Shown: positions 1-64,000 of the stretch, piece by piece
Numbering within the stretch: the first letter of the stretch is position 1
Layout: every line of letters starts with the position of its first letter
Source: Pocillopora verrucosa
Lineage: Eukaryota; Cnidaria; Anthozoa; Scleractinia; Pocilloporidae
Reading direction: 5' to 3'
Assembly (NCBI RefSeq): GCF_036669915.1
Contig: NC_089317.1
Location: 434,001 to 498,000 of the forward strand
DNA length: 64,000 nt
Notes under the pieces: generated by a model
What the model was told of the DNA's origin: nothing
Database searches by the model: none
Seen by the model: only the letters and a program-made list of their open reading frames with translations
Program-made: the position numbers and the translations under genes

Positions 1-1636
1 GAAATTTTTTAAGGGGAAATCAAACGATATATGTTGTTATGACTTGTCGTTCCTGTCGATAGCTGGAAAGTGTGACAAACAGAATGCTGTGATGACGTAA
101 ACAAGCTCGTCCGAGATAGGTCATGACGATGCGGCTGAGTGATTTGAAAGAAAAAAACCTCAATATTCCGTCATTTAAATTTATGCTTTGCATCACTGTC
201 TTTGTCTAGATAATTCGATAAAATGGGCAGGATTTTTCCTTCGTGAAGTCATTCTGGAAACAGAGCAGTTGTAAAAATGCATCGCTGGAAGACATCTCAG
301 TTTACCACTGTGAAGACTCCTAAAACTTAGTCAAGGACTCGTGGGAGTACAGACATCGTATATTTGTAAGTTTTAATATGGAAACTTGCTTCAAAATTGT
401 CCTAATTTATTAAACCGAAATTTCTTCGGCATCCAACTCTATATGAAGTATCAAAGACATCATTAAATAGATTGATACACTTTCTAAAAGAAAACTGCAA
501 AGCTTTTAGAAATGTAGAATACAGTCTTAGTTAGATCTGTTTTATAACGTGTAAGTGCACCTTATTTCTATGCAATAGGCTCAAGCTGCTATTCACACAT
601 TATTCGCTTGAAATGTTTTCTAAGGATGACCTAAGGCCTAATATCACTTTAATTTAAGCTGCAAGTTATTCAGCTCGCATTTAAAAGAACGGTAGCTGTC
701 TGAATTCGTCACTAAGCCTGGGAGAGATCTAACGGTGAACATGCTCTGCGCGACAAATTATAAGCTAACCCCCCCCTCCCCCACCACTGCTATCAATCTT
801 TGTTTCCAAGACAGTCACACTACGATGCCCTGTTATTTTAATTCACTTACAGGTATTTTTAGTGTATACGGATTAGGAGGGCGAGACCTCTTTGCATTTT
901 TAGTCGCTACCTTTTGTTACATGAAACAGAGGAAGCTAGGAATCGAGCAAATGGAAATATATATAAAAATATAAATTTGGATCAAATAACCCTTACCGAA
1001 AGACTTCCTTTACATTCAAATGATCCAAAAAAGATCATATCACCCTTAAAATATGCAAAGTACATTTGTGGGAATGTATTGTACTGAAAGAAATTAATCC
1101 CTGGATATCGTTTCACTGTGTTCTTTATTTTTTTTTCAATTTCGAACAATTTTTTTACCCTGCGGCAGCAAAAGGAATTGTATCAATAACTAAGCACAAC
1201 TACGAGCTAAGAGAGCACAATTTAATCAAGTTCCAGACAGATTTTTATTGCTGTCTATAGCAGAAGAGAAGTGGTAGTAACTATATTGTATCCCTAAAAT
1301 TTTGAATGTCCCTCTGACCTTAGCGGCAATATCGTGACGGAAAACCCATTAACTGCGCTCTCATCCTCCATATAAGGAGGCGTCAATTGATATTTGTCAC
1401 TTTCATATTCCCTACGGGACCGTTGGAAGCCATTGAAGTGCATTCGAGCACATCTTGCAGTTCATAACACATGTAAATTAGTTGTGTACATATTTTTGAC
1501 CAGCTTTCGAAATCGGCATTGTTTTCACGGTTGTTTTATCTTGTCAAATATGTAGAGAGGGTGTGTACGGAACCAAGGAAGGAAGCCTGAAAAAATAAAT
1601 TGTGTTTAATAGAGGCGAAGAGGAGGATTCAGTGAT
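1..1636 (+). promoter_or_regulatory. Upstream region and 5' UTR of the filamin gene
   Basis: No convincing coding exon is visible; the short open frames here have no domain features or coding-like composition. The last ~250 bases should hold the promoter and 5' UTR of the filamin gene, whose ATG is at 1637. A perfect CArG box lies at 1368-1377. No clean TATA box with an initiator is visible apart from the TATAAG inside that CArG box. Everything left of ~1300 is unassigned AT-rich sequence. Confidence 0.4.
1368..1377. promoter_or_regulatory. CArG box (SRF-type site) before filamin
   Basis: The sequence CCATATAAGG fits the serum response factor consensus CC(A/T)6GG exactly. It lies 260 bases before the filamin ATG. 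In animals SRF with its MRTF cofactors controls many actin-cytoskeleton genes, filamins among them, so the location makes sense. Binding is inferred from the motif only. Confidence 0.5.
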
Positions 1637-3669
1637 ATGACTTCCCTGATCGAACGCGAACAAGCAAGTATAAAGAGCCCCAGAAGTCCTGGTCGACCGA
1701 GTAGTGGCCAGTTTAGCTTCAAGGGATCTCTATACGTGGCTCACAATGAGAAAGATTGGATCGAAATTCAGAAGAACACGTTCACAAATTGGTGCAACGT
1801 TCAAATTCAACCGTACGGTGTACAAATTACGAGTGATCTAGCTGAGGCGTTCCAAGATGGACTTTCACTTGTGTACCTGGTTGAATCGATTTCCACGAAG
1901 AAAGTTGGTCGATACAACAAGAACCCGAGGCTGTACGCACAGAAACTTGAAAATATCACCAGCGCTTTGAAGTTACTACAGAGCGACGGGATAAAGTTAG
2001 TCAACATTGGTGAGCTATTTAAATTGTTTCGTGACAGTAATGTACACACAGACATGCGAGACGACAACTGTTCTGCGCTTTTATTTACCTTTCTTGTTCT
2101 AAATGTGTCCATTGATACACAGACCAGTGTTAAATAAATATAACGGTGTGTCGAGATTCCTCAAGAACAACACAGCTTAAACATAAATGAGAAAGATATC
2201 TTCAAAGATACGATTCAAAATTTCCGCACAAGTTTCCAGTTACAAGGCAAGAGGTCTTGGGAATCACGCAAAAATAGCACGATTCCTCGCACAGCTGAAT
2301 TTGTTTTCCTCGTGGAATACTGATAGCTCGTTGTCTAAGAATACCCTATTCGTGAATACGTCGAATGCATTGCAAACAAGTTTCGAAGCCTTTCATCAGA
2401 TGCTTGCCAAATATTGCACGTGAATCGAATGCACGCAAATTGGAATCGAAAATAGGTTCTGTTAACGGTGAGGGAGTTTCGTATCTCTTGAGAATCTACT
2501 TTGGAAGTTTTAATCTGCAATGAACGCTACTTCTGTTGTGGCTGAAATACGCGAAAAACTTTCATTTGCTAAGAGACTCTGTAAAATATTTATAATATCG
2601 GTCTACCAGTTTCAAAGATTATAATGTTTACGTATAATTCCAAAACTATAGTTTTTAATTTTTCCCTTCAATTAATTCACAAAAGACCACGACCTTGAGT
2701 TCGGAAAAGACCACAACAATAACAAATTTAAAATTTTTAACTCACAGGGCGGTGAGAATAACAAAAGATAATTTTTTCCCGTTGTCTTCGTGTTTCGAAG
2801 CATCGATTTCATTTTTTTACTTCCCGTTGCCTTCATAGTTTTTTCCGGTGCGTTTTCCTTTTGTTATTTATTAATCGACTCTGCCTATAAACATTCAAGG
2901 AACGACGATTCTCTTTAACTGAATACTAACGCTTCCAGCTTTCTTAAAGACTCTACGATATGGCCGATCGTTGACTGTGGTTACTGCAAGAATCGATTTT
3001 CACAGCTTATATTTTTGTTGAATATCGTGGCGACGTGACACTGGCCGGGTGTAGACGAACTCCAATCTATCCAATAAGAAACAATCTTACTCCACTTGAT
3101 GCCTTTAGTCTCGACGCACGTACAGACAATAAACTCTTCCAAAATTGTTTTTTCTTTTTTTGCTATTTTATACCGCTAAATCAACGTGGGGGAAAGCGGC
3201 AGTTCGTTAACCAAACCACAACTTTCGTTTAATCTTTGTCAGTTACTGAAATTAGTAATTTTTTTACCTAATGCGCCATACCGTTGAATATATATTGCAC
3301 CACATAGGGTTTAATAAATATTGGCTTTGCAACAAGGCACTTGTTCGCCCTTTTTGCTTTGCAAATTAGTCAAATCAGACCTCCTGCAATTTTTTGAAAG
3401 CAGAACATCAACACAGCAAATTAAACGTTAAGACATCCAGTCCAAAATATTTCGTAAGGCCACATATTGACGATTCTCGGAGAAGTAAACTCTCGTTCAA
3501 GACAAAAAAGATCCTTTCCCGCTAGCTTGCGTAAGAGTCGTTTCCGTTTCCTGTTAGCCAAGCTGAATAAGCGTTAGATAAACAAGAGGTGGACGCAGTC
3601 AAAGACCTCATTTTTTTTTTTGCGCGCATGCACGAGAGTTCGTTTGTTTTTTTCTTCATAATGAATAAA

Positions 3670-3714
<45 letters not shown>

Positions 3715-6700
3715 TATAGCAGGTAGTTTAGTGTTAACAACTGGGTTGAAAACGTAGATTAGCCACCGTAAAGAGTAAAAAAACGTCAGCTTTTTTACTC
3801 TTTACGGTGGCTAATTTACGTTTTCAACCCAGTTGTTAACACTAAATTACCTGTTTTTTTCTTCCTCTGCCACGCGTGATTCCGCTCACTGCTCGATTCT
3901 CTTGTTAGGCCGAGGAAAGGAAAAGAATAATGCCTAGGGAAACTCTCTCCCTTAGGAAGAATAATCTACTCGATTTGGCAGTAAACTCTCACCGGTCTCT
4001 CAAGGCGGTGGAGGAGAAAAGAGATATCGATTTGAATGCGATCCCTTGTTTCATAATTTGTCAGTTAGTCTTAGGAACTAAGAATAAGTCATTTTCGATA
4101 CACTTCTGAATAGCAAAGGGGGTGAGTTTCTAAGGTAACTGTGGTGCTGCGACGGTGGGAAAGTATAACAGGGTAATTTAGTATCATCAACTGAATTGAT
4201 AACGTAAATTGACCACCGTAAAGAGTTCAAAAGCAACGTATCGAGCGTCAGCCCTTCGTCATTCGCTCTGACAAAGAGCTAACGCTCGAAACGTCAGCTT
4301 TAAAACTCTTTACGGTGGTCAATTTACATTATCAATTCAGTTGAAATACTTAAGTACCCTGCTGAATACTAAAACTTCCTTCGTTGATTTTATATTTTCC
4401 AGGGAACGAGGACATTGCCAATGGGAACGTGAAGCTAATTCTAGGTCTAATATGGAGGTTAATCCTTCACTATCAGATCAGTTCAAGTGGCAGCGCCTCA
4501 GGCAAGCAGCTGCTGTTGTTATGGTTGAAAAATGCAATCCCTGACATGGTAATCCGGAATGTGACAACGGACTGGAACGATGGTAGAGCTCTGAGCGCCC
4601 TCAACGAGTTCTGCCAACCAGGTCTGTGTCCAAACTATAAGAGTCTAAACCCAGAGGCAAAACTGTCGAACACGAGCGATGCCATGAATGCTGCTGAGAA
4701 AAACTTCGGCATCCCGAAAGTTCTTTCTCCGGAATTCTTCGTCAGTCCGTATGTCGACGAATTGAGTATGATGACGTATTTGTCGTATTATACACAACCG
4801 GGCTCCATCGGAGAAAAACGAACACTGCAATTTATCAATGATTCGGCACCAGGCTTGAACGTGCGTAATTTCAACACCGATTGGAATGATGGAAAGAAAT
4901 TATTGCAGTTTCTTGAAGCTCAGTGCCCTGGAATTGTTCCAGGGTACGAAAATATTGATCGGAATAGTCCGTTAGAAAACGCTAAGCTAGGGCTGGATAT
5001 CGCGGAGGAGAAATTCGGAGTAAGGAAAGTTTTAACCCCGGAGGAACTTGTCAGTCCCGATGTGGACGAGCTCAGCGTCATGGCGTATATGTTGCAATTT
5101 CGTACAGCTGATAAACTGCAAAGTCATGCGCACATCTTCAAGGCGGACGGCAACGGAATTAAGCGGGGAGTTCGCGGGAAAACTTCTGAGTTTTTTATAT
5201 ACGGTCGCAAAGATATCGGTTTTGATGGGGTACGTGTCCATATCCGAGGTCCGGACGGGGAGGATTCCGTGCCAGTAGAAACACAAGTTGAAGCAGACGG
5301 CTCTCTCAGGTGCAAATTTGTTCCCTTTGAAAGCGGCATTCACACGATCTCTGTAAAGCACTACGGTAAAGAAGTCCCTAAGGGCCCCTTTCAAGTGATG
5401 GTGCATGAGAACGTGGCAGATGTTACGGTTTCTGGCGTAGGGATCAAGAATGCTGTCGTCTTCAAACCGGCAGAGTTCATTGTTCAAACCAACGACGAGA
5501 ATTCCCCCCCGGTCTCGGCGGTAGTAGAAGGACCGACCAAAACAGCGAACTGCAATATGGAACCTCTTGGAAATGGAAAGTGGCGGGGATATTTTGTACC
5601 GCGGGAAGTGGGAGAGCACAAGATTCGCATTGAGGTCGGAGACACACCCCTGCTCGGAAGTCCCTTTACAACGAAAGTAGGAGATCCAACCAAGTGCAAT
5701 GTAGCTGGGAGCGGTGAGTGAGTGATGCTAGCTATCAATTAAGTCACGCAATACTTTGTCACTTAACAAATTATCATGTCACGTGAAGAACACAGTTGCA
5801 TAACGTGAAGGCGATTTTCGGTGTTTAGCAAGTCATTTAGTTGCTCAATTATTTTTCATTTTTTTTCCCACAGAAACTGCTCGCAACCCGACCATAGGAC
5901 GTCCCTCCTCCTTCGATGTTGATACTTCCGGGGCGGGACTGGGGGAACTGGCTATCCAATGCCGAGGCCCCGTAGGGAATGTCCCTGTCGACGTGAAACC
6001 CACTGCACCCGGACGATACAACGTATCGTTTACTCCTAACAAGCCCGGGGAATATAATATTCACTTCGTATTCAACGGGGATGACATACCGGGAAGTCCA
6101 GTCAAGACGATAGTGAGTGATCCCAGCCGGATTGTAGCTCACGGAGATGGTTTGCATCAGGTACGACGTCAGGTTCTGTTTATCATCATTCCTCTTTCCT
6201 CATTCGGGAGTCTTGGTCAAACCAAATTTTTTGCAGTCATCTCTGTCACGCACAACAATAGCTACGTGTGTCCAAGGTCTAAGAAACTCTCAGCATTTGG
6301 ACCACAGAAATTTACGATTTTTCTCGAAAACCAACGTCAATCTCTCAATCAGTCGGATGCAAAACTTAAACGACTCGTTACTCGACCAATCGCTTTCTCC
6401 CATTCTTCAAGCAGTTTGTTTGTTTTAACTTTGATTTCTGGTTGGCTCCTTACTCCTTATCGTATTCACTCCTGTTCTAGTTTTGGGCTTACAGCACTTA
6501 ATCTAAAGTCCTAACTACTACACAGAAAATTTGAAAATCATTGATTTACTTCGATAATCTATCTCTCCACAATTACAGGTTACTACAGATTCTGAAGCAG
6601 AATTCTTCATTACACTTCATGGCGCTGGTGATGGAGAACTGAAAGTGTATGGCGAGGCTCCATATGGGCACTTTCCTGTGGATCTGCTACAGTCTCCTAA

Positions 6701-9700
6701 TGAAAAGGACACCTACATTGTGCGGTACACTCCTCAGGGGGTGGGTCTGCACAAAATTCATATCAACTTTGCTGGGGAACCAGTTCAGGGCAGCCCGTAC
6801 ATAGTGAAGGTGAGAAACATGACACGACATCTCCCCCTCCTTCTCAACCTTCTCCCCAACTGCGAAGGACCCCCCCCCCCCTTACTCCCAACTGCCAAGG
6901 ACATTTCAAAAACAACGCAATTTACAAAAAAAAAGATATAAAAAAATGGAGAAGCTTAAGAGCTCAAGATGAACATTTTGATATGCTGTGTCGTTATCTA
7001 ACTCACGAAAAGGTTCTTCTTCAAACTAGGCTGAATCAAAACATGTTAAAAAATTTCTACCTTACTCATGCGCAGGTTACTGTTCTGGATTAATTGACCT
7101 TTTTTTTTAATCAGGTGGCGGACCCCAGACAAGTGACTTTGAATACACGTGAGTTGGAGCGCGAACCAAAGCGCTTTACTGTCCGTCACGAGGTGGACAT
7201 ACCTGTGCAGGTGCCTAGCTCTGCTGGAGAGGGCCAACTGGAGGCTGCTGTTGTGGGCCCCGACCAGGAAAGTGTTCCCTCTAGTGTGACAAAGGATGAC
7301 GATGGATATTATCATATCCGGTTTGTACCTCGACAAACTGGAGAACACAGAGTGATGGTCATGTATGGTGGCAAGGAAGTGTCAAGTAGCCCTTATGTCA
7401 TCCGTATACGAGATGCCACCAGTATGAAGGTCAAGGTCACCGAGATGGAGCAGATGAGAACTGGTTACTCAGCGCAAAAAGAGGTCCATGTTATAATTAT
7501 TTTCGTTTGTCTGACCTTCACCAGTGATGAAATTTTTCCTTACCGTTTTCGTTTTATCCTCATATTTAGGTTGATGTTCCTATCGAAGTTCCAGAAGAAG
7601 TTGATGAGATTTCCGCCACCGTCCAAGACGAGGATGGCAAACCTATAAAGTCAACGTTGACCTTTGAACCAGACGGCTTATACCACGTGAGGTAAGAACA
7701 GAGCATTTACGTGACGTTGATCATGTCACGCCTAAGGGCTTCTCATGCCATCCTAAAAAAATTTTTTTGTGACACAGAAAAAAGAGCAACCAACTTATAT
7801 TATATATTCCAGATTTGTTCCGCATAAACCCGGTCGTTACACTGTAGATGTGCGCTGTGGAGGACAGTCCATAGAGAACAGCCCCTTCGTAATGAAAATC
7901 TCAGAAGCGGAGACAGTGTCGGTAAAACTGAAAGAGTTTGAAAAACAGGTAACTCGCTGGTTTGTAATCTCCCATCCAGTTCTTTTGCACCTTGTTATCT
8001 AAATAACCGTAAGTGTGAGACGATCAGAGTCGAGGTAAGGTGTAACCAGACTCGAACTGAATAAAATTGTTCGGCATTAATTAGTGACGTTCTTTTGATC
8101 CTTCCCCTGACAGGAGGGAGTTAGCTATCACGTGGGGTACGAGGTAGACGTGCCCATGGAGATACCATCCGAAGTAGATGAAGTGTCAGCTGTGATTTAT
8201 GACCCGGATGGAAATATTGACAAGTCAACTTTCAAGAAGGAATCTGATGGTCTTCACCATTTGAGGTTTACTCCCAAAAAGATTGGACAGTACAAGGTAA
8301 GTAAGACCTACTTATAGTCCCTGAAAGACGTACGAAGCCCAGCGATAAGGGCGTCGGCTTTCGAATCGAGCGGTCCTGGTGCGAGTCTTAGCCGGGGTTA
8401 CCAAGTTGTGAATCTGGGCAAGCAAGAGATTCAGGGCTTTTTTTTTCTATCTCAGATGAATACACGTTACTTTTGGAAAGTTGCTTAGAATTGTCTGCCT
8501 TCCCACTCCCAAAAGAAATTATTTCTTACTTGCGTCAAACTTATTTCTTTTTTACTAAGGTGGATATTCGCTGTGGTGGACGCTCAGTAGAAAACAGCCC
8601 ATTCCCCTTGAACGTGGCCCAGCCAAAAACGGCCGTTGTTCGTTTACGCCAACCCGAGGAGTCTGAAAACAAGTATTTAGTTCGCCGTGAACTTGACATA
8701 GCACTTGACGCGGCAGAAGGTACCAGGAACCTGTCTTCATATGTAGACGGACCCGATGAGGAGAATGTTCCAGCATCTTTTGATAAAGGAGACGATGGCT
8801 TGTACCATGTTAAGTTTGTACCTTACAAGCCTGGAACCTACAAGGTAAGAGATCGGCGTAAATTTTATCCTGGAGAATTCGGTTTGGAAAATGTTTCTCG
8901 GTAACGCTGATACAAAAGACCAAACAAGTCATTGCGGTTTGTTAGAGCTGCGTGTCTGTTTGTCTCTCACATTCCTCTTTTAAAAGCCACGTAATTTTGA
9001 TAGCAAGTGGTAGCTTCTTTCCATCCTGTTTACAGCTGGAGGAATAACCAGAAGGTGACGCTTACTATTCGTCCATCGTCGAGAAAGTGCGGAGTATCGG
9101 CTGGAACATACACCAGTTGAAATATTTTGGATTACTCTCGTGTTTTCGTGTTCTTCTTTTGTTTAAAAGTTGAGAAATTGTAACTTGTCAGCTAATTAGG
9201 TGTGCTTATTCCCCGAGTTCACTCATTTCGTAGTGATGATCATGTCGGCCTGGTACGCACTGATAAGTCGCAAAACCGCAATTTTCTGACAATATCATAA
9301 CTTCTCGTCCCTCTGTCCGTACATTTTGAAGTATGTTCAGATTTTTAAAGTATTTTTGCGTCTACCCAGGTTCATGTTAAGAGTAACGGCACTCCAGTAG
9401 CCAGTAGTCCATTCCTAATCAAGGTCGGCGACCCAGGCAAGGTCCAAGTTGCGCATGTCCGTAGTGAGGAACTGTATGCAGAGCGAGTCATTAAGAACGA
9501 AGTGGATTTAGCCGTGGAAAGTTCATATGACATGACTGATGAAGATTTCTCCGCCAGAGTCACAGGCCCCGATGGAGAAAATGTCCCCTGTCACGTGAAC
9601 AAGGGGCCTGACAATCGGCATCACGTTAGGTTTACTCCTCATAAGGCTGGTCCATATAAGGTAAGGCGCCTCCCCGCTGGACGTTGGAGACTTGGGTGAC

Positions 9701-11874
9701 ATTGTTAGAGGGTGTGGTGATTGTAATGTTAATTTACGGTCGGTTTATATCACCATTTTTGCGAGTGAGGGAACGCAAATGTTAAGTTTCTGGACGTAGG
9801 TTTCTAAACGGGTTTTATCGCATATTTGGCGGAATGGTATCGTCATTCATATGTACCAATGGTATCAAGTTTTCATCGGAGAATTTTCTGGTATCATGCC
9901 TTCCTAAAACTTAATAGTCGCTAGTAAAACCATCAAAAACTAATGCGGTGATCGCTCAAGATTGAGTAGAATGGATAAAAATTATTATCATAAAGCGAGT
10001 CTCTTGAGAAGTTATTTTTAAACAAAGGACACTTAAGTTAAATCATCCAAGCTGGGCTAACCAAAGTTTTACGGCAAATAAACAAAATTTGCAAACAAAT
10101 CGCTGACATAATTAACTCACAGTTGGCTTTTTACTTTGGTTAGGTGGACGTTCGTTACCGGGGCGAGCCCGTACAAGGCTCTCCTTTCACTGTCAACGTC
10201 ACGGATCAGGGACAGGGGGGCCCGGTAGTGAATTTCAACGAATCCGATCGATTTTTCGAGAACCGCGAGGCAGACATCCCCATTATGATCCCAGAGGGTT
10301 CATCAGCAGATTACCTCAAGTGCCGCGTTACTGATCCAGAGATGGAGTTACTTGATTACGAGCTGACCTACGACCGAGGCTCCAATTTATATCACGTGCG
10401 ATTTGTACCGAAGAGACCTGGGCGCCACAGAGTAGACGTGGAATACGATGGTGTTCCTGTGGATGGTTCGCCGTTTATGATGAATATTGAAGGAACTGAA
10501 GGACATAAGAAGGTTTTTGCCTCGGGAGACGGAATTAAAGGAGGTGTGTATATTCAGTATTTTTTTTTTTTCAATTAGAGACTGAAAAATTTTATCGTTA
10601 CGAATACAGAATGGTTATCTTTTGTCCCATATCCTTTGTAATTCAGGCACTCGTAAAGAAGTTGCTTATTAGGAAATGCCTTACGCCCTTTGTTTATGCA
10701 CAGGAATGGTGAACGAGAAGATAGATTTCATGGTGGACGCCCGCACTGCCGGCCGGGGCAAGCTGACTGGGAAGCTTACCGGAGTCAAATATCACACTGA
10801 TGTAGAAGTCATTGACTTGAAGGACGGGAGGTACGCATGTCACTACTTGGTACCACAGGCTGGGGCTTATGTCCTCTCACTAATGTGGAATGGACAGCAC
10901 ATACCTAACAGTCCTTATAAGGTCACTATCAGAGAAGCACAAGCTATGAGCGCCAAAAGTTGTTTTGTTGAAGGTAAGAAATTTTCTCCATGATTAATGC
11001 TCTATATTTCAGAATTTTAGAAGCTAATAAGATGCTATCTCAATCCGTTAAGAAAGTCAAATGACAGTGGCAGAACTACAGGTGCACGCAAATGAAAACA
11101 CGTTTTTAAACCAGTTTAACTTGTTTGACCTTTAGGGAGCATGCTCAAGGAGGGCGCAGGAGCCACAGTGGGCCAAGCCATGGGGTTCAGTATCAACAGC
11201 AAAGATGCAGGCCCGGGGCAATTGTATGTTCGCTGTCAAGGACCCACAAAAGACTGTGATTGCACAGTGTTCGACAACAAGGATTCTACCTATCAAGTAC
11301 AAATCTTCCCTTCCGAAGTTGGGAACCATCTCGTGTATGTGGAGTGGGGAGGAAGACCTGTACATGGAAGTCCCTTTTTGGTACGCGTGGGACAGCCCCC
11401 TGATCCCAGTAAAGTTCGTGTGTACGGTATGTCAACTCATGTAATTTTCACGTTCTGTTCGCCCTTTAAGATACACTTTGGAGTTTTACATTGAATTTTC
11501 TGAAGAATGATTTAATATCTGCGATTTTCTCGGTAGGTCCTGGTTTGGAGAACGGATTGCTACGAAATTTCAAGGGGGAATTCCTGGTAGAAACTAAAGG
11601 TGCTGGTCCGGGAACACTTAAGATCAGAATCCATGGACCCAGAGGGGCCTTCAAAGTGGAGATGTACCGGGACACATCAAAGGAGCGTTCTATTGGAGTG
11701 CGATACAACCCCACAGAGGCGGGACGGTACATTATTAACATCAAATGGGCCGATCAGCATATACCCGGAAGTCCTTTTGATGTCACAATAGTTGAAACAA
11801 GAGACGAACTTGAATCGCTTAATGAATTGAAGGACAATGCAGTTCTATTTCAACAAAGGGATGCTAGATTATAG
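1637..11874 (+). CDS. Filamin with three calponin-homology domains (jitterbug-like)
   Basis: Actin cross-linking scaffold protein. Fourteen exons join in phase to 1628 codons plus stop: 1637-2009, 4403-5713, 5874-6160, 6579-6809, 7115-7483, 7570-7691, 7813-7948, 8114-8296, 8560-8844, 9370-9660, 10144-10543, 10704-10973, 11136-11426 and 11537-11874. All introns are GT..AG; the exon 5 donor (GTCCAT) is weak but forced by reading phase. CH1 is residues ~36-150 and is split by intron 1. CH2 is ~158-254 and CH3 ~262-357. Thirteen immunoglobulin-like filamin repeats follow from ~370, most with the GSPF/NSPF strand signature. A 24-residue tail lacks an obvious dimerisation repeat. Ordinary filamins have two CH domains; three are known from Drosophila jitterbug. 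The ATG is the first one before CH1 and starts MTSLIEREQ. Confidence 0.93.
3660..3853. repeat. Hammerhead-associated repeat, inverted-dimer copy A
   Basis: A left half (3660-3783) runs into an inverted copy of its own 3' part (3791-3853), giving 63-base arms with two or three mismatches and an 8-base spacer. The same sequence recurs at 4108, 39620, 46955 and 55605. The hammerhead-like core present in other copies is deleted here down to its ACGTCAGC end. Confidence 0.8.
4108..4352. repeat. Hammerhead-associated repeat, inverted-dimer copy B
   Basis: Diverged second copy in the same intron, again folded back on itself. Arms around 4184-4230 and 4298-4345 are complementary. The centre keeps a hammerhead-like segment at 4268-4298 (CTGACAA, stem GAGC/GCTC, GAAAC, GTC), in which the invariant G of CUGANGA is replaced by A, so this copy should be inactive. 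Confidence 0.75.
8337..8412 (+). repeat. Possible tRNA-derived SINE fragment
   Basis: This lies in the filamin intron after exon 8. The stretch has a tRNA-like layout with an apparent B-box remnant (GTGCGAGTC) and a CCGGGGTTACC segment. No full A box is recognisable. Weak call made by resemblance only. Confidence 0.25.
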
Positions 11875-12530
11875 GAGACTGGTTGCTAGTAATTTTTAAA
11901 CCTGTACCCAACCTTTTCTCGGTCAGTCATTCCCAAGATGGCGACCGTAAGGCTGAAAACTCCGCATTTTGAATCATCTCGATCTATCAATCTGACCTAT
12001 AACTGCTAATTGTTTTTGTTATTTTGATCGGTGCTAGGTGGTCGATCTATGGAGACAGTGTGAGTCTGTGAGGGAAAAAATGGCGTGCTTTCACAGACTT
12101 CATGGTTTTCTCTCGCACGTTGTTTTCGATTCCACCGACCGAGAGTCTGGCATATGCTGATTTCTTTTTCAATCATTGCAGTTGTCACATATCGGTGTTA
12201 GCAGTTATTGATTTAAAAACTTAGAGTAGGGGGGAGGGGAGGGTAGTTGGAGAGGCTGAGTAAAAAATGCGGTCTTTTTGTCGGTGAATATTCAAATTAT
12301 TATCCAACTGCACAAAGTAGAATACAAATAACGCGCGAACAGAGTGCAAATATCCTGCGATATTGTACGGTTATTTGGACAGTAGGTTATTTTGCACTGT
12401 AAAAAAACCTGTTTAACCAGTTGGCTGCGCGCGCTACGCTTCTCTATCCGCTTTGCTTTTCCCGTGTGATGAGAAATGATCAGAAGAACTTAGCAGAAAA
12501 AAAAAGCAGTTGGTTAATAAATAGTTTCTT

Positions 12531-12643
12531 AGACGTTTTGGTTCGTAGTATCGCTGAGTATTTTTAAAAGTTGTGCCACATGGGCGAGTAAAATTCCAAA
12601 CAACGAGTAAAAATACTCGGCGATACTACACATCAAAACGTCT
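12531..12643. repeat. Inverted repeat with 36-base arms
   Basis: The arms 12531-12566 and 12608-12643 are complementary with a few mismatches around a 41-base loop. They begin AGACGTTTTG and end CAAAACGTCT. This looks like a small foldback element or MITE remnant; no target-site duplication could be confirmed. Confidence 0.6.
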
Positions 12644-14002
12644 CATAACATATATGTATTTATGGATACATAGCCTGCTTTCGTGAGTGTAAAGGTTAAT
12701 GCCTGTTCTCTAAGCAATTCCGCTGAGTATACGGTATGAACCTTTGTATTACGTCGTACTCACTGACCTTGCCATTGGCGGGCTGAAGACAACATCATTT
12801 TGATTGACAGAATTTTGGATTGATATGGTTTACCTGGGTTTTCTAAAGGCACTGGGCGTGTTTACAGTTACCCATAGTGAATGTTTGGAGGAGCACGACA
12901 TTTTTTTAAATTATCGGAATTGGTATTGGAATATCATACACACAACTACTGTATTTACTCTCAACTTATGAAAAAATGCTCAATCGTACCTGCACAGACT
13001 AAAATGGGCACGAATAAAAACAGATCTTAGATCTGAAGGGGTGTATTTTGATGTTCGTCAGCCAAATTTAAATAGTCCTATTTAAGGTAACCATTCGATA
13101 TTTATATGGTACTTTGGTTAGATTTAATCTACTGGTTTAAAATAGATATGCTGATATGGTTTTAGTTCAATAGAAGTGAACACGTGTGCATGATATCAAG
13201 GTTAATCAACAAAAAATATTTGTTAATTCTGTAGGTTGTTTTAATTGTTTTAATTGTTTTAATTGTTTCATCTATCTTAAACAACCAGGATTGAGTATTT
13301 ACATATTTTAGAACTTTTGGAAGAGTTAACCTCGATTATGTGTTGACTGGCTTGAAAAGCACAATTCTCACTATATTTAAACCTAATACTAAAAGTTTCC
13401 TCGCAAAGGTGGAGGAAAAAAGAAAAAAACAAACAAACAAAAATATCAAGTTAGAGACGTGGAAGGAATCTAGGTGATCCAGGGTAATATTAATATTTTC
13501 AAAAGGTAGTGTGTATTTTATTTTTAGTCAGGGCATGGTGTGAGCTTGCAGCGATTGGAAACAGCATCGAATCTTTTACTAACGTTGTATGGGTTGAGCT
13601 GCAGCAGAGTGGAGTGAACTTCTCATAATAATAGCCGATGAATCGAGTAGAAATTCCAGAAGAAGGCTGTCTTTTTCTACATCGATACATTTTAAGGTTT
13701 TTAGCTAGATTTTTTCCTTATGTGTAAATAAAAGTCTATTTTGGCCAGGTGACGTGTAACTGAATTACCATAGAAATATGTAAGCCCCTCACGATGCGGT
13801 AAACGTAAATGATATGCGACCCACGTATCGGGCAGTGCGCAAAAGTGGGTACTCTGACATGATAAATTTCTCTTTAGAGGCATCTCAATAGAAATTGGTC
13901 ACGAATTGTCAATAGTTCTCCCCGTGCGCAGACAACTTACTTCCCGTGTCAATGTGAAAATGTTACAAGTAGAGTTTTGCGTAATTGTTTTCCTGGAGAG
14001 CG

Positions 14003-14009
14003 CTATAAA
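14003..14009 (+). promoter_or_regulatory. Candidate TATA box without an assigned gene
   Basis: CTATAAAACC sits in a local GC-rich patch, followed ~30 bases on by a TTGACC/CCACAATT stretch that could hold a start site. No exon is recognisable downstream. It could drive a non-coding transcript or be chance. Confidence 0.2.
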
Positions 14010-14572
14010 ACCTCGCGCCGCGCTGTGAGTGTTTGACCGACCACAATTAGGTCGCATGGAATTTTTAATTAGGATGAGAAATAAGATGAATTAATCTTAA
14101 CTGATGCAAACACTGAAACGTGCTTGGGATAATTCGAGAACATGATTGTTTCAATGCGCGGTGGGCGTACGGTTTTTCTAGTATCTTGTGCACGATTTGT
14201 GAATCTATAAAAACTCCACAAAATTTTCCAAGTTCTTGGCTTACAATTAGAGTTAATTTCCCCTTCAGTTATCATTCTCAGTTCGTTCTCTCGACTTTTG
14301 TGATATCGTTCGTTTTATCAATGGTATTTTGCGGTTTCGCTGACGTGAAGGATATTCTGCAAGTGATGAAAATCGTCTCCTAGTAATGCAGCGTTACGTA
14401 GGTCTCGATATTGACCCATTTAATAAACTTTTTGTCGTTAAACTTGTCTTCTGACCTTCCAATGGCTTTCCACGAACCTTAAACCTCGAAAAGTTGTTTG
14501 TATGGCTGTGGTAATACTAAAAACACTGTTTGAGTAGTGGGGAAACCATGAAGAACGTTCAAAATCGGTAAA

Positions 14573-14590
14573 GAAACTTCGCGAAGTTTC
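14573..14590. promoter_or_regulatory. Perfect four-unit heat shock element
   Basis: The sequence reads GAA-AC-TTC-GC-GAA-GT-TTC: four alternating nGAAn units in perfect register within a 24-base perfect palindrome (14570-14593). This is the HSF1 binding consensus. The nearest gene found is the PTB-domain gene 2.7 kb downstream. Confidence 0.45.
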
Positions 14591-14593
14591 TTT

Positions 14594-17324
14594 CAACGAT
14601 ACATATAATTTCCGGTTTCCGACCGCGAATTCTTATACATGATATGAGGCCAGAATGTGAAGAGAGCGGAAGTGGTGGACGTTTTAGTCTATCGCGGCTT
14701 TGTAATATCTAAAGTACTAAAATAGTTGTTTGAATGATAAACGCACGCGTGTAAATCGGTATTACGATATGACACAACATAAGCCAGAAACATACAAGTG
14801 GTTAAGACTAGGCCAACTATAGGACCCTCTAAAGAAAACCATTGAATTACCAGACTAGGCAGGAAATTTACGTCAGCAGTCTTTAGAGTTTCATTTGATC
14901 AGATTTTGTGCCATCTAAGAAGAGTTGTCTTGCAAGTGAAAATATGTGACAATCTTATTATTAATTAGGTGCATTTAACCACCCAAGTCGAATTAACGCT
15001 TGTACTTTGGCACGTTTCTAGGTATTTGTTACTCCTACGATATGCATTACAATAGCTTACAATATTTATTACATAGTCTTTAGACTATGTACTTTCTTAC
15101 AAGAGGGATTAATTTTCTCTGGGGTATTTTTTCAATTTGGTCGCCTCTGTGAAGAAGGTTGTATTGTGCAAAACTGTTAATGAAAGCCAAACCAAGACAA
15201 AGAAAGGACGGTATCATGGCATTGCCTTTAAGACCGCTCAAGAAATCATTAAATCCGAATGCAAAGTTTTGACAAAATGTTTTTTTTTCCATTTCACAGC
15301 TTCATCATTGATCAGTTTTCTTATCAGGGGCTTTACTCATTAGTTGTCGTCTACTGCTTTTAAAAAAAAGTTGCTATCGGTTTGTTTTTTGTTGCCTGTC
15401 ACGCAAAGAATTTACTTTCACTGCATAAAGCTGTTTGTAAATTATGTACATAGAGTCATAGTTGTCTAGCCGGAATCTCTGCTTTTTTTATGCGTAGATT
15501 TTTTCAACTTGTGACATTGTTTCAAAGAGAGCAAATTTTTTTCCTTAACTTGCTCTCAGTTGAAAGAAAGGTTTCATTCTTTTCAAAAATCAAACGTGCT
15601 TTCTGCCTGGAATCCGACTCAATGATAATTACAGAAACGACGAAAATGTAGATTCACTCAAACACCAAAAAAACGTTTGTTTGAATACCAATCATAAAAA
15701 TTTTATTTTATTTTATAAACAAAACAGTTGAATGATAATCCGTGGAAAGGCCCTTCAACATGCAAGCGGATCTACTTTCTCCTAGATTTGTTGCTCTACA
15801 GAAAAGCTCTTTATTTCATCGTTTTACCTGTCCGTCAATGCAAAAAAATCTCTGATAAATCAAGGGTGATGAAAAATAAAGCGAGCAGAAAACGTGAAAC
15901 ACATTGCCTATCAACAACTTTTCTTATAGCGGAAACGTGATAGAGGAAATTGGAAAGACTAGGTTGCTGAACAGAAAAAAAACAATGGTTTATATTAAAT
16001 CTGGTTTTATATCACGTACCTGAGATGGAAGGTGGCATTTACAAATGAAGGATGTGTATTTGGGGAGCTTAAAAGCTTCTAAGCTAATGCATTTTACGAT
16101 CTTATGAAATTTTGCGATATGCATGCTCTGTGACACGTTCTGAGGTAAACATAACATGGGCGGAAACAGGAAAACACGAAATTCTCTTAATTAAGTGTGT
16201 TTTTCACAAAATTTGGTCCTCTGATTTTCAAAAGAAAGCTGCCTTTAGGTTTTTAAAACAGAATCCTTTGACTGAAGATTTTTTTCTTACAAACGAGAAC
16301 AGTACAGAATGCTATTATCAGAAAAGTTTTTCAATATATTTATACTTGTCTATAAAAGAAAACTAATGTTTTGAAGCGCCACAATTTTAATGCGAAAACT
16401 TAAAAGACACTGAATATTAAATGTAAAGTTAAAGACTCTGCGATGTTTTTAATGGCACCTTGATTAAATCAAACCATTGATTTGAACATTTAAAACTTTC
16501 TTCAACTAATCGCTTTTTTTGTTAAAAGCAGGAATCCGAATTTTCGAAATGTACCCATAAATTTAAGGGCTTCAAAATGTCTCTTTTGCGTGTTTCGTGC
16601 GCAAAGTGTGAATATGTTCATCCTAAATCATTCTTGAGCGTTTTGGAGCATAATTTCCGGTTTTCTTTTTTTACGGTTTGAGGCAGAATAAAATTACAAT
16701 ACCGAGAGAAACTTCTATGAAAACATATTTCATATTTCTAATTCGCTGGCTCAGTTGATTATTTTTCTTTTGTTTGGCAGCCACTTGCCAAAACAAAAGT
16801 GTCAATAAAGATTTTCAATTTTCGTTTGCAATGCAAATATGCAGTTAATTTATATTTTTAGCTCATAAGCAGTTTTGTCACGCGCCAAAGGCCAATATTG
16901 AGACCACATATCTATACACAAACCCAGCAAGCGTGTCCACCGACGTCCTAAAAATAATTGCTCTTGAAAAAGGCGTCATCTCTGAGAAGGTCAGCTGAGT
17001 CGAAATTTTCCTTTAGCAGATAAAGGACAGATCTCCATTGTTGCGAAATCCTTTTATCCTAATGTGCCAACTCCCCAAGGAAGCGTAAACCGCTCAGCTG
17101 CCCTGTAATGATTGTGAATCAAAACAGGAGTGATTATACTAATTGTTTCACGTCGCCTCGGGAAAATTGAAATAAAAGGCGTTCTGAAGGCACAAGCGTC
17201 TGTTCTCAGTGTGTTTACAGCACCGGAGACGGACTTCTTTCGTTAATTTAAATAAAAAAAATCAAGAACTACGCAAAATTCTGCCAAGTATAACTCGAGA
17301 GGGACAAAGAGAACACGAGAGAAT
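14594..17324. other. Intergenic, before the PTB-domain gene
   Basis: No coding exon recognised. A hairpin of 13-14-base arms lies at 16767-16799 (CTTTTGTTTGGCA and its complement). An AATAAAAGG near 17170 could serve as a weak TATA-like element for the PTB gene. The rest is AT-rich without visible structure. Confidence 0.4.
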
Positions 17325-17876
17325 ATGGAGGTGCCACGGCAACCAGCGGATTTCACATGCAGCGTGAAGTATTTAGGAAGTCAAAATGCCATGTATCCAC
17401 AGACTGGGACTTTGGAAAACATCGCCCGGGTGTATCAAAAAGGTTGTGCGCTTAACGAGAGGGACATCGAAAAATTGACTGTTACTAAAGACAGTGTTTC
17501 AGTTCGCAGCAAAAACACCGAAAAGATTTTCAAACTACGCAAAATTTTGTTCTGCGCAAGCTACAAGAAGATTCCCAAAGTTGTTGCGTTTAACTATATG
17601 GTTTCGTCCTCGCCGAAGCGATTGGAGTGTCATGCGTTTTTATGCGGGTCTAACGAAGAAGCGAGAGCTGTTGTCGCCGCTCTGACCTCAGCGTTCAGAA
17701 TGGCGTACAACGAGTCGAAAAACGCAGGTGAAATTCACGTCGATGAAACCATTACAAATCACAAGATTTGGACAGTCGATTCAGCTGAGGAGAAAGAGAT
17801 TAAAGTTATTTTCGCATTGCCTCGGAAAATCGGTGAAATATTTGATACTTTGACGAATTGCATGACCGCAAAGTGA
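17325..17876 (+). CDS. PTB/PID-domain adaptor protein, single exon
   Basis: A 183-residue protein that is almost entirely one phosphotyrosine-interaction (PTB/PID) domain. Strand 1 reads FTCSVKYLGSQ (residues ~10-20). The middle part LTVTKDSVSVRS is followed by KIPKVVAFNYMV, and the C-terminal helix is the EEARAVVAALTSAFRMAY segment (~120-137). Such domains dock adaptors onto NPxY-type tails of receptors. After the domain comes a ~45-residue tail with no known motif. No intron is needed, and an in-frame TGA closes the frame. I cannot assign it to Shc, FAM43, Dab or another subfamily. AATAAA sequences ~400 bases downstream could be the poly(A) signal. Confidence 0.75.
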   Translation: MEVPRQPADFTCSVKYLGSQNAMYPQTGTLENIARVYQKGCALNERDIEKLTVTKDSVSVRSKNTEKIFKLRKILFCASYKKIPKVVAFNYMVSSSPKRLECHAFLCGSNEEARAVVAALTSAFRMAYNESKNAGEIHVDETITNHKIWTVDSAEEKEIKVIFALPRKIGEIFDTLTNCMTAK

Positions 17877-20680
17877 TTAACTTGAGGAACGTGAGGAAAA
17901 AATTGATGAGGACGACAGAAACTTATGCCGGGAGACGTCTGGAAAGTGTTAATTTATGCAATGGGCTGCACTCGCCGATCATATATGGACAAGTACCTGA
18001 CGAAAGAAACTTTCTTCTTTGATTATCTCAAGACATGAAGTCTCGTTTCGAAGTTAATTACAATTTTAGGCGGTCAGTTACAGCAGTTTATAGAACATAA
18101 ATTTGAAACTTATATTGTAGCATGGCAAAAAGACATCTCTATTTTGCCAAATCACATGCGTGTCGATTTGCAGTAAGCTAGTTTATGGTTCGCGTACCCC
18201 ATTCTCGTTCACTGCATCAATATCGAAGATACGAGTGAGTCATTTTAGAAATTTTGCCTCAAAATTGTAATATAAGTTATTCAAATAAATGCAGAAATAA
18301 CATTTCCCAGCAAACTTCGATGAGAAGCGGGTGGCGTGCGAGAGAATAAGCAAATTGAAAATTAAATTACTCTAATATAAACAATTTTTCTTAATTTATT
18401 TATCTTCACGACAGAGAAAGCTGACAACAGATAGTTCATCAAACGTTGAGTACGCTCCGATGTCCTCTCTATCAGTATCAATTGTAAATACGGTAACGGG
18501 ATGGTATCAACGGGAGCTTGATCGAAATTGTATGTGAGGAAAAAAACTTGTAAATAGGACAAATCTTGTCTTAAAATCGGTGTAAGATATTTGAATGAAA
18601 CTTCTGTAGATACATCTAGAAGCTTTCCAGTCGAACGTTGAAAGAGTGAACATGAAATAAAATGTGAACATATGTCGTCTGGTTTGTTGTAAATAATTTG
18701 TGTTTAGATTTCAAGCGACGGAAGTCCCAGCGCTTTTTGGGAAAAATCACAACATCTGTCTATGTGTTTTTAAAATATTCGTTGTTCACAGAATCTTTAT
18801 TAGTAAACTAGACGGTTACAAGAAGTTCGTGTTTTCGATCACAAACTTTAATAATCAAAAACTTGATTTCCCCGCTTCTTACAAAAAACTCAAAATATGA
18901 GGACATTGAAGGTGGTTAGATTGAGGCTGGTGTAAGATTTTCTGTATGAAAAGAGAGAGAAAAAGGAACGAAAGTGCATATTTTCTTCGCTCGGAAACAG
19001 CAATTTTCTATCAGACGTTCTTGATACGTGCAAATCACGGTATTGCATATAGCAAGCTGAATCAATAAAATGGAAAATAATCGCTGATTGTAGACTCACT
19101 TCACAACACGAGCGGTAATGAAATAGGAATTTTCATTTCGTGAGTATCCTGTTTGTCTAGCAAACACCTCCGGATATTATCTAAAAGCAATAGCATAAAA
19201 CCGTGATTTTTTTTTGTTTTAATATTTTTGGCCAGTGAAGAGACCAATAGTTTATGAGATTCACTCTTAAATTTTTCCCTAACTTTTGCAATTAAGACGT
19301 CTGAAGGTGTCATTCCTTTTCCCACTAATTCTTCGTTTGAATGGCTTTCTTTCATCTTTGTATCGTGTTTGCGATCTGTTTGATAAGTTTGCAGTGACTC
19401 ACTTGTCACAGTGAGGCCTCGCAAACATAAGTTTGATTAAGTTCTTAATCATCTTGAATGAGAAAAGTTAAAATATATTTATTTGCGTGCAAATTGAATT
19501 TCTGTGGCGGTGTATTTGAGACAAAAGCGAAAATAAAGTACTTCTCTCTAAGACTACTTTTGGAAGGAAGATGACGATTTTTTTAAGTTTCTTTAAACTC
19601 TTGCATTTTAAATTAGTAAGCGACTGTGAAAAGAAGCGTGTCATGCATAACAAGAAATTACTTTTAACCCAGTTGGCGACGTTAGGTACAAGAGACGGTT
19701 TAATAAAAGGATTGAAATCAAAAATTTAGGTTTCCTTTCGACACTTAAAACTTAAATGGAAAATAAGATTAATTTAGCGACTCTAATGGAATATCTTGTC
19801 TTCTCTCAGTTTAAATTGTTTTCCAAACAAAACTTACTCATCAGCGTCATAAATAATTTAGTCTGTGTTCTAGAATATTGTAGCTTTCAATGGACCAAGC
19901 CAAGGAGAACGGAGCATTTCGTTTTTAAAGATACGAGAATAAACAGGAGACTTGTAGGTATCATTACCCATTAAACCTGTAACTTTCAGAGTTGATTGAC
20001 AAGTAACTTCTTCCTTAAAATATCCACACATTATCCAACTAACACTGAGGTAATGAGAATACGCAAACTAATCAGGTAGAAGTTATAAAAACCTAATTCT
20101 CATAACTCATTTACAAAGAAATGTGTAGCAGCCAGAGGAGAGAATTAACAATCAGATCTTAGGAGCCAGTAAAAGGTTAGGAGAGAATGATTGACTGCTC
20201 AGTTAAAACTATTGCGTACAGTAGATACAGTGATATTATTTGAAGAAAATATAAACCAAAGGCAGGTCGGGCGATCAAATTACAAAACCAATCTTAAGGA
20301 ACGTTTTGGTGTGTTTTCTTTATTTTGGTTAAAGCCTTCTGTTAAGGAGTCTAGATATTTCTGTCATAAGTGGGCGCCGAGAGAAACTAATGAGATCATT
20401 CTTTTCTCTTGGCGGGCGTCTAATTAGTGTAAATAACAGTGACTATTAATTAAACACTGGTTATGGATCATCTCGTTCCATTCTTCTTTCTCAAGTGGCT
20501 TCCTTGAGTGTCTGGTCATATGAAATCCATTAATAAAAAGTGAATGTGACACCCTTAGACGCACCTAATAACCTCATCGCCGGATGTTTCTCAGTCAAGA
20601 TGGCAGCCGGTCTTTCCAGATCCTAATTATGACCGGGAGGGTCTGAGTTCGAGACTGGTTTCAGACGGCATACCTTACGC
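17877..20680. other. Intergenic, gene-poor
   Basis: No gene recognised. A 257-base segment at 18904-19160 is related to 27144-27395. A hydrophilic 107-codon minus-strand frame (19101-19424) begins inside that repeat and was not accepted as a gene. Confidence 0.45.
18904..19160 (+). repeat. Direct repeat, left copy
   Basis: It shares blocks such as GGTATTGCA, AGCAAGCT, ACTCACTTCACAA and TTTCGTGAGT, in the same order and spacing, with 27144-27395. Identity looks moderate, so it is old. The family is unknown. Confidence 0.55.
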
Positions 20681-20981
20681 GGAAAGCACTATATAACATC
20701 GTCCTAAACCAGATGAGCCCACGACATATCAGCGGCATCTTGTATGAGTATCCGCAGTTTACAATGTGACTTCCGCTTTTTCTTGTTGATGCGTACTCAC
20801 AGTGTACTCGAGTGTTAGGAAGTTCGCGTAGTGCGTCTGAGCCAGTTTCTGCCAGATTTGAACAGAAAAACAGGTCCTTTGTTGGACTGTAATGATACTT
20901 TGATGGCGCTGTTAACGAAATGTTTGGCCGGTTCGTAAGTTGTCAACCTGGTTTCGGTCGATCTGATTGATTGCCAACACC
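20681..20981. repeat. Left arm of long inverted repeat around the CARF/Ulp1 gene
   Basis: The reverse complement of this arm matches 26775-27071 along its whole length with scattered substitutions and small indels. The outer end reads GGAAAGCAC and the inner end CCAACACC. The CARF/Ulp1-like gene lies entirely between the two arms. Confidence 0.8.
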
Positions 20982-21531
20982 TCTTGAAAATCCTGCACAC
21001 CATCGACCTAAGCCTCATAGCTGCCAAGTGAGCAGAAGAACAATGACATCAAAATACTCGAGAAAGATAAGTATTAATTTTAATTGCATTTGTGTTAAAC
21101 TTATATGTACAGAAATTTCTGAAGAGGTACTTAATCAGAAGTTTATCTCATGATAAGCCTTCAAAGTTGTATTAAATAAATTGATGTACATATTTCACAA
21201 TTTTAAGATGATTGTGTGATGACAATACACCGACGGTCAACATTCGAATATTCAGCTTGAGCTTCCTCCTAAATGTTAAGTATTTCAATTTGAACTTGTA
21301 GAATATAACCTATGGATTAAATGTGGGTCTATAAGTATCATCCATGAAATTCTTACAGGCAATTTTCATCATGATATTAAAGCACCCCAAACTCAAGAAC
21401 AAGGAAAAATAAGTTACGCAGAAAACTGAGTTAGGCAGAAAACTGACGGAGAAATTCATAGTTTTCATAATTTTGAATTCATTCATAATTTTGAATTACA
21501 AATCATTCAGACCATAGCCACATATAGACTT

Positions 21532-24500
21532 TTAGATTGTCACTGCTTTTCTTTTGGTGATTGCATGATATGGTACCCGTCTTGACGTTCTTGGGAAAGG
21601 AACCATATCATGCAAGTCCAGGCAGTTGATGTAGTGTTTGCGCATTTTGTCTTGGTCATATGACTGCGCTGTGGGGTCTAGGCCATGGCATAAATCTGTA
21701 GCAAATGCCAGTGCAAACAAGCCACTGTCATTTGAATTTGTTTGCTTTTGCCCTCTTTCATTAGAAAAAGTGACTGTAGAACCAGTATACAATAGCATGC
21801 GACATGAATGATCAATGGCAACCACGCTTACATTTTGATATAAGCTGTCATACACCTTGACAGTTCCAGGACTAGTAGCTATTGTGCTCAGGCAAACCCA
21901 GTGTGAGCCAGTGTTTGTGATCTGTACAAACTCACTAATGGCTGGAGTGACTTAAATGCACCCACAAAAACAGGGTCCTTAGACCATCTACAAGAGGGAA
22001 TTTTTGTTTTAGGAGGATCTGACCAGCATGTATCTCAGAATCACACAGCCATGTTGTCTTGTTTAAAATGTGATCCTTTGAATCTTCATACAGTCTGTTG
22101 GTTAGATCTGGAGGCTGTTGGCCTGTGAAAAGTTCCTTCTTTACATAATGATGCAGGTGCCGTTGCATTTCAGAAACACAATTAACACCACTTCCAACAA
22201 GCTCATGAATTTTTTTTAACCAGTGTCTCATCAATAGGCTGAAGTAGCCCAGCAGTCTGATTACACAACAAGAAAGAAAGAATAATTGCTTTATTATTTA
22301 TTCATTTAAAAAATTACACAACCTCATCCCCAGGTTTTCTTGGTCAATGGTTCAATAACCTGGAGCCAGCTGCTTTTGATGTCATTGGTTCAATATGAGA
22401 AAATTTTTTCCAAATTTGGTCAATAGCAGCTGGTTATGATGAAATATGTGAGTGGTTTTAACCTTTCAGAAACAGGGAAATATTTTGAATTAATAATAAT
22501 GTGTGTTTCCAGAAAATATCCATACCCCCACCACGGAGGGAATTTCATATAGGACCCCCCCACCCCTTCGGATTTTCCATTTTGGGGTAGCAGTGGTAGC
22601 CCCCCCACCCCTCTGGAATTTCCAAAGAATTTTCTACCACCCCCTATACCCCCTGGAAATATATTTTTTCTCGTAGCAAACAACAAACAAGAGGGACGTG
22701 TGATTTTGTCGCGTGTATATTCGAGAGATGGCGTACACGCGCAAGGTAAACGTCGCTAACTAGCTTAAACTTAATGTTTGCTTTATTTTTAAATACAATA
22801 CTTATCCTTAAACATTTAACACAGTATTCTCAGTACACGAAAGGAGAAAAAAACTGTACAAGTCGCAACAAAACACTTTTGAACTGTTAAGTTTGTACGA
22901 TGTACTGAGAAAATTGCGTGCACTTGAAATGGAAACGTTCGAAATCACATTGAGCAACGTAAATTTGTACAAAATTGTGTCATAAATAAGAGAGCAAAAG
23001 AGAAAACCGAGTCAGCAGTAAGTTATTTTGAACTCATCTTTCCAAATTCCAGCCTCTAATGTAAAATTTCTCCACACAAGCATTGATTCTTGTTAACAGC
23101 GGGTCGATAATTTCGTCCGATTGTGCATAAACAAACCTTGGCTAGTTACCAGTCCCACGCGCATATATACAAAGCCCTGGATCCTAATGTTTCTCAATGT
23201 TACTATCAACTGTTTTCTACTACGGTACGACTGTACTTATCATTCATTGTAACATCGCAAGCAAGTAAGCCATAAACAAATCGTCAAGTCTCCTACACAT
23301 TATGATGTAACGGAATTAAGCTCAGTGCAGATCAAAATTAATAGATGGCTGGAGTCAATAAGGGGTAGTGAATGGTAAATTTATGCGAAACTTTGCGAGA
23401 CGGCGGGACCAGCGTTTTTTTTTTTGTTTTTTGCGAGACCGAGACAGTTATTTGTAAATTTTACGAACGCGAAACGTGTTATGACCGAGGAAAATCCCTA
23501 GGTAACCACTCCTGTTGGTTGTAATCTTTGGAGACTGGTAACGAGTAATGGCGGCTCCGTTCGAAAAACAAAGTGATTCTCTTCTTTATTTGATGTTATT
23601 TATGTTCCAAAGCGCTACAAGGATAAAAGAAATCTTTTGCTGCAGAACTGTTAGAAGCATCGTAATTTAACAACTTAAACTTCAGAACGTCCCACTAAAG
23701 TAGGTAAAAGGCGCCAATTGACATACGAAGAAAGTCGATCGACTTCCTACCCTCTGGACGAAAATTTCGCCTCTTACCCCCCATCCCCTCTGGAATTTCC
23801 TGGGACTTTGACCCCCCCACCCCTCTGGAATTTCCAATTCCCTCCGTGGTGGGGGTATGGATATTTTCTGGAAACACACAATGCAAATTATACCAACATT
23901 ACTATCGGCAGTCCTCTGGTAGGGCTTTTCAGTAATAGTTACAGAATGTTATAATTATAGAGTACTGAACACTGTATTTTTTAAGAAAATCCATTTAAAA
24001 AGTCCATGACAGCATTCCATTAAAACAGTGCCAGTGGAAATCCCTCTCCGATAAAATTGTGATATTATAGTCTTGACATTGAGTTTGAGGAATGAGTGCC
24101 AGTGTAGCTAAAAGAAGCTCTACATGTAGTACATTTTATTGGTCTTTTGTTGTGATGTATAATCTTTATTCATTCTTTATATATATTCGACATGACAGTG
24201 GAAGCAGCACAGTCTACAGTAGACTGATGATCTGTGTGAAGTTAAGTCACCTTAAATTCCCTACCAAACTTCAGTTTCCTGATTCCAAAAAAAATTTAAT
24301 TGATGGTCAAGTACTTACCCTCCCCATGGGGTGAAATAAGTGATCCGTAAGTTTAGGAAGTAATATGTAAATACGCTCCTCTGTAGCTATTGTTTGCTTC
24401 TTTTCTGACTCTAGGGATGTTCTCAGAAATTTTGACATTGTCTCCCTTCTACTCTTTGTGTTCTCTGAAATCTAACAATAAAATGTTTTAATTAAAATAA

Positions 24501-26195
24501 TATTTGAAAAATTGGTTTCTAAAATATTCACTCTGTTTCCATTACAGGTAATGTCCAGGTTGTCTTATCATATGTCCACTTCACCTACATGTAACACAAG
24601 GCCCATTGGGATCAAGCACCCTTTATTAGGCTAGTGGTCATTCATGTTAATGGTAGTGTCCCCTGAATCCTTATTCAATAATTAAAATAAACTGACCTTA
24701 TTTTCAGGATACTTGATTATTTTCCTTAGGTGGATCTTTGCTGGACACTCACATTTCTTCGTATCCTGTACTATAAAGCGCTGTTTGGTGTTGTTATAGC
24801 AGTGATCAGTATTCTCCTTCTGAAACCAAATAGATTTATTGGATTGTTAGATAGAGCAGTCATATGGGAATAGTCAAGTTATCAATAAACTTAGAAGTAA
24901 TGAAAAGTATCCTTTAAAATAGTACTTGATTCCTACCTTGTAAACTGCAGTCACAGTGGTCCTTTTTTTTGCTTATTTTAACAAATAAAATGTGATATGT
25001 CCTTTTACTTGCAAGTGGTAAAAAAGAAAACATTATTGCCTGCTATTAGCCCTGAGGGAGAGGTGAGTGCTCACCAACTTGCTTAGAAAAATCAGTTGGG
25101 ACTTACCACCTTGTTAGCTTAAGAGCAAATAGGTGAAGGTAAATCAATAACTATGTAATGCCCTACATATGATATCCTCTTTGGGAGTCCTTAAGTAATA
25201 ATATCATCTTGTTTACATTCTTATTTAGTTAATTAATATGCATGCTTACATCTTTTTGTAGTCTCTTTTGAGCCTCCTTCCTTTTGAGTGCCTTATTTCT
25301 GTCTGGCCCATTTTGGCATTCTAAAACTTTGACCCCCACAATTTGGAATGGGATGCCATCAAAACTTAGTCTGCATCCTGTCATCTCCTGTGAGTCAGCC
25401 CATTGTATACGGTGGTTCTTAGCATTTTTATCTGCATTTTCTTTTATGTGAGAAGAGGAACAAAGCTAAGTTAGCAATACGATACATGCACACAAACACA
25501 TACGTACATATGTACACATGGGTGCTTAAAATGGAGGGCCTGAAAATCAAGCCTGCCCCACCCAGATGTAGCCCAAGGACTGGTGTAATGGATGGGGATG
25601 CTGGCAGCTGTGTGTCAATAGCACTGAGTAGGGTTTTGACACTTTAAGCTTGATCTTAATTAATTAAGCATTTCTTGCCAACTCTTGCTGCAGGCTCACA
25701 GTAAATTGACACTTGAAGCTAAGTTGAATTTTAATTACATGTTAATTTTGAAAGTCTAACTGACCAGGGTAAACCGAAGAATAATGATGTGTACATGTAT
25801 TCTTAAGATATCAATAATTATTGGAAAAAAGTTAAATCCCTTTTTTTATTTTGATTTATCTATATTTCATGTTAATAACACGATCTCACACGCCCCTGGC
25901 TTTAAATACCTATAGTGTCTAAATAAAGTTATACTTCACTTTACTTTACTGTCAGTATGGTTTATTTTGTAAATCTTTACATGTGAGCTTACTTACCCAG
26001 CCTACTGCAATTTGAAAATCCTCCTGTTTGTTTAAATACAGTGAAGCGTGTCGTCGTAGCTATCTCGCACTGTTTTATGAGTTCGTCAGCGCTGCTTTCA
26101 TCGTTAACATACCCGGAATAAGGGTCAAACTGTACGGTCCATCTTGAAGCCCAAGGTGTACTGTTATCAGCCATGTTTGTTCTTCTACCAAACAT
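21532..26195 (-). pseudogene. CARF-domain and Ulp1-like peptidase gene, last exon broken
   Basis: Five exons join in phase on the minus strand: 26195-25997, 25440-25250, 24819-24697, 24471-24319 and 22238-21532. Exons 2-4 resemble the CARF (ALS2CR8) domain: LSFDGIPFQIVGVKVLEC, then NGPDRNKALKRK, then DTKKCECPAKIHLRKIIKYP. Exon 5 resembles a C48/Ulp1-like cysteine peptidase, with a GSHWVC histidine region and a VYDSL aspartate. The expected catalytic Cys is Ser (NDSGLFALAF, codon 21724-21726). Exon 5 needs at least three frame corrections: an eight-A run near 22215, near 21980 and near 21925. Starts at 26195 (MFGRRTNMADN) or 26174 (MADN) are both possible. Related genes are, as far as I recall, highly multicopy in corals; function unknown. 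Domain names are from memory. Confidence 0.7.
22500..23880. mobile_element. Non-autonomous element with 45-bp terminal inverted repeats
   Basis: The left terminus TGTGTGTTTCCAGAAAATAT (22500-22544) is repeated exactly, inverted, at 23836-23880. Inside both ends lie direct copies of the subterminal motif CCACCCCTCTGGAATTTCC. The 1.4-kb body has no transposase-like frame. It sits in the last intron of the CARF/Ulp1 gene. No unambiguous target-site duplication was found, so the superfamily is open. Confidence 0.8.
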
Positions 26196-26774
26196 TTAGA
26201 TTTCCCGCCAATATTTACCCGCGAGCCGCAAAACATAAATGCATGAGTGTTAAATATTAACTGGACCACCCCTTGGCAAATATATTTATTAGTAGCAAAA
26301 AAGATGTTGAACAAAAAATTAAGAGATCATGGTCAAATAAAACGTAAAGATAATTTATTACAAGCAGAAAAGAACTGTATGTTTGTTCCAATCGAAAGAT
26401 TTTACAGTGCAAAGTTATGCAAATGATCTTTGACCTGAATCTGCTTTTGGTCGATGATAGCGAGGTCAGAGGATAACATCGACCGAAACTATTAGGCCGG
26501 TCATATTTAAGTGTCGATCCTCCTTTTAACGCCTTTATAACAGGCTAGATTTTTTCTTAAATATGTGATCTAGACAGAAATTAGTTTGTACAAGTTATGG
26601 GAAGAATACTTTCGCAATAAAATATTGAAGAATACGACGCTTTATCGTCAGTCACACAGGTCACGGTCTCTTGATTCGCCGGAAACGAGCAGAAAAATAG
26701 AAGACTCTCGCTACGATTCCGCTGACGTGTCATGGGCTCATCTGGTTTGGGACGATGATATGTATTGCCCTTGG

Positions 26775-27071
26775 GGTGTTGTCAATTAATCAGATCGACC
26801 GAAACCAGGTCGACAACTTACAAACCAGCCAAACATTTCGTTAACAGCGCCATCGATCAAAATGTCATTACACTCCAACAAAAGACCCGCTTTTCTGTTC
26901 AAATCTGCCAGAAACTGGCTCAAACGCACTTCCTATTCCATGAGTACACTGTAAAATACGCTTTAACAAGAATAAGCGGAAGTCACATTGTAAACTGCGG
27001 ATACTCATACAAGATGCCGCTGATATGTCGTGGGCTCATCTGGTTTAGGACGATGTTATATAGTGCTTTCC
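26775..27071. repeat. Right arm of long inverted repeat around the CARF/Ulp1 gene
   Basis: Inverted partner of 20681-20981. The arm starts ~580 bases upstream of the gene's first exon. A further partial unit (26727-26770) repeats the GGGCTCATCTGGTTTxGGACGATG block just inside the arm, so the repeat is partly tandem on this side. Confidence 0.8.
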
Positions 27072-28889
27072 TACCTACGCTTGGTAAAATAATTATGGGT
27101 AACTTACGGTATGTGAATCACGCTCCTTTATGTCCTATGGCTGGGTTTGAAAATGGTTAAGTTGATTCGATTGAGCTGCTTATAAGATTTTCTTCCTGAA
27201 ATAAGGGTGAAAGGGAAACGAAAATGAATCTCTTTTCATGGGAAAAACAAGGTCCCATCAAATGCCACTAAATGATACAGGTATTGCAATTAGCAAGCTA
27301 AATTAGTACACTGGAAATAATTGCTGAATGCATACTCACTTCACAAAGTGCGCAGTTATGGAAAATTAATTTTAATTTCGTGAGTTCCCTGTGTCTTGTT
27401 TTTTTAGTATTAAAAACAACAGAATTAACCAGTAAATTATAAAGGTTTTTGGTAGGTTAGGAAATTGGCAGCCTTTAAAATCCATTCCTAATGGATTTTT
27501 ATAACATTTGAAAGTTGGGAGCTGTAGGCAGCGTCTCTAGTTTTGCACTGACACTGCTTTCAAAGCCCTCAATAAATAATGCCAAGTAAAAACAGTTTTA
27601 ACTCTAAGTGTAATTATCTTCAGTACACATAAAGCATTCCTTTGTGCGTGGACTTGAAAGTTAGAGGTGACGACCTCGCAATGAAAAAACAATGACGAGT
27701 CTGACTTTGATCCGTTATAGGTTAGAACTCAACGAGAAGACCAGTTTAATTAACCGGCCTTTCATCAATTTTTCCCGTTTTAAAGTAATTCTTGCAGGCT
27801 ATTGGCTGAAATTTAGAAATAACTGATCTGCCTGAGCAGCTAAGTTTAAGAAGGGACATGTCTGAAGGGACATGTCTATTTAGTCAGGACTTGTCAGGTT
27901 TATGTGGTGCTTAGTCCATTCATGTACACATCCTGATTATACATCAACAATAGCCCTATGGGTTGTGAAAAATCGATAATTCTCGAGAACAGTAAAATAA
28001 ACAAATACCTGAGGTATACTGAAAAAAAAGGAATAAATAAGTGTGTCCACTTCACAAAAAATTGATTGAGGCATCTCAGTGAGTTTAGTCTGGTGCGACG
28101 TAAATCGCTTTAATCATTTTCACAGATTAATTTCATGACTAGCGTTGCATTAGAATTAGAAGTGGCAGTTGTTTTCCAGTGTTGTTGATATACAGTTTAA
28201 GCAAAAGAGAACAGGAATCTAGCTACAAGAGAAAATTATGCTCTCTTTAACCAAATTGTTCAAATCTAATAACGTGGCTGATTAAAAACAAGCTATGAGA
28301 ATCTCAGTGAGAATCTTGCTTTTTGCTATTACCCAGATTATGTATAAAAAATTGAATATACTTTTTTTTTTTTTTTTTAAAATTAAAACAGTATGGCTTA
28401 CTTCACGCTGACCTCCATTGTCATCCATGCGACGGTTTTTAAGGATCCTTTTCAATAGGAATAAAGTCTAATTCTTTTTCTTACGATTTGGCAACTTGCG
28501 ATTTCCCATTGCCGGTCTACTACAAAGACATAAACTAAGCCCTGAACCTTTCCTACGTAAGAAATATTGAGGTTTCCCTCTAACTGAGAGATTTGCAGTC
28601 GCGAAAAGATGTTTGTCATTGTTTTCTATCTTTAGACAGTTAAATATTTATTATTACTCCTCATTTTACCTACGCTTATGGTGGTAGCCTATCAGTTTTT
28701 GCCTCGGTTGAGCGTGCAACTCAATCGAGTTAATGCATCGAATACTACAATTTAAATCGATTTCACATGCCTTTGGAAGTTAACTATATAAGCTGCTCCG
28801 AAAGCTCATGAGATCACTTAAAACTTGGCCATTAGCGAAGATGCTCTTAATAACTGGTGTGCTAAAAAAGAAAGAAGGAGTCCATGACT
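27072..28889. other. Intergenic
   Basis: It contains the right copy of the direct repeat (27144-27395, partner at 18904-19160) and a 16-base T run near 28363. The rest shows no coding or structural signal. Confidence 0.45.
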
Positions 28890-31129
28890 TCAAACGAACT
28901 TATGTGTTAGGGGTCTTGGAATTATAGCCGCCTTTCCTTTGGCAAACACCTCGTCGCCCTCGGAGTCAGTTAGAGCCGGCCAGACACAAATGGTAACGGT
29001 TGACGCCCTCTCTGTAACCTCTTCTTCCTCCATTTCAAAGAATTCCTCAAATCTCTCGCCATGCACTTTATTTGCTTGTGTAATCTTTATTGGTGGAAGC
29101 TGGTTTACCATTCTCCAGGAAATTTGTACGCATTCTGCGATGAAATTCTTCATTTTTAATAAAATATTGTCGTCTAAATAAGGCAGCAAAGGATCTTCTT
29201 TTCTCCACTGATCACGAAATTTCTTCAACTCTGTAAGCGTTTTCTGTAAAAGAATAAACTTGAAAATCATGCAAATATTGGGCAAGCACTTGGCTGTTGA
29301 AAAAAATAATCGATTTTCCTAGTAGTTGAGTGATTCTTTTAGTCCGTCTAGAATTATACTTAATTGTACTCCAATCTGACGCGACACTATATGTTTAAAT
29401 AAACTATTTTGTATTTTTTTGCGAAAAGTTCAGAAATGGAATTACCTCTTCCAGAGCTGTTAAGTCACAGCTGACTGCCATTTCCTTAAGTACAGAAGAG
29501 CAAGCGACTTGGAAGGACTCCCCTAAAAATAGGGAGTCCATTTCCCCTGAGATAGATTCCTGCATATACTTCTCAAAAAGCTCTGATGCCTATGGGGTCA
29601 AAAAAAACCTCAGGGCTGTTAAGTCATAGCTGACTGCCATTTCCTTAAGAACATGAAAAATATGAAGCGGAATGATTGTAAAGGCAATAATAATACTACT
29701 AATAATAAGAATAATCATCTTCATCATCATCGCTAACATTATGGGAAAGAGCTTCTTTTATATTATTCCTCGCCACAAACATGATAATTGTAATCATAAC
29801 ACGGTATCTAGCATTTTTTAACTGATTTACCTCTGGGGAATTAGATCCTTTCGTTTGGTGAATAACTCCTAAGGATGGTGCGCATTGGAAAAATTTCGGC
29901 AAAACACTTTGGGCGAATGCAGATTTTGTGGATTTTGCAACATCATATGCCACCTGGGAAAATAACGTCATTTCAATTTTAACATAAGGTGCTCACTTCC
30001 TTGTGATATACTCTTTGACTGACAGCGGCATGTTCGATATTCAAACAAAATGTTAACAAGCTCATAAACTCTTCCTAAAGTAGTTGTAGAAATGTCAGTC
30101 GCCCTCGAGGAAACGAAAGCTGGTAACTTACGCGAAGATATCTTTGTGACAAGAACTTTAGGAGATTTGAAAGAAAAACAAAAATCTTCGAGAATTGTCG
30201 AATCAATTACGGTAAACATAATTTTATGACACAGGATTTGTCAAATTGACGGTCAATACCTCGAAGCTGTATCTCGATCTACTTACTGGATTTAGAGTAG
30301 AACAAAAGATACGCCTTTCGCTAAAATGGAGACAAGTGTTCTTTTTAAATGAATTATAACTCATGGCTTTCGTTTTGGACGATGTTATCCGATACTCTTG
30401 GTAAAAAAATGTAAACAATATGCAGAAGTACGGCGTAGTTTAGAGAGTTGACCTAGTAAATTTAAAGATTGTAAACAGTTAAAGGATCTTTGGTTCATTT
30501 ACTGATTATTATATTACCACAAATATACGGCATGTCACATCCTTTCTGTACCAGAGGTCACTCCTGTTATCCGATTTTCCGAATGCCTCGATCGCTTGCT
30601 TGCGTGGAGCACCATCCATTCTTTTGAACTTTTTTACAACATCACTTCGCTTGTTTCTACTTGTAATGTCCTCAGAACTGCTCTGGTAACAACGATGATC
30701 CATTTCTGAGTCGTCGCCAATCCTAATGAAGAAGAGGAATTAAAATTATAGGCTATCAGTACAACTGCAGCTTGCAGGCAAAGAAAGCTTGAATCGATAC
30801 TAAATGATCTCCATGAATCTAAGAATCCTTTTCTCGAATGTTTCCTCAAATCTAAAAATATAATCTTCAACTCACCTTTGTCGCAAACTTTGGATTTGCT
30901 TTTTCAGGTCATGATTCTCTGTTGACAGTGCGCTCGCCTTCTCAAACCACTGCTTCGCGATCTTCGTCGCGCCATTTTGGAGCTCCAGGAAGGAGTTGAA
31001 GTCACCTGCGTTGGATCTCTCGTTCATCGGTGTGCCTAATAGCTCGGCGCGATTCCCAGTAGAATGTTCGACGCTTACTTTTTGATTAATAAACGTCCTT
31101 TTACCTCGTATCGAGGAACACAATCCCAT
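28890..31129 (-). CDS. Mitochondria-eating-protein (MIEAP/SPATA18)-like protein with N-myristoylation signal
   Basis: Proposed exons: 31129-30876, 30722-30518, an optional 24-base microexon 30155-30132, 29953-29831, 29589-29446 and 29243-28890. They join in phase to 367 residues. The N-terminus MGLCSSIRG is a strong N-myristoylation signal with an adjacent Cys and basic residues, pointing to membrane anchoring. A short coiled coil follows (ENHDLKKQIQSLRQR). The C-terminal ~118 residues resemble the MIEAP C-terminal domain: CVQISWRMVNQLPPIKI, then TICVWPALTDSEG and VFAKGKAAIIPR. Vertebrate MIEAP acts in mitochondrial quality control; the role of the expanded cnidarian forms is unknown. The exon 2 donor (GTAATA) and the microexon are the least certain parts. 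Confidence 0.72.
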
Positions 31130-31464
31130 GAAATACAAGTCTCAACAAGTTCAGCAACACATCGGAAATGCGTTGTTTATTTCTTAGAATTTGGGTGTAT
31201 CGTTTCAAGGAATCATGTTATATGATCCTTAAAAAAACAATAGACAAGAAGTCCGTGCAGCTGCTACACGAAGAGGACTGTTTTTAAGTCTTCTTTTCGA
31301 TCATTCAGTCGCAGATTTGGTAAATTTGATAGTCTTATGTAGATAAAATAATATCATGGAACATTTGATCCGTGGTGTCGACAAATTTCTTTCGAGATAT
31401 AGACGATTTCTTTCGATTTCATGATTGTTTCTGTTTGCTTAACTTGAAGGATATTTTCGAAACC
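31130..31464. promoter_or_regulatory. Divergent promoter region between MIEAP-like and HSPA12-like genes
   Basis: Only 335 bases separate the two ATGs, which are read in opposite directions, so both promoters and 5' UTRs must lie here unless either gene has a remote non-coding first exon. No TATA box or perfect heat shock element is visible. Confidence 0.55.
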
Positions 31465-34400
31465 ATGGCTTCTCAAACCCCAGTTCAAAGAGATGTCATA
31501 ATTGCGATCGACTTCGGCACTACTTACAGTGGATTTGGATACGTTTTCCTGAACGCATCTCAAAATCATATCTACGTGTTTCAAAAGTGGGGAAGAGGAC
31601 AAGGAATGGGCTACGGAAAAACACCAACAGCTCTCCTCCTCACCGAGAAAGGCGAATTCCATAAGTTTGGACATGCTGCAGTAGAGACGTACGGGAAACA
31701 AGCGATGTCAAAGAAGGATTGTAAAAAGCTTTTGTATTTCGATAAATTCAAACTTCTGCTCCATTCCAAAAAGGTAAGTCTGAACCGGTTCATAATTTTC
31801 CTTCTACGTTAATTGCTTACGTGTCAACATTTGTTATTAATGGTTTTCAGATCATCCGTGAGTAATCGAAACTAGCAGTGTAAAGTTGTCTGCTTGTCGT
31901 AACGTTTACTGATTCCGACCAAATTTTCGGGTTAAATAGAATATGCTTACCAAACTAGCGACTAAAGTTCGTCGGTGCGTTTCAAATGTTCTCGTAGGAA
32001 CCGTACAATTCTGTTTCTTTTAGTCTGTGATGCAAAACACTACGCAACGATGTGGTCAATTAACGCGGAAACTCCATACTTGTTATGGTTATCACTAAAA
32101 GTGATTGAAACCATGTAAAATTTTTTAAAGACAGTGATGGGTCACCGTACTTATTTAGAAGCAGTAGTAGCAAGTTGTGTCTACGCAATTATTCTTTATG
32201 TCATCATAGCAAACTTTTGTGCAGGCTTATGCCAACTTCATTTTTAGGAGGAGTCTGAGAATGGTTCTTTATTCGAGCTGGCATTGCAGCTTTCTTGTGC
32301 CATCGGCAAAAAACTGTTACTGCTCAATTCATAATAGGATATGTCAACATAAATGACGATCAACGTCCTTAGTGAGCTACCGCTTCGACCAGAAAGAGAA
32401 GATATCATAATAAGTGCCTGAAAGCCTCTTTATTTCGCATGTGAAATTATGCAAAATAACGATGTACAATGAAATATTAATTTACAACCCTGAAAGATGA
32501 AGATTTTGCGGAATTTTCACTTCGCGAATAAGGGACCTTGCAGGATCGTGTCAGAAAATTGAATAGGGCTGGTTCTCATTAATAACTCCATGTTAGCGTA
32601 TCGAGTGGTATGTTGCTCGCACCAATCAGATCGTTTAGGGTATGTGTCCCGCACCAATCAGATTGCCGCATTAGGGTATGTATCTCGCACCAATCATATC
32701 ATAGCATTTGAATATCCTGCACCAATCACAGCATTTGGGTATTTTTTTTCTTGTAAATGATGTCATAGATCAAAGAATGACATTAGCCAGAAATTTTGGG
32801 CTCATTTGGTAAGTGTAATGGTATGTGGCCTTCGCGAGAGCCTCGTCGATTAAGGTCGAGATTTATCGGGATATGAAGAGTACACATTTAAAATTTTAAA
32901 GTCAAAACGTGTCTTTTCCGGTCCTTTATTCAAAACACACGCCAAACAACTTATATTACATCACGCGCCATGAAAACAACGTTCAAAGACCAATTAGAAC
33001 ATACCTAATCATTGTCCTACATGAGCATTAGGCAATTTTTCACGTGCTTGAATTGTATTCCACCAATCAGATTCCATTTTGCCACATTGGACTTTGCTCT
33101 ATCGCGTGTTATTTTCTTGTAAACAACATGCATTTTATTGCGTATTCTAACTGCATTGTCCAATCCCTATGAAAAAAATTCACGTAGAACTAAATGCTAC
33201 TGATATTGAGTTTTCTACGCAATCCTCCCGCGTTTGACTTTTTCTACGAATTAAAGTCGCTTTAAGCTACCTTGGACTTAACCCAATAGCGTATTAATTC
33301 ATTGTAAAACAACTTGCATTTTATCACACATTTCACACACAGCAGGCAAAGCCCAGATAGTTAACAACCAATCAAGGAGTCCTCTTTGAAATATTATCCT
33401 TTCTCTTGTTCAATGTATCTTCACTTATTTGAGAATCGCAATATATCTTTGGTTAAGGTCTATTAGAGGTACAACAGAGTTTCAGTTTGCTTTTCGTTGT
33501 AAAATTACGCGGAATTATATTTTTGAGGTAACTAACTGTGGACGAATAACTTTGATTTTCTCGCTGTTGGAGGAACGGCAGTAAGCGTAGTCTCTTTCGC
33601 AACCGTTATTTGGTATCGTCACGCAACGCGCGCTCTCTCTCAAACGGGAAAATAGAGGGCGTTGTATGACGAGACCAAACAACGGCTGCGAAGGAGACAA
33701 CAGTAAGCGTGGCACCGATGCATTTCATTTTAACTTAGACGTATTTAGACAATAGAAGCAGTAGAGCATATAATATCTGTGTGAGTTCAGATAAATTAGG
33801 TTGATTTCTGTCTTTCTGCGATATTTTCGTTTTTTGAAAGTTATGTTATGTCGGTGACAAAAATGAAAACAGTAATTAGACAAACTGTCCCATCTCATCC
33901 CACCCAGCCAAAAAAATAACTATTGCATGCTAGGCATGCCTATGTTTTTGGCTTGAAAATCGGCTGGAAAATCAAATTGCATCAGACCGGAAATGAAAAT
34001 AAAATTGAGCTTATACGGTCGCATTTCAACGAGTGAAAATGCAAGCGTCAATCACATGGGAAATTTGAGAGGTGAAATTAAGTTCAGTCACGACACTTAC
34101 CATGCGGCCGAACAGGATAACAGTGACTCACAGGTTTTCTTTGTTCGGCGCTCACAACAGGCCAAATTGGGGGTATGTTGCCCAGGTCATAAATGAAGGA
34201 ATACTGTTCACTTCTTGGCATTTGATGGCTGTAATAAGGAAAAGGAAAATCTTTCTTGTCCATGTTGTAGCTTCGAACTGCACGCAATAAAAACGTCAGT
34301 GTGAACGATGAAATTCCGCGCTCTTTTTCACGTTCGTGACCTTGCCGTCTATGTTGGGAGTCATTCTTTTCAATTGTTGACAGCTTTGGCGGCGGGCTAC

Positions 34401-34593
34401 TTTGGTTTTCGAGATTTGGAAAAATTGGTCAGGCCTACCCAAGCACACCAGCGTCTGTGATGTTTTTTACCGATTTTAAATTTTTGAAAAATCACAAATG
34501 GTCGCATTAGAAAACAAGTGTATTGACAGATTTTAATCCCTTGAGTAAACAATATTCTGCAAAATCGTCTGTAATGCGACCCGGTGTCATAGC

Positions 34594-34624
<31 letters not shown>

Positions 34625-37600
34625 TTCGCAGATTTGGACCCCCCTACCAAACTTTCCTTTTAAGCATTCTTTGTATCATATTTAGTAACTAATTCTATTT
34701 GTAAGCTTTTCGATGTTCTTTTCAATCACAACAAAACATTTCTTCAATAAAGGTAAAAAAAAAACCAGCCATTTCGTTCCAATTCTACCGCGTTCATTAT
34801 AGCGAGTCGTACAGTATACGCAAGAATTAGATGTGAACAAACAACTGCATTCGAACTATTGAAATTAGTTAGTTACTGGCATAAAATCTTTCATATAAAG
34901 ACTACCGACTGAGAGAAATTACACCGTTAGTTACTGGCGTAAAATCTTAAATATAAACACAACTGACTGGGAGAAATTACGCTGTTAGTTACTAGCATAA
35001 AATCTTACATATAAACACAACCGAGAGCTGCACCGAAATCGCAGAGGTCATAGGTTCAAATCCCGCGTGGGCGTGAATTTTTTTTTTTGAGGTCTTATTT
35101 CAACTACTAGTTCAGTAGTGTTCATAGCTGCTAGGATCGCTTGTATCTCATTTCTTCACTGCAGTGCACATATATGATTTTCATATATTTCCCATCATTA
35201 TTGAATGAGAAACGCAGCAAGTAAATTATTATTGTACCACATAACTCAGTCGCCTGAATAAGGAGTTCACTCGATTAAAACTCTTCTCACATTTTTGGCC
35301 AACATTCTTTGGACCCTTTTTTACACGAATGATACTACCCTTAGTTTTTCGTTTATGAAGAGAAAGTAATTATGAAACAAAATAAAACCTGAAAATACAT
35401 TAACACTGTTCGAAATTTCGTTTTCGGGTATAAAGAAGATAACGTTAAGAATGAAATCTTTTTGTTATCTACTTTGAAGTCCAACCACAGGACACCCAAG
35501 CTCACACACTGAGCCTTTGTGAATATGCAAATAGCTCACGTTGCGCGATAGGAGCACTGGGCTCCTAGTGAAGTAAAAGGATTTGCATGGAAATGAACAT
35601 TGGCGCTCTCAACCTTTACAAAATCTGGACTAGTTTTGAATCAGGATAAATTTACCCCGCTCAAGCGGTTTTTCTGTTGCATCGTGTGAATTTCTTGGGC
35701 TGATTTAGGGAAACTTAGCTTGGTTTTAGTTCATCTGCTTCCAAGATACCTCGGCGAGTAACGCCAACCAAACGAATCCATTGGAAGCAAAACGCTGTGA
35801 GTTCACGAGTCCGGACGCCCCGACCACCCAGAAATTCCACCGGCACGGGTAATTCGATTCATTATTTACTTAAAAACATCAAAACGCCTACAGCACTAAA
35901 CATGAGTAGGAAAATTCACATTAGAGAACGAAAACTCACAAATAAGCCCACAGCAAAATATTAACCTTGACGGTACATAGCTTTACAGGCAGAAAACGAC
36001 GACTGCTTCTTTAAAAGTGGACATAAAAGTTGATGCAGAGGACTTAACTTATACACAAAATTACTTGACACAATTACGTAACATCACGCATGAGGCTTTA
36101 TACGGATATCGCGGTACCCAAACCGTCAGAGCTTTCAAATTATGGTTCAATTCTCGCTTAGGGTTAGGGTTAGGGTTAGGTTTGTACGTTGAATGCCACC
36201 ACAGTAAAAGTTAGACGTCAAGGACGATTAAAACATATTTTTCTTCTGAACTGGTATTCTTTACACCCGAAAACGAACTTTCAAACTGTTTAAGGTCTTT
36301 TTTAGTTTTTCTTTTATTTCATTGCTATTCTTTTGCAAAAAATATCGAAAACACAAGATCCAAGCAATGTTGCTTGTCCGTCTGGTCGATGTTTGCAGCG
36401 TTCAAAAAAGAAAATACAAGGACGTTTGAGGAAAGCTCGCTACTTTGCTTTCTATTTTTCCAAACCCTTCCGCCCTAAATTTTCTTTTCATCTCTTCAGA
36501 AAGGAAGTTTTGTTAAGACTTGGGGATAATCCACTGAGTAGAAATGTGTTGCTTTGACTACCATTCCTCTATCGTTGCTCATCTAGCTGATAGTATGGTA
36601 GAAAATTCGATCTTCCAGCGGAAGGAATTTAAGTTACCCAAAGTCAGGGTGAGAGTTGTTCATGAACTTTTGTCGCGGTTAAATCTATTTAGGACCTAAA
36701 TGAGAGAACAGAGGTAAAGGCCAGGAATGGGAAAAAGTGGCTTGCCTTGGATGTGTTTGCAAAGTGCCTTGAGTACCTGAAGAAAACTGCGACAGATGTC
36801 GTTAACGAACGGCATCTCCGGTCAGAAAAGGACAATCCCAACACAGAAGTTATGTACAAACCCGAACAGATCCAATGGGTGATAACAATTCCAGCAATAT
36901 GGCGAATTTCTGCCAAGGAATTCATGAGAAAAGCTGCTTATAAGGTAACTGATACCTTCCATTCTTGTTTTTGCAGTATTAAGTTAGATTTAAAATTGAT
37001 GCTCGAAACATCAATGCAGCCTTTTTCCGATGTGCCCTATGATTCAAAGGGGAAAACTGTATACAAAAAAAAATTAAAATATACAAGTTAACTATACCTA
37101 CCCAGCTAACAAACTATAGATTTATCTAAATCGTGGCTGATAAAGAAGGGAGATTCACCTCTTTCAAAAGTTTCTCACCCGTTTGTTTCTTTCAAGGCTG
37201 GGATTGCAGGCCCGGAGGATCCTGACCAACTCATCCTTGCCCTTGAACCTGAAGCCGCTTCGTACTATTGTAGAAAGTTGCCTTTCGATATGTTTAAGGG
37301 ACAAAAGGGGAAAGAGCTGGTGAAGGACACTTTGGACATGGAAAAAGTTCCATACATGGTGGTGGATAATGGAGGTGAGTTGTAACTCCTTCAATAGTTA
37401 GGAAAAAAAATTTGTAAGGATCGTGGCCAGGCCATCGACGGTGTTTTTCACAACCTGCACAGGACCAGGGCTAGAACGTTCACGTATAAAATGAGAACAT
37501 TTTAAATAGGAGAGTGTATACAATCAGATTCAAAACAGATGAGAAACCTCATCCACGCGCTAGTCATGTAATTCCCAAAAAATATCGAAAGTGGGAGAAG

Positions 37601-38702
37601 GGAAAGATCAGCATGCTAATTTACAGGTGAGATATTAACTCAATTTTGCTCCACAGGAGGAACTTTAGATATCACCGTTCACGAAGTTAATGCTGGTGAC
37701 GGACATATTATTGAAAAACACTGTCCCTCTGGCGGTACCTTTGGTGGCATTCATGTTGACCAAGAATTTGAGCAACTGATGATAAAAGCATTTGGAGACG
37801 ACTTCATCAAAACATTTCAAGAAGAATTCCCGAGTGACTGGCAAGTCATAATGAACCGCTTTGAGGAACAGAAGAGGGCAGAAGAGGAAGTGGACAACGA
37901 TGAAATTAGTATCGCTCTCCCTTTAAACTTTATAAAGTCTTGTCATCATGACATTGAAGAAGATGATGATGCTATCAATGAGCGAATTCGGCGATCTTGC
38001 CCTGACGATGTGAGTGTTAGCAGCGACTATTTGAACATAACCATGGGAATGCTTGGCAACCTGCATCGTCCAATTGTGACCAAGATTGCGGGGCAGATGA
38101 AAAGCTTGCTCGCTAAGCAAAGTCTTCAAGATGTAAAGACAATTTTTCTCGTCGGTGGTTTTTCTGAAGCTCAGTTTTTAAGGAGGGAAATTTCCCGCTG
38201 CTTTCCTGACAAACGCATTCTTATACCACCAGATCCCCAACTCGCCATTATTCGTGGTGCTGTAGAGTTTGCCCAAGAACCGAGTTTACTTCGAGCCAGG
38301 GTCATGGGTAAGACATATGGTTTAAATACCTGTATTGTGTTCGATCCTGAAAAACATCCGCTCGAGAAACGATTTGTTAGTCGAGAGAAAGTGTACTGTC
38401 GTGACATTTTTAAAACCCTAGCCAAGAAAGGGGAACGAATAGACATTGACGAGAAAAGAACGTACAATTTTTTTCCCATCAATCCGGATTCGACGGCATT
38501 TTCTTTCAAGTTCTACAGCACAGACGAAGATGAAGCTGACTTTATCTCCGATCCCGGAGTGGTAAGTGAAAACGTCGAAATTTTAATTCCCAGTCCTAAT
38601 ACTGCTAAGGGATGTGACCGAGAATTAAGGGTGGAAGTAAAGTTTGGTGGCACGGAAACCAACGTTCAGGTCATCGATGTCGAGTCAGGTAATGTTAAAA
38701 TG
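31465..38702 (+). CDS. HSPA12-like atypical Hsp70, last exon not found
   Basis: Exons 31465-31773, 36693-36944, 37197-37374 and 37657-38702 join in phase to 595 codons. The fold is the Hsp70/actin ATPase of the HSPA12A/B type, which lacks the canonical Hsp70 substrate-binding domain. Phosphate-1 loop: DFGTTYSG (16-23). Phosphate-2 loop: GGGTLD (246-251). Adenosine motif: VGGFSE (412-417). Human HSPA12 proteins are about 675-686 residues. The start ATG has a good context (AACCATGG). The model ends at ATG|GTATGT, so a short terminal exon should follow; a candidate acceptor before 39066 would give only ISRSR and stop, which I do not trust. Intron 1 is 4.9 kb. Confidence 0.88.
32610..32745 (+). 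repeat. Tandem array of four CCAAT-bearing units
   Basis: Units of the form CGCACCAATCAGATxxx...TTAGGGTATGT repeat every 32-36 bases. CCAAT cores lie at 32622, 32654, 32690 and 32722. Units decay towards the right. This is either a decayed minisatellite or a CCAAT-box (NF-Y type) cluster. Confidence 0.7.
34868..35024 (+). repeat. 58/59-bp tandem repeat, ~2.7 copies
   Basis: Units starting TTAGTTACTGGC/TAGC at 34868, 34927 and 34985 are ~85-90% alike. The last one runs straight into the tRNA-like SINE head, so the array may belong to the 5' part of that element. Confidence 0.75.
35020..35215 (+). mobile_element. tRNA-derived SINE
   Basis: The tRNA-like head has an intact pol III B box (GGTTCAAATCC, 35052-35062) preceded by GCAGAGGTCATA and followed by CGCGTGGGC, a T run and a non-tRNA body. 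The A box is degraded. The layout matches tRNA-derived SINEs seen in coral genomes. Confidence 0.6.
36158..36181 (+). repeat. Interstitial telomeric tract, four TTAGGG units
   Basis: TTAGGG is repeated four times, the last unit losing one G. TTAGGG is the metazoan and cnidarian telomere repeat. The tract is intronic, so it is interstitial rather than a chromosome end. Confidence 0.8.
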
Positions 38703-39619
38703 GTATGTCTTCAACTCGTTTCCACATCTTTGGTTCACTCCCGTTTCTATTAGAACTATGCTGAGTGGACCAATGTGGACCCTAATATTTACTTTAAGAG
38801 AGGTTAATCAATATTCTAATTTTAGAGACTTGTTACCCCACCTCTATAATCGAATAAACAATGACTGGCTTAAGGCCGAAATTTTAATCATCAAGGGAGG
38901 ACACAAAAGTCAATTTTCAAACTTTTAAACAGCGTGTGGCTTCGGCGTTGCCATCTTGTAGAAGCGTAAATCGTGAGCCAGAGGTCCTGGGTTCAAGTAT
39001 CAAGCCATCGATAGGGGCTTTTATCATGTTTTAATACGTTAGATATGAATTTTTTTTTATTACAGATTTCTCGGTCCCGTTAGTCGCTATACCTTAAACA
39101 CTACTGAGAGTAAATCGATCCTATTTTAATGAACATTTTTGTCAGCTTACATTGCATGTGATATTTGGTAACATTGACTCGTTTAGGTAAGGCAGCTGAG
39201 ATTGATTCCGACAGTTAGAGTCGTATTTTAGTCAACGGCCCTTAGGGGAACACTCTTATATTTTCATTTTAAAAAAATGAAGTTAAATGTAATAATTTTA
39301 AATTTTTGATCAGCTAAATTCATGCACCATTTATAATCATGTGCAAGAGTCACACAAGTAGGTTAAATGTAATATCAAAACAGTGCTGATTGCTATCTGC
39401 AATCAAGTTGGTTCTTTTACACTATATATCGAGTAGTATGTTTTAGTCCGGTATATCTTTGTTCGCGGTTAAGAATACTGCATAATACCACATATTTTCT
39501 TCGGAAGATGGGCTCATATAGGATGTCCTCCGATACGAAATTGTTAGAAAGGAACTTTTTAAATGCGAGCAAAACTTAAGCTCTATTAGGTAATTTAGGT
39601 AATAAATACTAAATACTAT

Positions 39620-39722
39620 CGCTCTGACGAAGGGCTAACGCTCGAAACGTCAGCTTTTTTACCCTTTACGGTGGCTAATTTACGTTTTCAACCCAGTTGT
39701 TAACACTAAATTACCTGCTATA

Positions 39723-39767
<45 letters not shown>

Positions 39768-39770
39768 TTT
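39620..39770 (-). repeat. Hammerhead-associated repeat, copy C
   Basis: Relative to copy A this copy is inverted and single. It carries the complete hammerhead-like core on the + strand at 39624-39654 and ends CTTTAGAAACTTACCCC. Confidence 0.8.
39624..39654 (+). ncRNA. Candidate minimal (dimer-type) hammerhead ribozyme
   Basis: In order: CTGACGA (fits CUGANGA), an extra A, helix II GGGC-TAAC-GCTC (four pairs, one G.U), GAAAC, then GTC at the cleavage position, followed by AGC. The outer CTGACG/CGTCAG ends are also complementary. Helix III would be only ACGU with no loop, so a single copy cannot fold classically. Hammerheads with nearly absent helix III that cleave as dimers have been described in Penelope-like elements. 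The extra base before helix II is a reason for caution. Confidence 0.4.
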
Positions 39771-40480
39771 AAGCTCTATTACTCGATTTTAGGTCGAAAT
39801 ATTAGCACACCATTACGAACGAAACAGTTGTAAAATGCAATACTAAGAACAAATAAATCCGAAGAGCTATATCCATTGTAAATATGAGGTAGATGTTACA
39901 GACAAATACATATTTTTAGAATGAAGTTCGGATATAACGCGCGCTGTCATTGGTTGAAAGAGCGTGCTCTATCAGAGTACAAAGCAAAGAGCTGAGCTAA
40001 AGCTGTCACGCCATCTGATGCAAACCTCAGAAGTTACATTGGCCGCGCTTCAGTGAACAACTAAGAGCTTTCCGTGATATCATTTCCGATGCGTTGAGTG
40101 GAAGGCCAAATCAAACTTCGCCTTGCGCAGTCTCTGTACATGAGACTTTCAGATTGTGTGCAAGAGACTAAAAAAACCTCAGGCAAAAGTGTCGAATTCG
40201 ACCTACCGAACTATCTCAGTTTGCAAACTACTGCAGACTGTGAACTTGGATGGTTTGACATTTTTGACAGCTCTAATCTTGTTCAACCGCTTAGATTATT
40301 TAGACTATTCCAACAAGAATTCTGATTAGCTTATTGTAACGTGCTTGATGAGAGTACAAAGGATGGTGACATCGCTGTTGTTCGCTTTGCAAATAAAGTT
40401 TGCTTTGAAAATTGAAAGTAATGCGTGGGGAATTTAACGGATTCTTTGTTATAGACAACCCTTGACTGTGCTCTGTTCTG

Positions 40481-40560
40481 TTGTAAAGCACTTAGGAAGC
40501 AGCTAGAGCACGGAAGAAATGCTTCTTCCGTGCTTTAGCCGCTTCCCGCGTGCTTTATAA
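40481..40560. repeat. Hairpin with 38-base arms
   Basis: 40481-40518 and 40523-40560 are complementary with several mismatches; the innermost GCACGGAAGAA / TTCTTCCGTGC is perfect around a four-base loop. No coding content. Confidence 0.65.
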
Positions 40561-42745
40561 TAGAAAAGAGTATAGCGAAGGCTTCTCTATTCGTTAAACA
40601 TGGCATGGACAATATATCTCTTATTAAAAGTTGCGTTACATGTAAAACAAACACAAACAAACAACAAATAGCAACGCAGTCAATCACAAAAAAATGCGTG
40701 TGTTTGCCACTTATCCTTCAAATGTGAAACAGTATCTTACCTTTTAAGAAACTAAAAATAACTTGACGTAGTCGAGATGAAGTTGAGTTTAAGCGGGCAG
40801 CCGTCCGACCGACGTCAAGGCAGCAAATCTCAAATCAAAAAGCACAAGAACAAAACCCTTACGCCATTGGTCCGCCGAGGGTCTACATCGAAAGTGACAA
40901 CATCGTGAGACAAACGACATTACGGGTGCATTTACCGGGATGAAGAACTGTTTGATTTGATCCGCTGGGTTCTGTTTTAAACCATTTAGGCAGCTTACAA
41001 AGCTGTTTTCCCGCGCGAGCAAACGCGCACCGGTCTTATGTTTCCCGCGCTTTTCACTGGTGGTTACCGCTCTCTATCGCCAATTGAATCATGGGACGAA
41101 ATATCTCCACATGCAGTTCTATCGTTATCGTGTAAAATTCTGCGTTAATTCTCGTTACCCATTTTCCGATAGGTATATTAGTATTCGGCTAATTCAGTGC
41201 AACTGGAACCAAAGAGTTGTAAACAAATCTCTTTTACTCGACATACTTAGATATTACTTAGTTATGCACTTTAAAATTTAATGTTGATATTTGTAATTTA
41301 AAAGTACAGCCTATTGATAGAATTTCTTCAACATAATTACATCGGAAGAGAATATGTCTGGTGATATGATACACGATAAAAACACAAATGTTTACTACAT
41401 AACAATCGAGGTAATGATTGGACACCAAAAGCTTTTCTCTTCAGTGGTCCAAACAACGTGGAAGAGATTTTTCACTTTCGCGCAATGAGCCACAATGAGA
41501 ACTGGTATTAGTTAAAGTGAAGTTTGAAGCGATTGAAGTATTAAGGCAACAAATATTAAAAAAGATTATCATCAGAATTAATAAATACGCGTTCTTGCGC
41601 AGAACTAAAGAAAACTTTCCACAACGACGAAAATGACAGAGGTTGAAATATTCATTGTTAAAGTCGACTAAAATTAATGTAGGAAAAGTTGTCGGTCATT
41701 ACAATGTCACATGATATCGATATGTTACCGACTTCTTTCCGAACCCTCTTGCTATTTTCCTTTTGGAAAAACAGCCGAAAACTCTTCGGATATACGTCCT
41801 CTGCTGGGGCCGGCACTCAAAAATATAAATACGTATCATCCCTTGAAAATAAATTTAAAAAAATCGAATTTTCTCAGTCAACATCAAGCAAACAGTAGCG
41901 ATATTTCGATAGTGAAAATCAAAATTGGTTTTTTGGTCCATTGGTTCTGTAAATTGACGTATTTCATGGATTTTCAAGTTATCACAACTAGCTGACAGTT
42001 GCGAGTTCTCTTGCGTTCGACTTCTCTGTGGTGGACTGAGTGATGGAAAGTTACTTTTGAAGTTCTCCAGGAACATTTGTACATAGGATGAGGTTTAAAA
42101 ACATCAGAGATTCCGGACGTCTAAAACGCACAGCTGTTAGGAAAATAGAAGAAAATCATTAAATTTATTGAAAGAAAACTGCCAATCCAAACCAACTCAT
42201 GATTAGTCTTATAGAACTACCGCTTCGTGGGCATCCAATTTTGTTTTTTATCATATCCACTTTGAAATCATAATCTGATTTCGCAATCCTTGCAATCTGA
42301 TTGGCGCTCAGCAGTGCGATTTGTTCACATATGACACTGTCTTTCTTCAAAACAACCAATCACATTTGAAGACTTGTCTAAAATAACCAACTAAATTTCA
42401 GGTAAAAGAAAGACAAAGAAGCCATTGTGTGACGTAACTGAACTTCGTTTTGTGCAATTTTAGTCGGAAATCATACTTGTGAATTCAAATGGAACTCGCG
42501 CCGCGCTCTCATTCGATTTGAAATATATGGTGCATTTGAACTCACACCAAATTGCACTGCTACTTAGTTCAATTGCCTTCATTAATCATTGTAGAATTAC
42601 AGACTGAAACAGAGCTTCAATCGCTAAGGTACATGAGCTGATAAACAGAGCTGAGTGAATTGATCGTTAGAAAATACAATATTCGGAGTTTTAAATTTGA
42701 TAAATCACCATTAAGTACCATTGGATATCTCAACGTATTGTCCTG

Positions 42746-45700
42746 CTAACTCACCGTATTGTCTGAAAAGCATGCAGCTACTTTATCTCCTCTTGGACTC
42801 CACTGTACTTCAAATACACCCCCATTACCATGGTAACTATGAACTAGCGTGCCAGTCTAAAGAAAAATGAAAACAATGTATTAATAAACACATGCTACTT
42901 ATCTGCGACTGGCTGACATTCAGGTTCGATTTTCAAACGGGAATAAAAAAAAAAAAAAGCCCGGTTTGTGAAAAGAACACGCGAGGAGCACCTAACTTTT
43001 CCTGACGTGTTTAAAGTGCGTCCTTGTCCTATTCCCATCACCCGTTTGCGTGTCTCCTCGTTTGCGCGCGCGAGATTAATTCGCTCATATTCACTTTTCT
43101 AGGGAGTCTTGGGTCTCAGTTCATCGTTACTTCTTTTCCTTACAGCTGTTAATTTCTTTGATAAACTGGAATTAGATCAAGGTTGCACCCTCTTACCTAT
43201 ACGTTCTTCTGTTAACCCTTTAATTTACATGAGTGACCGAGACAGAATTTCTCCTTACAATATCAATACAATATCAACCAGATAAGTGGTGAGAATAGAG
43301 AGAAATTTGAATTTGGGGATAATTAGTTGATCCAATGCTAAATTCTCTGAACTAACATTATAGGAATTGTACAGTTGATAGTAAGGAGAATTACAAATTT
43401 GATCTGGGAGTTAAAGGGTTAACATCACCCATTTGCTTAAGATGCCCTGGAACTGTGAGGAAAAGTCGATTATTGATCACCAACTGGAGTTAAAGGGTAA
43501 AAAAAAAAAAAAATTTCATTGTCGGAAAAAGAGTGAATATATTCCCTACCTGTGTTGACCAGACATTCAGTGCCCTGTCAAAAGACCCTGATGCAATGTA
43601 TCTGCCATCGGGACTAAACGACAAAGAGTGCACTGCTTCTTGATGTTTGGAGAGAGAAAGAACACAGGAGCCACGCTCCAGCTCCCATAGTTTGACTGTT
43701 GTGTCGTATGAAGCACTAAAACACAATAAAAACATCACAGTTTAATTACAGTTACATGAGAAGTTTGTTATTGTAAAGCCAAAAGGTAAATGACAGCCTA
43801 AACAAATCTCTATGTACAACTGTTTTACATCATAAATTATCAAATCATGATTGGTATTCTCTCGATGAGAAAGATTCCATATCACTAGGTGATTTTTTTC
43901 TCATTGTATGGTTACTATAAGAAATTATCAAGGGGGTGAATCCTCCATTTGTGTCTCACAGGTATCTGGACACATTCCACGCGGTTTATAATCATAAATT
44001 ATTTCTCTGCCACAAGCAAGGGGTGGATGTAGGGGGTGGAAGGGGCATAAGCCACCTGGGATCTTATCCATCCCCAATCCCCATCATACTTTTTAACTTA
44101 ACAAGCTTATGACCAAAACCGTTTTAAGAGATACACAGGCCTTGGTTGTTTAATGTCTGAATCTTTTAATCTGTTATGTTGCGAACTGGTCACCAAACCC
44201 TTTAACTTCCAAGATATGGGCCCAGCTGTTTGAAAGCCAATTAGTGCTAACCCAGGGTTAAATCTTAATCCAGGTTTCTTTACTCCTTTATTCAAAAGCC
44301 TTTTACTAGATAGTTTTCTCTATTATTCATGGAGCACCCAGTTGTCAAATTGTATACAAAAAGAATTCTACTGAATTTTTTTTTTAAGCTTTCAGATCTG
44401 AAATCAAATTCCTCACTAACCCTGGGTTATCCTAACTCATCTTTGAACAACCTGACACTACTTGTGAATTCTCCCCTCTAGCTTCTACAAATTTCTTTGC
44501 AAAGTAGTAATAAGAATTTGGTGTTCGATCAAGACAACAGTTTCTACATGATCAGTTGGAGATTCCTTATTACCTCTTTGTTGGATTGTGTATTGATGTT
44601 GTGAGGAGGGATAAGTTACACACTAAATAATTCCGAGAGTTGATGGGTTAATAACAACGATAATAACACACAATCTTTCAACTTGTAAAAGAACAAAAAA
44701 AAAAAAAAAAGGTTACATTAAAATTTCATGCAGCATACCTTGCTAAGAGAAGAGGTGCATTAGGAAACACTGTTGTTGGTCCTGTTGGACTCCATGTTAC
44801 TGTATATATTTCTTTTTTATGACCTTGGAGATCAAACAACCAGGTATCTTGTTTGGTGCTCCATATCTAAACAAATAAGAGGTTTGATACATTTAAACCC
44901 AAATATCAGTATGCATATTCTCCATACTGTTCTCTGTACATTTACAAAGGTGCTGGCAAAGAGAATTTGTTGCACAATCAAGACCTCCTTCAGATCGCAT
45001 CATTTCCTGTATTCTTGTGACCTTCATGATGAAAATGTGTGATTCAAGGGTGATATTGTAGGTAGATATTAGTCAATCTCAAGGGTTCAGGTAAATCTTG
45101 AGCTTAGAAAGCTTTGACAGTGTTCTTGGATAGTTAAAGGGATTCACATTTGATCATTATTGAGAGTCAGATGCTTAAATATTCATTATGAAAGGGTTAA
45201 GAATAACACCAAATTGGCCCTTTACACCTTAACATTAACCCTTTAACTCCCACGAGTGACCAGGAAAGAATTTCTCCTTACAATATCAAGACAATATCAA
45301 GCAGACAAGTGACGAGTATAAAGAAAAATATCAATAAGGGGATGATAAGTTGATTAAATACTAAATTCTCCAAACTAACATTACAAGAACTGTATGGTAG
45401 ATAGTAAGGAGAGTTACAAATGAGATCTTGGGAGTTAAAGGGTTAATACTGTTATTCTCCTCACTTTTCTCTTAGCAGTACATATGGCACTGACAAAGAG
45501 AATTTGTTTGACAATCAGGAGCTTCTTAAATTGGTGATTGTTTCCTATATTCTCCTGTCCTTTACATTTAATTCAAGGGTGATACTGTACGGAGAAATCA
45601 GAAGCCAATCTCTCTTAGAGTTTAATCACTTACCTTAGCTGATAGATCATCTGAACATGATGCTAGGAAAGACCCTGATGGATCCCATCTAATTGTATTC

Positions 45701-48700
45701 ACTTCACTCTGTTAAAAAATCAATAATGGACAACAGCAAATGAGTATGGCATACATGTACATGTTAGATGTGCATCTCTTTGACGAAGTTGCCCTATGTA
45801 GACCCAATACTGGGTCCTTTTCTACTAAAACATTATCAGACAATCATTAAAAAGCACAAGAACAATAATCAAATGGCACAAAAACTACAAGTGCATGCAA
45901 ACTCACAGTGTGTCCTTGAAATGATTTGACAGGTTTTTCAACTCCTATTTTACAGACATGTATGATTTTATCGGTTGAACAAGATGCAAAACTTGTGTTG
46001 TTTTGCCAGTCTACATCTAGTATGGGGGCTAAAAAAAAAAGGTAAACAAAATTAATTTCTATTTGTAAGAACAAGTTGTACATACATTCATAAAAAAATC
46101 AAGAGAGGAGATAATGGAGAATCTGTGTTGTTTACAATCATAAACAAAAATTCAGTTTTGTGGCAAACAGGGTTAATTAATGTTTTAAAAATAAATTTAT
46201 CTTCTTTACCTTGATGGAAAGAAAATTGCTGTTTAACTTCCCAGTTATTTGAGTCCCAAACAAAAGTGCTCTGGAAATAAAACCACATTTTCAAAAATAT
46301 ATATGATTACTCTATCAAGAGTATTATGTAAAAATACAATAATTTTTTGATGGTTTTATAGTTAGGACTTTTACCTTATCCACTCCAGCACTTATTAGAT
46401 AGTTTCCTTTCTTGTTCCATTTGATGGAAAATATTGGTCCTTTGTAATCACCTAGTGTTTTAACCAGCTCCCCTGTAAAGAGAAGAAAATTACTGAACCT
46501 GCTTGTTGCACAACACAGAAGTAACCCTTTAACTCCCATGAGTAATCAATAAAAGTGATTGACAAATAAGTTCCCCTTAAAAAATTGACACAATATAAAG
46601 CAGGGTAGTTGTGAGAAGAGAGTAAAACATCAACAAAGGGTTTTCATTTAATTTACCATGTAATTCTTAAAGCTAAAATCATAATCAACATATGGCCAAC
46701 AGTAAGGAAATTGATTTTGAGATCTTAGGAGTGGAAGTATTAAATATCATGTTTCAGAACAATAATTAAATTGTTAGATGGTGTTACCTTCTGGAGACCA
46801 AATCCTTGCCTGCCCATCACATGAACCTGTGGCTAGCAGAGTTCCATCATTCTACAGAAAAAGAGTTAGGTAACAACCATTCCTTTTTCTAAAAAGGAGT
46901 CACCACATTTGTCTGGGTTAAATAAGTTACAGTAGCTGTAACTCTAACAAATGAAATGCAAAAAGGGGGAAAGTTTCTAAAGAAACTGCAGTGCTGTGTC
47001 AGTAAGGGAGTACAAAAAGATAATTGGTTCTATAAACTGAGTTGAGAATGTAAGTTGGCCACGGTAAAGAGTTGCAAAGCTGATGTTTCAAGTATTAGCC
47101 CTTCATCAGAGTGAATGGAATGCAAGTAATGAAATGCAAGTTTTGGTGGCTCAATCACAAACTAAGGATGCAAAACATGGGTAAAAACTAAGTGCACAAC
47201 TTACATTCCACTCCAGACACGTTATATCCTTGGTTGTATTTTTATGGTTTTCTAAATCTTTGAATTGATGACGTAGAATGATAGGTGTTCCTATTCCTGT
47301 CTCATTTATTGGCCACAGTCTTGCTGTACCATCTCCAGATCTAACAGTGTGAAAAATGTGTAAGTATGTTTTTTACGAAAAAACTATTTGGCTAAATAAC
47401 TAATGAAATTGCCACAACTTCTGATAAAAGGGCTGAGATTGTTTGTCCTAAAAGGGATTTGGAAAAATTTTACAGAATAAATCAAGAGAATCAAGACACC
47501 TGCACCTTCAGAAAAAGCCACTATTGTTTATTGGAACCACAATTTGCCACAAAGATGAAACACCACAAAATATAAAAAAATCCATAAATATCTAAAACTG
47601 TCTCTCTTCAAGAAACTCTGACTGTAGATGTCCTCTTTTACAGCTTAACATTCTTTTGAATTCTAGAGATGTAGTTGAGGATAAGATGATAAATAAATAA
47701 AAAAGCAATATCACATAATTAAAAGATGTCCCTATTTGTAAAGAAAGTCTACAACATGATGTTTGAGCCACTTAAGCAAATTTTCAATAGTTTATACTGT
47801 TCAGTTCATGCTTTGCTGATTTCAACTTACCCAGATGCGAGTATATCCTGAGAGGGATTCCAAGAGCACACAAACACCTACAGGAGTTGTTATGCAAATG
47901 TTAAACACAACATACCTTTGAATGAGCATACAATGAAACATAGTATTACAGCACTGGATGCTTAGAATACATGTACATGTAACCACAGGGAGCTAACAGA
48001 GTCAGGCAGTCAACTGATACATATTCAAACACAAAGTACAGGTAAATTACAGGACAGCAAGATCACACAAACTCACACAATCACACTAAAGGAAAAAGAA
48101 AGAAAATAAACAGAAATATCTGCTGATATTCCAGGCCTATGCTTTTTTTACACCTTAAACAGATAATTTGGTGAGTATTTTTTAACAAGTTTACCAGCAA
48201 ATACAAGCAGTTCTACCTCATGTTCATGGCCTTTCAATATCAATGCTTTGTTGTTCCCTGCATCATTAACTGTGCCATCGATCTCCATCATCTCACCATG
48301 TCCCATAGAATTGACATGAGCATAATGTCCATCCTCAAGTTTTATTCCAATTTCTGGTTTCATCCCTCGATTATGTAACAATGTATGTCTTGTGGTTACT
48401 ATGTCTGGTAAGACAGCATCAATGAGGGAAACATGATCTAGTTCACTGCCGTCATCAAGTATTGTTCCATCCTGAAAAAGGGAAGCATTGATAGAAAAAT
48501 CAGGCAATAAAAAATACGAGGCACCTAGTTAAATGGCATCAAACCTCTCTAACAGACTTAATCTGTTGACAGGTGACACATGTTGCCTCAGTAAGGGATA
48601 AACTGTCTACTTATAGCGAAGCTTGTAGAGCGTAGCCCCATAATTATACAAAATAGTAGTAACCCATCAAGCCGAAAAAATTTGGATGTATGACCATATG

Positions 48701-50781
48701 ACCTTACAAGGTGCTACTTTTAACATGCACAGTCAACTATACCGCTGGCACACCAACACCATGGCTTTGTTCAGTAGTCCAGTGGTCAATGCACTGGGCT
48801 CCGAGTTAGACGACCCGGGTTCTAGTCCTGGCCAGAGCAAGGCATTGTGCCCTTGAGACATGTGGGAAAAAAAAATGCGAGCTCCGCTTTTAGGCTTGGC
48901 TAAATCTATATATTAAGCCAACACATCTCTTCACCCTTTTACTCCCAGATCTCAAAAGTGATTCTCCCTACTGTCTGCCATACAATTCTTATAATGTTAG
49001 TTTGGAAAATTTGGTACTGGATCAACTTATGATCCCCAATTGATGTTTTCCTTTATTCCTGTTAGTTGTCTACTAGATATTGTGTTGATATTGTAAGGAG
49101 AAAGTCTAACTTGATCACTAATGGGAGTTGAAGGGTTAAAAGGGCACTTTTTTCTAGGCCTGATGGTTTGACCAAAGTGTAAAGTATTTTTCTTTGCTAA
49201 TATCAAACTAAAATTGAAGGAAATATAAGTCTTCTCTATTTAGACCAACAAGGAGAAAGTGATCAAAGGAATATTCCCCAAAGGCTTTTTATTTTTTTGG
49301 TGTATACATGTACATATAATGTACAATGACCAGTGCTTTAGAGATGTGATGCAGAATCCTGCCCAAAATTTTCGACAAATAAAAAAAAAAAAAAAGAAAA
49401 CACTTTTGTAAAGGAGTTATTTGTAGATTTTCAATAAAAAAAAAAAACCTTCTCAGAAAGAACTCTATCACAAGTTTGCTTTGTTTAGCTCACCTCATTT
49501 AATGTCACCTCCGCCTCAACATACTGTACACCTTTCTGAATGATTGACACCAGAGCACCAGGTGGTACAATGGATCCATTAATATTTGATTGGTCTACAT
49601 GGCTCTCCACTCCAAAAGTAAAAGCAGAATGCTGAAATCCTAATGGTGAAACAAAGGGTACATATTCAATTTATAGTTAAAAAGGGTAAAGTTGGCACTC
49701 CAGCAAAGTACCCTACACTGCCACTGCTTATTGCTGTTTCTATAGCGTAAAAACTCTTTAAGTGCTGCTCTCCTAAAAGAGAGCTAGTCAGCCTTAGGTT
49801 ACCCTTCCCCCCCTCTCTCAGAAATACGTACTTTACTTTTCTATTTACAATCTTAAATGTATTACTGTACTTACAGTGCTAATAATTACAATACTTACTA
49901 AAAGTACAGGCATGAAAGACATTACTACTCATACTAATTCTTAGTACTAATAATCATCTTTGCTCTCATAATTCAGACAGACACAATATGTATTAAAGTA
50001 CTTAAAACAAAAATAAAACTGAATACTGCCATGAAGATAACCCTAACTTGATGGATCAAATTGGCATTTTATCAATAATACATGTATATAAGATTTTTAA
50101 CTTGTAAAATTCATGATCAAATCAAATTTTTCCAATAAAGTCAAGTACAAAATCTGTAAGATATTTTAAAATGCAGAATTAAACTGAAAATGGTACTAAT
50201 AATTAAGTGTCGTCTTAACTCATTTCCATAATTCGTAATATTAGGCTCAATCTCAAGCAACAATTAGTTTTTCGCATGGGGATTAATTACTATTTCTTCG
50301 GGATACTAACTATACTAACACTGGATGTTTCAAATTAAGCAAGAGATAATTTTTGAACGAGAACATCATAGCCACAAAGCAACCGACCAATCGAAACTCT
50401 ATCATTTTTCGATTTAATCGTATCGTTTGAACAGTGCAGCTGGTCTCCAACAAAGAAAATATTGTCAAGAGTTTCCAAAGAGGGTCCGATCTGTCTAAAC
50501 ACCAGTAGAATCTAGTAGCTGAATATATTTCAAATAATTTTTATTACTTTGGGCGTAAAGAGCAGTAATTAGAATAAATTTTGTTCACAACGTGGGCTTG
50601 GAATAACACTCGATGTGATAAAAGCAAAATAATTGCACCCAATGACGGCAAAATCTCTGTAGAATCTTACGAAAATTTGTTATCATACAGATGACTGATT
50701 GATACCGGGAACTACAAACTCACCTGATTCTTGAAGATATCTGTAAACTAGAAAGTTGACCTCATCGCTGCTCATAGACAT
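42746..50781 (-). CDS. TBL1XR1: TBL1XR1, F-box-like/WD40 subunit of the NCoR/SMRT corepressor
   Basis: Nuclear exchange factor of NCoR/SMRT-HDAC3 complexes, which also recruits ubiquitin-proteasome machinery. Thirteen coding exons join in phase: 50781-50724, 49639-49494, 48471-48217, 47877-47831, 47340-47205, 46851-46788, 46472-46375, 46270-46210, 46028-45907, 45708-45634, 44866-44739, 43715-43550 and 42856-42746. They give 488 residues; the human protein has 514. The N-terminal LisH region starts [20 protein letters not shown]. An F-box-like linker follows (VEAEVTLNE, then LIDAVLPDI), then a WD40 propeller from about residue 150 ([15 protein letters not shown]). The linker is shorter than in vertebrates. 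The frame ends DNTVS-stop, although a donor-like GTGAGT sits there, so the usual CVLDLRK-like tail is missing or lies on an exon I could not find. Confidence 0.94.
43212..43422 (+). mobile_element. piggyBac-like MITE, copy 1
   Basis: 211 bp bounded by TTAACCCTTT and AAAGGGTTAA, with TTAA as the presumed target site. The body begins with an ATGAGTGACCGAGACAGAAT-like segment and ends GATCTGGGAG. It lies in the last intron of TBL1XR1. It has no coding capacity. Confidence 0.8.
44455..44651. mobile_element. Degenerate MITE copy
   Basis: Diverged relative of the piggyBac-like MITE, recognisable by the GAGAGTTGATGGGTTAA right end and a similar internal order. The left end is not clear. Confidence 0.4.
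44910..45200. mobile_element. Second TTAA-ended MITE family, copy 1
   Basis: It shares CTGTTCTCTxTACATTT, GGCAAAGAGAATTTGTT, TTTCCTxTATTCT and AAGGGTGATA blocks with 45447-45640, 53060-53236 and 56815-57024, and ends AAAGGGTTAA at 45200. It is distinct from the 211-bp family but has the same type of ends. Confidence 0.6.
45235..45446 (+). mobile_element. piggyBac-like MITE, copy 2
   Basis: 212 bp, TTAACCCTTTAACTCCC ... GGGAGTTAAAGGGTTAA; the two ends are perfect inverted repeats. It lies in the TBL1XR1 intron between coding exons 10 and 11. Confidence 0.85.
45447..45640 (+). mobile_element. Second TTAA-ended MITE family, fragment
   Basis: It abuts MITE copy 2 directly and shares the GACAAAGAGAATTTGTTTGA and CAAGGGTGATACTGT blocks with 44910-45200. 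Its ends are not preserved. Confidence 0.5.
46521..46744 (+). mobile_element. piggyBac-like MITE, degenerate copy 3
   Basis: Left end GTAACCCTTTAACTCCCATG; the right end has decayed to GGAGTGGAAGTATTAA. It lies in a TBL1XR1 intron. Confidence 0.65.
46955..47114 (+). repeat. Hammerhead-associated repeat, copy D
   Basis: Diverged copy in a TBL1XR1 intron, same orientation as the left half of copy A. The minus strand at 47109-47079 reads CTGATGA ... GAAAC-ATC, so both core boxes fit the consensus, but helix II is weak and the cleavage triplet is AUC. Confidence 0.7.
48773..48862 (+). mobile_element. tRNA-derived SINE head
   Basis: Both internal pol III boxes are intact in appearance: A box TAGTCCAGTGG and B box GGTTCTAGTCC. 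They are followed by a CAAGGCATTGTGCCCTTGAG body and an A-rich tail. It lacks a proper tRNA 3' acceptor arm, so it is a SINE rather than a tRNA gene. Confidence 0.65.
48930..49139 (-). mobile_element. piggyBac-like MITE, copy 4 (inverted)
   Basis: Same family read on the minus strand: TCACCCTTTTACTCCCA at the left edge and GGGAGTTGAAGGGTTAA at the right. It lies between TBL1XR1 coding exons 2 and 3. Confidence 0.8.
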
Positions 50782-51350
50782 GATAAATAACACATAATCT
50801 AAACGATGATTGTAAAGATTATGTTTCACTTTGTTCAGACATTGATCTACGGCACGCGGGAGATTCAATAAAATTGCGGTTAGATCTCCAACCAATGCAG
50901 AAATAAAGCAATCAAGAGGTCTACAAACACTTTAAAATTAAACTTTGATGAAGGATGTCCACAATTAAATCGCAACCAGCGTCCTACGCAGTAAAAACTG
51001 GAAGAAAATTGCAGGACAACTTCCAGTTAAGACTACTACTAGTCCGCCATGTTTGTTAAGCGCGAAATGTCACGTGATCAATGACTTTGGAGTGACGTGA
51101 TGTCACTTCGTAAAGACACTGTATTTTATTCAGCCTAATTTTCTCACGAAAACGAAAAGTTAAAACTCACGGTTCCAAGTTTTTTTTACTCCTAAACGAC
51201 ATGAAAGTGCGTAAAATAAACCGCTTGCTCTAAAAATTTATTTTGTTTTAAGTGCAGACACTTTCTCATAATCAGAAATGAAGAAAAAGCTTGAGAGAGG
51301 CTTGGGCACGAACAGCTTTCCTACAGCCTCGCTTTGACGCATAATTTTGT
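50782..51350. promoter_or_regulatory. Divergent TBL1XR1-RPL8 promoter
   Basis: The TBL1XR1 ATG (50781, minus) and the RPL8 oligopyrimidine start (~51351, plus) face away from each other. Between them lie a YY1-type site (AACATGGCGG on minus, ~51044-51053), an E-box CACGTG (51071-51076) and a CRE-like palindrome TGACGTGATGTCA (51093-51105). There is no TATA box, as usual for housekeeping promoters. Confidence 0.6.
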
Positions 51351-51376
51351 CCTCTTTGCCATCTGTGGCCATATTG
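51351..51376 (+). other. RPL8: RPL8 non-coding first exon with TOP-like start
   Basis: CCTCTTTGCC begins a short leader ending ATATTG|GTAAGA. Ribosomal-protein mRNAs start with C plus a pyrimidine run (5' TOP), which puts them under growth-dependent translational control. The intron then runs to the TTGCAG acceptor at 52376, ten bases before the ATG. The exact start base is inferred. Confidence 0.55.
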
Positions 51377-52386
51377 GTAAGAATTATCTGTAACGTTTGT
51401 GGAAATCGTTCCCACAGAAGCCGTTAGAATTGCCATCGGTTGTGTAATACACCTTTACTGAAAATAAGGATAACTTCTCTATCAAGCCCTAGGGTTATTT
51501 TTAAACGAATCTACATCTTTGTAGCAAGGGAGCTCTGACAAAAATTACTGTCCCTTTGGAATAATGATGTTTTGCGACATATCGTCTATTAGAAATAGCG
51601 AAAAACCCGGAAATCTTTATTAGACGATTGCTTTGTGTTTCATTCCAAAGTACTCCTGTTCGATTAACTTTCAATGGCATAATCTTCCATCAGTGGTCTC
51701 CATTTTTCACTAGTAATCACATGAAAAAAAAATAAACATACAGTTCTTGCACGTTTCTTCAAAATTGAATTTTTTTGCGCTAAATTCTAATTATTTTGGA
51801 AACATACGTCTGTACAGATTTATTTCCATCGTGACTTCTGAATGTTGATGTGTAAAGAAAAGACCTAGACACATCATGTGAACAAAACATGTTGTACTGG
51901 GTTCCTCTCAGTGTTCTACAATATGTGTGTACTTATTTCGACCTACTCAAAGCATTGAATTCTGGAAATTACAAATTATCATGCTCTTCTTTTGCTGTTG
52001 CAACAGATTTCTCTGATTGCTTAGCTAGAGGGATTGGCAGAATCCTTATCAAGACAATTTTCTTAAGCTTTGAGTGTTTAGGGTCATTTATCTGATAAGT
52101 AAAACAAAGCCTACTAAACATTGCATGTATTCAAATTATTAATACTTGAAGGCATCAACTTAATAATTTTTTACAGAACTAAATTTGTATTGTCTCTAGC
52201 TGGTAGCAGAAACAGACATGCAGTCAAACTTAAATCTTTAAAATATTCCTCAGTACTTTTCTGCTGCCTAGGATTATCTAAAGCGAAGGCTGCTGTCTTT
52301 TTTTTTTTTTTTGTGGTAGATAACCAAATTCCCTAAATATGAGCTTTGTTTAATAAATGTTGTTATTGAATTGCAGTAAATACAGT

Positions 52387-54826
52387 ATGGGTCGAGTTAT
52401 CAGAGGCCAGCGTAAGGGTGCTGGGAGTATTTTCAAATCCCATACAAAACACAGGAAAGGAGCTGCAAAGCTCAGATCTCTCGACTACTCTGAACGCAAT
52501 GGTTACCTTAAGGGTGTTGTGAAGGAGATCATCCATGACCCTGGACGCGGTGCACCGTTGGCTATTGTTAGCTTCAGGGATCCATACCGATACAAACAGA
52601 GAAAGGAGGTTTTTATTGCCACTGAAGGCATGTACACAGGGCAGTTTGTGTACTGTGGAAAGAAGGGTAAGAATTCTGTTGCCATGAATCTGGCATAATT
52701 AATATTAATAATATTAATTATATTTATTTGAGTTCAATTATGTTCAGATATGTACCGTGCTGGAAACAAATTCCATTCTTGATGTGATAGCCCTCTCTGC
52801 TTTAAATTCAGTCACTAAATTAGAGGCAGTGTGCATTCAAGGGATGTCATTAAGTCCATGCAGAAATTAGTTCCTGAATTTTTCAAGTGATGTAAGAACT
52901 AATTGCAGGAATGAGTCGTGAAAAAAGTCTGTCTGGACAACAAATGCTGGGAAAACTACCTGGTTATATCTTTCATTAGCCTTTTTATCTTTCTTCTCAA
53001 GGCTTCTAATCGCTGCAGTGTCTTCTAAATTTTCTTTAAAAGTGTAGGATTCTTTTTACCATTTAACTCTTGAGTGTGACCAGTATTTAATTTCTTTATG
53101 GTCACAAGAATAAAGGAAATGATCACCAACAAAAGAAGCTCTTGATTGTTTGACAAATTCTCCTTTTCAGCACCTTAGGAAATATATAGAGAACAGTATG
53201 AAGAATATGCCTACCAGTGTTAGGTAAAAGGTTAACCCTTTCACTCCCACAAGTGACCAAGACAGAAATTCTCCTTACAATATCAATACAATATCAAGCA
53301 GACAGGTGATGAGAATAGAGAAGAATATCAATTATGGGATTATTAGTTGATCCAATACCAAATTCTCTGAACTAACATCAAAAGAATTGTTTGGCAGATA
53401 GTAAGGAGAATTACTAATTAGATCTTGGGAGTGAGGGGTTAATAAAAACCAATTAATCTTCAGTGAGAAAGGGGGGAAAAGTATTATGGTAGCAAAGTAC
53501 AAGTTGAAAGACATTCATTGCTTTGCATTTTGTTGTTTGGTGTGTTTCAGCAACTCTACAAATAGGCAACTGCTTACCCATTGGTGCCATGCCAGAGGGA
53601 ACTATTGTCTGCAATGTGGAGGAGAAATCGGGAGATCGTGGCAAACTAGCCCGCACATCAGGAAACTATGCCACTGTTGTATCACACAACCAAGAAACTA
53701 GGAGAACCAGAGTGAAGCTTCCCTCTGGAGTCAAGAAAGTCTACCCTTCTGCTAACCGTGCCATGGTGGGTATTGTTGCTGGTGGTGGTCGTATTGACAA
53801 ACCTATGCTGAAGGCAGGACGTGCTTACCATAAGTACAAGGCCAAGAGGAACTGCTGGCCACGTGTCCGGGGTGTGGCTATGAATGTGAGTATATGGAAC
53901 TTTAAGTATTAAACACTCTTTTAAATGTATTTTGCAGAGGACCTCAGGAGAGTTCATGTACTGCTGGTTACCAACTTTTGTCTTAAGACTATGGTTAGAC
54001 TTCTATGACTTGACTTTTGTGAAATTTTTAAGAGTTTTAAGATAACGGCTGTTACTCTTTAGCTCCCATGAGTGACCAAGACAGAATTTCTCCTCATAAT
54101 ATCAATAGTTTATCAAGCAGACTATTGACAAGAATAAAGAAAAATATAAATTAGGGGTTGATTCAACAATAAATTCTGAGAACTAACATCATAAGAATTG
54201 TATGGAAGACAGTGAAGAGAATTACTGAAGAGATCATGGGAGTGAATGGATTTACATTTCATAGGCACCTTGAAACTTTTCCAGGAGCATAGTTATAATG
54301 GATCAAACATTTTCTTTTTGGCATAAAAATTCTACATCTAGGCACAGACTGAATCAACAAAATTCTAGCTTTTTAAAATTTCTGTGTCAGTTTTACCACC
54401 TTCATCAAGGTCTGGTCAATAATCAATGTAAGAAATTCATACAAAGTGATATTTATAGTCTGGATATATACCTCTCACTAAAGAGACCTGATTGGTTTTT
54501 GTGTTTGATTCCTTAGTCTGTTCAAACTTTGTAAGGAGACAAATAGTTGTGTTTTCAATGTCAAATCTTTTGAATGACCATTTAGACAAGTTTAAGCACT
54601 CTTTTAAGTGAACACTTGTCACTGTTGTTCTTATTTGCTTCTTGCATTTTTTCCACAGCCTGTGGAACATCCTCACGGTGGTGGTAACCATCAACATATT
54701 GGTACCCCTTCAACTGTGCGCCGAGACACATCAGCTGGAAGAAAGGTCGGTCTTATTGCCGCCCGTCGTACTGGCCGAATCAGAGGAGGAAAGAAAACTT
54801 TCAAGGGAGACAAAGAAACAGATTAA
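52387..54826 (+). CDS. RPL8: Ribosomal protein L8 (uL2) of the large subunit
   Basis: Coding exons 52387-52666, 53551-53885 and 54659-54826 join in phase to 260 residues; animal L8 is about 257. It begins [20 protein letters not shown] and contains the uL2 core [17 protein letters not shown]. The highly conserved peptidyl-transferase-side loop reads [20 protein letters not shown], with the split falling exactly at the exon 2/3 junction. It binds 23S-like rRNA near the peptidyl transferase centre. The ATG is the first in exon 2, just downstream of a splice acceptor. Introns 2 and 3 carry MITE copies. A poly(A) signal follows at 54849. Confidence 0.97.
53060..53236 (-). mobile_element. Second TTAA-ended MITE family, copy in RPL8 intron
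   Basis: Reverse orientation of the 44910 family: TATGGTCACAAGAATAAAGG and TTTGACAAATTCTCC blocks in the same order, ending AAAAGGTTAACC, where it shares its end with the adjacent 211-bp MITE. Confidence 0.55.
53232..53442 (+). mobile_element. piggyBac-like MITE, copy 5
   Basis: 211 bp, TTAACCCTTTCACTCCC ... GGGAGTGAGGGGTTAA, in the first intron within the RPL8 coding region. It is the copy closest in sequence to those at 43212 and 45235. Confidence 0.85.
54051..54253 (+). mobile_element. piggyBac-like MITE, degenerate copy 6
   Basis: GTTACTCTTTAGCTCCCATG ... ATGGGAGTGAATGGATTTA; the TTAA ends have mutated. It lies in the last RPL8 intron. Confidence 0.65.
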
Positions 54827-54848
54827 ATTGTACTTTGCTCAGTTGCCC

Positions 54849-54854
54849 AATAAA
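54849..54854 (+). terminator. RPL8 poly(A) signal
   Basis: AATAAA lies 23 bases after the stop codon, followed by a T/G-rich stretch (TTTTGTGCTGTGTCTCTTTG) that fits a downstream element. Confidence 0.65.
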
Positions 54855-55448
54855 ATTTACTGTAAATTTGGTTTTGTGCTGTGTCTCTTTGTCAACATGA
54901 AATTTTGCATCCTTGTCTCTGTATTCTATACAAAATCAATTAAAGGAATTTGGTTTCATAAATTGAGTTGATTCAACCACCCAGTGCAAATTGAGGAACT
55001 TTGGGGTTGTGTATGATTTACATACAGAAATATGGAGCTATGCTATTGGTGAGATCATGGTAACATGAAAAACACAAGAAGAAAGAAGTTGAATTAAAAA
55101 GCATTAGTTGATGCTGTAGGATTTAGTGTGCTGAATTGAAAGATAAATTTTTTGGCTAAGTTTTACATCTCTCTGAACTGCGTACATGTAAGGGAAGGAT
55201 GCAGGCTGCTGCATGCTGCTAAGAGTGACTAGAGAGTGTCTAGTGACAGGTTTGGCACACTTCGTCGTTCCGTTCCATGTCACAATAATTAATAAATGAC
55301 AGCATTGGCTGTAGCCCTTCATTTTTATGAGAAAGATATTTGCGGAGAAATCTTAAATCGGCCTTTTCGGTTTGGCAGTGTGCGAGTAGTCCTGGGACGA
55401 GGAGGATAGGGCGGACTGATTCCCAAATCCTCTGTATAACTCTCGATC

Positions 55449-55459
55449 AATATGGCGGC
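55449..55459 (+). promoter_or_regulatory. YY1-type site at the CMC4 start
   Basis: AATATGGCGGC fits the YY1 consensus AAnATGGCGGC and lies 72 bases before the CMC4 ATG. YY1 sites near the start site are common in genes for mitochondrial and ribosomal proteins. Its own ATG opens only an 18-codon frame. Confidence 0.5.
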
Positions 55460-55530
55460 TGGTTGGCAAGTCCTTCTTTTCGTTTTACACGGTGACTTTA
55501 CGAGTTGATTGGTGAAGATCTGCGGATGAA

Positions 55531-56526
55531 ATGTCAGGCAATAAAAAATTACCCTGTCAAAAAGAGGCTTGTGCTATCCAGAAGTGCTTGCAAGGTAATC
55601 TCGTATAATGAATAAAGGGTGTAAGTTTCTAGAGAAACTGTGGTGCTGCGTCGGGGAAAGAGTAAAGCAGGTAATTTAGTGTTAACAACTGAGTTGAAAA
55701 CGTAAATTGGCCACCGTAAAGGGTAAAAAAGCTGACGTTTCGAGCGTTAACCCTTCGTCAGAGCGATTGTATAATCTCGTATATAATCTCGTATACAATC
55801 TTGTATATAATCTCGTATAATTGCGAGGCGCCTAATTGTTCTTAAGGCTACTCACACGTAAACGGGCAATTCATGGCTAGGTAATTCCGAGGTCCAAGTT
55901 TTCTCATACTATTGTTACAAACTTATGAAATTACATCAGCCACGAGTATTGCTCCTTTTTTTAACACAACTATTAATGCTGATCATGAACATTTCTACTC
56001 GCTTTGTACAGTACAACTGGTTTGAATCTAGGAGTGATATTTGATGGTGTACTCTGATCGTCTAAATAGTCCTGGAAAAGGAAGGACTGTGTCGGTAATA
56101 GTACGTGACTTTGATGACGAAAATTCACTACTACAGACAACAGTCCTTCTCAGGACTTCTCCGGACGATCGCAAGAGACGATAAAATTGACTAAGAAAAA
56201 GACCGTGAATTGATTGGCTGTAAAGTTTTGGATGTGGGGGAGGGGGTGGTGGGGGAGGGGGTGGTGGGGGCGGGGGTGAGGGGGTAGGGTTTGGTGTGGG
56301 TTGAAAGATGGAGATGTATGGACCATCAAAATTAAACCATGCCTTAAATATAATAGTTTGATGATAATTATTAGTTCATATCTTTATTTTCCACCAAGAA
56401 TATAATTATCAAGAGGACAGGTGCCAACATGTGATTAACAACATGAAGAAATGTTGTCAAAAGATTTCAGCCATAAACACTGAACTGTGCTTGGGCTTCA
56501 AACAGAACTTGAGCAGCAAAAAGTAA
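55531..56526 (+). CDS. CMC4: CMC4, twin CX9C mitochondrial intermembrane-space protein
   Basis: Two coding exons, 55531-55594 and 56399-56526, join in phase to 63 residues starting MSGNKKLPCQKEACAIQKCL; human CMC4 has 68. The twin CX9C motifs are CQKEACAIQKC and CQHVINNMKKC, with additional Cys residues conserved in the family. Such coiled-coil-helix-coiled-coil-helix proteins are imported into the mitochondrial intermembrane space by the Mia40 disulfide relay. Both exons are too short for simple ORF detection. The exon 1 donor is GTAATC and the exon 2 acceptor CCACCAAG. The intron carries a hammerhead-associated repeat, a short AT-rich tandem repeat and a G-rich tract. AATAAA sequences follow near 56745. 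Confidence 0.88.
55605..55765 (+). repeat. Hammerhead-associated repeat, copy E
   Basis: Single copy in the CMC4 intron. The minus strand at 55761-55732 has the intact core CTGACGA ... GAAAC-GTC with helix II GGGT/GCTC. It runs into an ATAATCTCGTAT tandem array (about five units, to 55825). Confidence 0.8.
56235..56290 (+). repeat. G-rich tract, quadruplex-forming
   Basis: Nine or more runs of four to five G separated by one to three bases (GGGGGAGGGGGTGGT units) lie on the + (mRNA-sense) strand of the CMC4 intron, ~110 bases before the exon 2 acceptor. This greatly exceeds the minimum for a G-quadruplex. Confidence 0.85.
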
Positions 56527-56814
56527 TGAACAGAGAGAGGTAGTGAAGGACTTCACCCAGAGAGCAAGAGTAAACAAGTGAGGCACCTACATAGGCTAAA
56601 ATAAGTTGATCTCTGCACTGTCAGCCAGCAAGAAAATCAGCAGATAAGAGTTGACTTACAGATGTTTTGAAGTCTGTTTATGCACATTGCGGCTGACTTG
56701 AAGACAGAAACTTTATTGAATAATTTAAGCAGTTTGTGATATCATAATAAAATAAAATTTCTACATACACAGGTCATATTTTATGCTGTCTACTTAAAAA
56801 TCCTTTACTGTTCC

Positions 56815-57024
56815 TTAACCCATTTCACTAAATGTCAGTTCCCAAGGTCTCCACACTGTTCTCTTTATGTTTTCCATTGTCCTGACAAGGAGAATTTACT
56901 TAATAATCAATAGCTTCTTGACCTTGCGATTATTTCCTTTATTCTCATGACCTTAATGTTTGATTTAGGGGTGATACTGGTAAAAGAAATTAGATGCTTA
57001 TCACTCTCAGGGATGAAAGGTTAA
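56815..57024 (+). mobile_element. Second TTAA-ended MITE family, intact copy
   Basis: 210 bp from TTAACCCATTTCACTAAATG to CAGGGATGAAAGGTTAA. It is the most complete copy of the second family, between CMC4 and the SLC22-like exons. Confidence 0.65.
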
Positions 57025-57738
57025 CGGTTTTTACCAGAAGTTGGACAAGAGTTTTCAAGAATTTATGAAAAAGTCATTAGTAATATTTTAAAAAATTCTT
57101 TTTAAGTTACTTCAACCAAAATACTGTTTCAGTTAATTTACGCACTGTTCACACACAATGACAGAGGACATAGTGATATACTAGTTTCATGTTCAAGCTG
57201 TAGTGAATAATTTTGTGTTAAACGCAAGTTTTTATTTCAAGTACCTATGCTATGCTATACTGTCCCATTTACTTGGTGCCTTGTTGACGAACTGAATGCA
57301 TGGATCATGTTACCCTCTATTGTGACCATTTATAGTGTGAACATGGAGATGAGTCTTGATCATGACCCTATGAAAATAGGACTTAAAGTGAAGGACTAGA
57401 GGAAGTGAGTTTTATGAGTACAGAACCAACAAGAAAAATTAGTCTTTTGACAAAAGAAAATCATGATGTCCATTGTTTTTTGTTTCTGGCCTTTTCACTC
57501 AAAGATTGGATCCACTTCTAAATATCTGAACCGGATATTTTCATTATTTTTGACTGATTTCTTGAGACTGCCATAAATCAATCTTTTATTAATGGAGGAA
57601 AACACTTTGTGTTGTTTGGGCTAACAGTTTCGGATTCTGATCATTACTTTTCAATAGTCATTATTTTACTTTTCTTCACAAATTGAGGTAATTGTGACTA
57701 TAAACAACTTTCCATGCTACATGTTTATTTTACTTCAG
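57025..57738. other. Spacer before the SLC22-like exons
   Basis: No exon recognised. In particular, I looked for the exon carrying the major-facilitator loop signature (DRFGRR-like) that should precede the next feature and did not find it. Confidence 0.4.
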
Positions 57739-58959
57739 ACGCTCCTCAGGCTTAGTGCAAGCTTTGCTAAATCCTTAGTCCTCTTCGCTGTCCTTCGATT
57801 TTGTACAGCAGCCTGTCTGACGGGTTTTTCCGCGGCTCATTATGTGTACATCCTAGAGCTTGTGGGACCAACCTACCGCACGATGGCTTCAAAGTGTTGT
57901 GGTTTCTTTTGGGCCGCTGGTTCTGGTGCTATTGCTCTCATGGGTTATTACAGCAGAGACTGGCGTACACTGCTCCTCGTTTCCAGCTGTCCTCCAGCTC
58001 TTTTCCTGCTTTTGTGGTTGTAAGTGATCGGATAGCGCAGTTTTCTATGGAGTGTCGTAAAACTTAAAGCAAAGCTATCACAAAAACCATTTATGCCAAA
58101 AAAAAAATGTGTCAAGGTGCTAGCTTCTGGACAAATTGCAGAGCGTATAGAAGCAAATTCAATGCAAATCTGCATTACTTTCGACACTCAGTTGAAAACT
58201 CTTTCCATTGCACGGCTGGCTCCCTCCTCATGTTTGAAAAATAACGCGAATCCTAACGCGAATCGCTATTGATTGTCTGGCTGATTTGTTCCACTAAAAG
58301 AACGAACAAACATAAAACTTGAAAAAACATGTATACAAAGAAAGATGCTTTTTTTGTCTTTTTGTTATGAGCTGCTGTCACGAGGACAAAGAAAAATCCT
58401 AAGTCCTCATGAGGCATCAAACCTCTTACGTTCTACCACTGAGCCACAGAGACTCTACGGTGAGTCAGGCCATAACCAGATTCAAAGATGACATGCTTCC
58501 CGCTTGAAAGCCTCGTCTGAGTCAGTCGACCAAGACAGATGGTAAATTTTAGGCCTGGTAATAGGGGTACAATTGTAGCTCGGAGGTTGTCACATTTGCT
58601 TATCATCTGCGAGCCAACCAATCAAAGTGCTATAAATGCTCCATTCACTCTTTTTATGAACATCATACCTCGTAGCCAAGGTGAAAATTAAGCTCTCAAT
58701 ATGTTATGATTGCAGAATAATCCCAGAGTCTGGTAGATGGCTCCTTGTCCGAGGTCGTGTAGATGAAGCTGGCCAGGTTGTAAGGAAGTTTGCAAAGAAA
58801 AACTCTATAATGTCAGATTACCTAGACAGAGCACTGGCAAAATGCAACCGGGGGGAAATTCTTGCGCGCACAAGAAAAATACGACATTCACCCCTCGACC
58901 TGTTACGGACACCACGCATGCGTAAGAGAACTCTGATTCTCTATTCTCTGGTTTTGCTG
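57739..58959 (+). pseudogene. SLC22 (organic cation/carnitine transporter)-like gene fragment, two exons
   Basis: Exons 57739-58019 and 58716-58959 join in phase (TT|A) to 175 codons. The first has membrane segments LVLFAVLRFCTAACLTGFSA and LLLVSSCPPALFLLLWL around the VYILELVGPTYRTMA loop typical of SLC22 helices 4-6. The second has IIPESGRWLLVRGRVDEA, matching the cytosolic PESPRWL/RGR...EA motif, followed by the family's linker helix. Both have good acceptors (TTACTTCAG, GATTGCAG) and donors. No start exon, MFS signature exon or helix 7-12 exons were found nearby, so it is a remnant unless exons lie far off or were missed. Confidence 0.65.
58340..58480 (-). mobile_element. tRNA-derived SINE (minus)
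   Basis: On the minus strand TGGCTCAGTGGTAGAACGTA is a good pol III A box. It is followed by AGGTTTGATGCCTCATGAGGAC (degraded B box) and a TTTTTCTTTGTCCTCGTGACAGC body. This is a familiar coral SINE layout. It lies in the intron of the SLC22-like fragment. Confidence 0.6.
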
Positions 58960-59534
58960 GTGAGTTGTAGTTTCTTACCATAATGGGAGAGAATTAAATA
59001 AAGAATTATCTATGCATAGCTTTCTTCTTACGCGCTTGGGGGAAGCTTTCACGCAATCGCTAAATAGCTAAGCCTTTCCTTCCTTACATCCTCCCAGGAA
59101 GAGGCGGTACTCTGTTTCTAGTAATCTTGCACTCCACAGTAGTAAATACCAAATCAACTGATTGATTTCTAATTAGCCTTCTTCAATTATTTGAATCTCT
59201 CACACCAGACCCTCCCATCGGTACGGTGTATACGTAAGCTTTTACTTGAATTCGCTTATTGTAAAGCACACGGGTGCTAGTTTGAGCGAATATCTATATA
59301 AATAAGTCACAATTAAAAAGAAAAAAAACCCTAAATATACTATATGTACGTACATGAATTAAAAATATAAATGATGTATTTAAGGATAAAAAATTACATT
59401 TACATATGTAAAGATATTGCTATAAATTCTCAAAGTGCCGTATAAATTTCTTAAAAGATTGAAAATCAGGTGGAGTTCTCAAATTATCATCCAAGAAATT
59501 CCATATCTTGGGTCCAAAGTACCTAATGGATTTA

Positions 59535-60140
59535 GAACCATATGATGTAGTATTTATTCTAGGTAAGGATAAAATATTAGATCCTCTAAGTTTATAATTT
59601 GTGTTACGAGTTGTAAATAAGTCCTTAAATAGGATGGAGCAATATTATTCAATGCTTTATATATTAGTATAGAGATATTTTGGAGCCTATGATTGTAAAG
59701 TGTAGTCTTATTAGCCCTATTTAAGAGGTATTGATAGTCGTTTTCCTTATCCTGAAAAACACTTCGAAGAGCACGTTCATGTAGTTTTTCAAGCTTATCT
59801 GAATCACTCTTTAGACAAAAGTGCCATACCTTAGAACAATTACTAGGATGTGATAAAATGAAAGAATGATACAACTGTAATTTAGCATCAAGTGGAATAA
59901 GACATTTAAATCTATTAAAAACACTTATTTGTCTGCTAATTTTGCGGCAAAGTCCAGCTATATGTTTATGAAAGTTTAGTTTTTTATCTATAGTAACATC
60001 CAGTAGCTTGATATAATTCTCTTGTTGGAGTTCCTGACCATCAACTTTGAACCTGAAATCAATGGAAGATCGTCCAGGGGCCAGGTCAAAACCTTGGAAT
60101 TTGTCTGGATTTTCTTTAAGTGAGTTTTTCCTTAAAGTTT
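59535..60140 (-). mobile_element. LINE reverse-transcriptase C-terminal remnant
   Basis: Read on minus, the frame gives VDGQELQQENYIKLLDVTID, then LNFHKHIAGLCRKIS, then LQLYHSFILSHPSNCSKVWH, then DKLEKLHERALRSVF. This is the characteristic tail of non-LTR (jockey/CR1-like clade) ORF2 after the polymerase core. The upstream polymerase core is absent and the frame has a premature end at 59554, so it is a 5'-truncated dead copy. Confidence 0.8.
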
Positions 60141-61523
60141 TTCCTTTTTCCTTAAACCTTTCCTTTCACCTTATCGAGGTTTCATTGGATTCTCGTATTT
60201 CATGTACGTGACGTGTTGTCGTTTCGCCTTATTTAAAACATTTATGCCTTGCTTTAGATGATTTTAGATAGTTTGCGAGTGGCTGTAGATGTTTTTGAAA
60301 TGGTTGTAGGTCGTTGTTGAAATTTTTTAGGTGGTTGTAGATGGTTGTAGGTGGTTTTAGGTCGTTCCATGTTTTAGTACTTACCTTTTGTCTGCATGAT
60401 CAGTGACAGTTTAGAGTAATAAGTACCGAAGGTGGGTAAGGTTCTCTTACTAAAATGTCGGTTGTACTCATAGCTTAATCTCAATGAAGCTTGGCTTCGT
60501 TTGACCCCCCTACAAAGCTTAAGTTTTATTTAGTTTAGGCTCTCATTCCGCAACCGGTTGCAAATATTTCCTTTTGCATGTCAATTGGGTGGCCAGACTG
60601 CAGACTTTCGTAATTCTGAAAACATTAACTACTTCAAATCAACATTCCCAATTTTCTCACCCTCGCGGGAAGCCATTTCTTCACAGTGACGGTCAGGCTG
60701 GATCTCATTCAGTATAAAGATTTGTAAAGGGACTTGATCCTGTACAGACGAACACGACAAACCAAGCTTATTTCTAGAATTCACTTTGATTCCTGATTTA
60801 TTCAGATTCTCTAAAAAACTAGACAATAATAACATGTCTCGTGACATCCAGACATGCAAGGGAAGATTGGACTGGACTCGGAATTTTCTGGTACGGATTT
60901 CTTTTTCATTGACCCTCCCCTTCATTATAAATGTTTCTTTGTACACAACTTTGCTATCATCAGCAACTTGTCTTTTTGTTTTTGTCTTTGCTCTTTCTTT
61001 TTGTTTTTGTTTGTTTGTTTTTTTTTCCCTGTTTTTCTTTTATATCAATTTTACCAGTCAGAGCAGGGGATTCACTAGCAGAATTGAACTCAATTTTCAT
61101 CTAATTCAACCAATACTGTCGGCCCTCGCAGCCGCCCAAGACGAGATGAAAAGAGCAAGAACTTTCAAGCTAACTGTAACTGTAATAGATCGTTGACGGA
61201 AATACTGGATAGCCAAGAACTTCCCAGATTATTTTTGATAGGTCTGTCATTTTCGTTTTGAATCGCTTGCGCTGTTGTCAACCTGGGGACCTTTAGTAAG
61301 ATCCAACGAGTAACGTTCGAACTTAATAAGGAAATCTTCTGATGGAAAATTGAGAGTTTTTAAATCATGTCATAACATTAGTTATAACATGATGTAACAA
61401 TGAGGATTGGTATAGCAAGACACTGCAGACGGTGTGCTCCAGTCTTCTAGCATACACGAGTCCGTACCAGATTTTTAAAATTTCATATAAGGTGATCGAT
61501 CGATCTCGTCGAGTCGTCGAGCC
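60141..61523. other. Spacer before DSTYK
   Basis: A GGTTGTAGGTxGTT-type imperfect repeat lies at ~60245-60370, followed by GTTCCATGTTTTAGTACTTACC; it looks like part of a dispersed element. Pyrimidine-rich low complexity runs from 60960 to 61040. The DSTYK promoter and 5' UTR must lie in the last few hundred bases; no TATA box is seen. The ORFs here show no domain. Confidence 0.4.
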
Positions 61524-64000
61524 ATGGCGCTTCAAGACGTGTTCGAGGATTTCAAGAAAAGCAAGGCTGTGCTGAAAAAAGTTCACGATGACACAGTAGA
61601 ATACTTCGGTGAAATCGTTCGAAAGCTTTCCGATAAAGGTGCTGCAGATATTGCAGAAGAACTTCGCTACAAAGCCTCAGCCGTGCAAGCTTCTCCAGAC
61701 GAAGTTCGAGTAATGGTTCAAACAGCGGCAATGGCGGATGTTCATCTGGAGTTCGATAACGCCCTTGCTGAGCTGCTTTACACAGCCAAGGAGAAGAAGA
61801 AAGTTACCGATTTGTTTGATCAGGAGCCGGCACTCATTTTTGTCGGGCAAACCAACTGCGGAAAAAGCTCCATAATCAACGAGCTCCTAGGTTGTAAAGC
61901 GCTTCCCACATCAGATCGACCGAGTACCGCGAGAATTGTTCGCGTTTGCCACGCCGAGGAGCCTTATTGTCGCCTGGTTGACATAGATGGTAAAACCTTG
62001 GAAGAGATAAAGATGAAAGGCAAGGATGGAAACATAATCCCTCGAAAGAAGATCGAGCTCAAATCAGGGGATCGTGGTGACCCTAGTAAAGTGGAGGCGA
62101 TCGTGGAGACTGGTTTAAATATCGAGTTCTTGAAGTGTGGTGTAACCATCATTGACTCCCCTGGAAGAAATGAAAATAAAGCGCTGGACAACTTGGTAAA
62201 AAAGCAGCTGGAAAATCCCCTGGCGTTTGTTATTTACGTGGTGGATGGACATGATCTCTTTACTGAGCAGGTAAGGTTTTTGTTGTTAACACGATCGATT
62301 CCTCGATTGGTTACAATTAGTATTTCCGGGTTGCATTAAGATCGAAACTATATCAAGTGCCATGTTCTGTGAGTCACTTGGACTGTGTCCTTTAAATATT
62401 GAGTCATGAATCAGTAATTCGATTAGAGTAGTTTGTAAACACGAAGCTGATTAAAACAAAAGTTTGCTCTTTTCGAAATTAAACAGTCGTGGTTTAAATT
62501 TACACGAAAATGCCGTGAAACGACAAGAACGTATACACCACAACATCAACATAGCTTTTACTCTGGTTCGCTTGCTGTTGCATTTATTACGAAATAAATT
62601 CGGCATTCGGATTTGGCAACCCACGGCAATCACTGTCGACCGCACCCGCGAACGACAGTGATTGCCGTGGGTTGCCAAATCCAATTGCTGCAATCTGATT
62701 GGCTACGCTATTCGCCTTATATAATGAGTAAAGAGAGTGCCTTACTAGTAATATTGTGGGATTGTAAACAAGGTAAAATAACGATTTGAGCTTGTTTTGT
62801 TATAAAGTTTTGAATAATTAGCAAATTTATAATAAAACGGCTAGATTATTCGCCCTCTATTTCTGTGCGTGAAAAAGATCTAATAGTTGATAGTGATTTT
62901 TCTTTACACAGTCTTATATATCGTCAATTAATACCAATTGTTATTTGTTTACTTGCCAGGATAGAGAGATCCTGAATGATATGACATCCACAGAGACCGA
63001 TTCATCGATTTTTTTCGTTGTTAGCAAAGTGGAACCAGAAGATCGTACCGAATCATCAGATGAGGACGATGAATCAAGCCGTCATGCAGCATCAGTGAAG
63101 GCGCGGGAAAAGCGAGAGTGGGAAAGAAAAGTACATGAAGATAAGAAGACACGGGTGTACCGGCGGCTTGTCACATACGGCCATTTTTCTTCTGAAGAGC
63201 CCATGAATCAAAACGAGAAATTCCATGGGTTGTCAGCTTGGCGCATTCATAAGTACCGCGCTGTGAAGAAGAAAAATCCCGAAGCTTCTTTCGAGGAGTT
63301 TACGGATTACACGGAAGCCTTTGAAAGATTTCAAAACAGCTTGAAAAAGTTCGCTGAAGAATCTCTTCGTGCAAGGGTCGAGTGTGTGTGCAAAACCCTC
63401 GTGCGTGTTCTATCCAGATGCCTGGATTTCTTCATTCAGAAAGCCAATGTTTTGAAAAGGGGAAAGAAGCAAATATTGAAGACGTTGGAAACACTTTTGC
63501 ACGAGGAACAGCAAGTTCACGAGAACATAATCCGCGATCTGCAGGACGAAAAGCGGGCCATGTATATACAAGAACTGCTCAGTGATGCCATAAATGGAGC
63601 TAAAGATGACATCCTAAAAGAGGCAGGAGATTTTGAATACGTTTTTAGCGCATTATCCATTCCGTCAAATGGCCATGTAAAAGAGAAAGCAGCTGTGACT
63701 TGCTGTCAGGACCAGATTAAGCGGATGGTGGTCAACAAACTCCAGGGAGAGATCAAGCAAACGTTAACAATGATTTTCCGCTCCAGAGATCTGTTCCTTG
63801 TTCACCTCAAAGACGACGTAGAGCAAATTCAAAGAGAAATTACCAGAGATAATGAAATTCCATCGGCAGCAATCGCTCTTGGCAAAAGCCTTCTTTCTTC
63901 TTACGAAGCTCAAATCACGCTTTCACAAGGCGACAGAGCTTTGTTCAGTTTCATAAAGAAATCAATCGGGTGGATTTACAAGGCGATTTGTAATCCGATC
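61524..64000 (+). CDS. DSTYK: DSTYK (dual Ser/Thr-Tyr kinase), 5' part with GTPase domain
   Basis: Exon 1 is 61524-62270. Exon 2 starts at 62960 and is open to the window end, giving 596 codons here; the kinase domain should follow outside. Residues ~100-250 form a dynamin-like GTPase: P-loop GQTNCGKS (108-115), switch-I threonine near 135 and G3 box DSPG (211-214). The G4 box is degenerate (SKVE, 271-274). After an acidic/charged stretch (~275-310), a long helical region matches vertebrate DSTYK: CLDFFIQKANVLKR, LLSDAINGAKDDILKEA and CCQDQIKRMVVNKLQ. DSTYK works in FGF/ERK signalling and cell-death control in vertebrates. The start ATG has a perfect Kozak-like context (GAGCCATGG). Confidence 0.88.
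62271..62959 (+). other. DSTYK intron 1
   Basis: It contains a perfect 30-base inverted repeat (62609-62638 and 62653-62682). The donor is GTAAGG and the acceptor ACTTGCCAG. No other structure seen. Confidence 0.7.
62609..62682. repeat. Perfect 30-base inverted repeat with 14-base loop
   Basis: The arms GGATTTGGCAACCCACGGCA... and the exact complement at 62653-62682 match at all 30 positions. The loop is ACCGCACCCGCGAA. It is flanked by CTGCAATCTGATTGG, a CCAAT-containing sequence also seen near 42290 and 32650, suggesting it is part of a dispersed foldback element. Confidence 0.85.

Follow-up and report, generated by a model that had tools for sequence, protein, structure and literature searches.

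A hammerhead-like core within the pLTR of a Penelope-like retrotransposon in the coral Pocillopora verrucosa

The hammerhead-like core found in a dispersed repeat of Pocillopora verrucosa lies in what is almost certainly the pseudo-LTR (pLTR) of a Penelope-like retrotransposon (PLE) that was active recently. The element is of an already known kind, and the genome suggests how many of its short copies arise. Our overall explanation, in which a Penelope pLTR, short cDNAs and a dimeric hammerhead are combined, is very likely in our judgement.

The core was identified by direct reading of the window, that is, the whole stretch of 64,000 nucleotides that was analysed. At 39624-39651 on the plus strand the letters run CTGACGA, A, GGGC, TAAC, GCTC, GAAA, C and GTC, with GCT before and AGC after. 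The position names given to these residues follow what we take to be the usual hammerhead numbering. The parts of the core are as follows.

39624..39651, plus strand: hammerhead-like core, read directly from the window letters
39624-39630, plus strand: CTGACGA
39631, plus strand: extra A
39632-39635 with 39640-39643, plus strand: helix II
39644-39647, plus strand: GAAA
39649-39651, plus strand: GTC, with the expected cut after 39651

An earlier note, made from the letters alone, had described CTGACGA, a four-pair helix II, GAAAC and GTC in hammerhead order, and the reading confirmed this, with one G-U among the four pairs of helix II. The CUGANGA, GAAA and NUH boxes of a hammerhead are therefore all in order, with helix II between them. 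Two departures from a hammerhead were found, both of which the note had pointed out. The extra A is real and stands as a spare base between A9 and helix II, and there is no helix III, only the self-complementary ACGU (ACGT in the DNA), which could pair between two copies. Helix I has three pairs only. With a descriptor written post hoc (boxes, helix II of at least four pairs, helix I of three pairs, one spare base allowed), matches in the window were obtained at 39624(+) and 55761(-) only, and 9 of 200 dinucleotide shuffles contained a match (mean 0.05). The motif by itself is only moderately improbable and its two matches are copies of one repeat, so that the case is carried by the evidence from the family.

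The five copies of the repeat that had been counted in the window were found again as five insertions, or seven copies when the arms of pairs are counted separately. Three are solo copies; the other two, at about 3668-3851 and 4118-4361, are inverted, head-to-head pairs. The next-best profile match in the window beyond these seven had an E value of 0.24.

39618..39768, plus strand: solo pLTR copy with the hammerhead-like core (profile search; 100% identity over 152 nt to other genomic copies)
39576..39588, plus strand: 5' target duplication TTAAGCTCTATTA of the 39.6 kb insertion (score 13, reached by 2/1500 random controls)
39769..39781, plus strand: 3' target duplication TTAAGCTCTATTA of the 39.6 kb insertion
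39742..39768, plus strand: last part of the tail, where an AC-rich stretch is followed by a 6-bp hairpin (AGTTTC TTTA GAAACT) in the computed fold, at the 3' end
55605..55768, minus strand: solo pLTR copy with intact boxes, one C of helix II having become T, which leaves a G-U pair; target duplication of 14 nt (1/1500 controls)
46966..47116, minus strand: solo pLTR copy of greater age, in which the boxes are intact and the core has decayed at CpG; target duplication of 12 nt (2/1500 controls)
3668..3784, minus strand: left arm of pair 1, tail present, core absent
3786..3851, plus strand: right arm of pair 1, without tail, beginning near the expected cut site; pair 1 has TGTTTTTTTCTTC on both sides (2/1500 controls)
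4118..4258, minus strand: left arm of pair 2, tail present, core mutated
4262..4361, plus strand: tail-less right arm of pair 2, in which G8 is changed; target duplication of pair 2 weak (score 8; 62/1500 controls)

Between the 5' target duplication and each solo copy lie short repeats of 29, 39 and 11 nt (39590-39618, 55768-55820 and 47116-47130), which partly resemble the target, as though the polymerase had stuttered.

The box residues are intact in the copies at 39624, 55761 and 47109. The last of these has a weakened helix II and ACAT instead of ACGT. In the 4263(+) arm G8 is A, its partner, the 4261 (minus) arm, lacks C3 and has GATA instead of GAAA, and the arms of the 3.7 kb pair begin within or beyond the motif. 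Boxes kept while the rest drifts had been taken as a sign of selection, a reading that fails within the window. When the 47109 and 39624 cores were compared directly, all five differences fell within CpG dinucleotides, and boxes are broken in other copies such as the 4.2 kb pair. For these reasons we see no sign of selection in the fact that three copies of the window have kept their boxes.

We also inspected the gene setting of the insertions. The 39624 copy sits between the ORF at 37620-38753(+) and a minus-strand WD40-type gene. The 47.1 kb copy is on the same strand as the WD40-type ORFs, of which 43490-43741 scored above the Pfam cut-off, 46324-46545 scored below it, and 47151-47372 gave no match. 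The ORFs on either side of the 3.7 and 4.2 kb pairs are 1637-2137 and 4402-5721(+), the latter of which matches CH and Filamin (Pfam), and the 55.7 kb copy is antisense to the CMC4 exon at 56368-56526(+). The earlier note had placed self-cleaving RNAs in introns of filamin, TBL1XR1 and CMC4. As stated, this is not upheld, because the 39624 copy is outside the introns of all three genes as far as visible, the copy near CMC4 is antisense, and the copies in the filamin gene are mutated or truncated.

Other repeats are present in the same window. A second dispersed repeat of about 224 nt occurs at 43211-43434, 45234-45457, 53231-53454 and 54054-54245, with copies about 77-87% alike, and carries recurring similar ORF peptides. 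A family of 75-nt direct repeats (44916-44990, 45453-45527 and 56845-56919) is 71-73% alike. On visual inspection the ORF at 59554-59874 (-) resembles the C terminus of a LINE reverse transcriptase; it has no Pfam match.

The identity of the repeat was revealed by searching the genome (353 Mb in 52 contigs). A query with the 161-nt repeat gave 825 candidates, and all 40 that were scored matched at 98-100% over at least 152 nt. The exact 35-nt motif occurs 740 times, against 0 for the control, and the stretch starting at AGC has 691 genomic copies. The earlier note had proposed a search for a Penelope reverse transcriptase (RT) beside the copies; at the locus L045 a 599-codon open frame that matches RVT_1 and GIY-YIG is followed by the pLTR. 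The RVT_1 match is above the cut-off (E 1.5e-8), and GIY-YIG matches of 20.1 and 22.0 bits (E 2.1e-4 and 7.9e-4) are just under the cut-off of 22.6. The RT of this ORF, judged by eye, is presumably of the PLE type; a PDB search with it gave no match. The link to Penelope-like elements thus holds, since the genomic element whose pLTR contains the motif matches both RT and GIY-YIG. Exact and loose patterns of the motif had no match in viral and prokaryote contigs apart from 13 seemingly unrelated ones. The sequence was also looked for in the text of papers, which gave either no match or two papers on other topics.

The association of the core with the ORF was assessed with the endonuclease end, for which 150 of 2452 candidates were scored and 151 matches were reported. 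The 30 best matches were picked irrespective of the motif. The loci studied are not all independent: L049/L050, L061/L062 and L064/L066 are neighbouring copies, near-identical flanks are found at L023/L024 and L032/L033, and L059 and L063 have a flank in common. A core with intact box residues was present downstream of the stop codon in 29 of the 30, at 94-97 nt in 28. In L055, C3 is changed. In L063 (C11, minus strand) the earlier core is interrupted by a fresh insertion and an intact core lies 45 nt further on. The interrupted core is broken just after GAAAC by 16 AT-rich bases plus a fresh pLTR copy, and the insertion thus adjoins the expected cut position.

The layout of a long copy, pieced together from L099 and L059, was read by eye as an inverted tail-less pLTR, a direct pLTR, the ORF and a pLTR with tail, with a common 13-nt flank AAAATCTAGTTGA. 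Its endonuclease end belongs to an open frame of 949 codons, which is presumably the same frame as that seen in L099. The first in-frame ATG is about 228 nt beyond the core by hand count.

Close head-to-head pairs make up 12 of 30 full-pLTR loci. Target duplications scoring at least 12 were detected in 9 of the 12 pairs, compared with 1/720 controls, and in 5 of the 18 other loci, not all of which are true solos, compared with 11/1080 controls. The second arm lacks the tail in all 12 pairs, ending at 96-107 in ten and at 68 and 70 in two. These features, namely head-to-head pairs, target duplications and an optional tail, agree with the published Penelope anatomy in excerpts of PMC3846280. There, the Penelope families of Adineta vaga are likewise described with direct pLTRs flanking the ORF, an adjacent inverted pLTR, a tail on a single arm, a target duplication, solo pLTRs and a TATA box in the pLTR. 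The target duplications of A. vaga are 8-10 bp, whereas those found here are mostly 12-15, and its tail is 31 bp compared with about 55 nt. Hammerheads are not mentioned in that paper.

Two sources of the pairs were considered and set aside. Twin priming on one RNA was rejected because both arms of a pair cover the same RNA segment. As for cleaved RNA as a template, in none of the 12 pairs does the second arm begin at the cut (position 33); the start points lie at pLTR positions 1-12. Pair 1 of the window differs from these, in that both of its arms (3755-3805) do begin near the expected cut.

Close neighbours among the first 100 listed places of the 691-copy count were 21 head-to-head, one tandem and no tail-to-tail. 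Such an arrangement argues against a metazoan retrozyme, made of tandem 220-350 bp units with canonical hammerheads that give circular RNA. Type I hammerhead retrozymes of 220-240 bp have been reported in stony coral (excerpts of PMC7229834). The short tandem repeats and canonical hammerheads of a retrozyme were not found here; instead the core is of the minimal PLE type, and 22 of 30 loci have their 5' end where the motif begins rather than at the cut. We therefore consider a retrozyme highly improbable. According to the same excerpts, more than 6000 type I motifs occur in Acropora millepora, of which 1508 are canonical and the rest resemble minimal PLE forms; this is a likeness to the core described here, as the study itself deals with canonical tandem retrozymes.

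The ends of the pLTR copies proved to be sharply defined. In 30 loci selected for a full motif match, a sample that misses shorter copies, upstream homology halts 1-3 nt before CGCTC in the 22 loci mentioned above and extends for 6 to 189 nt in the other 8. AAT precedes 454 of the 740 exact motifs and CTCTAAT precedes 124, the latter an underestimate owing to UTR variants. Of 30 ORF-linked copies, 29 retain a TATAAA sequence, which lies 31 nt upstream of the common 5' point. The 3' ends of these 30 copies are at 97-104 in 13, at 152-161 in 16 and at 87 in one, and the optional tail lies between the two clusters. For most sampled copies, then, the start is a single point 31 nt downstream of a TATA box, and the end is near +100 or +155. 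From these sequence features we infer that transcription would start between AAT and CGC, and that solo pLTRs would be short cDNAs running from internal start sites to the 5' end of the mRNA. Searches of the literature on Penelope pLTR start sites and on Penelope hammerheads in corals, with PMC7229834 and PMC7761336 among the papers, gave no statement of a PLE start site at the hammerhead.

Sharp common 5' and 3' ends and numerous near-identical copies would also be expected if the copies of about 152 nt formed a SINE-like lineage of their own, non-autonomous, derived from separate source genes and moved by the PLE. We regard this as improbable, since the solos end downstream of the TATA box and so have no evident promoter, the ORF-linked copies use the same two 3' sites, and the ORF-linked pLTRs are nearly identical to the solos. 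Short cDNAs of the PLE itself are the preferred source.

We then considered whether the core is a ribozyme. Its reduced helix III and possible action as a dimer, as proposed in the earlier note, agree with what reviews, in excerpt, say of PLE hammerheads; one of them states that all available PLE sequences show minimal hammerhead motifs. The PLE minimal hammerheads of Lunse et al. (2017), as partly described in citing papers, have the same boxes and a reduced helix III, are located in pLTRs and are proposed to form dimers; the core described here may differ from them in its extra A between A9 and helix II. An active precedent with the same extra A, between A9 and G10.1, is the plus-strand hammerhead of chrysanthemum chlorotic mottle viroid, whose rate is moderately reduced by this base (excerpts of PMC3705267). 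The viroid hammerhead has full helices and an unrelated context, unlike the minimal core.

Conservation of the core was examined in the young ORF-linked copies, where all essential bases are present in 29 of 30. Changes in the core (4/840) are fewer than in the UTR (57/2636, p 4e-4) or the body (24/1558, p 0.026), and do not differ significantly from those in the endonuclease end (26/2910, p 0.28). Helix II is nearly invariant within the lineage, and no compensatory pair was noticed by eye. A more distant sample consisted of 20 divergent loci hand-picked among the 150 scored (protein identity 73-87%). Most of the core was visible in 17 of them, and all essential bases were kept in 5. G5 is changed to A in six (L087, L088, L089, L091, L092 and L098, reading CTAACGA or CTAATGA), three of which are one clade on one contig. 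Judging from these sequences, lines with a dead core may have spread. Because of the six G5-to-A copies, cleavage may be unnecessary for insertion, in agreement with PAc, the Poseidon element of Anolis carolinensis, whose hammerhead mutants inserted in vitro all the same (excerpts of PMC11167929).

The same G5-to-A changes would fit a motif that is inactive in this lineage, kept as a plain hairpin or as a sequence for the pLTR start site or cDNA joining, with its hammerhead look due to descent. Computed folds are in line with this, as the isolated RNA favours an inactive CUGACG/CGUCAG hairpin; two such hairpins have -26.7 kcal/mol compared with -12.3 kcal/mol for the double hammerhead, the latter calculated without tertiary contacts. 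The covariance-model search suggested in the earlier note returned no hammerhead match from Rfam at E values up to 10, either in the whole window or in the 161-nt stretch. Matches to snoR125 and MIR7502 near 3.7 kb, below the gathering score, were dismissed as self-folding of the inverted pair. In addition, the joints of head-to-head pairs are in the motif region, and the arm spacing is an identical 62 nt in 6 of the 21 listed pairs, which points to a favoured joint. On the other side stand the essential bases kept in the young copies, the generality of minimal hammerheads in PLEs according to the reviews, and the PAc hammerhead, which is reported in excerpts of PMC11167929 to cut in a C3/G8-dependent manner. 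An inactive motif is, in our view, unlikely without being far-fetched. Catalysis by the core is likely from its sequence, and it is fairly probable that, in transcripts with two pLTRs, the predicted core can form a dimeric hammerhead that cuts between GUC and AGC, probably with help from the element's protein.

PAc provides the closest parallel for a mechanism. According to excerpts of PMC11167929, its ORF likewise comprises RT and GIY-YIG, and a hammerhead adjoins the region in which the ORF starts. RT initiates there at two sites in an AC-rich stem loop, between which the tail lies, and both target strands are cut and extended. The PAc hammerhead cut only when protein was present. The PAc core overlaps the start codon, in contrast to the distance of the first in-frame ATG from the core noted above. 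By analogy with PAc, the hairpin at 39742..39768 is the likely site of internal RT initiation.

We propose the following scheme. Pol II would begin between AAT and CGCUC, 31 nt past the TATA box, so that the mRNA opens with the hammerhead. The element's RT would initiate internally at one of two sites, about 100 or 155 nt from the mRNA 5' end, as in PAc, and would run to the mRNA 5' end to give short solo copies. Head-to-head pairs would arise when both cut target strands are used, or by fold-back of the cDNA. For this combination of Pol II start, internal RT start and strand use or fold-back we see the chances as balanced. In transcripts with two pLTRs the core would cut between GUC and AGC as a dimer, probably with the element's protein. 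Somewhat more tentative is the proposal that the hammerhead lies at the extreme 5' end of PLE mRNA and that the minimal hammerheads scattered by the hundred through the genome are short-stop cDNAs.

The 740 exact motifs with their sharp 5' and 3' ends offer a concrete and testable picture of where the motif lies in the mRNA and why orphan copies are abundant. The window copies resemble dead-end insertions, which corrects the idea of ribozymes placed in host introns. If the scheme is true, an mRNA with one pLTR would yield a solo pLTR only and a full copy would require a transcript with two pLTRs; the hammerhead, by acting on such transcripts, would choose between full-length and dead-end insertion.
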